Below are positions 1 through 36,966 of a stretch of DNA of 36,966 nt, one piece after another (positions within the stretch are counted from its first letter, which is position 1; every line of letters begins with the position of its first letter). Below the pieces are notes generated by a model. It was not told where the DNA came from. It did not search any database and saw nothing but the letters and a program-made list of their open reading frames with translations. The stretch is from positions 1 to 36,966 of the IMG/VR virus record IMGVR_UViG_3300025949_000058; one strand, 5' to 3'. Source of the DNA: a virus. The position numbers and the translations under genes are program-made.

Positions 1-117
1 TGTCCTGTCTTTACCGGAGGCGACGGCAACTGCGCCGAGTGTGACCGGCTGTTCGAGAAGGTCGACAGGTTGAGACGCGAGCGGTCCGAGGGGCCAGAAT
101 GGGAGCGTGACGAATGA
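1..117 (+). CDS. 3' end of small hypothetical protein (partial)
   Basis: The first 38 codons of the window are open in frame 1 and end at TGA 115-117. The visible tail is hydrophilic, holds one Cys-x2-Cys pair near its beginning and ends in a charged helix. The stop overlaps the ATG of the next gene as ATGA, the coupling pattern used throughout this phage. The start lies outside the window. Function unknown. Confidence 0.6.
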   Translation, partial: CPVFTGGDGNCAECDRLFEKVDRLRRERSEGPEWERDE

Positions 118-278
118 CCGCCGACAATCCCGAGGCGGACGACTGCGTGTCCTGCAGCGAAAGGGTGCCTCGCGGCGAGTGCCAGAAAAGCAAGCGCGAC
201 TGCGGGCACCACTGCAACCACTCATGGACGCACGACGGATGCTGCTGGTGCGGAAAGGGGTTCGGCGATGACGAATAA
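114..278 (+). CDS. Cys/His-rich small protein, probable zinc-binding
   Basis: A 54-residue ORF starts with ATG at 114, overlapping the preceding stop. It has seven or more Cys (positions 11, 14, 23, 30, 34, 43, 44, 46) and several His, ending in a CCWCGKGF motif. The density of Cys-x2-Cys pairs suggests a small zinc-ribbon or zinc-knuckle fold. Its end overlaps the next ORF by 11 bases. Small Cys-rich proteins of this type are common in phage accessory operons but rarely have known functions. Confidence 0.65.
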   Translation: MTADNPEADDCVSCSERVPRGECQKSKRDCGHHCNHSWTHDGCCWCGKGFGDDE

Positions 279-837
279 GCGATGCAAAGACTGGTGCGAC
301 ACCTTCGCGTCAGTGTATCCGGTGAAATCGTACTGCTCCGACGAGTGCAAGGCGGCTTGCCGACCGCTGAACCCGGCCCGGCGCCCCGTCGAGACCTTCG
401 CTCCGCTGCCTGACGACGAGTTCCGGCGCGCGATTAGGGATGGCGAGGAAGCGGGACGGCGGGCCATGAGACGGCAGGCGCTCGCCGCCGCCGAACGTGA
501 CGAAGAGGCGCGAAGGCAGCAGTACTTGACGGCCATTGAGCGGGCCGAGGCCACCGAACGGGAGCGCGACGAGGCGCTGGTATCGGTCAAGCAGGCGGTC
601 GCTGCCGAGCGCGAACGGTGGCAGAAGTTCCACGACGAAGAGAAAGAACGGTGGCGCGCGGGCCTTCAACGTGCGAACGAGGCGGCAGAGAACCGCGTCG
701 CGAACGTAATCTCCGACTGCCTGCGCATCGTCGAGGCGTACGAACCGCGCCGTGACGTGCCGGCCGACTGGAGTTACCAGGGCGCGTTGAGCCGAGTCGC
801 CGAGGCCATCCGCGACGGGCGGCCGGCGCCGAAATGA
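268..837 (+). CDS. Coiled-coil protein with N-terminal Cys cluster
   Basis: This 189-residue protein has Cys at positions 6, 10, 23, 27 and 31, suggesting a small metal-binding head. Residues ~75-140 are a long Arg/Glu/Ala-rich coiled coil, and the tail is short and mixed. It begins inside the previous gene and ends with an ATGA overlap into the nuclease-like gene, so the four plus-strand genes probably form one operon. No family was recognised. The combination could serve DNA or protein binding with dimerisation, but that is inference. Confidence 0.7.
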   Translation: MTNKRCKDWCDTFASVYPVKSYCSDECKAACRPLNPARRPVETFAPLPDDEFRRAIRDGEEAGRRAMRRQALAAAERDEEARRQQYLTAIERAEATERERDEALVSVKQAVAAERERWQKFHDEEKERWRAGLQRANEAAENRVANVISDCLRIVEAYEPRRDVPADWSYQGALSRVAEAIRDGRPAPK

Positions 838-1115
838 CGTTCCGCTCACGCCATCGCGCCGACGGTCCGCACTGGGAGATCCTAGCCGGCTTGAAGAAGG
901 TCACGCCAGCTGTCGACGCTCACAACTATGGCCTAGGCTTCGACATCCTCGCGCCGCACGTCAAGACCGGGGCGCCGATTATGCTCGAGGTGAAGCCGGA
1001 CGCAAAGGCCAAGCTGACGACCAAGGAACTGGTCATGTCGGCGCTGTTCCCTGGCTACTGGCGCCGCGTGAACACGCTGGAAGATGCGCTCAGGGCTGTC
1101 GGAGTCGAGTGCTAG
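834..1115 (+). CDS. PD-(D/E)XK-like (RecB/VRR-type) phage nuclease
   Basis: This 93-residue protein has the layout of small phage nucleases of the PD-(D/E)XK superfamily: a GFDILAP segment supplying the acidic residue, then a beta-strand ending in LEVK (E-x-K, residues ~58-60), then an LT..E helix and a C-terminal strand-helix (NTLEDALRAVG). Holliday-junction-resolvase-like and VRR_NUC-type proteins share this order. The usual Pro before the first Asp is Phe here. It starts in an ATGA overlap, and its TAG stop overlaps the stop of the convergent minus-strand gene by 4 bases. Confidence 0.6.
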   Translation: MTFRSRHRADGPHWEILAGLKKVTPAVDAHNYGLGFDILAPHVKTGAPIMLEVKPDAKAKLTTKELVMSALFPGYWRRVNTLEDALRAVGVEC

Positions 1116-1705
1116 AAGTCGAGCCGAAGCGACAGCCCAGCCGCGCGCGCCGTGGTCCCCCAGGCGCCGATACTAATAGACCCGAGGAGCCGCCGCTCGA
1201 CGACAACGCCGACGACGGACGGCGCAGGTAGCGCGTCGACCAGTCGCTTGCCGCCGTCCTGAACGCCGGCCAGTATCGTGACAGACCACGTAGGTCGCGA
1301 CTCCGAAGTGTGCAACTGGACATCCATCAAGTGCAGCTCGCTCGACTGCGCCACCTTGCCGGCGCTGCTCTTGTCGCTGTGTGACTCACTCGTGCGCTTG
1401 CTGGCCGCGTGTGTTTCGACGTCGGTCTCCTGCTCGACGTGAGCCGGGATAGCTGTACACCCGTCTTTCGCCGCCACAGCAGGAAGCCACTTGATCACGG
1501 TGTGCGACTTGGTGTCTACGTCCTTGGTCGCGTCGACCTTTGCCGCCACGGCAGCGTGCGTCTCGGCGGTCGCGACTGACGTGGACTTGGCGGACGTCTC
1601 AACCTTCCTGGAATCCCGGACAGTTGGAGGCTGCGCGGTGTAGCGGCCGATGGCGAAGGCCAGGACCATCCCGATAGGAACCGCCACGAGCCAACGCGGG
1701 TTCAT
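1112..1705 (-). CDS. Membrane-anchored periplasmic protein, spanin-like candidate
   Basis: This 197-residue protein has one N-terminal hydrophobic segment (residues ~5-21, starting MNPRWLVAVPIG) that looks like an uncleaved signal anchor. A Ser/Thr/Ala/Lys-rich, probably extended region (~30-125) follows, and the C-terminal half is beta-prone and ends SLRLDF. It is the last gene of the lysis group and its ATG overlaps the stop of the lipoprotein gene upstream. An inner-membrane anchor next to a lipoprotein is the arrangement of i-spanin/o-spanin pairs, which disrupt the outer membrane in Gram-negative lysis. No spanin family signature was recognised, so the role is inferred from context. Confidence 0.55.
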   Translation of the reverse strand: MNPRWLVAVPIGMVLAFAIGRYTAQPPTVRDSRKVETSAKSTSVATAETHAAVAAKVDATKDVDTKSHTVIKWLPAVAAKDGCTAIPAHVEQETDVETHAASKRTSESHSDKSSAGKVAQSSELHLMDVQLHTSESRPTWSVTILAGVQDGGKRLVDALPAPSVVGVVVERRLLGSISIGAWGTTARAAGLSLRLDF

Positions 1706-2223
1706 CGGCAGTACCTCTTGCCAACGGCCGCCCCGTCAGCGTCGGACGGCCACGGCAGCACGGCCAGGCTGCGACCGCCTGCCGGATCGTACAGCGTCGG
1801 CGCCTCCTGCATGATGGCCGAGCGGTCGTGGCCAAGCCCCAGCACGTGCCCGAACTCGTGGGCAGCGATGACGTAAACGCTGCGGATGTCGGACATCACT
1901 TGAAAGCGGACCTCGGCCGAGTTCGCCGAGCACCGCCATGTTCCGGCCGTTGCGCCAAGGGCTCGCTCGAGTTGGGCAGGGGCCCCGCACGCTGTACCGT
2001 CGTAGGTCGACACGACCACGCGCGCATCGGCAGCCTCACGCAGCACGTCGCAGCCAGCAGCGTGATTCCAGGCGTCGACCGCATAGTGCAGGCTGCCATC
2101 GAACACGGGGTCGATGCCGTCCCAGCGCACGGTGATGGGCACGGATGACCACGCCGGATCGGACAGCCAGTTGACTTGCTGGCGGCAACCGACCAGGGCG
2201 AGGAGGACGAGAAGTGCTCTCAT
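1702..2223 (-). CDS. Lipoprotein with metzincin (matrixin-type) zinc protease motif
   Basis: The 173-residue protein begins with a lipoprotein signal peptide: MRALL, a hydrophobic stretch, and lipobox LVGC with the lipidated Cys at 13. Residues 122-132 read HEFGHVLGLGH, the canonical HExxHxxGxxH zinc site of metzincins, and AIM at 136-138 fits the Met-turn. Seven Cys suggest an oxidising periplasmic location. At about 160 mature residues it resembles a minimal matrixin catalytic domain. It lies between the CHAP endolysin and a membrane-anchored protein with overlapping stops and starts, which implicates it in lysis or envelope remodelling. Protease activity and substrate are inferred. Confidence 0.8.
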   Translation of the reverse strand: MRALLVLLALVGCRQQVNWLSDPAWSSVPITVRWDGIDPVFDGSLHYAVDAWNHAAGCDVLREAADARVVVSTYDGTACGAPAQLERALGATAGTWRCSANSAEVRFQVMSDIRSVYVIAAHEFGHVLGLGHDRSAIMQEAPTLYDPAGGRSLAVLPWPSDADGAAVGKRYCR

Positions 2224-2687
2224 TGCGGCGCCTCGTTCAGGTCGATGAACGTGAGCAGTTCGTCACGCCTCCGCGTCCGCGCGTACACCCCATCGCCATC
2301 GGCTGACCCGCCAGGGTTAGTGTTGCCCTCGATGGTGGCGCAGTTACCGCTGGCGAAGACTCCCTCCACGAAGCCAGTGTGCTTGTGTCCATTTAGGATG
2401 AAAATGCAGCCGGGCTTTGGGATGCTGGTGCCCATTCCGCGCGGCGCCTGCTCGTCGAGGGTGAACACGCCTGCCGTCAGGTGGATCGGCACTGGCGCGC
2501 CCAGCGCGGCGCATGCGCGCTTGACCATCGCCGAGACGAAGATGGCACACCACGGGTCAGCTTTCGCAGGGTCGTGACCGATGTCGCGGCAATAGCCGTC
2601 GATCTCTGGGCCACGGTTGCGGCCATGCTCGCGCACGCCGACCTGTGAGGCTGCGAGTTCAAGGACCTTTGCTGCAAGTGGCGTCAT
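2220..2687 (-). CDS. CHAP-type endolysin (cysteine peptidase/amidase)
   Basis: This 155-residue protein has a CHAP/NlpC-like layout: an N-terminal helix, PWCAIFVS with the candidate nucleophile Cys47, a KPGCIFIL strand, HTGFVEG with His103, then EGNTN (120-124) completing the site. It should hydrolyse peptidoglycan peptide or amide bonds at lysis. The ATG at 2687 was chosen because it overlaps the preceding stop as ATGA and gives a normal size; the open frame continues upstream without homology. There is no signal peptide, so export should need a holin, for which 3325-3552 is a candidate. It is coupled to the metzincin lipoprotein gene. Confidence 0.85.
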   Translation of the reverse strand: MTPLAAKVLELAASQVGVREHGRNRGPEIDGYCRDIGHDPAKADPWCAIFVSAMVKRACAALGAPVPIHLTAGVFTLDEQAPRGMGTSIPKPGCIFILNGHKHTGFVEGVFASGNCATIEGNTNPGGSADGDGVYARTRRRDELLTFIDLNEAPQ

Positions 2688-3037
2688 CTGTCGTCTCCAT
2701 CTTTCCTCGGAGGAAACCGCCTCCGCTCGCCGTGTGGCGGCGGCAGAATCGCCGCGCGCCTGTTCGGTCCCAGGTAGAGCTCGAACTGGCCGAGGCGCAG
2801 CACCATCCCCGAAGCGCACCAGGCCCAGCCGCCGCCCGCCGAAGCGATGCACGTGTGGAACCGCAAGGCCTCGTGTGAACTGCCAGGGTATGGCGCCACA
2901 ATCTGCACCGGCATGATTCGCGAACACCGCCAGCAGGCGCCGGGCTCCTCAAGCTTAGTCGGCGTCTGCTCCTCGCTGAATGGCAGCTCGTGCACGTCGT
3001 CGTACTCGAGTACGTATTCCTCGTCGGTGTCACCCAC
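2684..3037 (-). CDS. Hypothetical protein of the lysis block
   Basis: The 117-residue protein starts at GTG 3037, preceded by GAGGGG at a spacing of five bases and overlapping the upstream stop (GTGGGTGA). It has an acidic N-terminus, a Cys-x2-Cys (ACWRCSR, ~38-41), further Cys in the middle and a basic tail. No family was recognised. It lies just before the endolysin with a 4-base overlap. A longer TTG start at 3064 is possible but less likely. Confidence 0.55.
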   Translation of the reverse strand: MGDTDEEYVLEYDDVHELPFSEEQTPTKLEEPGACWRCSRIMPVQIVAPYPGSSHEALRFHTCIASAGGGWAWCASGMVLRLGQFELYLGPNRRAAILPPPHGERRRFPPRKDGDDR

Positions 3038-3338
3038 GCGCGCCCCTCGCCACGGCGTCAACAACGCAATCGTGCAGGTAGCGCCGCGTCTCCTCCGATG
3101 CCTCTGACAGCTGCTTCAGCAGCTTGTCCATCGCTACCGCCCGCTCGATGAGCGAAGAGTCCTCAGGCTCACCAAGATGCCGTTCCATTTCGACAAGAGC
3201 AGGCCCAACCGTTCCGACGATAACGCCGAGGTCTGCGAAGCCGTACCGCACTTCTCGCCGAGTCTCTGCCTGACCATCGCTTCCCGCACCCGTTGCAGCA
3301 TCACTCCCGGCGAGTCGTCGTTCATCATTGGGCGCCAC
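3030..3338 (-). CDS. Small helical hypothetical protein
   Basis: The GTG start at 3338 has AGGAG four bases upstream and overlaps the 3' end of the preceding gene, giving 102 residues. The sequence is mostly amphipathic helix, with a mildly hydrophobic stretch around residues 35-50 and a charged C-terminal half. Its position between a membrane protein and the endolysin suggests an accessory role in lysis, without direct evidence. The competing frame starting ATGATG at 3328 lacks a ribosome-binding site and overlaps most of this one. Confidence 0.55.
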   Translation of the reverse strand: MAPNDERRLAGSDAATGAGSDGQAETRREVRYGFADLGVIVGTVGPALVEMERHLGEPEDSSLIERAVAMDKLLKQLSEASEETRRYLHDCVVDAVARGARG

Positions 3339-3552
3339 GCGGCTCCTGCTGGTTGATGGTGACGGGATGATCGATGCGCCCCGTAACCGTCGTCGGCGCG
3401 GAGGGAGCCGACCTAGCGAGGGCGTATTCACCCGCGATGATGCCCGACGCGATCATGTACAGCTGCTGGTCGCACACCTTGAAGATGGACGCCGCGACCG
3501 CCACCGCTGCGGCGATGGAAATGGCTGTGATATGGCGACCTTGGTCGGTCAT
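3325..3552 (-). CDS. Small membrane protein, holin candidate
   Basis: This 75-residue protein has a short polar N-terminus (MTDQGRH), one Ala/Val/Ile-rich hydrophobic segment (~9-25), a second weakly hydrophobic stretch (~31-45) and a hydrophilic tail. Small proteins with one or two membrane segments just upstream of an endolysin are typically holins, which open the inner membrane for endolysin release. No dual start or holin family signature is visible. It lies between structural gene 3556-3963 and the lysis genes. Confidence 0.55.
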   Translation of the reverse strand: MTDQGRHITAISIAAAVAVAASIFKVCDQQLYMIASGIIAGEYALARSAPSAPTTVTGRIDHPVTINQQEPRGAQ

Positions 3553-3555
3553 TGG

Positions 3556-3963
3556 TTACGTCGGCGGGATGAACGCGTAGACTGACAGCGTCCCAGTTCC
3601 AGACGTGTTCGTGTACCGGAGTCGCAGCCACGCCCCTTGGCCGTTCGTGCTTGTCCCGAACAGTCCGTGCATAGTCTGCGACGGCGTGCCGGTGAGAGTA
3701 GGAAACGCAGGCGCCGCCGCAGCCTCGGCGACGAATGTCGCAGATGGATTCGACACCGGATCGTATTGATTGGACCCCTCTATCGCAAACGTACCGTTAG
3801 GAGTCCCGGTGGTGACGATCTCCAAGTGGAACCGGTTGCCAGAGTTGCCCATGTAGATCGGGTCAGAAACGACCACCTGCGATCCAGTGAACGCCGCAGC
3901 ACTAAGCAGCGTCTGCTGCCTCGGGACAGGCGTGAACCCAACGCTTCCGAGTACCAGCATCAT
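3556..3963 (-). CDS. Beta-rich virion-associated protein
   Basis: The 135-residue protein is rich in Thr, Ser, Gly and beta-branched residues, ending in WLRLRYTNTSGTGTLSVYAF. That pattern suggests a beta-sandwich of the kind found in small tail or decoration proteins. It is coupled by ATGA to 3960-4358, which has a similar composition and includes the same sort of FRYSI/RFANS strands. The two may form a pair at the distal tail. No family was recognised. Confidence 0.6.
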   Translation of the reverse strand: MMLVLGSVGFTPVPRQQTLLSAAAFTGSQVVVSDPIYMGNSGNRFHLEIVTTGTPNGTFAIEGSNQYDPVSNPSATFVAEAAAAPAFPTLTGTPSQTMHGLFGTSTNGQGAWLRLRYTNTSGTGTLSVYAFIPPT

Positions 3964-4358
3964 CCGTTGCTCCTTTCCGACGTGTCACCGAGGATCGAAT
4001 ACCGGAATATGGTTGTGTTGTTGGCGCTGTTGGCGAATCTCACGCGAAGCTCTGGCGCTGACACCTTGACGTATGCCTTGGTGGCAGTCGTAGCCACGAG
4101 CGTGGTCTGGAAAACGTTGTCCCAGTTCGAGCCGCCGTCATTGGACTCGTCGACAGTGACACCGTTGGCCGCGCTCGCGTGCGAGGAATAGAGGTTCAGG
4201 ATCAGCATCTTGAACCTGGCTCCCTTGCCTTCGGCTGCGCGCAGGTTGCTCTGGTACAGGACAAGCGTCACGCCTGTCGCCGGGAGTGTCGTATCGACGC
4301 CGTTGACCTTCGCGCCGGTCTTCGCCAGGACTTCGTACCCGTCGAGTTTGCCTACCAT
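3960..4358 (-). CDS. Beta-rich virion-associated protein, partner of 3556-3963
   Basis: This 132-residue protein has a MVGKLDGYEVL start, alternating strands and a NWDNVF loop with the feel of a phage carbohydrate-binding or collar subunit. It is followed by its coupled neighbour 3556-3963 and preceded by the large ejection-type protein after a 9-base gap. The role is inferred only from position among tail genes. Confidence 0.6.
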   Translation of the reverse strand: MVGKLDGYEVLAKTGAKVNGVDTTLPATGVTLVLYQSNLRAAEGKGARFKMLILNLYSSHASAANGVTVDESNDGGSNWDNVFQTTLVATTATKAYVKVSAPELRVRFANSANNTTIFRYSILGDTSERSNG

Positions 4359-4367
4359 CGTCGTCTC

Positions 4368-6116
4368 CTATCGTCCGAGCGCCTCTGCGCGCCGCTTCTC
4401 GAGTTCACGTTGCGCGGCGAGCGCCGCAAGGATTTGGTTCACTTCTCCGGACTGCGCGACGCCGCCGATAGCCTGCGCGCCGCCGGCTGGCCTGTAGAGC
4501 AAGCGCCCGGTGACGGCATCGAGGTTGTGCCCGATGAGATCAAGGTACTTCTTGAACACCGTCGGGTGTTCCGACATCTGGATCAGGTTGTGTGTCTTCC
4601 CAGGGTCCAGGCCGAATTCCAGCTTGCCCTTCGCGCGAACGAGGTCGGGAAGGTCGACCTGGCGGGCGAACTCCGGGTGACGCTCCATGAACGCCGCGAT
4701 GGCCTCAGGGTCCGACATGGCCCCAGCCGCCTCGGAGTCGTTGTTGCGGTTGCGGAGAATCTGCGCGACGCGGCGGTCCTCGACGGCGACGTTCTTGCCC
4801 GGCTTCGCCTTCAGGCCGATGGCTTCGCGGTCCGTGCCAAGCTCGCGCATGCCCTTCGAGTAGATGGCGTTGGCCTCGCCGTACGGGCCCTCGTCAACCA
4901 GTTCGCGCGCCGTCTTGGCGATGTCCTTGAACGCGCGGTCCTTGATGCTGCCCTGCCCGGGGCCCGTTGGGATGCCGTAGTCGGCCATCTGCTGCAAGCG
5001 GCGCCGCGTCTTGTCCAGCCACTTTTCGGTCACCATGACTTGGCCGTCAGGTGCGCGCATGGCGTCCAGGTCGTCAAGTTCGGTCTTCAGAACGCCGCGG
5101 ATGTGCCGGGGCGTCTCGGGGTCGTACAGGCGGTCGGCGATCTTTCCGCGCAGAGCGCTTGCGTCGCGCAGCTGCTCGGCAGCTGGCAGACGCGCTGACT
5201 GCTCGGCCGCCGTGTCGACGACGTCGATCCCGGGCAGGCCGCGCTCTGCGATGCGCTGGCGGACGCCTGCGAGGTCACCATGGTACACGTCGGCGTTCGT
5301 CTCGCGTGGCAGCGGCGTGGTCGCTTCAGCTTCGACGGCCGCTGGTACCGCACCGCCTGGCTCGGCTTCGACGCGGGAGATTGCTTCGCGGTACGGCCGC
5401 GCCGTACGCTCCTCGAACTGGTCGGTCAAGCCCTTGCGAATGTTACGTGCGCCGCGGATGCTTGCGCGGCCGACGTTGGCACGCGACGGTTCCAGCCCGG
5501 CGATTTCCTCGACACCGGACCCGCTATCGAGCGGGCCGACGTTGCCACCGTGTTTCTCCCAGAGCGCCCGCGCCTGTCCGCCTTCGCTGCCGCGGATGCG
5601 ATTGCCGATACCCTTGGCCACGCGACCGGCGGCGGGGATGGTGGCGCCGATGAGCGCGTTCTTGCCGATGTCTTCGAGGTCGCCGCCCGTAACGGCAGTC
5701 TGCGTCGCCGAGTTGACCGCGCCTGCAAGAATCGGCCGAGTCGCGCCGCCGACCAGCGAGCCGGCACCAGCCCCGAGAACGCCGGCAAGCACCATCGTGG
5801 CGAGCGGGTCGTTAGCATATACGTCCTCGTCACGCCGCCGCTGTTCAGGCGTACGTCCGGCCACGACGCGATCGGTGTGGATGACAGAGTCGACCGCCTG
5901 TTCTGGCGTCATGTCCTTGTCGCGAGCCATCAGCGCCGCGTATTCGCCCGCCCGAGACGGTAGCTTGGCGGCCTCGGCGGCGTAGTTCGTCGGCTTGTAG
6001 GGCGAGCCTTCGCCCGAGTTGCGCCGCTCCTTGACCTTGGCCACGAGCTCGTCATCGGAGTAGCCAGCCGCGCGGCCAGCCTCCATGAACTTCCGCTCGG
6101 CGGCCGAAAGGCTCAC
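4368..6116 (-). CDS. Large internal virion/ejection protein candidate
   Basis: The 582-residue protein starts at GTG 6116, overlapping the preceding stop. Residues ~107-170 contain Gly/Ala-rich hydrophobic segments (VLAGVLGAGAG; NALIGATIPAAG) resembling glycine-zipper membrane inserts. Most of the remainder is charged helix with long Arg/Glu/Ala stretches. In P22-like phages three such proteins (gp7, gp20, gp16) leave the capsid with the DNA and form a channel across the host envelope. This gene and the next two upstream occupy the equivalent position. The match is by architecture and order, not detectable motifs. Confidence 0.6.
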   Translation of the reverse strand: MSLSAAERKFMEAGRAAGYSDDELVAKVKERRNSGEGSPYKPTNYAAEAAKLPSRAGEYAALMARDKDMTPEQAVDSVIHTDRVVAGRTPEQRRRDEDVYANDPLATMVLAGVLGAGAGSLVGGATRPILAGAVNSATQTAVTGGDLEDIGKNALIGATIPAAGRVAKGIGNRIRGSEGGQARALWEKHGGNVGPLDSGSGVEEIAGLEPSRANVGRASIRGARNIRKGLTDQFEERTARPYREAISRVEAEPGGAVPAAVEAEATTPLPRETNADVYHGDLAGVRQRIAERGLPGIDVVDTAAEQSARLPAAEQLRDASALRGKIADRLYDPETPRHIRGVLKTELDDLDAMRAPDGQVMVTEKWLDKTRRRLQQMADYGIPTGPGQGSIKDRAFKDIAKTARELVDEGPYGEANAIYSKGMRELGTDREAIGLKAKPGKNVAVEDRRVAQILRNRNNDSEAAGAMSDPEAIAAFMERHPEFARQVDLPDLVRAKGKLEFGLDPGKTHNLIQMSEHPTVFKKYLDLIGHNLDAVTGRLLYRPAGGAQAIGGVAQSGEVNQILAALAAQRELEKRRAEALGR

Positions 6117-7633
6117 AGCCCGTGCTCCTCTGCCAAGTCATCCAGTGACGGCCGGTGGCGGGCGTCGATGATGGGATTCGACTTGCGGGGCGATGGACCA
6201 CGCGGTGCCGCGCCGGTCCCTGGACGCTGGTCGAGCGGGATCAGGGTCTGAGCGCGGTACCGCTGTCGCTGGGTGCGAAGCTCGTCGAGTTTTCTGCGAA
6301 TGGCCTCCGGGTTCGCGCCGATGAAGATGCTTGACTTGTCCTCCAGGCTGGGCGCGCCGCTCGGACCGATTGACGCAGATTCCAGCTTCTGCGCCTCGTC
6401 GGTCTTGCCTAGCGGCGACACCGTCGCCACGCCGATGATTGCGTTCTTGTGCAGCGTCGCGCGACGCTGGATCGCCTCTGGCGTCATGACGCGGTCGCCG
6501 TTCTTTTCCACGTCATTGAGCAGCGACTGAAGCATCTGTTCGCCGCGCCCGTAGTCGGCGTCTCGAGTAGCGAATCCCTGCGCGCCTCCCTTTCCGGTCG
6601 GCACGTAGCCTATGGGGTTGCCGTTCTCGTCGCGGACGGTCGTCTCGTCGGCCTTCTCGGAATTCTTGTCGCGCTGTGCACCTTCTCGCGAGCGTGCGCC
6701 CGCGAACCCAACCGCCTCCATGGCCTTGTTGTGACGAACCTTCTCGGTTGCGGTGGTCTCGAATTCTGACTTGCGACGGTATTCCTCGGTTTGCTTCCGG
6801 TAGTCTGCGACGGCCTTGGCGATCTCGCTGCCAGGCATGCCTGCCTTGACCATCGCTTCGACGACTGGCTGAAACTCTTTGTCGACGGCACCGGTAAGCG
6901 GCGCAAGTTTCTCCTGCTGCTGCCGCAGGGCCTCTGCACGCGCTGCCTGCGCCGCGTTCGGGTCGATGCTGACAGGGCCAATGGGCGACGTGCCGGTATA
7001 CGTCGGCGAGCGACGTGAAGCCTCGGCCAGCTTCGCGCGATAGTCGTTCTGCTCGGCGTCCTGCTGGCCTTGCAGCTGCTGATTCTGCGCCACGGCTGAC
7101 GGGTCGTTCGCCTGCTCGAATCGCTTCCGCTCTGCCTCGGCCTGCCCGGCAAGGTCCATCACTTCGTCGGCGCGCTTCTCGGGCTGGTCAGGCGGCGTGC
7201 GGGCGCTGAGAATTGCCGCCTGCTGCGCGATCTCTGGCGTGGCTCGCGGCCCGTACTCCAGCTGCGTCGGTCCGATGTCTCGCTTCTCGGGCGCCGTCGG
7301 CATCTGCGGCTGCTGCGCCGATAGGTTGATGCCGTACGCACGGGCGAGCGACATGCCCGACTCGGGGTCGTAGTCGGCACTACCAGGCGTCAGCATGGAT
7401 TTGATCTTCGGGATGGCGTTCGCGACGTCCATGCCCTGCTGGCGGTCTTCGAGTTTTTGTGTGTGGCGGATCTGCTCGTCGAGGCGCGCGTTCTCGCGGT
7501 CGGCCGACTGCTGTCGCAGAAGCAATTCCGCGCGCCTGGCTTCTTGCTCTTTCTTCGCTTGCCGTGCGTGCATCAGCGGCGCAAACACGTCCGACATATC
7601 TACTGGCGTTGGCATGATGTACTGAAATGCCAT
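6113..7633 (-). CDS. Coiled-coil internal virion/ejection protein candidate
   Basis: This 506-residue protein has a short hydrophobic start (MAFQYIMPTPVDM) followed by a Gln/Arg/Glu-rich coiled coil (~25-75). It continues with further Gln-rich helices to ~330 and a less helical C-terminal domain ending DLAEEHGL. It is coupled by GTGA to 4368-6116 and lies just after the repeat protein gene. Position and helical composition fit the ejection-protein set of P22-like phages, though sequence similarity cannot be judged here. Confidence 0.6.
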   Translation of the reverse strand: MAFQYIMPTPVDMSDVFAPLMHARQAKKEQEARRAELLLRQQSADRENARLDEQIRHTQKLEDRQQGMDVANAIPKIKSMLTPGSADYDPESGMSLARAYGINLSAQQPQMPTAPEKRDIGPTQLEYGPRATPEIAQQAAILSARTPPDQPEKRADEVMDLAGQAEAERKRFEQANDPSAVAQNQQLQGQQDAEQNDYRAKLAEASRRSPTYTGTSPIGPVSIDPNAAQAARAEALRQQQEKLAPLTGAVDKEFQPVVEAMVKAGMPGSEIAKAVADYRKQTEEYRRKSEFETTATEKVRHNKAMEAVGFAGARSREGAQRDKNSEKADETTVRDENGNPIGYVPTGKGGAQGFATRDADYGRGEQMLQSLLNDVEKNGDRVMTPEAIQRRATLHKNAIIGVATVSPLGKTDEAQKLESASIGPSGAPSLEDKSSIFIGANPEAIRRKLDELRTQRQRYRAQTLIPLDQRPGTGAAPRGPSPRKSNPIIDARHRPSLDDLAEEHGL

Positions 7634-7636
7634 GGC

Positions 7637-9658
7637 CTACTTGCCTCCCCACAGACTGCTGATAATCCCCAGCACGTTCTTGCTCCCCTGCTGAGTCTGA
7701 TTCGCGGCTGCCGCGGCAGCGCCAGTGCCAGCCGTCGCCGATCCAGTCCCTGCCTCGACCGCCTGCTGGCCGCCCTGGCCGTAGAACCCGCTGTAGAGGC
7801 CAGCTTGCAGTGCCGAAGACTGAAAAAGCTGGTTCAGTTCGTTGTCGATGCGCGTCTGACCGGCGCTCTGGGCGCCGCCTGCGTTCTGGAAGTAGCTGTT
7901 CAGCCAGTTGAGCCCAGTCGAGTCGACCTGACCGGCCAGCTGCCCCTGCAGCCCTAGCCGCGCCAGCGCCTGCGAATCGACCTGATTCGCGCCGGACATG
8001 GCCGCGTTGTAGCGGTTGAGCCCCTGCGAATCGACGTTGCCAGCCATGCTGTTGAGCAGGCCATAGTTGTTGTAGATGGACTGGTCGACCTGGCCGGCGC
8101 CGGTCATGGCGGAGTTGAACCGGTTCAGGCTCTGCGTGTCCTGCTGCCCGGACAGCGTGCCGAGCATGCCGATGTTGCCAAGCGTAGTCTGGTCGGACTG
8201 GCCGGCGAGGTTCGACAGCCCGGCGAGGCCTGCCAGGCGCTGCGAGTCGGACTGGCCGGCGAGGTTCCCGAGCATTCCGACGCGCGCCAGTCCGGTCTGG
8301 TCGGCAGCGCCAGCCGCGCCGAGGCCCGAGTTTAGGTAGTCGAGGGCAGAGGCCGAAGCCGCTCCAGCAAGGCTCGACTGCCCTGCCAGGCGCCCAAGCG
8401 TAGACTGGTCAGCGAGGCCGGCCATGTTCGTGATCCCTGACAGCCGCTGCATGTTCGCCGTGTCGGCCTGTCCCGTAGCCGACAGCCCCAGCTGCGCGCC
8501 CTGCATGCGGTCGCCAAACATGTTCTGATAAAGCGACTGGAGCGCGTTGCCCTGCGCCAGGCGCTCGGTGGAGGCTTGACCGGCGACGTTAGCTCCGAGT
8601 CCTAGCCGAGCCAGTGCCGCCTGCTGAGCGGAGCCCTGAAGCTGGCCTTCTTGCTGATACTGCTGCGCCCGCAGGTTCGCAGACCCGAGCGCCTGAGCCG
8701 CCAATGACCCGCCCGCCCCATACGCACCGCGAGCTGCCGCCGCCTGGTCGATGCTGTCGGACTGCTGCTTTTGCAGCATGTCGTAATAGGGATTGGTCCG
8801 ATTGAGGTCGTCGGCCGCGAACTTCTCGAGCGCGCCAGGCGTGGACAGCTGCGAACCGTTCGCCCCCAAGAAGCCTTGGGTGTAGTTCGCGCCGTTGTAC
8901 GCGTTCTGGATGCCGGGCGCGTTCACCGATAGCTCCGACGGCGCATTGGCCTGTGCCATCGCGTTGCCTAGGTTGTTCTGCGAATAGGTCGACGGGCCGT
9001 ACAGGTCCAGCGCGTGCGCCCCGAGTTGCTCACCTACGAGCGGAGCGCCGTACGGGTTGGACGCCGATAGGTTGCCGATCGCCGTGGGAGCGCCGTATGC
9101 GCCACCGTTCTGGGCGTAGTATTGCTGCGTCGCCGACGGACCCGACAGACTCCCGCCGACAGCGTTGAGCACCTGCGACGACGCTGACGGCTGGAGATAC
9201 TGCGAACCGATGGTGTCGTAAAGCTGTCGAGAGTCGCTCGGGCCGCTGAGCGTGCCGCCTGCGAGATTCAGCGCCTGAGACGTGGCGGTCGGCTGCGACA
9301 GCATGCCGGCGAGGGAGCCGTAGACGTTCTGGCTGGTCGTCGGGCCGGACAGAGCGCTGCCGGCTGCATTGAAGACCGAGCCGGATGCGGTGGGCTGGCT
9401 GAGGTAGCCGGAGTAGGCGCCGTATGCCTGCGACGACGTAGACGGCTGGCCGAGCGCGCCCGCGGCGGATCCGTAGAATTGCGACGTAGCGGTCGGCTGC
9501 TGGTACTGTGACCCGTATTGCCCGAACGCGTCTTCTAGGTACGGCGTCGGCGTCATGCCCCATGATCCTGCGGTCGCGCCAGGGTATTGCGTCGGCGCGG
9601 CTGACTGCTGGCCGATAATCTGGCCAGTTTGGAATCCGCTGGTGGGCAGCGTCGCCAC
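7637..9658 (-). CDS. Repeat-rich virion protein with two tandem repeat arrays
   Basis: The 673-residue protein starts at GTG 9658, directly after the upstream stop. It contains two arrays with exact periods. Residues 52-204 form nine 17-residue units with consensus LSxP(T/S)x(T/S)SQxxxxxxGx. Residues 342-593 form about fourteen 18-residue units with consensus GQxDxxxLxxxxxLxxxA. The spacer (205-341) and C-terminus are Ala/Gln/Gly-rich. There are almost no Lys or Cys. The 18-residue period suits five helical turns and suggests a helical solenoid or long coil. It lies among ejection-type genes and is probably an internal or tail protein. No family was recognised. Confidence 0.7.
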   Translation of the reverse strand: MATLPTSGFQTGQIIGQQSAAPTQYPGATAGSWGMTPTPYLEDAFGQYGSQYQQPTATSQFYGSAAGALGQPSTSSQAYGAYSGYLSQPTASGSVFNAAGSALSGPTTSQNVYGSLAGMLSQPTATSQALNLAGGTLSGPSDSRQLYDTIGSQYLQPSASSQVLNAVGGSLSGPSATQQYYAQNGGAYGAPTAIGNLSASNPYGAPLVGEQLGAHALDLYGPSTYSQNNLGNAMAQANAPSELSVNAPGIQNAYNGANYTQGFLGANGSQLSTPGALEKFAADDLNRTNPYYDMLQKQQSDSIDQAAAARGAYGAGGSLAAQALGSANLRAQQYQQEGQLQGSAQQAALARLGLGANVAGQASTERLAQGNALQSLYQNMFGDRMQGAQLGLSATGQADTANMQRLSGITNMAGLADQSTLGRLAGQSSLAGAASASALDYLNSGLGAAGAADQTGLARVGMLGNLAGQSDSQRLAGLAGLSNLAGQSDQTTLGNIGMLGTLSGQQDTQSLNRFNSAMTGAGQVDQSIYNNYGLLNSMAGNVDSQGLNRYNAAMSGANQVDSQALARLGLQGQLAGQVDSTGLNWLNSYFQNAGGAQSAGQTRIDNELNQLFQSSALQAGLYSGFYGQGGQQAVEAGTGSATAGTGAAAAAANQTQQGSKNVLGIISSLWGGK
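7880..8635 (-). repeat. 18-residue (54-bp) tandem repeat array, ~14 units
   Basis: Within the 673-residue protein, residues 342-593 divide exactly into 18-residue units. Clear examples are GQSDSQRLAGLAGLSNLA and GQVDSTGLNWLNSYFQNA. Gly-Gln/Asn at 1-2, Asp or Ser at 4, Leu at 8 and Ala at 18 are the best kept. The first two or three units are degenerate. DNA units are 54 bp and have diverged, so the array is old rather than recently expanded. Confidence 0.85.
9047..9505 (-). repeat. 17-residue (51-bp) tandem repeat array, 9 units
   Basis: Residues 52-204 of the same protein form nine units of exactly 17 residues, for example LSQPTASGSVFNAAGSA and LSGPTTSQNVYGSLAGM. Pro at position 4, Ser/Thr at 5-7 and Gly near 16 recur. 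Units alternate between LSQP and LSGP openings over part of the array, hinting at growth by two-unit duplication. Confidence 0.85.
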
Positions 9659-10381
9659 TTAGAACCCCGCCGCCGGCTTGAGGTTGGACAGGAACGACTG
9701 CCACCCGGGAGACTGCCCGAGCATGTTCTGACGCTGGCCGTACCCGCCCGCCGGCATGCCAGACGAGCCCTGCATGCGCGGAGGGGCCTGCGAAAACCCG
9801 CCACCCTGTCCGAAGGGATTCTGGCCGCCTCCGCCGCTGCCGAGCATCGAGTTCAGCTGCTGATAGATGCCGCCTCGCTGGGGGGCCTGTCCATACGCCG
9901 TCGCCGCCGGGCTATTGCGAGACTGCGAGCCGTATGGATTCGCCCCGCCGCCAGTCGGCGTCTGTTGCTGCGACTGCTGGTACTGCTGAATCTGCTGCTG
10001 CGCGTATGGGGCTCCGATCATGCCCTGCGGGTTCAGCGGCGCCTGGTATCCGGCCGTGTTCTGCCAGCCTGGATTGCCGACTCCAGTAAGCCACCCGTCG
10101 TTCATCGCCTGAGCGCCCGTGTATCCGCTCTGCACGAACTTCTGGAACGCGGCCGACGGGTCGGATACGCCGGACGAGAAATACGGCGTTCCAGTTAGCG
10201 CGCCCATGCTTGCCGTCTGGGCGACGCGCAGGGCATTCGCCTCGTCGCTCTGGCGCTGTACTGCGGCCCTGTTCGCGGGGTCAGCCTCGTAGCTGGCCCT
10301 GGCCTTTGCGTTGTCGATCTGCGCTTGAAGGGCAATCCCGCCAAGGCCAGGAAACTGCTTCGCCCAGTCCTCGTCGGTCAT
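9659..10381 (-). CDS. Gln/Gly-rich virion protein candidate
   Basis: The 240-residue protein has a folded-looking N-terminal helical part (~1-95). A low-complexity Gln/Gly/Pro/Tyr region (~100-225, including QQQIQQYQQSQQQ) follows, then a short FLSNLKPAAGF tail. It overlaps its neighbour upstream as TGATG and ends directly next to the repeat-protein start. Low complexity and position suggest an internal head or tail-associated component; a tail-needle or plug role cannot be supported from sequence. Confidence 0.6.
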   Translation of the reverse strand: MTDEDWAKQFPGLGGIALQAQIDNAKARASYEADPANRAAVQRQSDEANALRVAQTASMGALTGTPYFSSGVSDPSAAFQKFVQSGYTGAQAMNDGWLTGVGNPGWQNTAGYQAPLNPQGMIGAPYAQQQIQQYQQSQQQTPTGGGANPYGSQSRNSPAATAYGQAPQRGGIYQQLNSMLGSGGGGQNPFGQGGGFSQAPPRMQGSSGMPAGGYGQRQNMLGQSPGWQSFLSNLKPAAGF

Positions 10382-10803
10382 CAGAAGTGACCTGGCCCTT
10401 TCCGCGTCTCAGACGCCGGTCCGGTGGAGGGAGCGATCGGAAGTGCCGCATTCGGCGGCGGATGTAGCGTCCCTGGGCGTTCCCCGAGAACGCCGCCGCT
10501 CTGTGACGGGTCGAAGTAGTTCGTCGGAACCCCGTAGATCTGCGAGAGAATGCCGTTGTAGTTGTTCATCGACCCGAGGGCCTGCTGCAACCCGGACATC
10601 TGCCTGGACCACGCCGTGTCCGAGAGTTGCTGGAGGTACTTCTGCGCCTCCTGGCCGGCCTTCTTGACATCGTCGGCGCTGTCCTTGTTGAGCAAGTCGC
10701 CAGGGTCGAAGTAGTCGGTCAGGCGTCCGGTGTCGTGGCCGGTCAGCTTATTGATCCCGTATCCGACGGGGCCGAGGTATTTGGTGTAGTCGTACCAAGA
10801 CAT
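10381..10803 (-). CDS. Hypothetical virion-region protein
   Basis: The 140-residue protein starts MSWYDYTKYLGPVGYGI. It has a charged central helix (DPGDLLNKDSADDVKKAGQ) and a Pro-rich C-terminus. The same type of small protein, with a near-terminal aromatic segment and a central helix, often precedes ejection proteins in podoviruses. It is coupled as TGATG to the Gln/Gly-rich protein downstream. Function unknown. Confidence 0.6.
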   Translation of the reverse strand: MSWYDYTKYLGPVGYGINKLTGHDTGRLTDYFDPGDLLNKDSADDVKKAGQEAQKYLQQLSDTAWSRQMSGLQQALGSMNNYNGILSQIYGVPTNYFDPSQSGGVLGERPGTLHPPPNAALPIAPSTGPASETRKGPGHF

Positions 10804-10812
10804 GACTTCCTC

Positions 10813-11049
10813 CTACGAAATAGCCACCCAATCGGCGGCGCCTGAGCCAGCCGTGCTCGCCTTGAACCAACCGGCGGGGGAGACGGCCGTCGTATCCAGG
10901 TACTCCTGCCCGACGAACTGGGCCGACGTCGCCGGGGCGCCCGCACCGGTCAGCGGCGTCACGCGCACGACGATCTCACGGAGAGCCGCGCGGACTTCCT
11001 TGTCCGTCATGTTCTCGGTGATCGGTCGGATTTGCGCTGTCTGAGCCAT
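10813..11049 (-). CDS. Small beta-rich virion protein
   Basis: This 78-residue protein has an N-terminal helix (DKEVRAALREIVVRV) followed by a compact domain with GQEYLDTT and GWFKAS elements. Such modules occur in tail-fibre and neck subunits. It sits directly behind the gp10-like hub gene, sharing the TGATG-type junction, and is followed by a 9-base gap before the next gene. The operator-like dyads at 11082 and 11153 lie just upstream, inside the hub gene. Confidence 0.6.
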   Translation of the reverse strand: MAQTAQIRPITENMTDKEVRAALREIVVRVTPLTGAGAPATSAQFVGQEYLDTTAVSPAGWFKASTAGSGAADWVAIS

Positions 11050-12473
11050 CAGGCGGCCGCCTCCAGGTCGGTCACGTCATCTGCCAATTTGGCAATCGAG
11101 ACCTCGTCTGTGCCAGAATAGCGCAACCAGTACCGTCTGCGCCTGAAAACTCCGCCAAAATGGCAATCGATCGATGGGTTCGTGTCATACGGCTGGCCAA
11201 GGTCGATGACACGGAACGGCGTAAACCCCTTGCCGTCGTCCTCGACTGCCACCTCGAGCTGGCCGGAAGTCGACCCGAGCGGCGTGGTCCCGCGGCGCAT
11301 GACGACCCGGACGCGGGCCGAGCGCTTGCGGTTGTCGGTCCCGAAGTCCTGCCAGCCGGTGACGAGCTCGGACAGGATGGTCCCGCCGATGTCCTGGCGC
11401 GTGTCGGTATTGAGCTGATAGAGGCCCGCAGTGGTCGAGGCGCCTACGATGTTGACGTTCTGTGCGTCCCAGAAAGCGTGGGTAGCGACCGGCCACGCCG
11501 TGTTAGCAGACACGCCGTCGTACAGGGCGCGCTCGCTCCACTTCTGCGCCGTGTAGTCATACGCCCACGTCCGCCCCTCCGTCGGGAATACCCACACGAG
11601 GCAGCCGTTACGGTCGGTGTCCTCACGGTACCCGAAGGCGTCCGAGACGGTACCAAGGTCGCGCAGGTCGCGTTGGATGGCGTCGCCCACTGAACTGTAG
11701 TCGCGCCCGTCGCTCTTGATGAGCCTGCGCTTGTCGTCCAGCCAGAAATAGTAGTTGTCGAAGCGCACGATCGAGTACGGCGCAGAGCACCCGACATTGA
11801 TCGTGTTGATGCGCTGGTAAGGTGCCAGCGGGTCCGTGGACAGCCCGTGAATCTCAGTCGTAGACGAGCCGAACAGGCCCAACTCCGCGGTGTTCTCGGC
11901 GATAGCACGGAGATTGTCTGGGCGGGCCTCGGCCGTGATGAAATTGAGGGCCGGCCACGACGTGTCGTTGCCCTCTCCCAGGTCGCTGTAGCGATATCGC
12001 CCGGGGTTGGCCAGGTCGATGGCGATGAGACGCTGACCAAGGTTGACGATGTGGGTCGTGCTCGGAGACGATCCGCCAAGGCGCGCCGTCAGCCCCACCC
12101 CAGTCCACTTCTGGATCTGAAGGCCGCCCGCGATGTACAAGAACGACGGCGACTCCGCGAAGACTGGCCGCGCGGTGCCGGCTAGCTTCGTCGCTGCCGT
12201 CGCGTCGCTAAGAGCTTGCCACAGCGTAGGCGTGGCGTCAGGAAGCGCATAGATCATGCGGTCCGAGTCGACGCCGATGACCCACGTCTTCCAGCGGTAC
12301 AGGCCGATAAGCGGCGCCGTGCCGAGCCCGGTCGTCGGATACGATACAAGCGCCGGGCGAACGCGCTGGACACCGGCGACGTCAGGAAGCCAGTTGACCA
12401 ACTTCGACGTCGCAGGCGACATGTCGTCGGCCGTCGAGACGAGCCCTGCGGATATGTCGACGGGCGCCAGCAT
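11049..12473 (-). CDS. P22 gp10-like tail hub / packaged-DNA stabilisation protein
   Basis: At 474 residues it is nearly the length of P22 gp10 (~470). It shares the characteristic segment pattern RYRYSDLGEG ... ITAEARPDN ... LFGSSTTEIH, a later beta-propeller-like stretch (WVFPTEGRTWAYDY) and a C-terminal domain with RKRSARVRVVMRR and RRYWLRYS. gp10 closes the portal channel after packaging and forms the short-tail hub. The ATG at 12473 overlaps the tailspike stop as TGATG; the open frame extends further upstream but has the wrong composition there. This gene is the main reason for calling the phage P22-like. Confidence 0.75.
   Translation of the reverse strand: MLAPVDISAGLVSTADDMSPATSKLVNWLPDVAGVQRVRPALVSYPTTGLGTAPLIGLYRWKTWVIGVDSDRMIYALPDATPTLWQALSDATAATKLAGTARPVFAESPSFLYIAGGLQIQKWTGVGLTARLGGSSPSTTHIVNLGQRLIAIDLANPGRYRYSDLGEGNDTSWPALNFITAEARPDNLRAIAENTAELGLFGSSTTEIHGLSTDPLAPYQRINTINVGCSAPYSIVRFDNYYFWLDDKRRLIKSDGRDYSSVGDAIQRDLRDLGTVSDAFGYREDTDRNGCLVWVFPTEGRTWAYDYTAQKWSERALYDGVSANTAWPVATHAFWDAQNVNIVGASTTAGLYQLNTDTRQDIGGTILSELVTGWQDFGTDNRKRSARVRVVMRRGTTPLGSTSGQLEVAVEDDGKGFTPFRVIDLGQPYDTNPSIDCHFGGVFRRRRYWLRYSGTDEVSIAKLADDVTDLEAAA
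11082..11094. promoter_or_regulatory. Operator-like dyad TGCCA-ATT-TGGCA
   Basis: A perfect 5-3-5 dyad lies within the 3' end of the hub gene, about 35 bases upstream of the start of 10813-11049. It matches the dyads at 19534, 26296, 26350 and 27917. An imperfect companion, CGCCA-AAA-TGGCA, lies at 11153-11165. As it is inside a coding region, it could be fortuitous. Confidence 0.4.
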
Positions 12474-14035
12474 CAAATCGCCGCCGTCGCCCTCGCGCAC
12501 ACCTCGCGCACCACGGAAGAGACCGGGTCGTATTCGAATGTGCAGGCGGTGTAGTTGCCGGTGGCTGGAGCAGGCGCAGCACCGCCGATCAGCTTGTACT
12601 GGGCATTGAAAGCCCACGTCACGGCTCCGCCCGAGTTATTTACGCAATAGAGCACCCACCTACAGCCGAATCCAGTCGCCGCGATGGCATTCATGGTGAC
12701 GGTGATTCCTCCGGCAGTCGCCTCCACGCGGACAGAGTTGACTCCGGTAATAGGCAGCGGCGTCACGGATCCATTGGCCGACAGCGAGTACGCAACCGGA
12801 GCGGTGGACAGCGTGCGCGAGTCGAGAATATCGGGGGCGATGCCTTGGTTTGGCCCGGTGAACGCGCTGGCATTAGCGGCGATGTTGATGCCGTGTCCAG
12901 TGGCGCCACCGGCGATATAGCTGTTTCCCGCTATCACCGTGCCTGTCGAGTTCGTAAGCTTTATGCCGCAGGCCGCCGAAGTGAGCGATGCGTCTATGTA
13001 GTTGCCAGTTATCGTGTGGACGCCGCCGGGTCCTGCCGAGATGATCCCAGCACCAGACGACCCGGCGCGCTCAATCGTGCACCCTGAGATCAGAACTCCG
13101 ATTGCCCCGCTGAGGCTGACTGCGCTGCTAGATGCGTCGGCGTTGTTGCCGCGTATGGTCGAATTGTTGATGAACGAGTAGCTCCCGCCCGTCAGACTGA
13201 CTCCAAGGCGGAACATCGGCCCGTCAACGGTGACATTGTCGACGGCCAGGCATTGACCGACGATCGCTGTCCCAGTTGTCGTCGATGAATGGTTGATTTT
13301 TAGCCGCGAGACGATGTGGTTGACGGCGATGAACCCGCCGGTCGTGGTGAAGTTGAGAACGCCTGCGGTCGAATTGGTCTGTCGCAGGATTGACTTGACG
13401 CCAGCCCCGATGATGTTCACTCCTGTCGTGCCAATCGTCAGCGCCGAAGAAAGCTGGTACGTGCCCGCCGGGATGAAGACGATTCCGCCTCCCTGGGTTG
13501 ATACGCGCGTGATCGTCGCCTGGATTGCCGCCGTGTCATCGGTAACGCCGTCGCCAACGGCACCGTAGTTTTTCACGCTGACAAGCATCTCGGTGAGCAC
13601 TTCGCCTGGGTTGCGCTCGTTCGCGTCAGAAAACGCTTTGTACGTCCAAAGGCCAGCTGACCCACCGAACGCAGTCGACCACCCATCCAGCAGCGTTTGC
13701 AGACGCGTTTCTGCGCCGCCGTTCACTGCCGCCGACTGGATGTATTCGGCCTCGGCGCGGTTCGTGTTGACGTTGCCATCAAACAACGTCGTGACGTCAA
13801 GGCTGTCCTTCACAATGAGACGCGTCGGCTGCTGAGTGTACGCCGTGCCCGTACCGCCCGCCGTCAAGATGAGCGGAGGGGTGATAGCAGTCGCGGCCGC
13901 AGTATCGGCATAGACCGTTACCGGGGTGAGAGTGCCGGGCTGGTAGAACCGGCAACGCCCGGAAGCGGCAGGTGTACCGTCGCTCTTGGCGACGCCAGCG
14001 GCGAGCATCTGGATCAGCGAGACTGTCGCGGCCAT
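12473..14035 (-). CDS. Tailspike with pectate-lyase-type beta-helix
   Basis: The 520-residue protein contains VKNYGAVGDGVTDDTAAIQ (near residue 130), the signature that begins right-handed parallel beta-helix domains of the pectate lyase 3/GH55 group in phage tailspikes. Next comes IVFIPAGTYQLSS and many short Gly/Asn/Ser-rich coils (ISGCTIERAG, IAGNSYIAGG). The first ~110 residues (SLIQMLAAGV, RFYQPGTLTPVTVY) resemble a virion-binding head. It probably binds or cleaves surface polysaccharide. The start at 14035 overlaps the adaptor stop as TAATG. Confidence 0.8.
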   Translation of the reverse strand: MAATVSLIQMLAAGVAKSDGTPAASGRCRFYQPGTLTPVTVYADTAAATAITPPLILTAGGTGTAYTQQPTRLIVKDSLDVTTLFDGNVNTNRAEAEYIQSAAVNGGAETRLQTLLDGWSTAFGGSAGLWTYKAFSDANERNPGEVLTEMLVSVKNYGAVGDGVTDDTAAIQATITRVSTQGGGIVFIPAGTYQLSSALTIGTTGVNIIGAGVKSILRQTNSTAGVLNFTTTGGFIAVNHIVSRLKINHSSTTTGTAIVGQCLAVDNVTVDGPMFRLGVSLTGGSYSFINNSTIRGNNADASSSAVSLSGAIGVLISGCTIERAGSSGAGIISAGPGGVHTITGNYIDASLTSAACGIKLTNSTGTVIAGNSYIAGGATGHGINIAANASAFTGPNQGIAPDILDSRTLSTAPVAYSLSANGSVTPLPITGVNSVRVEATAGGITVTMNAIAATGFGCRWVLYCVNNSGGAVTWAFNAQYKLIGGAAPAPATGNYTACTFEYDPVSSVVREVCARATAAI

Positions 14036-14748
14036 TATCCAGCTCCTCCACCGGACGAGTAGCCACCCCACGGAGACAGCGTCAGGTTGCCGCGCTCGCC
14101 ATCGTTGTTAACCAGGTTTGACAGCTCCTGCTCGTACAATGGTTGAAACGCCTGGATCAGCCCGGTCTGCATGAACTTCGGCGCAAGTTCGACGGTCAGC
14201 GCGTAGACGAGGCAGTTGGACCACTCAGACGGAAAGTCCGGCGTCTCGGCCCCCGTCGTGAAGTCAGCGGCACGCGTGTATGCGACGTACTCGAGCGTGT
14301 CGCCCGTCTGATCAGGCACCGGCCACAACTTCAGCGTCGCGCCGGACAGCGTCTGCTCGAAGAAGAACTGCCGCGACGGGCCGGCCGTAGTCCGGTCGGC
14401 CAACGTCATGTAGTCCATGCGGGACATGGCCAGGACTTGCATGCCTGCCGTCTCTCCGCTTCGCGTGTACCGTGCCGGGTCGTCGACCAGCAGCACGTCT
14501 GACGCTAGCGTCACCGTGTCTACGCCTACCGTCATGGTCGCCGTGCGGCGTACCGTGCGCCACAGCCGCTTTCCAGTCGTGTCGATGCGCTTGACGATGC
14601 GGTTCAGCGCGCGGGCGCCTACCTCGAACAGCGGCGAGTTCGTGTTGTCGCGCGCGGCTCCCGGCGCGATGGCGCCGCAGTTTTCAAGGGCGCTAGAAAT
14701 AATATCGTCACGCGAGTCCGCAAAGCTCGTCGTTGCGCCGATGGTCAT
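14035..14748 (-). CDS. Head-tail adaptor / tail accessory factor (P22 gp4-like candidate)
   Basis: The 237-residue protein has the layout of short-tail adaptors: an N-terminal helix DDIISSALENCGAI, then ALNRIVKRID..GKRLWRTVRR, a beta stretch ending LASDVLLVDDPARY, and a C-terminal helical region (LVYALTVELAPKFM). gp4-type adaptors bind the portal after packaging and seat the gp10 hub. Its location immediately before the tailspike and hub genes agrees. The call rests on pattern and gene order. Confidence 0.65.
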   Translation of the reverse strand: MTIGATTSFADSRDDIISSALENCGAIAPGAARDNTNSPLFEVGARALNRIVKRIDTTGKRLWRTVRRTATMTVGVDTVTLASDVLLVDDPARYTRSGETAGMQVLAMSRMDYMTLADRTTAGPSRQFFFEQTLSGATLKLWPVPDQTGDTLEYVAYTRAADFTTGAETPDFPSEWSNCLVYALTVELAPKFMQTGLIQAFQPLYEQELSNLVNNDGERGNLTLSPWGGYSSGGGAG

Positions 14749-16136
14749 GTGGTTGCGAACCCCGCGTTTTGGTTTGTCGACCAGAATGGTAGGTCGGCAT
14801 AGTCCTTCGTGGCTCCGACGATGAGTAGCGGGTGAGCGAGCGAGGTGGTCGCGTCGAACGAGCTGGCAGCGTTAGGCGAGTTGATCGAGCAGCCAGTGTC
14901 ACGCACATCGGCGATTACGCTCGTATTGCTTGCCCCGTGGATCGCGTCGATGGTTACTGACGACACGTTGTGGACCTGGATAGCCGTTACGGAGCAGTCG
15001 TATACGTAGACGATGCCTAGCCGGCCCATGCTTCCGTGGGTGACTGAGAATTGTCCCGTCTTCGCCACGACGTTTATCTGACCGTTCATGTCGCCGGTCC
15101 AGCTGAAGAACTGGAACGAGGACGCCGGGACGATGGACCTGTTCAGTGTGTTCGTGAGCTGCCCGGACATCGATCCGCCGGCCACGAAGATGCCACCGCG
15201 GACCGTGTTGGTACCCGCGAGCGTCTGCGCGCTGAATGTTGAGAAGGCCCGCCACCCGCAGAATCGGTACTCGTTGGCGCCGCCCACTACGCCCTGCATG
15301 TCGAGGTAGAAGAAGTAGCACCCGACGAAGTTCGGGACTGACGCGGGCGGCGTCACGCGCGGGAACTTCGGCAGCGACAGGACCTCGTAGGCGTCGCCGT
15401 TCGCGAACGAGACCGCGGCGGTGCCGGTCGACAGGTACGATTGCGAGTACCCGTTCGACGGCGACGTCTGCGCGGTCTTGGCGACGTTCTCGTATGCCAT
15501 ACACGCGTGCTTCGAACCGTCGGTCTTGCGGATAATGCGAGTCCCAGACGACGTCGACAGGCACCCTGACGCAGACCACGACGTCGGCAGTGAAGAATCG
15601 GCGACCGTCCATGGTGCATCGGTCGCGCCGGTCAACGTCCCAGACCTGACGACGGTCGGAACGCCGACGATGACGAGGCAATAGTTGGTCGCAGGAGTCA
15701 GCGCCGTCTGATTGGCGGCCGTGATTCCAGACAGATCGAGCGAATACCGCGTCGTATCGCTGAGCCAGCGTACCGTCGTCGCCTGCTGGAGCACGCACCG
15801 GCCCATGCGGCGAGCGAATTCGTCACCTGTCAGCAGCGGGTGGGTGTCGTCAGCCCCCGTGTTCTCGTCGCTCGCGCGACCTGTCGAGTTGCTCTCGTCG
15901 ATACTCCACGTAGCTTGTGTCTGCCACTTTCGCGACGGGATCATCATCCGGACCCACTGCCCGAGGCCATCTGACGACGAGTACACCGTTCCGTCGGAAG
16001 GCGTGAGCGTTCCCCCGGCAACGTAGCGGTAGAAGTCGTCATGGGTCGCCACGTAAACCGTGTTAGCGACGGGCGCGACGAATGACGACGTCGACAGTGC
16101 ACGCATCGCGCTCACGTTGGCTACTGAAAGGCTCAC
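14745..16136 (-). CDS. Beta-rich fibre/spike-like protein
   Basis: The 463-residue protein starts at GTG 16136, in a GTGA overlap. The N-terminus includes a TVYVATHDDFYRYV module and GQWVRM, as in many phage fibre subunits. The C-terminal half shows repeated short strands with Gly/Asn/Ser turns (VYVYDCSVTAIQVHNVSS), suggesting a parallel beta-helix. It could be a second host-recognition or decorating fibre. It lacks the GDGxTDD signature seen in the tailspike, so enzymatic activity is doubtful. Confidence 0.6.
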   Translation of the reverse strand: MSLSVANVSAMRALSTSSFVAPVANTVYVATHDDFYRYVAGGTLTPSDGTVYSSSDGLGQWVRMMIPSRKWQTQATWSIDESNSTGRASDENTGADDTHPLLTGDEFARRMGRCVLQQATTVRWLSDTTRYSLDLSGITAANQTALTPATNYCLVIVGVPTVVRSGTLTGATDAPWTVADSSLPTSWSASGCLSTSSGTRIIRKTDGSKHACMAYENVAKTAQTSPSNGYSQSYLSTGTAAVSFANGDAYEVLSLPKFPRVTPPASVPNFVGCYFFYLDMQGVVGGANEYRFCGWRAFSTFSAQTLAGTNTVRGGIFVAGGSMSGQLTNTLNRSIVPASSFQFFSWTGDMNGQINVVAKTGQFSVTHGSMGRLGIVYVYDCSVTAIQVHNVSSVTIDAIHGASNTSVIADVRDTGCSINSPNAASSFDATTSLAHPLLIVGATKDYADLPFWSTNQNAGFATT

Positions 16137-16399
16137 GGGAACCCCATGTCGTCGTCAGTTGCTACGCCCGGTTCGAACTGCGACGCCACGCCGACCGCCA
16201 CGTCCGGCTCCGGTCGCCGACGTCGGTACGCTGCGATCTCCTGGTCGTATTCGAAGGCCGATTTCTCCATGCAGGAGTCCGTGCATCGATACAGGCGGTC
16301 GGCGCAGTAGCGCAGCTGCGACGGGAACAGCCGCCGCCGCCCACAAACAGAGCAGGCAGACAGCACCTCGCCGTTGACGAAGTCTGTCTGCCTGTTCAA
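16133..16399 (-). CDS. Small four-Cys zinc-ribbon-like protein
   Basis: This 88-residue protein starts at TTG 16399, six bases after a strong GGAGG. Cys-x2-Cys at ~16-19 (CSVCGRR) and later Cys (YCADRLYRCTDSC) form a plausible treble-clef or zinc ribbon; the C-terminal half is acidic and flexible. It lies between two structural genes. Its function is unknown. Confidence 0.65.
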   Translation of the reverse strand: MNRQTDFVNGEVLSACSVCGRRRLFPSQLRYCADRLYRCTDSCMEKSAFEYDQEIAAYRRRRPEPDVAVGVASQFEPGVATDDDMGFP

Positions 16400-16417
16400 T
16401 TGGATCCTCCCTGTCGA

Positions 16418-17386
16418 CTAGGTGGAGTCGGTCCCGACCTTGATGGCCGCTTTGCTGACCTGGCCTCCGAACACCTGACTGAGGACCAGGTTCCCAGGCG
16501 TGCTGAAGCAGGTATTACCGCCGGTCGAGATGATCCCGAGCGAGCAGAAGTTCACGAACCCAGTGGTGCTGGCGCTCGCGATAGCCGCGACGGTCGAAGC
16601 GGCCTTCTTGTTGACGAAGGTGCAGTCCTCGATCCAGACGTTCGTCGGAGCGTTCGCCAGGTTGATGACTCCGTTCGAAGTCGAGTTGACCGCCGTGTGA
16701 AACCGGCATCCGTACATGGTCAGTTTGTCGACGGCCGCCGTGGTCGTCAGGATGTCGGTCGGGTTGGTCGCGAAGGTCTCGGATACCACCTCGACGCCCA
16801 ATAGCGTGTACTTCGTCGCGCCGGTCGCGACCGTGATGCCCGTGGTCGTCAGCTGAGTGGCGCTGGTAGCCGGCTTGATTTCGACGGCATCGAGGCCGCA
16901 GTCAGCCGCTGATGCCGTCAGGGCCGCGGTGACAACGGTGGCAGCCGTGCTCGAGAAGTTGAACACGCAGTTGCGGATCCAGCACCCGGCGATGTTCTGC
17001 AAGAGCGCCGAGGCAGCCGCGGTCCAGTTGAACAGCGGGCGCTGCGAGCCGTACCCGAGACCGATGATGTTCAGCCCGGTCGCAGACGTGCCAGTCAGGC
17101 CGCTGATGCTCGTGGACGCCGTGATGCTCTCGACGTGCCCCGGCAAGATGCAGATGGTGACGCCGACGCGGTTGTTGACCTTCGCCAGTCCGCCCGACGT
17201 ACCGAACAGCGCCGACAGCGGCCGATCCGGGGTGGAACCGTCGCCGGCCGGGAGGCCAGAGCGGTTACCCACCCAGAGGGTCGCGCCGCCGCCCCACGCC
17301 TGCGCCGCGTACGACGCCGGGGTGACGACCCACCCGAACGAGCTGACCCCGTTCGGGTAGTTGGTGACTTTGCCTGGTGCTCCCAT
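16418..17386 (-). CDS. Beta-helix protein adjacent to capsid gene
   Basis: The 322-residue protein has an opening PNGVSSFGW and a GDGSTPDRPLSAL element of the kind that starts beta-helix folds (right-handed, DUF/pectate-lyase type). Repeated short coils follow, such as GCWIRNCVFNFSS, MYGCRFHTA and IEDCTFVNKKA. It lies 12 bases downstream of the major capsid gene. A head fibre or decoration role fits its place; tail fibre is the alternative. The GDG motif here is GDGSTPD rather than GDGVTDD. Confidence 0.65.
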   Translation of the reverse strand: MGAPGKVTNYPNGVSSFGWVVTPASYAAQAWGGGATLWVGNRSGLPAGDGSTPDRPLSALFGTSGGLAKVNNRVGVTICILPGHVESITASTSISGLTGTSATGLNIIGLGYGSQRPLFNWTAAASALLQNIAGCWIRNCVFNFSSTAATVVTAALTASAADCGLDAVEIKPATSATQLTTTGITVATGATKYTLLGVEVVSETFATNPTDILTTTAAVDKLTMYGCRFHTAVNSTSNGVINLANAPTNVWIEDCTFVNKKAASTVAAIASASTTGFVNFCSLGIISTGGNTCFSTPGNLVLSQVFGGQVSKAAIKVGTDST

Positions 17387-17398
17387 GTTGGTCGCTCC

Positions 17399-18289
17399 TT
17401 ACGTCGCGTTCGAGGCGTAGACGCAGCGGAAGTTCTCGGCGCCCCACATCGCGCGGAAGAAGCAGATGAAGATCGCCTGCATCGTCAACGCCACGTTGTC
17501 GCGCTCGAAGGTCGGCCGCTCCCGCCAATCCCAGTAGAACCCGTCGTCCGCGTCGGTCTGCACGTACCAGCGCGTGGTGTTCGTCAGGTAGTCGAAGGTC
17601 ATCACCTTCGTACCCTGAACGACCGACGGGTCGTTGTTCGCCGAGCCCAGCGTCTTGGCCGACTTGGACAGCTTCTCTGCGAGAACGTCGAGGGCGCTCG
17701 GCACGATGAGCTGCTTCATCATCACCGGGGCCAGCATGCCGTCGCTGCCGACAGTCGTGCGAAGCGCCGTGCGGATGTCCTCGAGCGATGCCTCGGCGAG
17801 AGCCGCCGGGACCGCCAGCGTGTTCGCCACCGTCAGTCCGTACGGCGTCAGGTGCGAAGCCGAGCAGAGCTCGACGTTGTCAGCGGTGACCGGATACGCC
17901 GAGTTGTGCGAGCGGTCGAGGAACTGCGCGAAGAGGTACTCCGGGGTCTTCTTCGCAGCTCGCCCGAGCGCCTGAGCGGGCGTCTTAAGCTGGCTGATCT
18001 TGACGTCGGTGACCGCCTCTCGGCTGATTTCCATGGCCCCTGCGAAGGTGGCGACCTGGACGCGCTTCGGAGTGCCGAGCGCGGTAGTCAGCACCTTCAT
18101 CGGGCTGTTTTCGTTCTTCTGGGTCAGCTGCTGAGCGCCGGCCCAATCGCTGAACTCGCGAATCGGCTCGTCGACCTTGTTGACCTTCGCGATCTTGGAG
18201 AACTGCTCCGCGATGTCTTCCATCGAGCTGTTGAACCACTTGCGCTCGACGGGCTCGATCGCGGCGTACCATTTTGCGATGTTTTCCAT
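17399..18289 (-). CDS. Major capsid protein, HK97-type (Mu gpT/gp34-like)
   Basis: The 296-residue protein has features shared by Mu-like and related capsid proteins: an N-terminal helical part with EISREAVTD, a SASHLTPYG loop, a NTLAVPAALAEASLED segment leading to the long spine helix, MMKQLIVPSALDVLAEKL, GSANNDPSVV and the WYVQTDADDGFYW strand. It should assemble into the icosahedral shell on the scaffold encoded at 19544-20446. It follows two decoration-type genes and precedes a beta-helix protein. Confidence 0.8.
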   Translation of the reverse strand: MENIAKWYAAIEPVERKWFNSSMEDIAEQFSKIAKVNKVDEPIREFSDWAGAQQLTQKNENSPMKVLTTALGTPKRVQVATFAGAMEISREAVTDVKISQLKTPAQALGRAAKKTPEYLFAQFLDRSHNSAYPVTADNVELCSASHLTPYGLTVANTLAVPAALAEASLEDIRTALRTTVGSDGMLAPVMMKQLIVPSALDVLAEKLSKSAKTLGSANNDPSVVQGTKVMTFDYLTNTTRWYVQTDADDGFYWDWRERPTFERDNVALTMQAIFICFFRAMWGAENFRCVYASNAT

Positions 18290-18292
18290 GGA

Positions 18293-18892
18293 TCAGGCTC
18301 CCGTGCTCGCCGACAGAGCCGGCTCATCGAAGGTGCAGTTGGGGGCAACGATGATGGCGACGTTCGCGGCATCGACGTCGTTCGTCGCCGAGCCGATTTC
18401 GAAGTCCTGAAGCCGCCAGGGCAGCGTTGCCGTGGTGTTCTTGCCGGTCGCCGTGATGAAGTGTCCGGAGAGACCCGTGGTGGTCGACCCCGCCGACAGC
18501 GTCATCGCGAAGTTCTGGTTGATGTCGGTCAGCGTCAGCGCAGTCGAGCAAGACGCGGTGAACATCGTGCTCACGAGGTTGTCGACGAGATAGACGTACG
18601 AAGCGTTGTCCGGAGCAATGCCGCTCGACGTGTAGAGCGTCGCCGCGGGCAGGTACTTCGCCTCGCGCCGAGTCCCTGCCGCGTCGGTGTACACGCACCC
18701 GTTCGCGCTTCCCTGCGTCGCCGTGGTTCCCGTGGTCGCCACGACATAGCTGCCGTCAGTAGCGTCAACGACCGCGTCGTACAGGAAGATCGCCGTGGTG
18801 TTGTTCGTGAGCACCCGACCGCGACGAAGAGTGACGCTTCCGCCACCTTTGACGTAGATCGGGCGAAACCCCTTCAGTGCAGTGTTCGCCAT
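18293..18892 (-). CDS. Capsid decoration/stabilisation protein candidate
   Basis: The 199-residue protein opens MANTALKGFRPIY. A beta strand region follows (SVTLRRGRVLTNN), then Thr/Ala/Ser-rich stretches and a C-terminal NDVDAANVAIIVAP. It is three bases upstream of the capsid gene, where decoration proteins are often encoded. No family was recognised with certainty. Confidence 0.55.
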   Translation of the reverse strand: MANTALKGFRPIYVKGGGSVTLRRGRVLTNNTTAIFLYDAVVDATDGSYVVATTGTTATQGSANGCVYTDAAGTRREAKYLPAATLYTSSGIAPDNASYVYLVDNLVSTMFTASCSTALTLTDINQNFAMTLSAGSTTTGLSGHFITATGKNTTATLPWRLQDFEIGSATNDVDAANVAIIVAPNCTFDEPALSASTGA

Positions 18893-18893
18893 G

Positions 18894-19406
18894 TCACTTT
18901 CCTCCGGTCAGTTCCGAGGAAACGACCGACTTGGCGTGAGCGCCGCTCGTCGCGTCCCCCGAGTACACCTGGACCCCGTAGCGGGTCTGCTCGATCTGCT
19001 TGCGCTCGTTCGAAGCAAGGCCAGCGGCCTGCGCCTCGGTGATGCGCTCCTTCATGTGCTGCTCGCGCTCCCAGTTCTCTTTCGAGGTGCGGATGCACAC
19101 GAGATCGCCGTTGGTCAGCGTCGTGTCGACCGGCTTGCCGTCGTCGGCGCGCTTCGCGCCCTGCTTCACCTCGCCGGCCTTCGCCAGCTCCCACGCGGGA
19201 GCGGTGTAGTAGCCAGCGACGGGGCTGCCGATCTCTCGGTCGCGCAGGTAGCGCTCTACGAACTGGGGCGAGCGCGGGTCTTTCGACGCCCACTGGTAGC
19301 GGAATCGCGGGTCCTGCCCGGAAAGCTCACCGGCTCTCGAACGGGCGTGGATCTCCATCCCCTCGGGGACGTCGTTTCGGCCTGGAACAACGGGGCCTGC
19401 TGACAT
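18894..19406 (-). CDS. Hypothetical head-gene protein
   Basis: The 170-residue protein is hydrophilic and helical in its C-terminal half (SKENWEREQHMKERITEAQA), with a GDLVCIRTSKE strand. The ATG at 19406 is the first of the capsid cluster after a 137-base untranslated stretch and is preceded by GAAGG. The start codon region is part of an 11-bp inverted repeat that could hide its ribosome-binding site. Its function is unknown; phages of several groups carry such a gene between scaffold and decoration genes. Confidence 0.6.
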   Translation of the reverse strand: MSAGPVVPGRNDVPEGMEIHARSRAGELSGQDPRFRYQWASKDPRSPQFVERYLRDREIGSPVAGYYTAPAWELAKAGEVKQGAKRADDGKPVDTTLTNGDLVCIRTSKENWEREQHMKERITEAQAAGLASNERKQIEQTRYGVQVYSGDATSGAHAKSVVSSELTGGK

Positions 19407-19481
19407 GAAGTGGCCTTCGCCCTGTTTTCACGCCACCGATCCGGGTCAGATCGTGACGGGATTCAGTTCGAGGCCACTTCA
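19406..19481 (-). promoter_or_regulatory. Structured leader: 11-bp inverted repeat over the start of 18894-19406
   Basis: AGGCCACTTCA ending at the start codon and TGAAGTGGCCT about 54 bases upstream form a perfect 11-bp inverted repeat. A smaller CGATC/GATCG hairpin is nested inside (19437-19453). Paired in the mRNA, the outer stem would cover the ribosome-binding region. This suggests translational control of the first capsid-cluster gene or an RNA-based switch. Confidence 0.5.
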
Positions 19482-19533
19482 CCGGCGATTGCCGAGAAGG
19501 GATTGCGCCTACCAGGAGAGTGGACTACGAAAG

Positions 19534-19546
19534 TGCCAATTTGTCA
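19534..19546. promoter_or_regulatory. Operator-like dyad TGCCA-ATT-TGTCA / possible promoter
   Basis: The dyad overlaps the scaffold stop codon and lies ~130 bases before the capsid-cluster gene at 19406. Read on the minus strand it starts with a perfect TTGACA, but no convincing -10 is visible at 16-18 bases. It is one member of the TGNCA-N3-TGNCA set in this window. Confidence 0.4.
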
Positions 19547-20446
19547 ACGGAGAACGCGGTCAGGATGAGATTTCGCGATTTCTGAAGCAATTTCAAGCTC
19601 AGAGAAGCCTGCCTTTTTGGCAAAATACCGTTCCTCCTGGGTCAACTCGACCCGTGGCTTGCCTTCCGGAGCCGATGAGCCACCGGCCGGGCGCGAAGTC
19701 GGCGTCCCGGCGAGTACGGCGGCGTTCGAGCGCGAGTAAGCAGCGGCCCCTGGCGCTTGGCCGCCCTTAAGCGTCGCGCGGACGTCCTCGAAGATCTGCC
19801 GCACGCGCTCGGGACCGGCGCGGAAGCCCCTCGCCTCGAGCTCCACATTCTTGGCCGCGAGCAGCTGCATTGCGGCCGGGTGCGAAGCGACCTCGGGATA
19901 CGCCGCGAAGTACGGCATGAGAGCGGGCGGTACCTGATCCTGCTGCGGCGCCTGAACCTGCTGCTGGCGCGCCAGAATCGGCTGCAAGGCGCGCATAGTC
20001 GCCGCGACGGACGCCTCGCGGGTGAGCCGCTGGTATCCGCTGAAGTCCTTGCGGTCGATCGCCTCCTGCGCGCGACGCTCGATTTCCTCCGGATCGGGAA
20101 GCTGCGGCGCTGGCGGCTGGTACTGCGGCTGCGGCTGATACGCCGGCCTCTGCGCGAGCGCCTGGAGGTGGCCCGTCAGCTCGCCGATTTGGCGGTCGCG
20201 AGCGGCGAGGCCATCTTTAAGGCCAGACACCACTTCGGCCACTTCCTTCAGCCGTGTGTCGTACTTCTCTTCGATGCGGTCGCGGCGAGACTTCGGCTTC
20301 TCGAGGACGACCGGCTTCGGCGGCTCGGGCGCAGGTGGCGCAGCTTCCTCGGCTGGCTCCTTGTCGTCGGCTGCCCCGGCAAGCGCCTCGCGTGCCTCGG
20401 AATCGGTCGCGTTGTCGTCGGATGCAGAGCCTTCAAGCAGTGACAT
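19544..20446 (-). CDS. Capsid scaffolding protein
   Basis: The 300-residue protein has an acidic, Pro/Glu-rich N-terminus (~1-50) and a coiled-coil region (RRDRIEEKYDTRLKEV). A Gln/Pro-rich linker follows (~105-120), then helices with Ala/Gln-rich composition and a small C-terminal helical domain (LTQEERYFAKKAGFS). This is the usual layout of phage scaffolds, which guide capsid assembly and are then removed. It lies between portal-side genes and capsid, as expected. Confidence 0.75.
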   Translation of the reverse strand: MSLLEGSASDDNATDSEAREALAGAADDKEPAEEAAPPAPEPPKPVVLEKPKSRRDRIEEKYDTRLKEVAEVVSGLKDGLAARDRQIGELTGHLQALAQRPAYQPQPQYQPPAPQLPDPEEIERRAQEAIDRKDFSGYQRLTREASVAATMRALQPILARQQQVQAPQQDQVPPALMPYFAAYPEVASHPAAMQLLAAKNVELEARGFRAGPERVRQIFEDVRATLKGGQAPGAAAYSRSNAAVLAGTPTSRPAGGSSAPEGKPRVELTQEERYFAKKAGFSELEIASEIAKSHPDRVLR

Positions 20447-21011
20447 GTGTTGCTCCGTTGGTTGCGGTTGAGTCGGTCACGTAAATTTCGCCCTTGCGGA
20501 TGATTCGGTGGCAAGTCTTTCCGTCCTCGGTGCGTCCGATGACCACGCACATGTCACCGGTTCGCGAGCGGGCGGCCTTGTCGACGTTCGCCATGACATC
20601 GCCAATGTTCATGATCAGCAGAGGCTCTTGAAGCCGCAAAGCCCCGCATGCATCGCAGATGTACCCGCTGCATCGATAATGCGACTTGTCGTCGCGGATC
20701 GTGCTCGGGCTGTGCCGCGACCACTCGGCGTGGGTGCAGTCCGGGTCATTGCCAGGCTTCATGATGTGGTCCCACTCTTCCCACGCTCCTGCGAACTGGC
20801 CGTACAGAACCTCGTCTCCGATCTGCTGGCCGTTGTCGTACATGATGTCCAGCGCCTTGAGCCCGGCGGCAATGATCCTGCCCTGGTGCGCTTGGTTCTG
20901 GGCGATGACCGGAATCTCAAGTCCCCCAATGGTCGTGGTCACGGGCGGGTTCGGCCTGACCATGATCCGGTCAGCCTCTGGCAGTGCGGGCAGTTCGTCA
21001 CGCTTGAGCAT
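20433..21011 (-). CDS. GroES-like co-chaperonin with inserted Cys cluster
   Basis: The 192-residue protein follows the Cpn10 pattern: PEADRIMVRP (11-20), a GGLEIP mobile-loop-like segment (29-34), HQGRIIAAG, GDEVLYGQFAG (66-75), then LLIMNIGDVMANV (131-143), which equals the final GroES strand. Between residues ~86 and 128 is an insertion with C92, H94, C114, C119 and C122, probably a zinc module. A 50-residue C-terminal extension follows. The ATG at 21011 has AAAGG at good spacing; an ATG at 21017 is also in frame. It may replace or modify host GroES during folding of capsid proteins. Confidence 0.75.
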   Translation of the reverse strand: MLKRDELPALPEADRIMVRPNPPVTTTIGGLEIPVIAQNQAHQGRIIAAGLKALDIMYDNGQQIGDEVLYGQFAGAWEEWDHIMKPGNDPDCTHAEWSRHSPSTIRDDKSHYRCSGYICDACGALRLQEPLLIMNIGDVMANVDKAARSRTGDMCVVIGRTEDGKTCHRIIRKGEIYVTDSTATNGATHVTA

Positions 21012-21297
21012 CGTCATCCTTTCGAGATGGGCGGCGGGCGGGGTCCTTGTACGGCTCCTCTTCGAGAGCCGCGATAGCAAGAGGCGTCTTGAGCGAGCGC
21101 AAGATGTGGTCGAACGTGACCGATGAGCCGGCGCGAAGCCGAGCCGCTTCGAGTTTCCCGTCGACAGTCAGAGACAGCACGAGTTCCTTTGCGCGCTCGC
21201 GTTCCCATTCCAACCACTCGGTGAGCATCTGCACTCCAGATTGACCGCGGATCTCGGCCATCTCGGCAGGCCCTAGCTCTAACCATCGCGGCGTCAT
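20998..21297 (-). CDS. Small helical protein between portal and GroES-like genes
   Basis: The 99-residue protein is mostly helical and charged (TEWLEWERERAKELV) with a short beta stretch (LSLTVDGKLEAARLRAG). It is coupled by ATGA to the portal stop and overlaps the chaperonin-like start by 14 bases. No family was recognised. Confidence 0.6.
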   Translation of the reverse strand: MTPRWLELGPAEMAEIRGQSGVQMLTEWLEWERERAKELVLSLTVDGKLEAARLRAGSSVTFDHILRSLKTPLAIAALEEEPYKDPARRPSRKDDDAQA

Positions 21298-23636
21298 TGC
21301 GGACCTCCGATCATCGCCGGGTGCGGCATCTGCTGCGAGAGAAGCTGGTTGAACAGTTGCGCCTGTTGCTGCTGTGCCTGCCCGGTCTTTTCGATGTTCG
21401 CCGCAGTATGAAAGCGGATGTGTCGTTCGAGCATGTCGCGTCCTTGCTTATCGAGCACCTGGCCCGCCGGTCCGGCAAGCTCTCGCTGGTGGCCGGCGAT
21501 GTGTTCCAGGTCGTTGTCGCTCGGGTGGACTGGATGATCCTGTCCGCGGAAGAAGCCGGCGTTCTCCTCCCAGTACGGCGCGGGGGGCGGCGGTGGAGGC
21601 GGCGGGGGGCTGGGCGGCGGAAGCAGCTTGACTAGCTTGTCGGCGCCATGCGCACGCAGCACGTCTTCGGTCACCGCGCGCATGAGAGCGTCCCGAATTT
21701 GCGGCGGCTGGCTCATCAGGTACGGGTTCTGCGAGACGGCCTGGAACACTGCCATCGTCTCTTGCAGCCGCTGGTTCTTGCTGCGCGGGTCTGCCGCCGG
21801 CATGACGTGCGCGTTCGGCGTGAACATCGCCTTGCCGATCTGAATTGACATCGGGTCGCCTTCTGGCCCGACGATATCCATGACCTCCTCGTCGGGAAGG
21901 AACACGCCCCAGATGCGCCAGATCTTGTCCAGCTCGTGCTTGAACGCCTCTTTGATACGGCGGGCGAGCACGGTGATCTGCATCATCATCTGCTCTTGCA
22001 GAATCTCGGTCTCTTTCGCCGTGCGGTTCGCGCCGCTGGTCTGCCCGCTCATCAGGTCCGACGACGCCACGAGCTTGTCGGCGGCCTCGATGAGCATCTG
22101 AGCGATACGCATCGTCGACGGGTCAGGCGGCGGGAACTCCGGGAAGTACATCCCGTCTCGGATGGCTCCCATCGGCGCGTCGACCTCGATCAGCTCGCCG
22201 GGCTGGACGTTTACCGTCCCGCGCTGACCCTTCATCTGCGCCGAGATGAATCCCGGCATCGCGTTACGCAGCGTGCCGCCGTCGATGTGCTGATTGATGA
22301 TCGTGTTGACAGCCTTGTTGATTCCGGCGATGAAGTCACCGAAGCCGAGCCCGTAGAAGCCCTCAGATGGGAACGCCCGGTAGTGCGTGAAGAAGCACAA
22401 CTCGCGCTTGCGCTGCGGCTTCGGCGCGACCGGCATGCCGCTTTCGTCTACCTGCATGCCAGGCGGCGGGGCTGGGGGTACCGGCGGCTGCTGCATCTCC
22501 GGCGGGAGCCGGCGACCGGTCGCAGCGGCTACCTGCTGCATCGTCTGAATGGCCTGCGCCTCCTTGACGAATGCCTCCAGCCGCGAAACGTGCGCCTCGT
22601 ACGCCGCCGTCTCCTTCTGGAAACGGGCGAAGTCGTCCGGGTCGTCCTCTTCGCGGAGGACCATGCGAAGCAACTGCCGTGACTGCTCGTCTACCGTGAT
22701 GATGACCGGGTGAGCCTTGCCATCGAACGCCGGGTTGACGTCGGGCCGGTTCGGCATGCGCCAGATTCGGTGCTGCTCTAGCACCATCCGCGGCTTGTCT
22801 TCCGTCGTCGTCTCGTTCGTCGGCTTCGTGGAGCCGTCGATCTTCTCAAGCTGCTTCTTCAGGACCGAGTCGTACTTGTCGCCGTCAGGTTCCTCCGGCT
22901 TCACCGCCAACACGGACGGCTGGTAGTAGATGCCCTGGTCGCCGTACGTCTCGATGTCGTAGAACGTGAGATGCTGGACCATCGTGTAGCGCGGCACGTC
23001 TCGCAGCGACGGGTCTTGCGAGCGCTGACCGTACGCAACCACGAAGTCCTCAATCGGGATCCAGTCGGAGCAGCTTCGGCCTTCGTGAGAATTCCAGTAG
23101 GTGCGTCGGAAGGCCGAGCCGTAGCAACATACCTGATGAAGCGTGTCGTCCATGCCCTGCGGCATCTCTGGCATCTTGTGGCGCAGGTAGCTGTTGGCGA
23201 ACAGTTCCGTGACGGCCGCTCGCCCGACGTCCTGTAGATTCGTCGGCGACGAGTAGACGATCTTGCCGTTGGCCGGCCACACCATGTCATAGAGCCGCCC
23301 CTGCACCTGAAGCAGCGGGTAGACCAGGACCGGCATGTTCACGTTCGCGGCGTTGCGGAACGGGAACGCCTTCGCCTTCATCACCGATGCGTAGAGGCCC
23401 TGAAACTCGGCCAGCCGTCGCATGCGCGGCTCGCGAGAGTCAACGTCCGCGTCGAAGTCGCGAATCGTGATGTCGACGATCCGCTTGCGCTCCTCTTCAG
23501 TCAGCGAGCCGACGAGGTTCACGTCTTCGGACGGCGTGGCGGGGCCGGTCGGCGGTCGCGGTTCTTGCTGTGCTAGCGCGACCTCGGCTGTTCCTTCGGG
23601 AGGTGGCTCGGCGGTCATGTCCTGGAATGCATCCAT
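21294..23636 (-). CDS. Portal protein
   Basis: The 780-residue protein has the size and order of large podovirus portals (P22 portal is ~725 residues). An N-terminal acidic part leads to DFDADVDSREPRMRRL, followed by AFPFRNAANVNMPVLVYPLLQ, a QVCCYGSAFRRTYW segment, LCFFTHYRAFP, and NTIINQHIDGGTL before the crown/helical region. It forms the dodecameric packaging channel. Residues ~670-685 are almost pure proline. The stop of the terminase and the ATG at 23636 share one base. Confidence 0.8.
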   Translation of the reverse strand: MDAFQDMTAEPPPEGTAEVALAQQEPRPPTGPATPSEDVNLVGSLTEEERKRIVDITIRDFDADVDSREPRMRRLAEFQGLYASVMKAKAFPFRNAANVNMPVLVYPLLQVQGRLYDMVWPANGKIVYSSPTNLQDVGRAAVTELFANSYLRHKMPEMPQGMDDTLHQVCCYGSAFRRTYWNSHEGRSCSDWIPIEDFVVAYGQRSQDPSLRDVPRYTMVQHLTFYDIETYGDQGIYYQPSVLAVKPEEPDGDKYDSVLKKQLEKIDGSTKPTNETTTEDKPRMVLEQHRIWRMPNRPDVNPAFDGKAHPVIITVDEQSRQLLRMVLREEDDPDDFARFQKETAAYEAHVSRLEAFVKEAQAIQTMQQVAAATGRRLPPEMQQPPVPPAPPPGMQVDESGMPVAPKPQRKRELCFFTHYRAFPSEGFYGLGFGDFIAGINKAVNTIINQHIDGGTLRNAMPGFISAQMKGQRGTVNVQPGELIEVDAPMGAIRDGMYFPEFPPPDPSTMRIAQMLIEAADKLVASSDLMSGQTSGANRTAKETEILQEQMMMQITVLARRIKEAFKHELDKIWRIWGVFLPDEEVMDIVGPEGDPMSIQIGKAMFTPNAHVMPAADPRSKNQRLQETMAVFQAVSQNPYLMSQPPQIRDALMRAVTEDVLRAHGADKLVKLLPPPSPPPPPPPPPAPYWEENAGFFRGQDHPVHPSDNDLEHIAGHQRELAGPAGQVLDKQGRDMLERHIRFHTAANIEKTGQAQQQQAQLFNQLLSQQMPHPAMIGGPQ

Positions 23637-25138
23637 CAGTCACCGTATCCCGTCTGTTGAAAGTCAGATTCGGTCTTGGCCGCCTCTCGCTTGCGCGCGA
23701 GTTCCAGCCATCGCTCCACGTCCGCGTCGCCCTGCACCTGCTTCTGGCGCTTGTCGTTTAGCGGCCAGTCCATCAGCACGAACCGGGCGGCGTCGAACGC
23801 GTGGTCATCGCCGTTAGTGTCGACGTCCTCGGGGTCGTGGGCGTCGGCCATCAGCTGCGGCATCGTGCTCGCCAGCTTCGGGCAGCGGTCGCCGAAGATG
23901 AAGACTTTCGGCTTTCCGTTCGCGCCGAGCAGCAGCCTCTCCATCCACTGCTCGATGCTGGCCTTGCGGTCCTTGTTGGCAGGATAGAGCCGCCAGCCCC
24001 ACCACGCGATGCCAGATGCAGCGGTGGCAGCGACGTCGGCGGCACTCGGTGCGTTCATGGCCTGGCGGTCGATCAGCCCGTACATGTCACGCACGGTGTA
24101 CTTGCGGTCCTTCGACCAGCGTTGCGCGTTCAGCTTTTCCATCATCTTCTCGCCGAACGTGCGGCCAGTGATGCCCGGCCGATACAACTCGTCGATGAAG
24201 TAGATGTTCCCGTCCGGGTCCTTGGCAGCCCACAGCGTGCAGGCCGGGGCGGAGCTGCCCCAGTCCAGTCCGAACTTGATTGGCCAGGTCGCTGGGATCG
24301 GAAACGACGGGATCACGTGGATATCGCGGCGCCAGACGTGCGCGAAGTACGCGCCAACCACGACGTCCCAGTCGCCTTCGAGATACATGCGGCGCAAGTG
24401 CTCGGGCAGCTTCATCAGCGCCGCTTCGTACGCGCCGTCCTCGGCCAGGTACTTGTTGTCGTAGAGCGTGGCCGGCACGAATGCCTTGGTCACGTCGCGG
24501 CTCTTCCCGTTCCGCAGCGTCACCGTCTCTTTGATGATCGTGTTGTGCGGCTTGCAACCCTGGATGAAATACGACTTGATCCACGCGGCGTGCGGGCCGC
24601 CTGGGTTCGCCGTCACGCGCACGAACAACAGCTTGCGCATGTCAGGGTCCTTCGAGCGAACCTGCATCGTTAGGAACAAGTACACGGCCTCTGCGATCTC
24701 CTCTGCCTGGTCTATCCCGAGGCCTGTCAACTCCTGGCCGTGGTAGCCGAGGTGGTCGTTCGGGCCGTCGAGGTGGGCATTCTCCACCCGGTAGCCTGAC
24801 GAAAACTCCCAATAGTTTTTCTGCTGCGTCGGGCGAATCACCTTCGGGTCGATGGCCGGGTAAATCTCTTCCTGCCGCTGGAGAATGTCGGCGAGGTTCT
24901 TCAGGTTCTTGCGGAAGATGATGTAGCGACCGCGCTGCTTGCGGCCCGTCGCCATCCACTTCTCGTGGCACAGCTGAATCTGGTAGATGCACGCGATGAC
25001 GAGAAAGTCCGTCTTTCCGCCGCCCTTCGCGCCGCCGTAGCAAAGCTCCAGCGCAGGACACGACAGCGCTACCGCCTGGCGTGGCTGCGCCTGCCAGATG
25101 ACTTCGCGCCCGTCGAGCGAGCGAAGCTCACCTGACAC
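23636..25138 (-). CDS. Terminase large subunit
   Basis: The 500-residue protein contains GGAKGGGKT (35-43), a Walker A for the packaging ATPase, the GLGIDQAEEI Walker B-like segment and the VRVTANPGGP motif. The C-terminal nuclease domain has FGLDWGSSAP and later DDHAFDAARFV supplying acidic residues. It pumps and cuts DNA at the portal. The GTG start at 25138 is chosen because it follows AAGGAGGG at optimal spacing and overlaps the previous stop; the frame extends upstream without terminase features. Confidence 0.85.
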   Translation of the reverse strand: MSGELRSLDGREVIWQAQPRQAVALSCPALELCYGGAKGGGKTDFLVIACIYQIQLCHEKWMATGRKQRGRYIIFRKNLKNLADILQRQEEIYPAIDPKVIRPTQQKNYWEFSSGYRVENAHLDGPNDHLGYHGQELTGLGIDQAEEIAEAVYLFLTMQVRSKDPDMRKLLFVRVTANPGGPHAAWIKSYFIQGCKPHNTIIKETVTLRNGKSRDVTKAFVPATLYDNKYLAEDGAYEAALMKLPEHLRRMYLEGDWDVVVGAYFAHVWRRDIHVIPSFPIPATWPIKFGLDWGSSAPACTLWAAKDPDGNIYFIDELYRPGITGRTFGEKMMEKLNAQRWSKDRKYTVRDMYGLIDRQAMNAPSAADVAATAASGIAWWGWRLYPANKDRKASIEQWMERLLLGANGKPKVFIFGDRCPKLASTMPQLMADAHDPEDVDTNGDDHAFDAARFVLMDWPLNDKRQKQVQGDADVERWLELARKREAAKTESDFQQTGYGD

Positions 25139-25403
25139 GGTCGAATCCCTCCTTGCGCTTAAACAGCACGAGGTGGTTTTGCGTACGGTGCCGCCAGTCG
25201 GCTTCGACGATTGACAGCCGCCACGCCTGCGTACGCCCGTGACAGCGCGCCTCGAAGCACATAAGCTCAGGGTCTTGCGACGGGTAGAAGGTAAACTCTT
25301 CAACCGGCATGTCGCATGACGCGCAGAACGGGATCAAGAACGGCGGCGGCTCACCGTTCGCCATCAGCGCAATAGGCGTCGAGTCCTTCTCGATCAGCGC
25401 CAC
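25128..25403 (-). CDS. Small zinc-ribbon-like protein before terminase
   Basis: This 91-residue protein, starting at GTG 25403, has Cys pairs FCASC (27-30) and ELMCFEARC (48-54) with a WRL strand, typical of small zinc ribbons. Genes of this type sit between small and large terminase genes in some phages. Its role is unknown; DNA binding in packaging is a guess. The start shares one base with the preceding stop. Confidence 0.6.
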   Translation of the reverse strand: MALIEKDSTPIALMANGEPPPFLIPFCASCDMPVEEFTFYPSQDPELMCFEARCHGRTQAWRLSIVEADWRHRTQNHLVLFKRKEGFDRVR

Positions 25404-25990
25404 TACTCGATGCCCTCTTCCTTGATGATTTCGGCCGCAACGTCGATGGCCTGCGCGTGCCGCTGCTCCTCGTCGACCCGCCGCGCCTCTTCGTTCCAGT
25501 CAGCTTCGCTCTTGCGGCCCTGTAGCAACACGACGCCGAGGGCTCGCTGCGTGGCCATGCCCTCGCGTTTGTTGGCCATCATCTGCTGATAGACCTTCAT
25601 GCCGAAGTGACTGCGAGTCGTGGCGTCAGCAAGCGGAACATCGGCATCAGGGTTGTACCCGTCTTCGCCAGCCTTCTTGAGCAGACCTTCGGCGTGCTGG
25701 AGTCCGCGAAGCGCGATGCGGTCGATGATGGCGAGCTGCTCATCGTGCTCGGCCTGCTTCGTCAGCTTGGTCAGCTGCTTCGTGATCTGCGCAAGCTGGG
25801 CCTTCTCTTCCCGCTTCTTGACCCTGCGCTCTTTCGCTGCGACGCGCTTTTCTGCGCGCTTTTTCATACTCTCGGTGAGCCCGGCGGTGAACGGCGCAGA
25901 GCTTGCCGCCTGTCTCGGCGGCGCATCCTTCTCGCGGGCAATAGCCTCTTTCGGCCCGAAGTATCTGGTGGCGCCGCTGTCGGCTGACAT
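25403..25990 (-). CDS. Helical DNA-packaging accessory protein, small terminase candidate
   Basis: The 195-residue protein has a highly basic Lys/Arg/Glu coiled coil in its centre (~35-75) followed by helices around LAIIDRIALRGLQHAEG and an acidic C-terminus (AAEIIKEEGIE). Small terminases combine a DNA-binding part with a coiled coil and lie next to the large subunit, so context supports this reading. No classic helix-turn-helix is obvious near the N-terminus. Confidence 0.5.
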   Translation of the reverse strand: MSADSGATRYFGPKEAIAREKDAPPRQAASSAPFTAGLTESMKKRAEKRVAAKERRVKKREEKAQLAQITKQLTKLTKQAEHDEQLAIIDRIALRGLQHAEGLLKKAGEDGYNPDADVPLADATTRSHFGMKVYQQMMANKREGMATQRALGVVLLQGRKSEADWNEEARRVDEEQRHAQAIDVAAEIIKEEGIE

Positions 25991-26193
25991 CAGCCACGAC
26001 CCTCCACCACAGGCGTTACCGCCTCAGATCGCTCCTGCCGCTCGGCCGCCTCAAGAGCCAGCGTCGCCTGCTTCCTCCAGCGACCCTGATACGACGGGCC
26101 GAGCGTCTCCCAGTCCTCGATATCATTGCCGACGCGCGGCGCATTGAAGCGGTGAAGCGCGCGGGCGGCGGCTTCGATGCTCGCCTCGGTCAT
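25990..26193 (-). CDS. Small hypothetical protein at head of late block
   Basis: The 67-residue protein begins TEASIEAAARALHRF and contains WETLGPSYQGRWRKQA; this short helical pattern resembles small phage proteins encoded near terminase genes. It starts in an ATGA overlap with the microprotein upstream and abuts the putative small terminase gene. Function unknown. Confidence 0.65.
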   Translation of the reverse strand: MTEASIEAAARALHRFNAPRVGNDIEDWETLGPSYQGRWRKQATLALEAAERQERSEAVTPVVEGRG

Positions 26194-26285
26194 CCGCGCG
26201 GCCTCGGCTGCGACAGGCCAAGGACCATGCAGATCAGGATGGCCGCCGAGATCAGTGCGACCGGGTGAGCCTCAGCGAACGACAC
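26190..26285 (-). CDS. 31-residue membrane microprotein, first ORF of late block
   Basis: GTG at 26285 opens a 31-codon frame with one hydrophobic segment (VALISAAILICMVLGL) and a basic Pro/Arg tail. Its TGA overlaps the next ATG as ATGA, which supports its being translated. No Shine-Dalgarno is visible, and the start lies six bases from a -10-like CAATCT with TTGACA 16 bases further upstream. It may be a leaderless first cistron. Function unknown. Confidence 0.5.
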   Translation of the reverse strand: MSFAEAHPVALISAAILICMVLGLSQPRPRG

Positions 26286-26291
26286 GAGGAC

Positions 26292-26319
26292 AGATTGACA
26301 GATTGGCAATCCATGTCAA
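26292..26319 (-). promoter_or_regulatory. Late-block promoter candidate (TTGACA-16-CAATCT)
   Basis: On the minus strand, TTGACA occupies 26319-26314 and CAATCT occupies 26297-26292. The -35 is perfect; the -10 is weak. GTG of the microprotein follows after six bases. The site coincides with operator-like dyad TGACA-GAT-TGGCA (26296-26308), consistent with repression of the late genes. Confidence 0.45.
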
Positions 26320-26370
26320 GGCCACCTGCGCCGATTTGGCGGAGTCTTGTGTCAGTTTGTCAATTTGACG
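26296..26370. promoter_or_regulatory. Cluster of TGNCA-N3-TGNCA operator-like dyads
   Basis: Three matches lie between the resolvase and the late block: 26296-26308 (TGACA-GAT-TGGCA), 26350-26362 (TGTCA-GTT-TGTCA) and 26358-26370 (TGTCA-ATT-TGACG, one mismatch). The last two overlap. This is the densest group in the window and occupies the likely control region of the packaging and head genes. A resolvase crossover site is an alternative. Confidence 0.45.
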
Positions 26371-26881
26371 CTGTCGGCCTCGGCTGCTTCCGCTTCCGCG
26401 GCTCTGTCTCGACGATTCCTGGTGGGCGTCCGAGCCTATGACCAGCTGCCTTGCGTGCCGCCAGCGCCGCCTTCGTCCGCAAGCCGATCATTCGCCGCTC
26501 GAACCTGGCCACCCCGTCAAGAATGTGGCGGATGAGCTCGGACGCTGGGTCGGTCTCGTTGTTGCCATCGGCACAGACCACGGAAGCGCCCAGCTTCTCG
26601 AGCGACCTCTCGGTAAGCATGGCAACCAGAGGGTCGCGGCTGAACCGGTCCCGTTTGGCCACGACTAGGTACCGTGCCCCGAGGCGAGCCACGTCATCGG
26701 AGGCCGCCTGTAGCCCGTAGCGCTCCTCGAACGGCGCCCCGCCCGATACGATCTCGGTGTGCCAGGCTATGACTTCGATGTCGTGGGTTGCGGCGTAGGC
26801 CGAGATGGCGGCGCGCTGGGCGTCCAGGCCTAGCTGCTGCTTTTCTGTCGAGACGCGGAGCAGGGCGACGGCGGTGGTCAT
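26360..26881 (-). CDS. Serine recombinase/resolvase catalytic domain without HTH
   Basis: The 173-residue protein begins TTAVALLRVSTEKQ; Ser11 in RVSTxxQ is the recombinase nucleophile. VVAKRDRFSRD (73-83) supplies the conserved Arg and Asp residues, and the long E-helix (ARFERRMIGLRTKAAL) and GHRLGRPPG linker are present. Resolvases normally continue with a helix-turn-helix; here only an 18-residue basic tail follows. It may resolve multimers, invert DNA or be a degenerate integrase. It is co-transcribed with the lipoprotein gene (TGATG overlap). A GTG at 26884 is an alternative start. Confidence 0.85.
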   Translation of the reverse strand: MTTAVALLRVSTEKQQLGLDAQRAAISAYAATHDIEVIAWHTEIVSGGAPFEERYGLQAASDDVARLGARYLVVAKRDRFSRDPLVAMLTERSLEKLGASVVCADGNNETDPASELIRHILDGVARFERRMIGLRTKAALAARKAAGHRLGRPPGIVETEPRKRKQPRPTASN

Positions 26882-27363
26882 CACAGCCCAGCCGCCTCGA
26901 GCATGGCATAGGCCTGGTCAACCTCTCCGCCATCCGCGAAGTAGTGCCCGGTATGGCTACGATCTCCGCCTTCGCCGTGCTGGTAGCTGGCGACGTGCCC
27001 CATCTCGTGAGCCAGCGCCGAAACGCTCACCAGCCCACCGTATTGACCCGGCCAGTAGTCCGACAGGACGATTTGCCTGTCGTGCAGCGTGATGCCCTGG
27101 AGGCACCAGCCGTATTGCTTCAGCTCGAACGCATGGCCATCTCCGCAGTCGAGGGCAGCACCGCCGTACCAGTAGACCTCCGGCGCCGACGTGAGCCCGT
27201 AGAAGTCGTAGAGGACCGCGACGGCCTGCTCCGTGTTAGCCGGCCCATCTACGACCTTGGATGGGTCGACATCGACGTCGTAATCGGCAGCGTCACCGCC
27301 GCACGATGCGACCGCCAGCGCAAGGGCGACAAAACCCACCCACGAACGAAGGACGCTCGACAT
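26881..27363 (-). CDS. Second metzincin-like zinc protease lipoprotein
   Basis: The 160-residue protein has signal peptide SSVLRSWVGFVALALAVAS and lipobox Cys21. HEMGHVASYQH (119-129) matches the HExxHxxxxxH spacing of metzincins, with Ser replacing the usual Gly. Cys73 and Cys87 could form a disulphide. It is followed by the recombinase with overlapping codons. A promoter immediately upstream suggests independent expression, as for a moron gene. The envelope location is clear; protease activity and any role, such as altering the surface of the infected cell, are inferred. Confidence 0.75.
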   Translation of the reverse strand: MSSVLRSWVGFVALALAVASCGGDAADYDVDVDPSKVVDGPANTEQAVAVLYDFYGLTSAPEVYWYGGAALDCGDGHAFELKQYGWCLQGITLHDRQIVLSDYWPGQYGGLVSVSALAHEMGHVASYQHGEGGDRSHTGHYFADGGEVDQAYAMLEAAGL

Positions 27364-27370
27364 AGATACG

Positions 27371-27399
27371 GGTATATCTGAGAGACGCGCAGGCGTCAA
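27371..27399 (-). promoter_or_regulatory. Promoter TTGACG-17-TATACC for lipoprotein/recombinase pair
   Basis: On the minus strand TTGACG lies at 27399-27394 and TATACC at 27376-27371, exactly 17 bases apart. The ATG of the lipoprotein gene is only seven bases beyond the -10, so transcription probably starts at or next to the start codon. No Shine-Dalgarno is present. This is the strongest sigma-70-type promoter seen in the window. Confidence 0.65.
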
Positions 27400-27914
27400 G
27401 TACACTCTTCGTCGTTTCGCTCGCGCATGGCCATGCGGGCGATGCGGAGTTCTTCGGCCGTTAGACCATCGGAGCGACCTGCCGCCGACAGCTGCCGCTT
27501 CCGCTCCCGGTAGCGCCGCTGTCGTTCCGCAGCGCCGTGGTCCTTCTCGCGGTAGTGCATGAAGTTCAGGACTAAGAACCCGCCGTTGACCCTGACGATC
27601 CGCCGGCCCTCGAACTCCTGAGACCTCGAGCATTCCTCTGGCTCTCCCATCCTGGCCAGGGCCTCGAGGCCGCGGACTTGGTCAACCCCAGCCTGCCTCA
27701 CGATGCCAACGCTAGCCGCTTCGGCCAGTCCGTACCACCCGGGAGGCACCTTCCACCCGGTCGGCTTGAGCGAGTCCACGGCGAGCTGCGGGAGCTCCTC
27801 GCGCACCTCGTACGGGGTCGCCATGAGCAGCGCAGTCAGGAATACGTTACGCGTCTCCAGGTCAACCCAGACTGACGAATTCAGGATCCCCGTGTCCAGC
27901 TTCACGAATGCCAC
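27396..27914 (-). CDS. Phage replisome-organiser-like N-terminal domain protein
   Basis: The 172-residue protein starts at GTG 27914. Its N-terminus (KLDTGILNSSVW) and the later EFEGRRIVRVNGGFLVLNF ... YREKD segment align with 34909-35796 (KLFSGIVMSTVW ... EFEGRRIETIDRGWRLL ... KYRALR), so the two are paralogues. The family has a winged-helix-type replication initiation domain. This copy ends with a basic tail (RQRRYRERKRQ) and lacks the longer C-terminal part. It could regulate replication or bind DNA by itself. Its start overlaps an operator-like dyad. Confidence 0.65.
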   Translation of the reverse strand: MAFVKLDTGILNSSVWVDLETRNVFLTALLMATPYEVREELPQLAVDSLKPTGWKVPPGWYGLAEAASVGIVRQAGVDQVRGLEALARMGEPEECSRSQEFEGRRIVRVNGGFLVLNFMHYREKDHGAAERQRRYRERKRQLSAAGRSDGLTAEELRIARMAMRERNDEECT

Positions 27915-27915
27915 A

Positions 27916-27949
27916 GTGACAATTTGTCACGGCCGTGACGCGTTGTCAA
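27916..27949 (-). promoter_or_regulatory. Promoter/operator upstream of 27396-27914
   Basis: A near-perfect dyad GTGACA-ATT-TGTCAC (27916-27930) lies two bases before the GTG start. On the minus strand a perfect TTGACA (27949-27944), 17 bases, CAAATT (27926-27921) and six bases to GTG make a candidate leaderless promoter overlapped by the dyad. Binding of a repressor there would block both polymerase and ribosome. Confidence 0.5.
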
Positions 27950-28051
27950 CGTAGCGTAACGGCGTGAAGTGACCTATGCAGAAGCAGAAGCATACTCAGA
28001 TGGTCCAGCTGTCTCGCATGCGTTGCGTCTAACCGCGAAAGTGCGCCACTT

Positions 28052-28106
28052 CGTCAAGTACACGGCATTTGGGTGAATTTTCGAATGGGGAGGGGTGGGT
28101 GGGGAA
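28052..28106 (-). repeat. Imperfect direct repeat copy A
   Basis: This ~55-bp stretch resembles 28327-28384. Shared features on the plus strand are CGTCAAGTACAC, then CATTT/CATTC, GG-TGA-TTTTC, AATGGGG and a G-rich end. Copy A immediately follows the stop of 28107-28325. No gene begins directly behind it, so it may be a promoter relic. Confidence 0.6.
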
Positions 28107-28325
28107 TCACGTGTTCTCGCTGAAGCATCGGCAGTTAGGACGAATCTCGTCGTAGTTGCCGCACCACTGGCAAAACTGCTCAAGCACAGCCAGCCTCGCC
28201 CGTCGCGGTATTCTCCTGAGCGCCTCGAACGCCTCCTGGCAGTCACGTTGGACATCCTCGCGGCTGCCCTTGCCGGCGTTCCTGTGCAGGTAACCCTTGC
28301 GGTCCAGGACGAATAGCCAATCCAT
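28107..28325 (-). CDS. Small Cys-rich hypothetical protein
   Basis: This 72-residue protein has a DWLFVLDRKGYLH start, a helical centre and a C-terminal FCQWCGNYDEIRPNCRCF with four Cys in zinc-ribbon spacing. The start at 28325 has no ribosome-binding site but lies six bases from TGTACT with TTGAAA 16 bases upstream, as if leaderless. It is flanked by copies A and B of a direct repeat. Function unknown. Confidence 0.65.
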   Translation of the reverse strand: MDWLFVLDRKGYLHRNAGKGSREDVQRDCQEAFEALRRIPRRARLAVLEQFCQWCGNYDEIRPNCRCFSENT

Positions 28326-28326
28326 G

Positions 28327-28384
28327 CGTCAAGTACACTCCATTCTGGCTGATTTTCAATGGGGGATGGGTATAGGGGATTTTT
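28327..28384 (-). repeat. Imperfect direct repeat copy B, with promoter elements
   Basis: Copy B lies directly before the ATG at 28325. On the minus strand it contains TTGAAA (28359-28354), 16 bases, TGTACT (28337-28332), then six bases to ATG. The last 13 bases, plus-strand GCGTCAAGTACAC, recur exactly at 27393-27405 and, bar one base, in copy A. Confidence 0.6.
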
Positions 28385-28445
28385 CTCCCTCGGCTTTTTG
28401 GGGTGGGGGTGGGGGTCATCGGACGGCGACCACCGCCAGCAGCTG

Positions 28446-28480
28446 TGTAGCGTTCTGCCCCAGTCCTGTAGCGTTCTGCC
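28446..28480. repeat. Two 14-bp direct repeats spaced 21 bp
   Basis: TGTAGCGTTCTGCC occurs at 28446-28459 and again at 28467-28480, a start-to-start distance of 21 bp (two helical turns). The gap between genes 28107-28325 and 28517-28747 holds these repeats, a C-rich tract and copy B. Same-face binding by a regulator or an iteron-type role is plausible. Confidence 0.7.
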
Positions 28481-28516
28481 ACACTGAACGCCGTGACTTG
28501 ACAGAAACGCTCGTAT

Positions 28517-28747
28517 CTATCGCTGCTTGTCGCGCTCAGCAGCCACCAACCGCGCAAGTATCGCAGCCTGCCAACTACGCGCAGTTACACCGCTCTTGCG
28601 CGCGATGGCTAGCAGCTCCTCGGCATTCTGGATCTTCGCCGTAGCACGGCGCTGGGCACGGGCCAGGCGCTTGGTAGCACGGGCAGCGATGCGGCACGGG
28701 GGCAGGTTGAGCAACGCGCGGACCCGTTCCTCATACCCGTCATCCAT
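28517..28747 (-). CDS. Small basic helical protein
   Basis: The 76-residue protein is Arg/Ala-rich and helical (RATKRLARAQRRATAKI), followed by NAEELLAIARKSGVTARSWQAAIL, which could be a helix-turn-helix-like segment. The net charge is strongly positive, which suggests nucleic-acid binding. The ATG is embedded in a 16-bp palindrome that places GGAG in a four-base loop. Confidence 0.6.
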   Translation of the reverse strand: MDDGYEERVRALLNLPPCRIAARATKRLARAQRRATAKIQNAEELLAIARKSGVTARSWQAAILARLVAAERDKQR

Positions 28748-28761
28748 GACACTCCTGTCAT
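28746..28761 (-). promoter_or_regulatory. RBS hairpin ATGACA-GGAG-TGTCAT
   Basis: A perfect six-base stem encloses a GGAG loop, and the stem includes the first two bases of the ATG at 28747. In mRNA the Shine-Dalgarno would be exposed in the loop but the start partly paired. The half-sites TGACA/TGTCA also resemble the operator set, with a four-base instead of a three-base spacer. Confidence 0.55.
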
Positions 28762-28815
28762 AGCACTACGCAAACATTTCATAGTCGGTCAGTTGATAGG
28801 ACGAGTCGCGTCAAT

Positions 28816-28857
28816 TCAGCGTTCACGGCGCTCGTCTTCGGTCAGCTTCGTCGTCAT
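28816..28857 (-). CDS. 13-residue micro-ORF with good RBS
   Basis: ATG at 28857 follows GGGAG with five-base spacing and encodes MTTKLTEDERRER before TGA. The ribosome-binding site is better than those of many genes here. It may be a genuine micro-ORF, the remains of a truncated gene or a translation-coupling device. Nothing else is recognisable between 28748 and 28866. Confidence 0.35.
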   Translation of the reverse strand: MTTKLTEDERRER

Positions 28858-28866
28858 CGGTTCTCC

Positions 28867-28977
28867 CTAGTCAACGGCCACCACCTGTGATTGCCACATC
28901 CCGACTGGCCGCGCGCAGGATCCACCGTAGCGCCAGTAGTCTGACGTGGCATCCTCGACCAGCCTTAGCCCGTTCAG
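28867..28977 (-). pseudogene. Open frame with coding character but no start; possible frameshift extension
   Basis: A frame ending at TAG 28867 reads like protein (RLVEDATSDYWRYGGSCARP). It stays open upstream to about 29118 but has no ATG, GTG or TTG. It lies +1 relative to 28997-29185, so a +1 shift near the stop of that gene would join them. Alternatives are a sequencing error, a lost start, or initiation at CTG 28977. The coordinates given start at that CTG. Confidence 0.4.
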
Positions 28978-28996
28978 CCGCCTGAATGCGCGGTCC

Positions 28997-29185
28997 TCAA
29001 GTTGGTGCGGGCGCCGTGGTCGGCCTTGGTAGGAGCTCGATGTTGAAGTCGTCGAGCAAGTCTGCCAAGCGAACGGACGCCGAGATGACTGCCGTTGAGT
29101 AGCTGTCGATGATTGTCACGGTGATATCGACGACGTCACCTGAGCGCGAGATATGAATCGCTGACTTGTCCTTGCTCAGTCTCAC
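28997..29185 (-). CDS. Small beta-rich hypothetical protein
   Basis: GTG at 29185 overlaps the previous stop as GTGA and gives 62 residues with strands DVVDITVTIID and VISASVRLADLL and a Pro/Ala/Thr tail. A longer frame upstream is in frame with poor composition. It is the last clear gene of the coupled small-gene ladder before the orphan frame at 28867. Function unknown. Confidence 0.6.
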   Translation of the reverse strand: MRLSKDKSAIHISRSGDVVDITVTIIDSYSTAVISASVRLADLLDDFNIELLPRPTTAPAPT

Positions 29186-29313
29186 GGCCGCCCCGCAATC
29201 TCCCAACACACCTCGCGGCACTTCCCGAGATGGCCTGGCCGCAGGTTGCAGGTGGCGACGACCGTGCCGTCAGGCAGCTTGATGGGCGCGCCGCACGTTG
29301 GTTCAGGTGTCAT
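29182..29313 (-). CDS. 43-residue Cys-rich microprotein
   Basis: ATG 29313 overlaps the previous stop (ATGA) and TGA 29182 overlaps the next GTG. The sequence has C7, C22, H29, C33 and C37 (ATCNLRPGHLGKCREVC), a C-H-C-C pattern typical of tiny phage zinc proteins that contain a CxxxxxGHxGxC element. Coupling on both sides strongly supports it being real. Confidence 0.7.
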   Translation of the reverse strand: MTPEPTCGAPIKLPDGTVVATCNLRPGHLGKCREVCWEIAGRP

Positions 29314-29516
29314 GGATCTACCTCGCCGGCCTCGTACTCCAGCCGCATGGTGTAGCGACCGTCCTTGTGGCGCGTCTCGACGACGTCCATGCCGGCCGTC
29401 CGAAGCATCGCCGTGAGCAGGTCCATCCTGGACTTGTCCGTGACGGTCAGCTGCTTCCCCGGCTCAGGCACGAGCGTAACCTCAATGCCGCCGTCTTCCT
29501 CGTCTCCTGTCGTCAT
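29310..29516 (-). CDS. Small hypothetical protein
   Basis: The 68-residue protein has an acidic N-terminus followed by a beta-alpha-beta pattern (IEVTLVPEPG, DLLTAMLRTAGMDVVETRH, YTMRLEYEAG). The layout suggests a compact two-strand/helix fold. It is coupled by ATGA on both sides. No family was recognised. Confidence 0.65.
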   Translation of the reverse strand: MTTGDEEDGGIEVTLVPEPGKQLTVTDKSRMDLLTAMLRTAGMDVVETRHKDGRYTMRLEYEAGEVDP

Positions 29517-29728
29517 ACCCGCTCCTTTGTTGCCTGTACCATCGCCAGGAACGCGCGCCGGTTGCGCCGCCTTCCGATGACCTTGTCGAGCCTATTCTTG
29601 CAGTCCTGGCACGTCACGTTACCGATGGCCCGCGCGAACGGCAGCATGGCTCCTCGCTCTCCGCACATGGCGACGTCGATGTCTGGGCCGTTGCGGTAGT
29701 GGCGCGGGCCTGGCAGGGGAGCGGTCAC
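29513..29728 (-). CDS. Small protein with CxxC, zinc-finger type
   Basis: The 71-residue protein contains AMCGERG and VTCQDCKNRL followed by a basic helix. Many phages encode a protein with this C...TCxxC pattern, thought to be a zinc-stabilised domain of unknown function. The GTG start at 29728 overlaps the upstream stop. Confidence 0.65.
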   Translation of the reverse strand: MTAPLPGPRHYRNGPDIDVAMCGERGAMLPFARAIGNVTCQDCKNRLDKVIGRRRNRRAFLAMVQATKERV

Positions 29729-29928
29729 CTGAACACCCTGTCGGTCATGAGCAGCGATTCGAGGATGTCGGCCGCTTTGTCCATCGTGTTGTACACGTCC
29801 TCGTCAACCCATGCCCACTTCGGCCAACCATCGTAGCCAGTCATGGGCAGATCCAGGTCGCGGCACCAATCCATCGCCGCTCGTATCTCCCGCCTGTCCT
29901 TCGCGGTCAGCCGGCCGTAGTCGGTCAT
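29725..29928 (-). CDS. Small acidic hypothetical protein
   Basis: The 67-residue protein has helix RLTAKDRREIRAAMDWCR, a Trp-rich middle (YDGWPKWAWVDED) and a C-terminal helix. It is coupled by overlapping codons on both sides. The fold and role are unknown. Confidence 0.65.
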   Translation of the reverse strand: MTDYGRLTAKDRREIRAAMDWCRDLDLPMTGYDGWPKWAWVDEDVYNTMDKAADILESLLMTDRVFR

Positions 29929-30116
29929 TGCGGCTTGCTCCTGTCAATAAGCGACTGCGTCAGTCCGACCTTCCCGGTCAGCTCATCCACGGTGAACCCG
30001 TCGGCGCGTAGCAGGCGCACGATTTCGTCAGGATCAGTGACGACGCGACCGCTAGACATCGTCAGTCTCGTTATCCTCGTGGCGTTGCCTCGCTTCGCCT
30101 TCTTCTTGAGCTTCAT
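29925..30116 (-). CDS. Small basic hypothetical protein, possible HTH
   Basis: The 63-residue protein has a very basic N-terminus (MKLKKKAKRG). PDEIVRLLRADGFTVDELTGKVG follows and could form a helix-turn-helix, suggesting nucleic-acid binding. Coupled on both sides. Confidence 0.6.
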   Translation of the reverse strand: MKLKKKAKRGNATRITRLTMSSGRVVTDPDEIVRLLRADGFTVDELTGKVGLTQSLIDRSKPQ

Positions 30117-30316
30117 CGTCTCCTCCTATCGCGTTCCCACCTGCCGTCGGCGCCGCGCACCCACGGGCCGAACTCGGTTGCGAGGCTTTCGGTGTCGTCG
30201 TAGTCGATCGCGCGATAGAACCGTTCGCGGGCACTCTCGGCGCGCTGCTTCGAAGTCCACTGCCGCGGGTCCGACTCAGCCGGGTAGACGCGCCGCTTCT
30301 TAATCTGCCTGGCCAT
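30113..30316 (-). CDS. Small basic hypothetical protein, 3' side of the plus-strand island
   Basis: The 67-residue protein starts MARQIKKRRVYPAESD and is followed by charged helices (SKQRAESARERFYRAI). Its N-terminal DNA resembles that of the remnant at 31397, so it may be the displaced or second copy of one gene split by the island. The start at 30316 was chosen over the upstream frame because that overlaps the divergent promoter. Confidence 0.65.
   Translation of the reverse strand: MARQIKKRRVYPAESDPRQWTSKQRAESARERFYRAIDYDDTESLATEFGPWVRGADGRWERDRRRR
30277..30289. repeat. 13-bp direct repeat, left copy, flanking the plus-strand island
   Basis: CAGCCGGGTAGAC occurs here and at 31355-31367, bracketing the three plus-strand genes. 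Similarity continues beyond it for about ten bases (GCGCC-GCTTC in both). Both copies encode RVYPA near the start of a minus-strand ORF. Confidence 0.6.
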
Positions 30317-30328
30317 GGTTGATTTCTG

Positions 30329-30357
30329 TTGCACGTGATTCATGTCGCGAGTAGATT
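30329..30357 (+). promoter_or_regulatory. Promoter candidate TTGCAC-17-TAGATT
   Basis: In the 47-base gap between divergent genes, TTGCAC and TAGATT lie 17 bases apart on the plus strand, and ATG of 30364-30735 follows six bases later. Both hexamers are imperfect. As with other starts in this window there is no Shine-Dalgarno, suggesting a leaderless transcript. Confidence 0.45.
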
Positions 30358-30363
30358 GGTTGC

Positions 30364-30735
30364 ATGACGACGACGCAAGACCCACAGTCACACTTCGACT
30401 CTGTTATCACGCTGCTGGCGCGATGGTTCGGCGCTTCCGTAGGACTGCGTAACGCCTCGTCGGCGATGGTCACCCCGAAGTTCGGAACCGACGGCGCGCG
30501 CGGCGAGTGGAAGGCGGGTCGCGTTTGGATGGTGTCGGACAACGGCGGCGAATACAACGTCCTTCCGATCAACAGCGAGGACGAGTATCGGGCTGTGCCG
30601 TACATTGACATGAACGGCGCCGTCGACCCGATGACCGTCGCGCACCGGATATCGCTCATATTCCGCGGCGAAGATATTGATTGGTCATTCCGTATGGACG
30701 ACGACGGAATCGACTGGCTAACGGAGCAGCCGTGA
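30364..30735 (+). CDS. Hypothetical protein, first gene of plus-strand island
   Basis: The 123-residue acidic protein has helix SVITLLARWFG, then WKAGRVWMVSDNGGEY and strands IDWSFRMDDDGIDWL. It resembles no family I recognise. It is the first of three genes facing against a long minus-strand operon and is joined to the next by GTGA, so the island looks like a self-contained moron. Confidence 0.65.
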   Translation: MTTTQDPQSHFDSVITLLARWFGASVGLRNASSAMVTPKFGTDGARGEWKAGRVWMVSDNGGEYNVLPINSEDEYRAVPYIDMNGAVDPMTVAHRISLIFRGEDIDWSFRMDDDGIDWLTEQP

Positions 30736-31124
30736 GGACCTTGGCTCAACTCAAGGCGGCCTCGGCAGACCTGGAAACGATCGTCAGCATGGCAAGGGAA
30801 GACATGCGGGCCGCCGCGAGACTGGCAGCAATAGACGCAGGAGCCGACGGCTTCTACGACCACTCCGCCGCAGACGCCACCGACAGGATCGTGGCCACAA
30901 TAGAAGCGCTGCCGTTGACTTGCAGCGCTGAACCGTCCAGCTTTTCCGGAGAGTTGGCGCGCCACCCGAAAGGCTTCGGCCTCAAGGCGAAGTGTCCGTC
31001 TTGCGGAGGCACATTCGGCGTGTTCCCAGGGCGCGACGGGTGGGCGCTTCGAAGGCACGCCGGCGACAGAAGGGACGGCGGCCGGTGCTCCGGTTACTCG
31101 TCGGTATACGTGAAGCCGCTCTGA
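30732..31124 (+). CDS. Helical protein with C-terminal zinc ribbon
   Basis: GTG at 30732 overlaps the previous stop. The 130-residue protein has an N-terminal helical half (SADLETIVSMAREDMRAAA) and a C-terminal zinc-ribbon-like module, KCPSCGGTFGVF ... RRHAGDRRDGGRCSGY, with C-x2-C, His and Cys. Function unknown; nucleic-acid binding is possible. Confidence 0.65.
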   Translation: MRTLAQLKAASADLETIVSMAREDMRAAARLAAIDAGADGFYDHSAADATDRIVATIEALPLTCSAEPSSFSGELARHPKGFGLKAKCPSCGGTFGVFPGRDGWALRRHAGDRRDGGRCSGYSSVYVKPL

Positions 31125-31162
31125 CACGTATTCACCGCATCCAATTGCACGGAGGAATGACC

Positions 31163-31354
31163 ATGCCGAAGCGAAAGCCGGGGCACGGAGGCCGCCGCCC
31201 CGGTGCAGGCCGTCCCGTATCGACGGGTGCAGGCGCGAACCGCATCGTGTTCCGGGTGTCAGATGCCCAGCTAATGGAACTCGTGACAGAGGCCGCGCGC
31301 CTTGGGCTTCCGAGCGCCGACCTGGCGGCCAAGCGACGCGTATTCCCGTCTTGA
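31163..31354 (+). CDS. Small basic regulator-like protein (ribbon-helix-helix candidate)
   Basis: The 63-residue protein begins PKRKPGHGGRRPGAGRPVS, an AT-hook-like basic arm seen in many phage proteins. A strand-helix follows (RIVFRVSDAQLMELVTEAARLG), suiting a ribbon-helix-helix or similar dimeric DNA binder. GGAGG seven bases before the ATG at 31163 decides the start over the in-frame ATG at 31157. It is the last island gene and a candidate for the protein that binds the TGNCA dyads, though nothing ties them directly. Confidence 0.55.
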   Translation: MPKRKPGHGGRRPGAGRPVSTGAGANRIVFRVSDAQLMELVTEAARLGLPSADLAAKRRVFPS

Positions 31355-31397
31355 CAGCCGGGTAGACCCGCGCCGGCTTCGCGCGCTTGGCCTTCAC
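31338..31397 (-). pseudogene. Remnant 5' end of a minus-strand gene at the island boundary
   Basis: ATG at 31397 overlaps the stop of 31394-31606 as ATGA, the pattern of a true start. The first ~20 residues (KAKRAKPARVYPAVKTGI) look real and parallel MARQIKKRRVYPAES at 30316. Beyond that the frame runs antisense to the island genes with implausible composition. I read it as a gene cut off by the island; the frame stays open to 30300 but is unlikely to be functional there. Confidence 0.45.
31355..31367. repeat. 13-bp direct repeat, right copy, flanking the plus-strand island
   Basis: This is the second CAGCCGGGTAGAC, one base beyond the stop of the last island gene. Together with 30277-30289 it frames the 1.06-kb insert. 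Perfect over 13 bp, then similar with small gaps. Confidence 0.6.
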
Positions 31398-31606
31398 GGC
31401 AGTTTCCGTTCCTGCCTGGCTCGCATGTATCCCTCGCGCGGATACAGCTTCATCCTGATATCGAAGATGACCATGGCGTACCTGTTACCGAGCTTCACCA
31501 GTGCTTCCTCGGCGTCTTGGAGCAGCTTGATCTCTGCCGCAAGCTCCTCGTCTGACCACTCCATGCGCTCTTTGCCGTGATCAAACGGCCTGGTCTCGTC
31601 GCTCAT
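31394..31606 (-). CDS. Small helical hypothetical protein
   Basis: The 70-residue protein has a long charged helix (WSDEELAAEIKLLQDAEEALVKLG) and a YAMVIFDIRMKLYPREG strand. It starts in an ATGA overlap at 31606. Downstream of it the ladder is broken by the plus-strand island. Function unknown. Confidence 0.65.
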   Translation of the reverse strand: MSDETRPFDHGKERMEWSDEELAAEIKLLQDAEEALVKLGNRYAMVIFDIRMKLYPREGYMRARQERKLP

Positions 31607-31923
31607 TTCGCCATCTCCCGTCTCCGCGTCACCGTCGTCTCGTTGGCCGCGGTGTCGTCGTCGATGAGCGCGTAGAGGCGGCGCTCGCGGATGGCGATCG
31701 TGTTCGCGCACATCACCGTGGACCCGTTGCTAATCGCGGTCCTGATCCACCCGCGACATATCTTGTGATCAGCCCTCGGATAGCATGGCGTCTGGTCGTC
31801 CTCCCTTGACAGCAGCACGAAGCGCTCGTTCCTGCCTGTAGATTTGCACGGCCGCACTTCGAGGCACATGCCCACGTGCAACTGCGCCTCGTCCGTCACC
31901 AGCTTCCACAGGTCGCGCGTCAT
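31603..31923 (-). CDS. Hypothetical protein
   Basis: The 106-residue protein contains VGMCLEVRPCKSTGRNERFVLL, a small beta-type segment, and a Cys-containing middle (TPCYPRADHKICRGW). The ATG at 31923 is coupled to the stop of the preceding gene. No family was recognised. Confidence 0.65.
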   Translation of the reverse strand: MTRDLWKLVTDEAQLHVGMCLEVRPCKSTGRNERFVLLSREDDQTPCYPRADHKICRGWIRTAISNGSTVMCANTIAIRERRLYALIDDDTAANETTVTRRREMAK

Positions 31924-32216
31924 GGCTGGTCCTCCTCGGTCGGCCCTGTCCACGGGACCCAGCCATATCCGTCGACCACCATCCCCCATCGGAACCACCG
32001 GCCCGACTTGTCGCGCATGCAGGCGTATCCGTCGATGTCCTTGACGATAATCGGCTCCTCCGCCTCCCCCGCCAGCCCGTCGAGCGCCAGGCGTTCGACT
32101 CGCTTGAAGATGTCAATGCGATTGCTACAGAACTCGTGCTTGCAGTTGTCCTCCATGCAGTCACGCGCGTGGCTGACGTCCGCGAGCAACCGGAGAAGTG
32201 CGTCCGCGGCGGTCAT
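31920..32216 (-). CDS. Hypothetical protein with Cys/His cluster
   Basis: The 98-residue protein has helix LLRLLADVSHARDCMEDNC, then KHEFCSNRIDIF (Cys/His cluster ~20-30) and a C-terminal beta part with RWFRWGMVVDGYGW. The cluster could hold zinc. It is preceded by a chain of minimal ORFs. Function unknown. Confidence 0.65.
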   Translation of the reverse strand: MTAADALLRLLADVSHARDCMEDNCKHEFCSNRIDIFKRVERLALDGLAGEAEEPIIVKDIDGYACMRDKSGRWFRWGMVVDGYGWVPWTGPTEEDQP

Positions 32217-32230
32217 TTGAACACCTTCAT
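32213..32230 (-). other. Five-codon minicistron (MKVFK)
   Basis: ATG 32230 overlaps the stop of the 25-residue ORF, and its TGA overlaps the ATG at 32216. It is probably a translation-coupling bridge rather than a functional peptide, but it fits the overlap pattern exactly on both sides. Confidence 0.35.
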
Positions 32231-32304
32231 CGTGAGCACAGATACGGCTTCGCGTTCAACCACGCCCGCAGCGCTCGGGCCCTCTGTTTACGTCTTACGC
32301 TCAT
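32227..32304 (-). CDS. 25-residue basic micro-ORF
   Basis: ATG at 32304 overlaps the stop of the membrane microprotein (ATGA), and its TGA overlaps the next minicistron. The sequence MSVRRKQRARALRAW is highly basic. It may be a short nucleic-acid-binding peptide or the remainder of a longer gene. Confidence 0.45.
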   Translation of the reverse strand: MSVRRKQRARALRAWLNAKPYLCSR

Positions 32305-32402
32305 CGCTTCCTCATCACGCCAGCGATCGCGAAGCAGATCACGGCAATCAAGAACCCGACCGGGACGCCATAAACCAGCCCCAGAATGTATCCGTCTCTC
32401 AC
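32301..32402 (-). CDS. 33-residue membrane microprotein
   Basis: GTG at 32402 overlaps the upstream stop. The ORF encodes one hydrophobic segment (YILGLVYGVPVGFLIAVICF) with a RKR end, a typical single-pass topology with a cytoplasmic basic tail. It is coupled on both sides. Possible roles include superinfection control or toxin-like activity; nothing specific is visible. Confidence 0.55.
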   Translation of the reverse strand: MRDGYILGLVYGVPVGFLIAVICFAIAGVMRKR

Positions 32403-32605
32403 TTCGTCCTCGCTTTCTTCGGCGCGCGTGGCTCGTCGTCGCATTGAACGTCGGTCGGGTCGTCCCAGTCGACAAGCTCATCCTGGCGCTCGTAAATCCA
32501 CTTGCCAGGATTCTTGAACGCTCGAATGGCGTCCTCGCGCGTGTCGGCCTCGACGGTCGCCACGGTGTGGTGCGTCGTCCTGATCCTTGCCGTCCACTGT
32601 GCCAT
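32399..32605 (-). CDS. Small hypothetical protein
   Basis: The 68-residue protein begins MAQWTARIRTTHHTVATVEADT, a beta-hairpin-like start followed by a helix (REDAIRAFKN) and an acidic/basic tail. Similar short proteins are frequent in phage early operons. Start chosen at 32605 because it overlaps the preceding stop (TGATG). Confidence 0.65.
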   Translation of the reverse strand: MAQWTARIRTTHHTVATVEADTREDAIRAFKNPGKWIYERQDELVDWDDPTDVQCDDEPRAPKKARTK

Positions 32606-32796
32606 CACCGCTTCCCTTTCTTCGGCGCGCGAGTTGCGGCGTCGATGGCTCGCAGGGCGTTTGTCTCGATCATTCCGAGCTGGTGATAGATGTCGATAAG
32701 GTGCGGCGCGATCAGCCGGCGAATCCGTCGCCGCTCGCGTGCTGCGCCAGCTGCAAGCCCAACAACGAACGCTGTGCGTTCCTCGGTGTAGCTCAT
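32605..32796 (-). CDS. Small helical hypothetical protein
   Basis: The 63-residue protein has a hydrophobic helix (TAFVVGLAAGAA) leading into RERRRIRRLI and a central helix, ending in a basic tail. The first part could be membrane-associated. Coupled by ATGA upstream and TGATG downstream. Confidence 0.6.
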   Translation of the reverse strand: MSYTEERTAFVVGLAAGAARERRRIRRLIAPHLIDIYHQLGMIETNALRAIDAATRAPKKGKR

Positions 32797-33011
32797 AGTC
32801 CCGCCTCGTCGATGGCTTTGTCGAGCCTGTCTCTGGCAAGCGTGTCGTCGGGCTCAGCGCGAACGAACATAACCGCCGCCTGCGCGACCTTGCGCAACGC
32901 CAGCAGTTCGCGGCGTATTACATCGCCAAGTTGCCGCGACCTACCGTCGGAGACGTCTACGGTGCATATCGCGGTCATTCGCTCCAAGTCCTCGTCAGAA
33001 ACGCGCGTCAT
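32793..33011 (-). CDS. Small helical hypothetical protein
   Basis: The 72-residue protein is mostly helix (SDEDLERMTAI, RELLALRKVAQAAVMFVRAE). ATG at 33011 overlaps the stop of the preceding Cys-rich microprotein, ruling out the much longer upstream frame. Function unknown. Confidence 0.65.
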   Translation of the reverse strand: MTRVSDEDLERMTAICTVDVSDGRSRQLGDVIRRELLALRKVAQAAVMFVRAEPDDTLARDRLDKAIDEAGL

Positions 33012-33091
33012 TTGTCGCCCCTCCCGCACCAGTGGCACTGACCGAATAGGCTGTACCAATGCCATTCGCCGCCACGCGAACATGGCGTCAT
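33008..33091 (-). CDS. 27-residue Cys/His microprotein
   Basis: ATG 33091 overlaps the upstream stop and TGA 33008 overlaps the next ATG. The sequence contains FGQCHWCGRGD, a Cys-x2-Cys with His, plus an N-terminal Cys and His. It is below the size that gene finders usually report, but coupling on both sides and composition support it. It resembles the end of the 54-residue protein at 114-278 (CCWCGKGF). Confidence 0.6.
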   Translation of the reverse strand: MTPCSRGGEWHWYSLFGQCHWCGRGDK

Positions 33092-33525
33092 CGCTCCAGC
33101 TCCTCGAAGTCGGGCATGTCGTCGTAGTCGGCACCGTCGAGCGCGAGGCTTTCGGCGATAGCGGATCCGGCGGTCGGCTCAAGCAACATGTCCACCACGC
33201 GCCAGCGGCAGTATTCCCAGCACACGACAGTCGGACCGTAGTCGCGACAGTGACGTGCCGCCTCCATGAACAGCCGCCGCTCGTCGTCGGTTGGGGGCTG
33301 CCAGGTGACACGGTAGCGGCCGCCATTCCACAAATGAATCCCGCCCTGCCATCTCGCTCCTGGGGCGTCGTACGCATCTGGACGATTCGCGAGAACGACG
33401 CCTTCAAATCCATCGCCCGAATCGCCTGGCCATGGCGCGGTCTCCAAGCTAGTTATTGCGATGTCAGCACCCAAAAAATGCACCTGCATGCCGACGCGCG
33501 GCGGGATGTCCTTGCTCGATTTCAT
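33088..33525 (-). CDS. Hypothetical protein
   Basis: The 145-residue protein begins with a beta-rich domain (RVGMQVHFLGADIAITSL; YRVTWQPP). A helical stretch with CRDYGPTVVCWEYCRW follows, and an acidic C-terminus. The three nearby Cys could bind metal. It shares a base with the upstream stop. No family was recognised. Confidence 0.65.
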   Translation of the reverse strand: MKSSKDIPPRVGMQVHFLGADIAITSLETAPWPGDSGDGFEGVVLANRPDAYDAPGARWQGGIHLWNGGRYRVTWQPPTDDERRLFMEAARHCRDYGPTVVCWEYCRWRVVDMLLEPTAGSAIAESLALDGADYDDMPDFEELER

Positions 33526-33743
33526 CAGAACGGCATCTCGCTTTCGTCACGCAGGTATTCGACCGAGACGTCCGTTCTCTTGGCGACGCTCTCTGACTTC
33601 ATGACATAGAACTCCGACCCGGCGTGCGTTCTTGCGAGCCGCACAGACTCTCGCTCTGCGTCGCTCGCAGATTCGTGCCTGCGCGACGGATTTGTTGGAC
33701 CAGTCGGTGACCAAACGATCCAGAATGCCTGTCTGTTGTTCAT
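33525..33743 (-). CDS. Small hypothetical protein
   Basis: The 72-residue protein has a single domain: strand AFWIVWSPTGPT, helix SASDAERESVRLARTH and strand FYVMKSESVAKR. Phages often carry proteins of this beta-alpha-beta pattern (WxVxxP...AxxEAxxLA...FxVL). ATG 33743 overlaps the preceding stop. Confidence 0.65.
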   Translation of the reverse strand: MNNRQAFWIVWSPTGPTNPSRRHESASDAERESVRLARTHAGSEFYVMKSESVAKRTDVSVEYLRDESEMPF

Positions 33744-33973
33744 TTCCGCACACTCATTTGACCTTCGCTCATCGACCCGCCCCGCCAGTGCCGGCGTACT
33801 GCGTTCCCCTGCGGCGCTACCAGCGTCGTCCCGTCCTCGAACTCGAACGTGACATCGCGGTAGTTGCCTGCGTTCACGAAGCCGTCGGGGCGCGAATATT
33901 TCACCACACGGCACCGCTTGCCCTTGCGGTCGGGATGCGCCGTCGAGCGGTAGGTCAGCGGGTAGTCGGTCAC
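33740..33973 (-). CDS. Small hypothetical protein
   Basis: The GTG at 33973 overlaps the upstream stop as GTGA and gives 77 residues, with strands RCRVVKYSRPDGFVNAG and DVTFEFEDGTTLVAP suggesting an SH3-like small barrel. Function unknown. Confidence 0.6.
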   Translation of the reverse strand: MTDYPLTYRSTAHPDRKGKRCRVVKYSRPDGFVNAGNYRDVTFEFEDGTTLVAPQGNAVRRHWRGGSMSEGQMSVRK

Positions 33974-34260
33974 GCGGCCTCCTGTTGCTGCCTGAGCCTT
34001 GCGAGTCGAGCCGCCCACGTCTCAGGCTGGCCAGGTCGCTGGTATTCCTTGCGCGTCGGCAGTCGCGATTCGGGCCGCGTCTGCACGAACCGAACCGATC
34101 CAGCGCTTTCCGTTCGGTCGCAATCATCGCACGGCCACGGCGCGTCCCTGCCGTTCGGTCGAACGGTCCAGCCATCGAATCGGAGGTCAGACTGGTGGCG
34201 AACGCACAGCCACCGGACTGTCGATGCGCCACCGAGCGTTATTTCGCACACCGGCGTCAC
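33970..34260 (-). CDS. Small zinc-finger-like protein
   Basis: The 96-residue protein (GTG 34260) has WLCVRHQSD followed by WPCDDCDRTESAG, a C-H-C-C cluster near residues 18-48, and a Gln-rich C-terminal helix. It is coupled by GTGA to the helicase loader stop. It may act with replication proteins, but no family was recognised. Confidence 0.6.
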   Translation of the reverse strand: MTPVCEITLGGASTVRWLCVRHQSDLRFDGWTVRPNGRDAPWPCDDCDRTESAGSVRFVQTRPESRLPTRKEYQRPGQPETWAARLARLRQQQEAA

Positions 34261-34919
34261 GATGCCGCTCGCTTCCGCATGCTGTCGCCTTCGAGCGAAA
34301 CGAACCGTCCGCACTCTCGGATGCGGTCGGCGATCCGCTCGTCGTAACGGGCCTTGAATGCGTCCGCGGCGAGGTTCGTGGTCATGACCATCGGCCGGCG
34401 GTTGCCGTGCCGTTCGCTCACGAGCTCGTCGACGATGGCGAGGAAATTCCCCTTCACGTCTGCGTACTCGCTCCCAAGGTCGTCGAGGACGAGACGATCG
34501 GCGCGTAAGAGCATGTCCATTGCGTCTCGGTCGTACCTGTCCCAGCGAGACAGGCGAGCGGCCGTCACGAACAGCGGTTGTTTCCCGCGGTAGCCCTGAA
34601 ACGGCGTCACGCGGCCATCGGCGCAAATCAGCTCGCGCAGCCACGCCGCCGCCGCGACCGTTTTCCCGCACCCAGGGTCCCCGGAGAGCACGATCAGCCC
34701 GTCACCGATGGTCTCCAGTGCCTTTACCGCCTCCGTCTTCGCCAGGTTGCCGCTCGCAACCTCACGGATCCGCTGCGGCGCCCCGGTCTTCTCGAATGCG
34801 TCAAGCTGGCCTCGAAGAATCGAGGCCGCGTCGCTCGCCGCATCTGCCGCCAGCTTCGCCTTGTGTTCCGGTGACTCCAGGTGCGCCCGAATTCGCTCCG
34901 CTCGTTCGTCAAAACTCAT
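34257..34919 (-). CDS. DnaC/IstB-like helicase loader ATPase
   Basis: The 220-residue protein is an AAA+ ATPase: Walker A SGDPGCGKT (79-87), Walker B LVLDDLGSE (143-151), sensor I MVMTTNLA (178-184), and ERIADRIRECGR (194-205) with the arginine region. The N-terminal ~75 residues are helical. It should load the replicative helicase onto the phage origin. It follows the initiator-like gene with an 11-base overlap, as O/P-type pairs do in other phages. Confidence 0.85.
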   Translation of the reverse strand: MSFDERAERIRAHLESPEHKAKLAADAASDAASILRGQLDAFEKTGAPQRIREVASGNLAKTEAVKALETIGDGLIVLSGDPGCGKTVAAAAWLRELICADGRVTPFQGYRGKQPLFVTAARLSRWDRYDRDAMDMLLRADRLVLDDLGSEYADVKGNFLAIVDELVSERHGNRRPMVMTTNLAADAFKARYDERIADRIRECGRFVSLEGDSMRKRAAS

Positions 34920-35796
34920 GGTCCGTGCCTCCGCCCTTGTGCCTCTGTTCGCTCGGCCTTGCCCACCCAACGCGGACGTCACGCGGAGGACCTGTTGCAC
35001 CGTTTGCAACAACTCGAACCTTCGGCGCCCGGAAGCCGTTGAATCCCTCGACAAACCACTTCCACGGGTGCCGCGCTTTCACGCGGCCGGGCGATTCGTC
35101 GGCCAGGTACTCGGCGATCATCTCGGTTGCGAGAAGCTGGGCTGATACACGTTCGTCGAACGGCAGAGCCTCGAGGACATCGCCTAGCTGGCCAATCGCC
35201 TTCGAGTCGCCCTCGCCTTGCCCGTACGTGAGCCGCTGATACTTGCCGCTCCATTGCCGAGAGAACCTCGAGAACCAGTCCCACGCCGACCACGTACCAC
35301 TAGGGATCGCGGGCGCGGGGGGGGCTTTCTCTGCTTCTGCTTCTGCTTCTGCTTCTGCTTCTGCTTCTGCTTGGGCGACATTTGCGACAATTTGCGACTC
35401 TTGCGACATATGCGGAATCACGTCGTTTTTCGCCAACGACCGCTTGGTGGCTATCCTGACGCGGTCTGCCTCGAGCTTCTCTTCCTTGGACCGAAGGGCG
35501 CGGTACTTGGCGTGCATCAGCAGCCGCCAGCCGCGGTCGATGGTCTCGATGCGGCGTCCCTCGAACTCCTTGCTTCCTGAGTCCGGATCTGGCGACAGGA
35601 AGATGTCCATCGCCTTTCGGGTGGCCTCGAGCGAGACCCCTGCCATCTTAGCCAGGCCTGGAATCGTCCCGACGACCACGCCGCGCTCGTCAGCGAGAGC
35701 CAGTAGCGTCACCCACACGACGCGCGTGTCGCTGTCGTATGTCCAGACCGTCGACATGACGATTCCGGAGAAGAGCTTCGTGTACCCCTCGGCCAC
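34909..35796 (-). CDS. Replication initiator-like protein (O-like, winged helix)
   Basis: The 295-residue protein starts at GTG 35796. The N-terminal part (KLFSGIVMSTVW, RVVWVTLLALAD, GVSLEATRKAMDIF, EFEGRRIETIDRGWRLL) follows the phage replication-organiser fold, with a probable helix-turn-helix. The middle (residues ~140-160) is a linker with (Ala-Glu)7, and the C-terminal domain has TWSAWDWFSRFSRQW and HPWKWFVEGFNGF. Its partner is the helicase loader downstream. The linker DNA contains iteron-like repeats, as does lambda O. Confidence 0.75.
   Translation of the reverse strand: MAEGYTKLFSGIVMSTVWTYDSDTRVVWVTLLALADERGVVVGTIPGLAKMAGVSLEATRKAMDIFLSPDPDSGSKEFEGRRIETIDRGWRLLMHAKYRALRSKEEKLEADRVRIATKRSLAKNDVIPHMSQESQIVANVAQAEAEAEAEAEAEAEKAPPAPAIPSGTWSAWDWFSRFSRQWSGKYQRLTYGQGEGDSKAIGQLGDVLEALPFDERVSAQLLATEMIAEYLADESPGRVKARHPWKWFVEGFNGFRAPKVRVVANGATGPPRDVRVGWARPSEQRHKGGGTDHEF
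35317..35324. repeat. G8 homopolymer inside the initiator gene
   Basis: Eight consecutive G on the plus strand (C8 in the coding strand, within KAPPAPAIP). It is a likely site of polymerase slippage or sequencing error, and a one-base change would shift the frame and truncate the C-terminal domain. Confidence 0.8.
35331..35372. repeat. Hexanucleotide tandem repeat (CTGCTT)7
   Basis: Seven perfect copies of CTGCTT on the plus strand encode (Ala-Glu)7 in the minus-strand initiator. Because the unit is six bases, copy-number change lengthens or shortens the acidic linker without altering frame. Confidence 0.9.
35375..35416. repeat. Iteron-like direct repeats (GCGAC), candidate replication origin
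   Basis: GCGAC occurs at 35375, 35384, 35394 and 35403, spaced 9, 10 and 9 bases and separated by A/T-rich triplets; a fifth degenerate copy (GCGGA) follows at 35412. The repeats lie inside the initiator gene, the position of lambda-type origins. They encode part of the linker, so coding constraint is an alternative explanation. Confidence 0.5.
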
Positions 35797-36339
35797 CTAC
35801 GCGACCTCCAGCGTCACTGGCGCCTCGAGCTGGTCCCCGATGGTCGTCCACCCGTCACGCGGCTTGCGGGCGAATAGCTCGAGCCGAGGCCCAGGGCAGA
35901 ACCCTTCGATTAGATGGAAGAACGCTTCGGGCTTCTCGCTGTGGCGACCGGCGCGCGCCGAGAAAGTCGACCGCTGCGATCGCGTGTATAGATTCGGGCG
36001 ACCGCGCACAGCAAGAATCGCCGTCTCATGCGATGCGCGGACGTGCCTGCCCATTCCAAACCACGGCAGACCCGTAGCCGTGAGCTTCTGCCAGACGATC
36101 TCCGACTTCGGGATGAACCCCCACGCGCGGACCACGCGATACGCCTCCTCGACCTGGGACGACACGCGCCACAGAAACAGGTAGGCGTCGTCGGCGACGG
36201 GCGGCAGCTTCAGGCGGCAGATGTCGTCAATCGACATCACCTTGTAGTTCTTCTCGGCACCGCGGGACGCGCCTGGCAGCTTGTCGCCAAACGACCAAGG
36301 TGGGTCGGCAACGATGCAAGCGAACGGCTCGGTGCTCAT
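35797..36339 (-). CDS. MT-A70-family DNA N6-adenine methyltransferase
   Basis: The 180-residue protein has the MT-A70 pattern: ADPPW near residue 11 (catalytic DPPW), YKVMSIDDICRL, AYLFLWRVSS, WGFIPKSEIVWQK, GMGRHVRASHETAILAVRG, then EKPEAFFHLIEGFCPGPRLELFAR. It should transfer methyl groups from S-adenosylmethionine to adenine in DNA. Phages use such enzymes to evade host restriction or mark replication sites. The stop abuts the GTG of the initiator-like gene. Confidence 0.85.
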   Translation of the reverse strand: MSTEPFACIVADPPWSFGDKLPGASRGAEKNYKVMSIDDICRLKLPPVADDAYLFLWRVSSQVEEAYRVVRAWGFIPKSEIVWQKLTATGLPWFGMGRHVRASHETAILAVRGRPNLYTRSQRSTFSARAGRHSEKPEAFFHLIEGFCPGPRLELFARKPRDGWTTIGDQLEAPVTLEVA

Positions 36340-36764
36340 CGCTTCCCCGTGTGGCCGAAACCTCGCTCACCCCGCGCCGTCTTGCTCAACTGCTCGACGC
36401 GGACCAGTTCGACGCGCTCGACCGGCGCGATTACGAGCTGGGCGATGCGGTCACCGGGCTGGATGTGAAGCGCTCCTTCGCGCTCGCTGAGGTTCGTCAA
36501 TACGACGTCGATTTCGCCGCGATAGTCAGAGTCGATCGTGCCGAGATGGCACAGGACTCCGGTCGCCGACATCGACGAACGCGGTCGTACTTGGCCCTCA
36601 AACCCTGGCGGTATCTCTACCGACAACGTCGTGCGCACGCGGCCGGTTTCGCCACGACAGATCCAGTAACTGTACGCCGCGCACAGGTCGATTCCGGACG
36701 CGCCGGCAGTTTGGTACGCGGGTGGCGGCACGTCGGCGAGCAGCTTGTAACGGAGGGTGGTCAT
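36336..36764 (-). CDS. dut: dUTPase
   Basis: The 142-residue protein shows all five trimeric dUTPase motifs: AGASGIDLCAA (20-30), RPRSSMSATG (60-69), GTIDSDYRGEIDVVL (75-89), QPGDRIAQLVI (102-112) and RGERGFGHTG (131-140). The last departs from the usual RGxGGFGSTG at two positions. It hydrolyses dUTP to dUMP and keeps uracil out of phage DNA. It is coupled on both sides by ATGA; the longer upstream start at 36788 is in frame but not needed. Confidence 0.95.
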   Translation of the reverse strand: MTTLRYKLLADVPPPAYQTAGASGIDLCAAYSYWICRGETGRVRTTLSVEIPPGFEGQVRPRSSMSATGVLCHLGTIDSDYRGEIDVVLTNLSEREGALHIQPGDRIAQLVIAPVERVELVRVEQLSKTARGERGFGHTGKR

Positions 36765-36966
36765 GCTGCCTCCCGGATGTGACGCCACGACACCCTCCCG
36801 ACGGTCGAAACGCTGGCAGTACTCACGCCAAGGCTAGCTGCGATCGACGCATGTCTTTCCCCGGAACTGCGGCGCCGGATTATCTCGCGGACTATCTCGT
36901 CGGTAAGGCGCGCGAACGGATGCCTCTGTCCAACACACGCACGGCCGCGGGAAAGGGCGTCCGCCT
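36761..36966 (-). CDS. HNH homing-type endonuclease, C-terminal part (partial)
   Basis: The gene enters from the right edge; its last ~68 codons are visible. HPFARLTDEIVREIIRRR leads into ASIAASLGVSTASVSTVG and VSWRHIREA. This is the usual C-terminal end of phage HNH endonucleases (AKLT..EV..IR, then a helix-turn-helix and a W.H motif). The HNH core itself is outside the window. Its stop overlaps the dUTPase start. Confidence 0.7.
   Translation of the reverse strand, partial: ADALSRGRACVGQRHPFARLTDEIVREIIRRRSSGERHASIAASLGVSTASVSTVGRVSWRHIREAA

Follow-up and report, generated by a model that had tools for sequence, protein, structure and literature searches.

In the soil-phage DNA analysed here (a 36,966-base virus record, the whole of which we call the window), two similar sequences of about 45–57 bp, elements A and B, are best read as copies of a gene boundary that bracket a slot for a single accessory gene, the content of the slot being swapped by ordinary recombination and the core of each element acting as a regulatory site. 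We put the probability of this reading at roughly 65%. The boundary element is laid out as a C-tract, AAAAT, 13 nt and the sequence GTGTACTTGAC, and the slot appears to sit between the early genes and the late genes; the terminase, the portal and the other long ORFs of the window are carried by the minus strand.

Element B (28328-28380, minus strand) comprises a C-tract with a TATACC-like hexamer (28369-28374), AAAAT (28352-28356), 13 nt and the core GTGTACTTGAC (28328-28338). It adjoins the slot gene, a 72-aa ORF (28107-28325, minus strand), at its start codon: 2 nt separate the core from the ATG at 28325. Element A (28053-28109, minus strand) starts at the TGA of the same gene (TGATTCCCC) and continues with a C-tract, AAAAT, 13 nt and the core (28053-28063). 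A first-pass annotation of this DNA had noticed that A follows that stop with no gene behind it, and indeed the TGA precedes A and no ORF of at least 40 aa begins within the next 120 nt. The same annotation described repeats of ~55 bp flanking 28107-28325; the repeats are there, but this length is slightly too long, since A (28052-28096) and B (28327-28371) align as direct repeats with 76% identity over 45 ungapped nt, and a gapped alignment spans ~47 columns. A comparison with shuffled sequence shows the similarity to be real: A and B score 46 in a local alignment, and none of 2,000 dinucleotide shuffles exceeded 30. A chance likeness between C/G-rich intergenic stretches, for which the skewed C/G tracts of both copies might speak, is refuted by these shuffles and by the retention of the core near the late genes of relatives with only ~70% terminase identity, and its probability is negligible. 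The purine-rich half that had also been described exists as C/G tracts, but its exact form is lost in the relatives searched. A G-quadruplex-like run at A (28087-28104) was likewise discarded as a candidate, as it is not retained in the relatives searched.

Written in the sense of transcription, the 11-base core is GTGTACTTGAC, and the window has exactly three copies of it, each on the minus strand. Its 13-base form, GCGTCAAGTACAC, is exact at 27393, as claimed earlier, and at 28326; at 28051 it has one mismatch. All remaining matches listed for the window, 21 of 24, have 3 mismatches. When up to one mismatch is allowed, 3, 5 and 3 copies are found in G001, G014 and G015, respectively, all in the late-gene sense, together with two copies in each of G008 and G010 (one sense each) and two per strand in G009; nine records in a set of 14 searched have no core at this threshold, and no record had more than one match to the reversed pattern used as a control. 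The terminases of G008, G009 and G010 are 68-70% identical, and the core is kept in all three. Two cores lie outside the junction region (G014 at 17559, G009 at 8217), and the second core of G008 and that of G010 may fall within a reading frame.

The relatives, coded G001, G008-G010, G012, G014 and G015, include as the closest G001 (IMGVR_UViG_3300025942_000005, 46,742 bases), whose structural region is 98-99% identical to the window. The two records are circularly permuted, the first and last bases of G001 both mapping near window position 21.8 kb with an overlap of ~99 bases. Since G001 encodes a tyrosine integrase, an SSB and a DnaB-like helicase, the phage group is probably temperate. Among 50 stretches that match AAAATN{12,15}GTGTACTTGAC, contigs L036, L040, L052 and L054 were accepted as relatives by their context, within the 30 highest-GC matches listed. 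The pattern GCGTCAAGTACACTCCA returned three contigs from viral_contigs, all unrelated, and a search with AGAAAAATCCCCTATACCC returned one more, L085, which is also unrelated. No close relative and no host emerged when the phage collection was searched with DNA and genome_contigs with the terminase, and Rfam and tRNA scans gave no matches. Contigs L088 (G009, 1-70) and L103 (G010, 1-54) start at long G runs just upstream of a B-like element, which is probably where assembly broke.

The evidence for a one-gene slot comes from the four close genomes in which it is visible (the window, G001, G014 and G015), among which a change of content may be read as loss or as gain. The 72-aa ORF of the window is coding-like (codon-position GC 0.59/0.45/0.77) and has no relatives in viral_contigs or the phage collection. 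In G001 it is replaced by a different, unrelated 64-aa ORF that starts directly at the core, within flanks that are 95-96% identical to those of the window, and in G014 by a 90-aa ORF that matches Lar_restr_allev (restriction alleviation, E 3.8e-9). Thus, the suggestion that the repeats delimit a single-gene cassette is supported: three genomes hold three unrelated ORFs between B and A, so that relatives exist with the repeats and another gene in the slot (G001, G014), and the fourth, G015, has no gene but a single element between the shared upstream DNA and the DNA found behind A in G014. This single element is a B/A hybrid, B-like on its left and A-like on its right. As compared with the elements of G014, 24 of its left 26 nt match B and 11 match A, and of its right 34 nt 33 match A and 25 match B; the switch is located upstream of AAAAT, ~25-30 nt before the end of the core.

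The borders of the slot are precise. The left side of B is kept in G001, G014 and G015 up to the last base of the core or 1-4 nt past it, and TGATTCCCC together with element A is found again in G001 and G014, there following unrelated slot genes. Because the ATG lies 0 or 2 nt past the B core and the stop TGA is followed by TTCCCC in all three filled slots, the exchange is gene-exact. Among 36 alignment 3′ ends, ten lie no more than 2 nt from a core end, where 0.14 would be expected under uniform placement; the 36 ends stem from the six pairs of four genomes, which are non-independent, and ends at the segment limit were excluded.

Further cassette borders in the same region are also marked by the core. 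Element C (27361-27405, minus strand) contains the core (27395-27405), TTGACG (27394-27399), a spacer of 17 nt, TATACC (27371-27376), 7 nt and an ATG (27361-27363), and its core overlaps the end of the ORF 27396-27914, whose TGA it includes. The earlier statement that the core at 27393 forms both a -35 and an ORF end is therefore borne out at the level of layout. A version of this arrangement, 82% identical over 55 nt, stands before a different gene in G014. Also in G014, an extra core, D, precedes an 85-aa ORF, and G014 and G015 are the same up to the last base of D and then diverge. The 172-aa gene at 27396-27914 is also present in G012, a record of 14,363 bases that lacks the core; neither this gene nor the slot ORFs had matches in the phage collection. 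Just before the start of the gene (window 27910-27955) is an operator-like palindrome, GTGACAATTTGTCAC, beside a TTGACA. The ORF at window 26881-27363, present in G001 and G015, has a lipobox-like start and, by eye, an HExxH motif; it has no Pfam or PHROG match and is possibly a phage lipoprotein metalloprotease.

As to the role of the core, the first-pass annotation regarded the repeats as promoter modules. This idea is not supported: a consensus sigma-70 scan of 26200-29000 called no promoter, the spacing between the core and the start codon that follows varies (0 to 31 nt in clear cases, more in others), and no gene stands immediately behind A. When the elements were folded as RNA, no signal emerged either (z-scores between -0.61 and +1.00 for six stretches). 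The core is nevertheless probably a regulatory site, judging from its sequence setting: it keeps a single orientation in the close genomes, it is positioned before unrelated genes, and at C it coincides with a -35-like hexamer. It may be a directional site (an operator, a stoperator-like site or part of a promoter) that would serve whichever gene comes next, and at C this putative role would involve the -35-like TTGACG, 17 nt before the -10-like TATACC and a leaderless ATG.

Insertions bounded by direct repeats are not confined to the B/A slot of the window. Using five genomes, we have collected the clean insertions of the early region and of the junction region, where clean means a net gain of at least 100 nt in one genome with no more than 30 nt unaligned in the other. 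They make up 31 ordered-pair rows, of which 10 have terminal direct repeats of at least 15 nt that the empty relative carries singly; direct repeats of at least 8 nt are present in 12-13. The rows correspond, by a hand count, to ~20 distinct places, and repeats of at least 15 nt are found at 5 of these as against 2 of 150 simulated random deletions (Fisher p 2.5e-4); in the simulation, repeats of at least 8 nt occurred in 5/150. Since ~15 of the 20 places are without a repeat of at least 15 nt, repeat-bounded exchange is one route among others. In addition to such insertions, each pair shows 5 to 15 replacement gaps.

A second slot of the same architecture (32399-32650, minus strand) has a 32-nt direct repeat (32613-32644 and 32410-32441) around a 171-nt insertion, and is represented by a single copy with no insertion in G001, G014, G015 and G012. 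At a third (30255-31398, minus strand), a 17-nt direct repeat (31355 and 30293) encloses a 1,061-nt insertion with a 365-aa ORF; a single copy is present in G014 and G012, and another insertion, of 758 nt, in G001. Further clear repeat-bounded insertions are those at 1507/1707 in G015 (38 nt) and at the B/A slot in G014 (44 nt). The repeats at the other slots differ in sequence from A and B. When window 29000-33525 is compared with four relatives, many segments of 28-136 nt with 82-100% identity are seen, often at the starts or ends of genes and spaced by diverged or unrelated sequence.

How the slot changes its content can be considered in the light of these data. A small serine recombinase is encoded at 26360-26884 (minus strand), and one might suppose that it recognises the core and moves single genes in an integron-like manner. 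Its gene is nearby in the window, in G001 and in G014, where it is conserved, the junctions fall exactly at the 3′ end of the core, and the cassettes consist of one gene, all of which would favour such a site-specific system. However, the G015 hybrid switches outside the core, upstream of AAAAT, the other slots carry other repeats, and none of A, B and C has a dyad in its core. The match of the recombinase to its PHROG profile also ends at position 163 of 254, so that the protein may be without the usual C-terminal DNA-binding domain. We therefore hold this explanation to be very unlikely, and an integron-like system with one fixed junction point in a common site was rejected on account of the hybrid junction upstream of the core and the differing repeats of other slots. 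Homologous recombination at gene-boundary sequences fits better, for the same two reasons.

The other alternative is that A, B and C are merely conserved regulatory sites, and that illegitimate recombination followed by selection for functional joints shaped the region without the repeats taking part. Wherever a conserved element stands before different genes, alignments must stop at its edge, and the majority of clean-insertion places, which have no repeat of at least 15 nt, would be compatible with such a process. On the other hand, the empty slot of G015 holds a single hybrid element and no more, which is the expected product of recombination of B with A, and repeat-bounded insertions exceed those in simulated deletions. 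We consider this alternative unlikely, if less so than the site-specific one. In the preferred reading, the slot gene would be exchanged or lost when shared boundary sequences recombine, by the homologous or the single-strand-annealing route, and selection would hold genes and signals in register. Neither a RecT nor an exonuclease was identified among the proteins scanned, which speaks against this reading. For the further notion, that the repeats are mobile by themselves, the comparison gave no support.

Several known systems resemble the elements in part. PeSLs are promoter plus stem-loop (promoter-terminator) motifs at the gene borders of T4-like phages, tied to accessory-gene shuffling. 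Among regulatory cassettes they come nearest, sharing with A and B a regulatory element at gene borders in connection with accessory-gene shuffling. Identity with PeSLs is rejected, as A and B are without a stem-loop signal (z -0.61 to +1.00, six stretches) and without a consensus promoter, and the phage is not T4-like. The start-associated sequences (SAS/ESAS) of Cluster K mycobacteriophages, with the consensus GGGATAGGAGCCC right before start codons, are, according to PMC3203893, likewise short and asymmetric, placed before the starts of unrelated genes mostly in one orientation, with some copies extended upstream; the present element has fewer copies, and its upstream part is not an inverted repeat. 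Even with 2 mismatches tolerated, GGGATAGGAGCCC is matched nowhere in the window or the G001 pieces, so the two are not identical. Stoperators of Cluster A mycobacteriophages are 13-bp asymmetric one-way sites numbering 23-36 per genome, according to PMC3029335 and PMC9283540. A stoperator is bound by a monomeric immunity repressor and blocks transcription depending on its orientation. Stoperators share with the core its asymmetry, its one orientation relative to transcription, its location between genes or overlapping gene ends, and the letters GTCAAG, whereas the close genomes have 3-5 cores (at most 1 mismatch) and the consensus otherwise differs. Allowing up to 2 mismatches on both strands of the window and the G001 pieces, the L5 and Bxb1 consensus sequences gave 7 and 4 scattered matches, respectively, which speaks against identity; neither stoperator nor SAS matches cluster there, and no repressor was identified.

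The closest parallel is with phage module-boundary sequences. In PMC3029335, boundary sequences are a proposed route to phage mosaicism that cannot be found at most borders, and one boundary-sequence exchange or deletion event is reported, in Cluster I mycobacteriophages. There, as here, a short shared border sequence offers a place where general recombination could swap or delete modules, and a short homologous sequence is indeed found at the border of exchanged modules in our genomes. In contrast to that example, the present slot is gene-exact and is seen filled, refilled and as an empty hybrid, and its element has a directional, regulatory-looking core. The A/B slot is a clear instance of this proposed and seldom documented kind of phage boundary sequence.

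It has long been asked whether phage mosaicism arises by boundary-sequence recombination or by illegitimate joining, and the slot shows how bacterial viruses can trade genes singly. As one slot has been seen with three genes and as an empty hybrid, and as a single genome has several slots, the boundary model is testable by crosses. The match of one slot gene to the Lar family suggests that slots may turn over anti-defence genes. A broader and rather improbable extension is that the early/late junction and the early region form a network of dedicated docking slots for single genes, every slot having a boundary sequence of its own that is kept for exchange, the GTGTACTTGAC element both regulating and exchanging its slot; were this so, accessory genes such as those for anti-restriction would be swapped from start codon to stop codon.

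The surroundings of the slot show some further features. Behind A, on the minus strand of L036 (3765-4142), a 125-aa ORF is convergent with the late genes; its DNA is 93% identical between G014 and G015, and it is absent from the window and G001. Upstream of B, a 76-aa basic protein (28517-28747, minus strand) is kept in the four close genomes, and its model predicts three helices (pLDDT 87). Two dyad-like 17-bp sites, TGTGGC-N5-GCTACA and TGGGGC-N5-GCTACA, lie 21 bp apart at 28446-28483 (minus strand), and such pairs are equally placed upstream of B in G001, G014 and G015. In G014 and G015, more dyad-like sites precede the 76-aa gene (L036 2935-3000 and L040 3865), inverted with respect to those before B.
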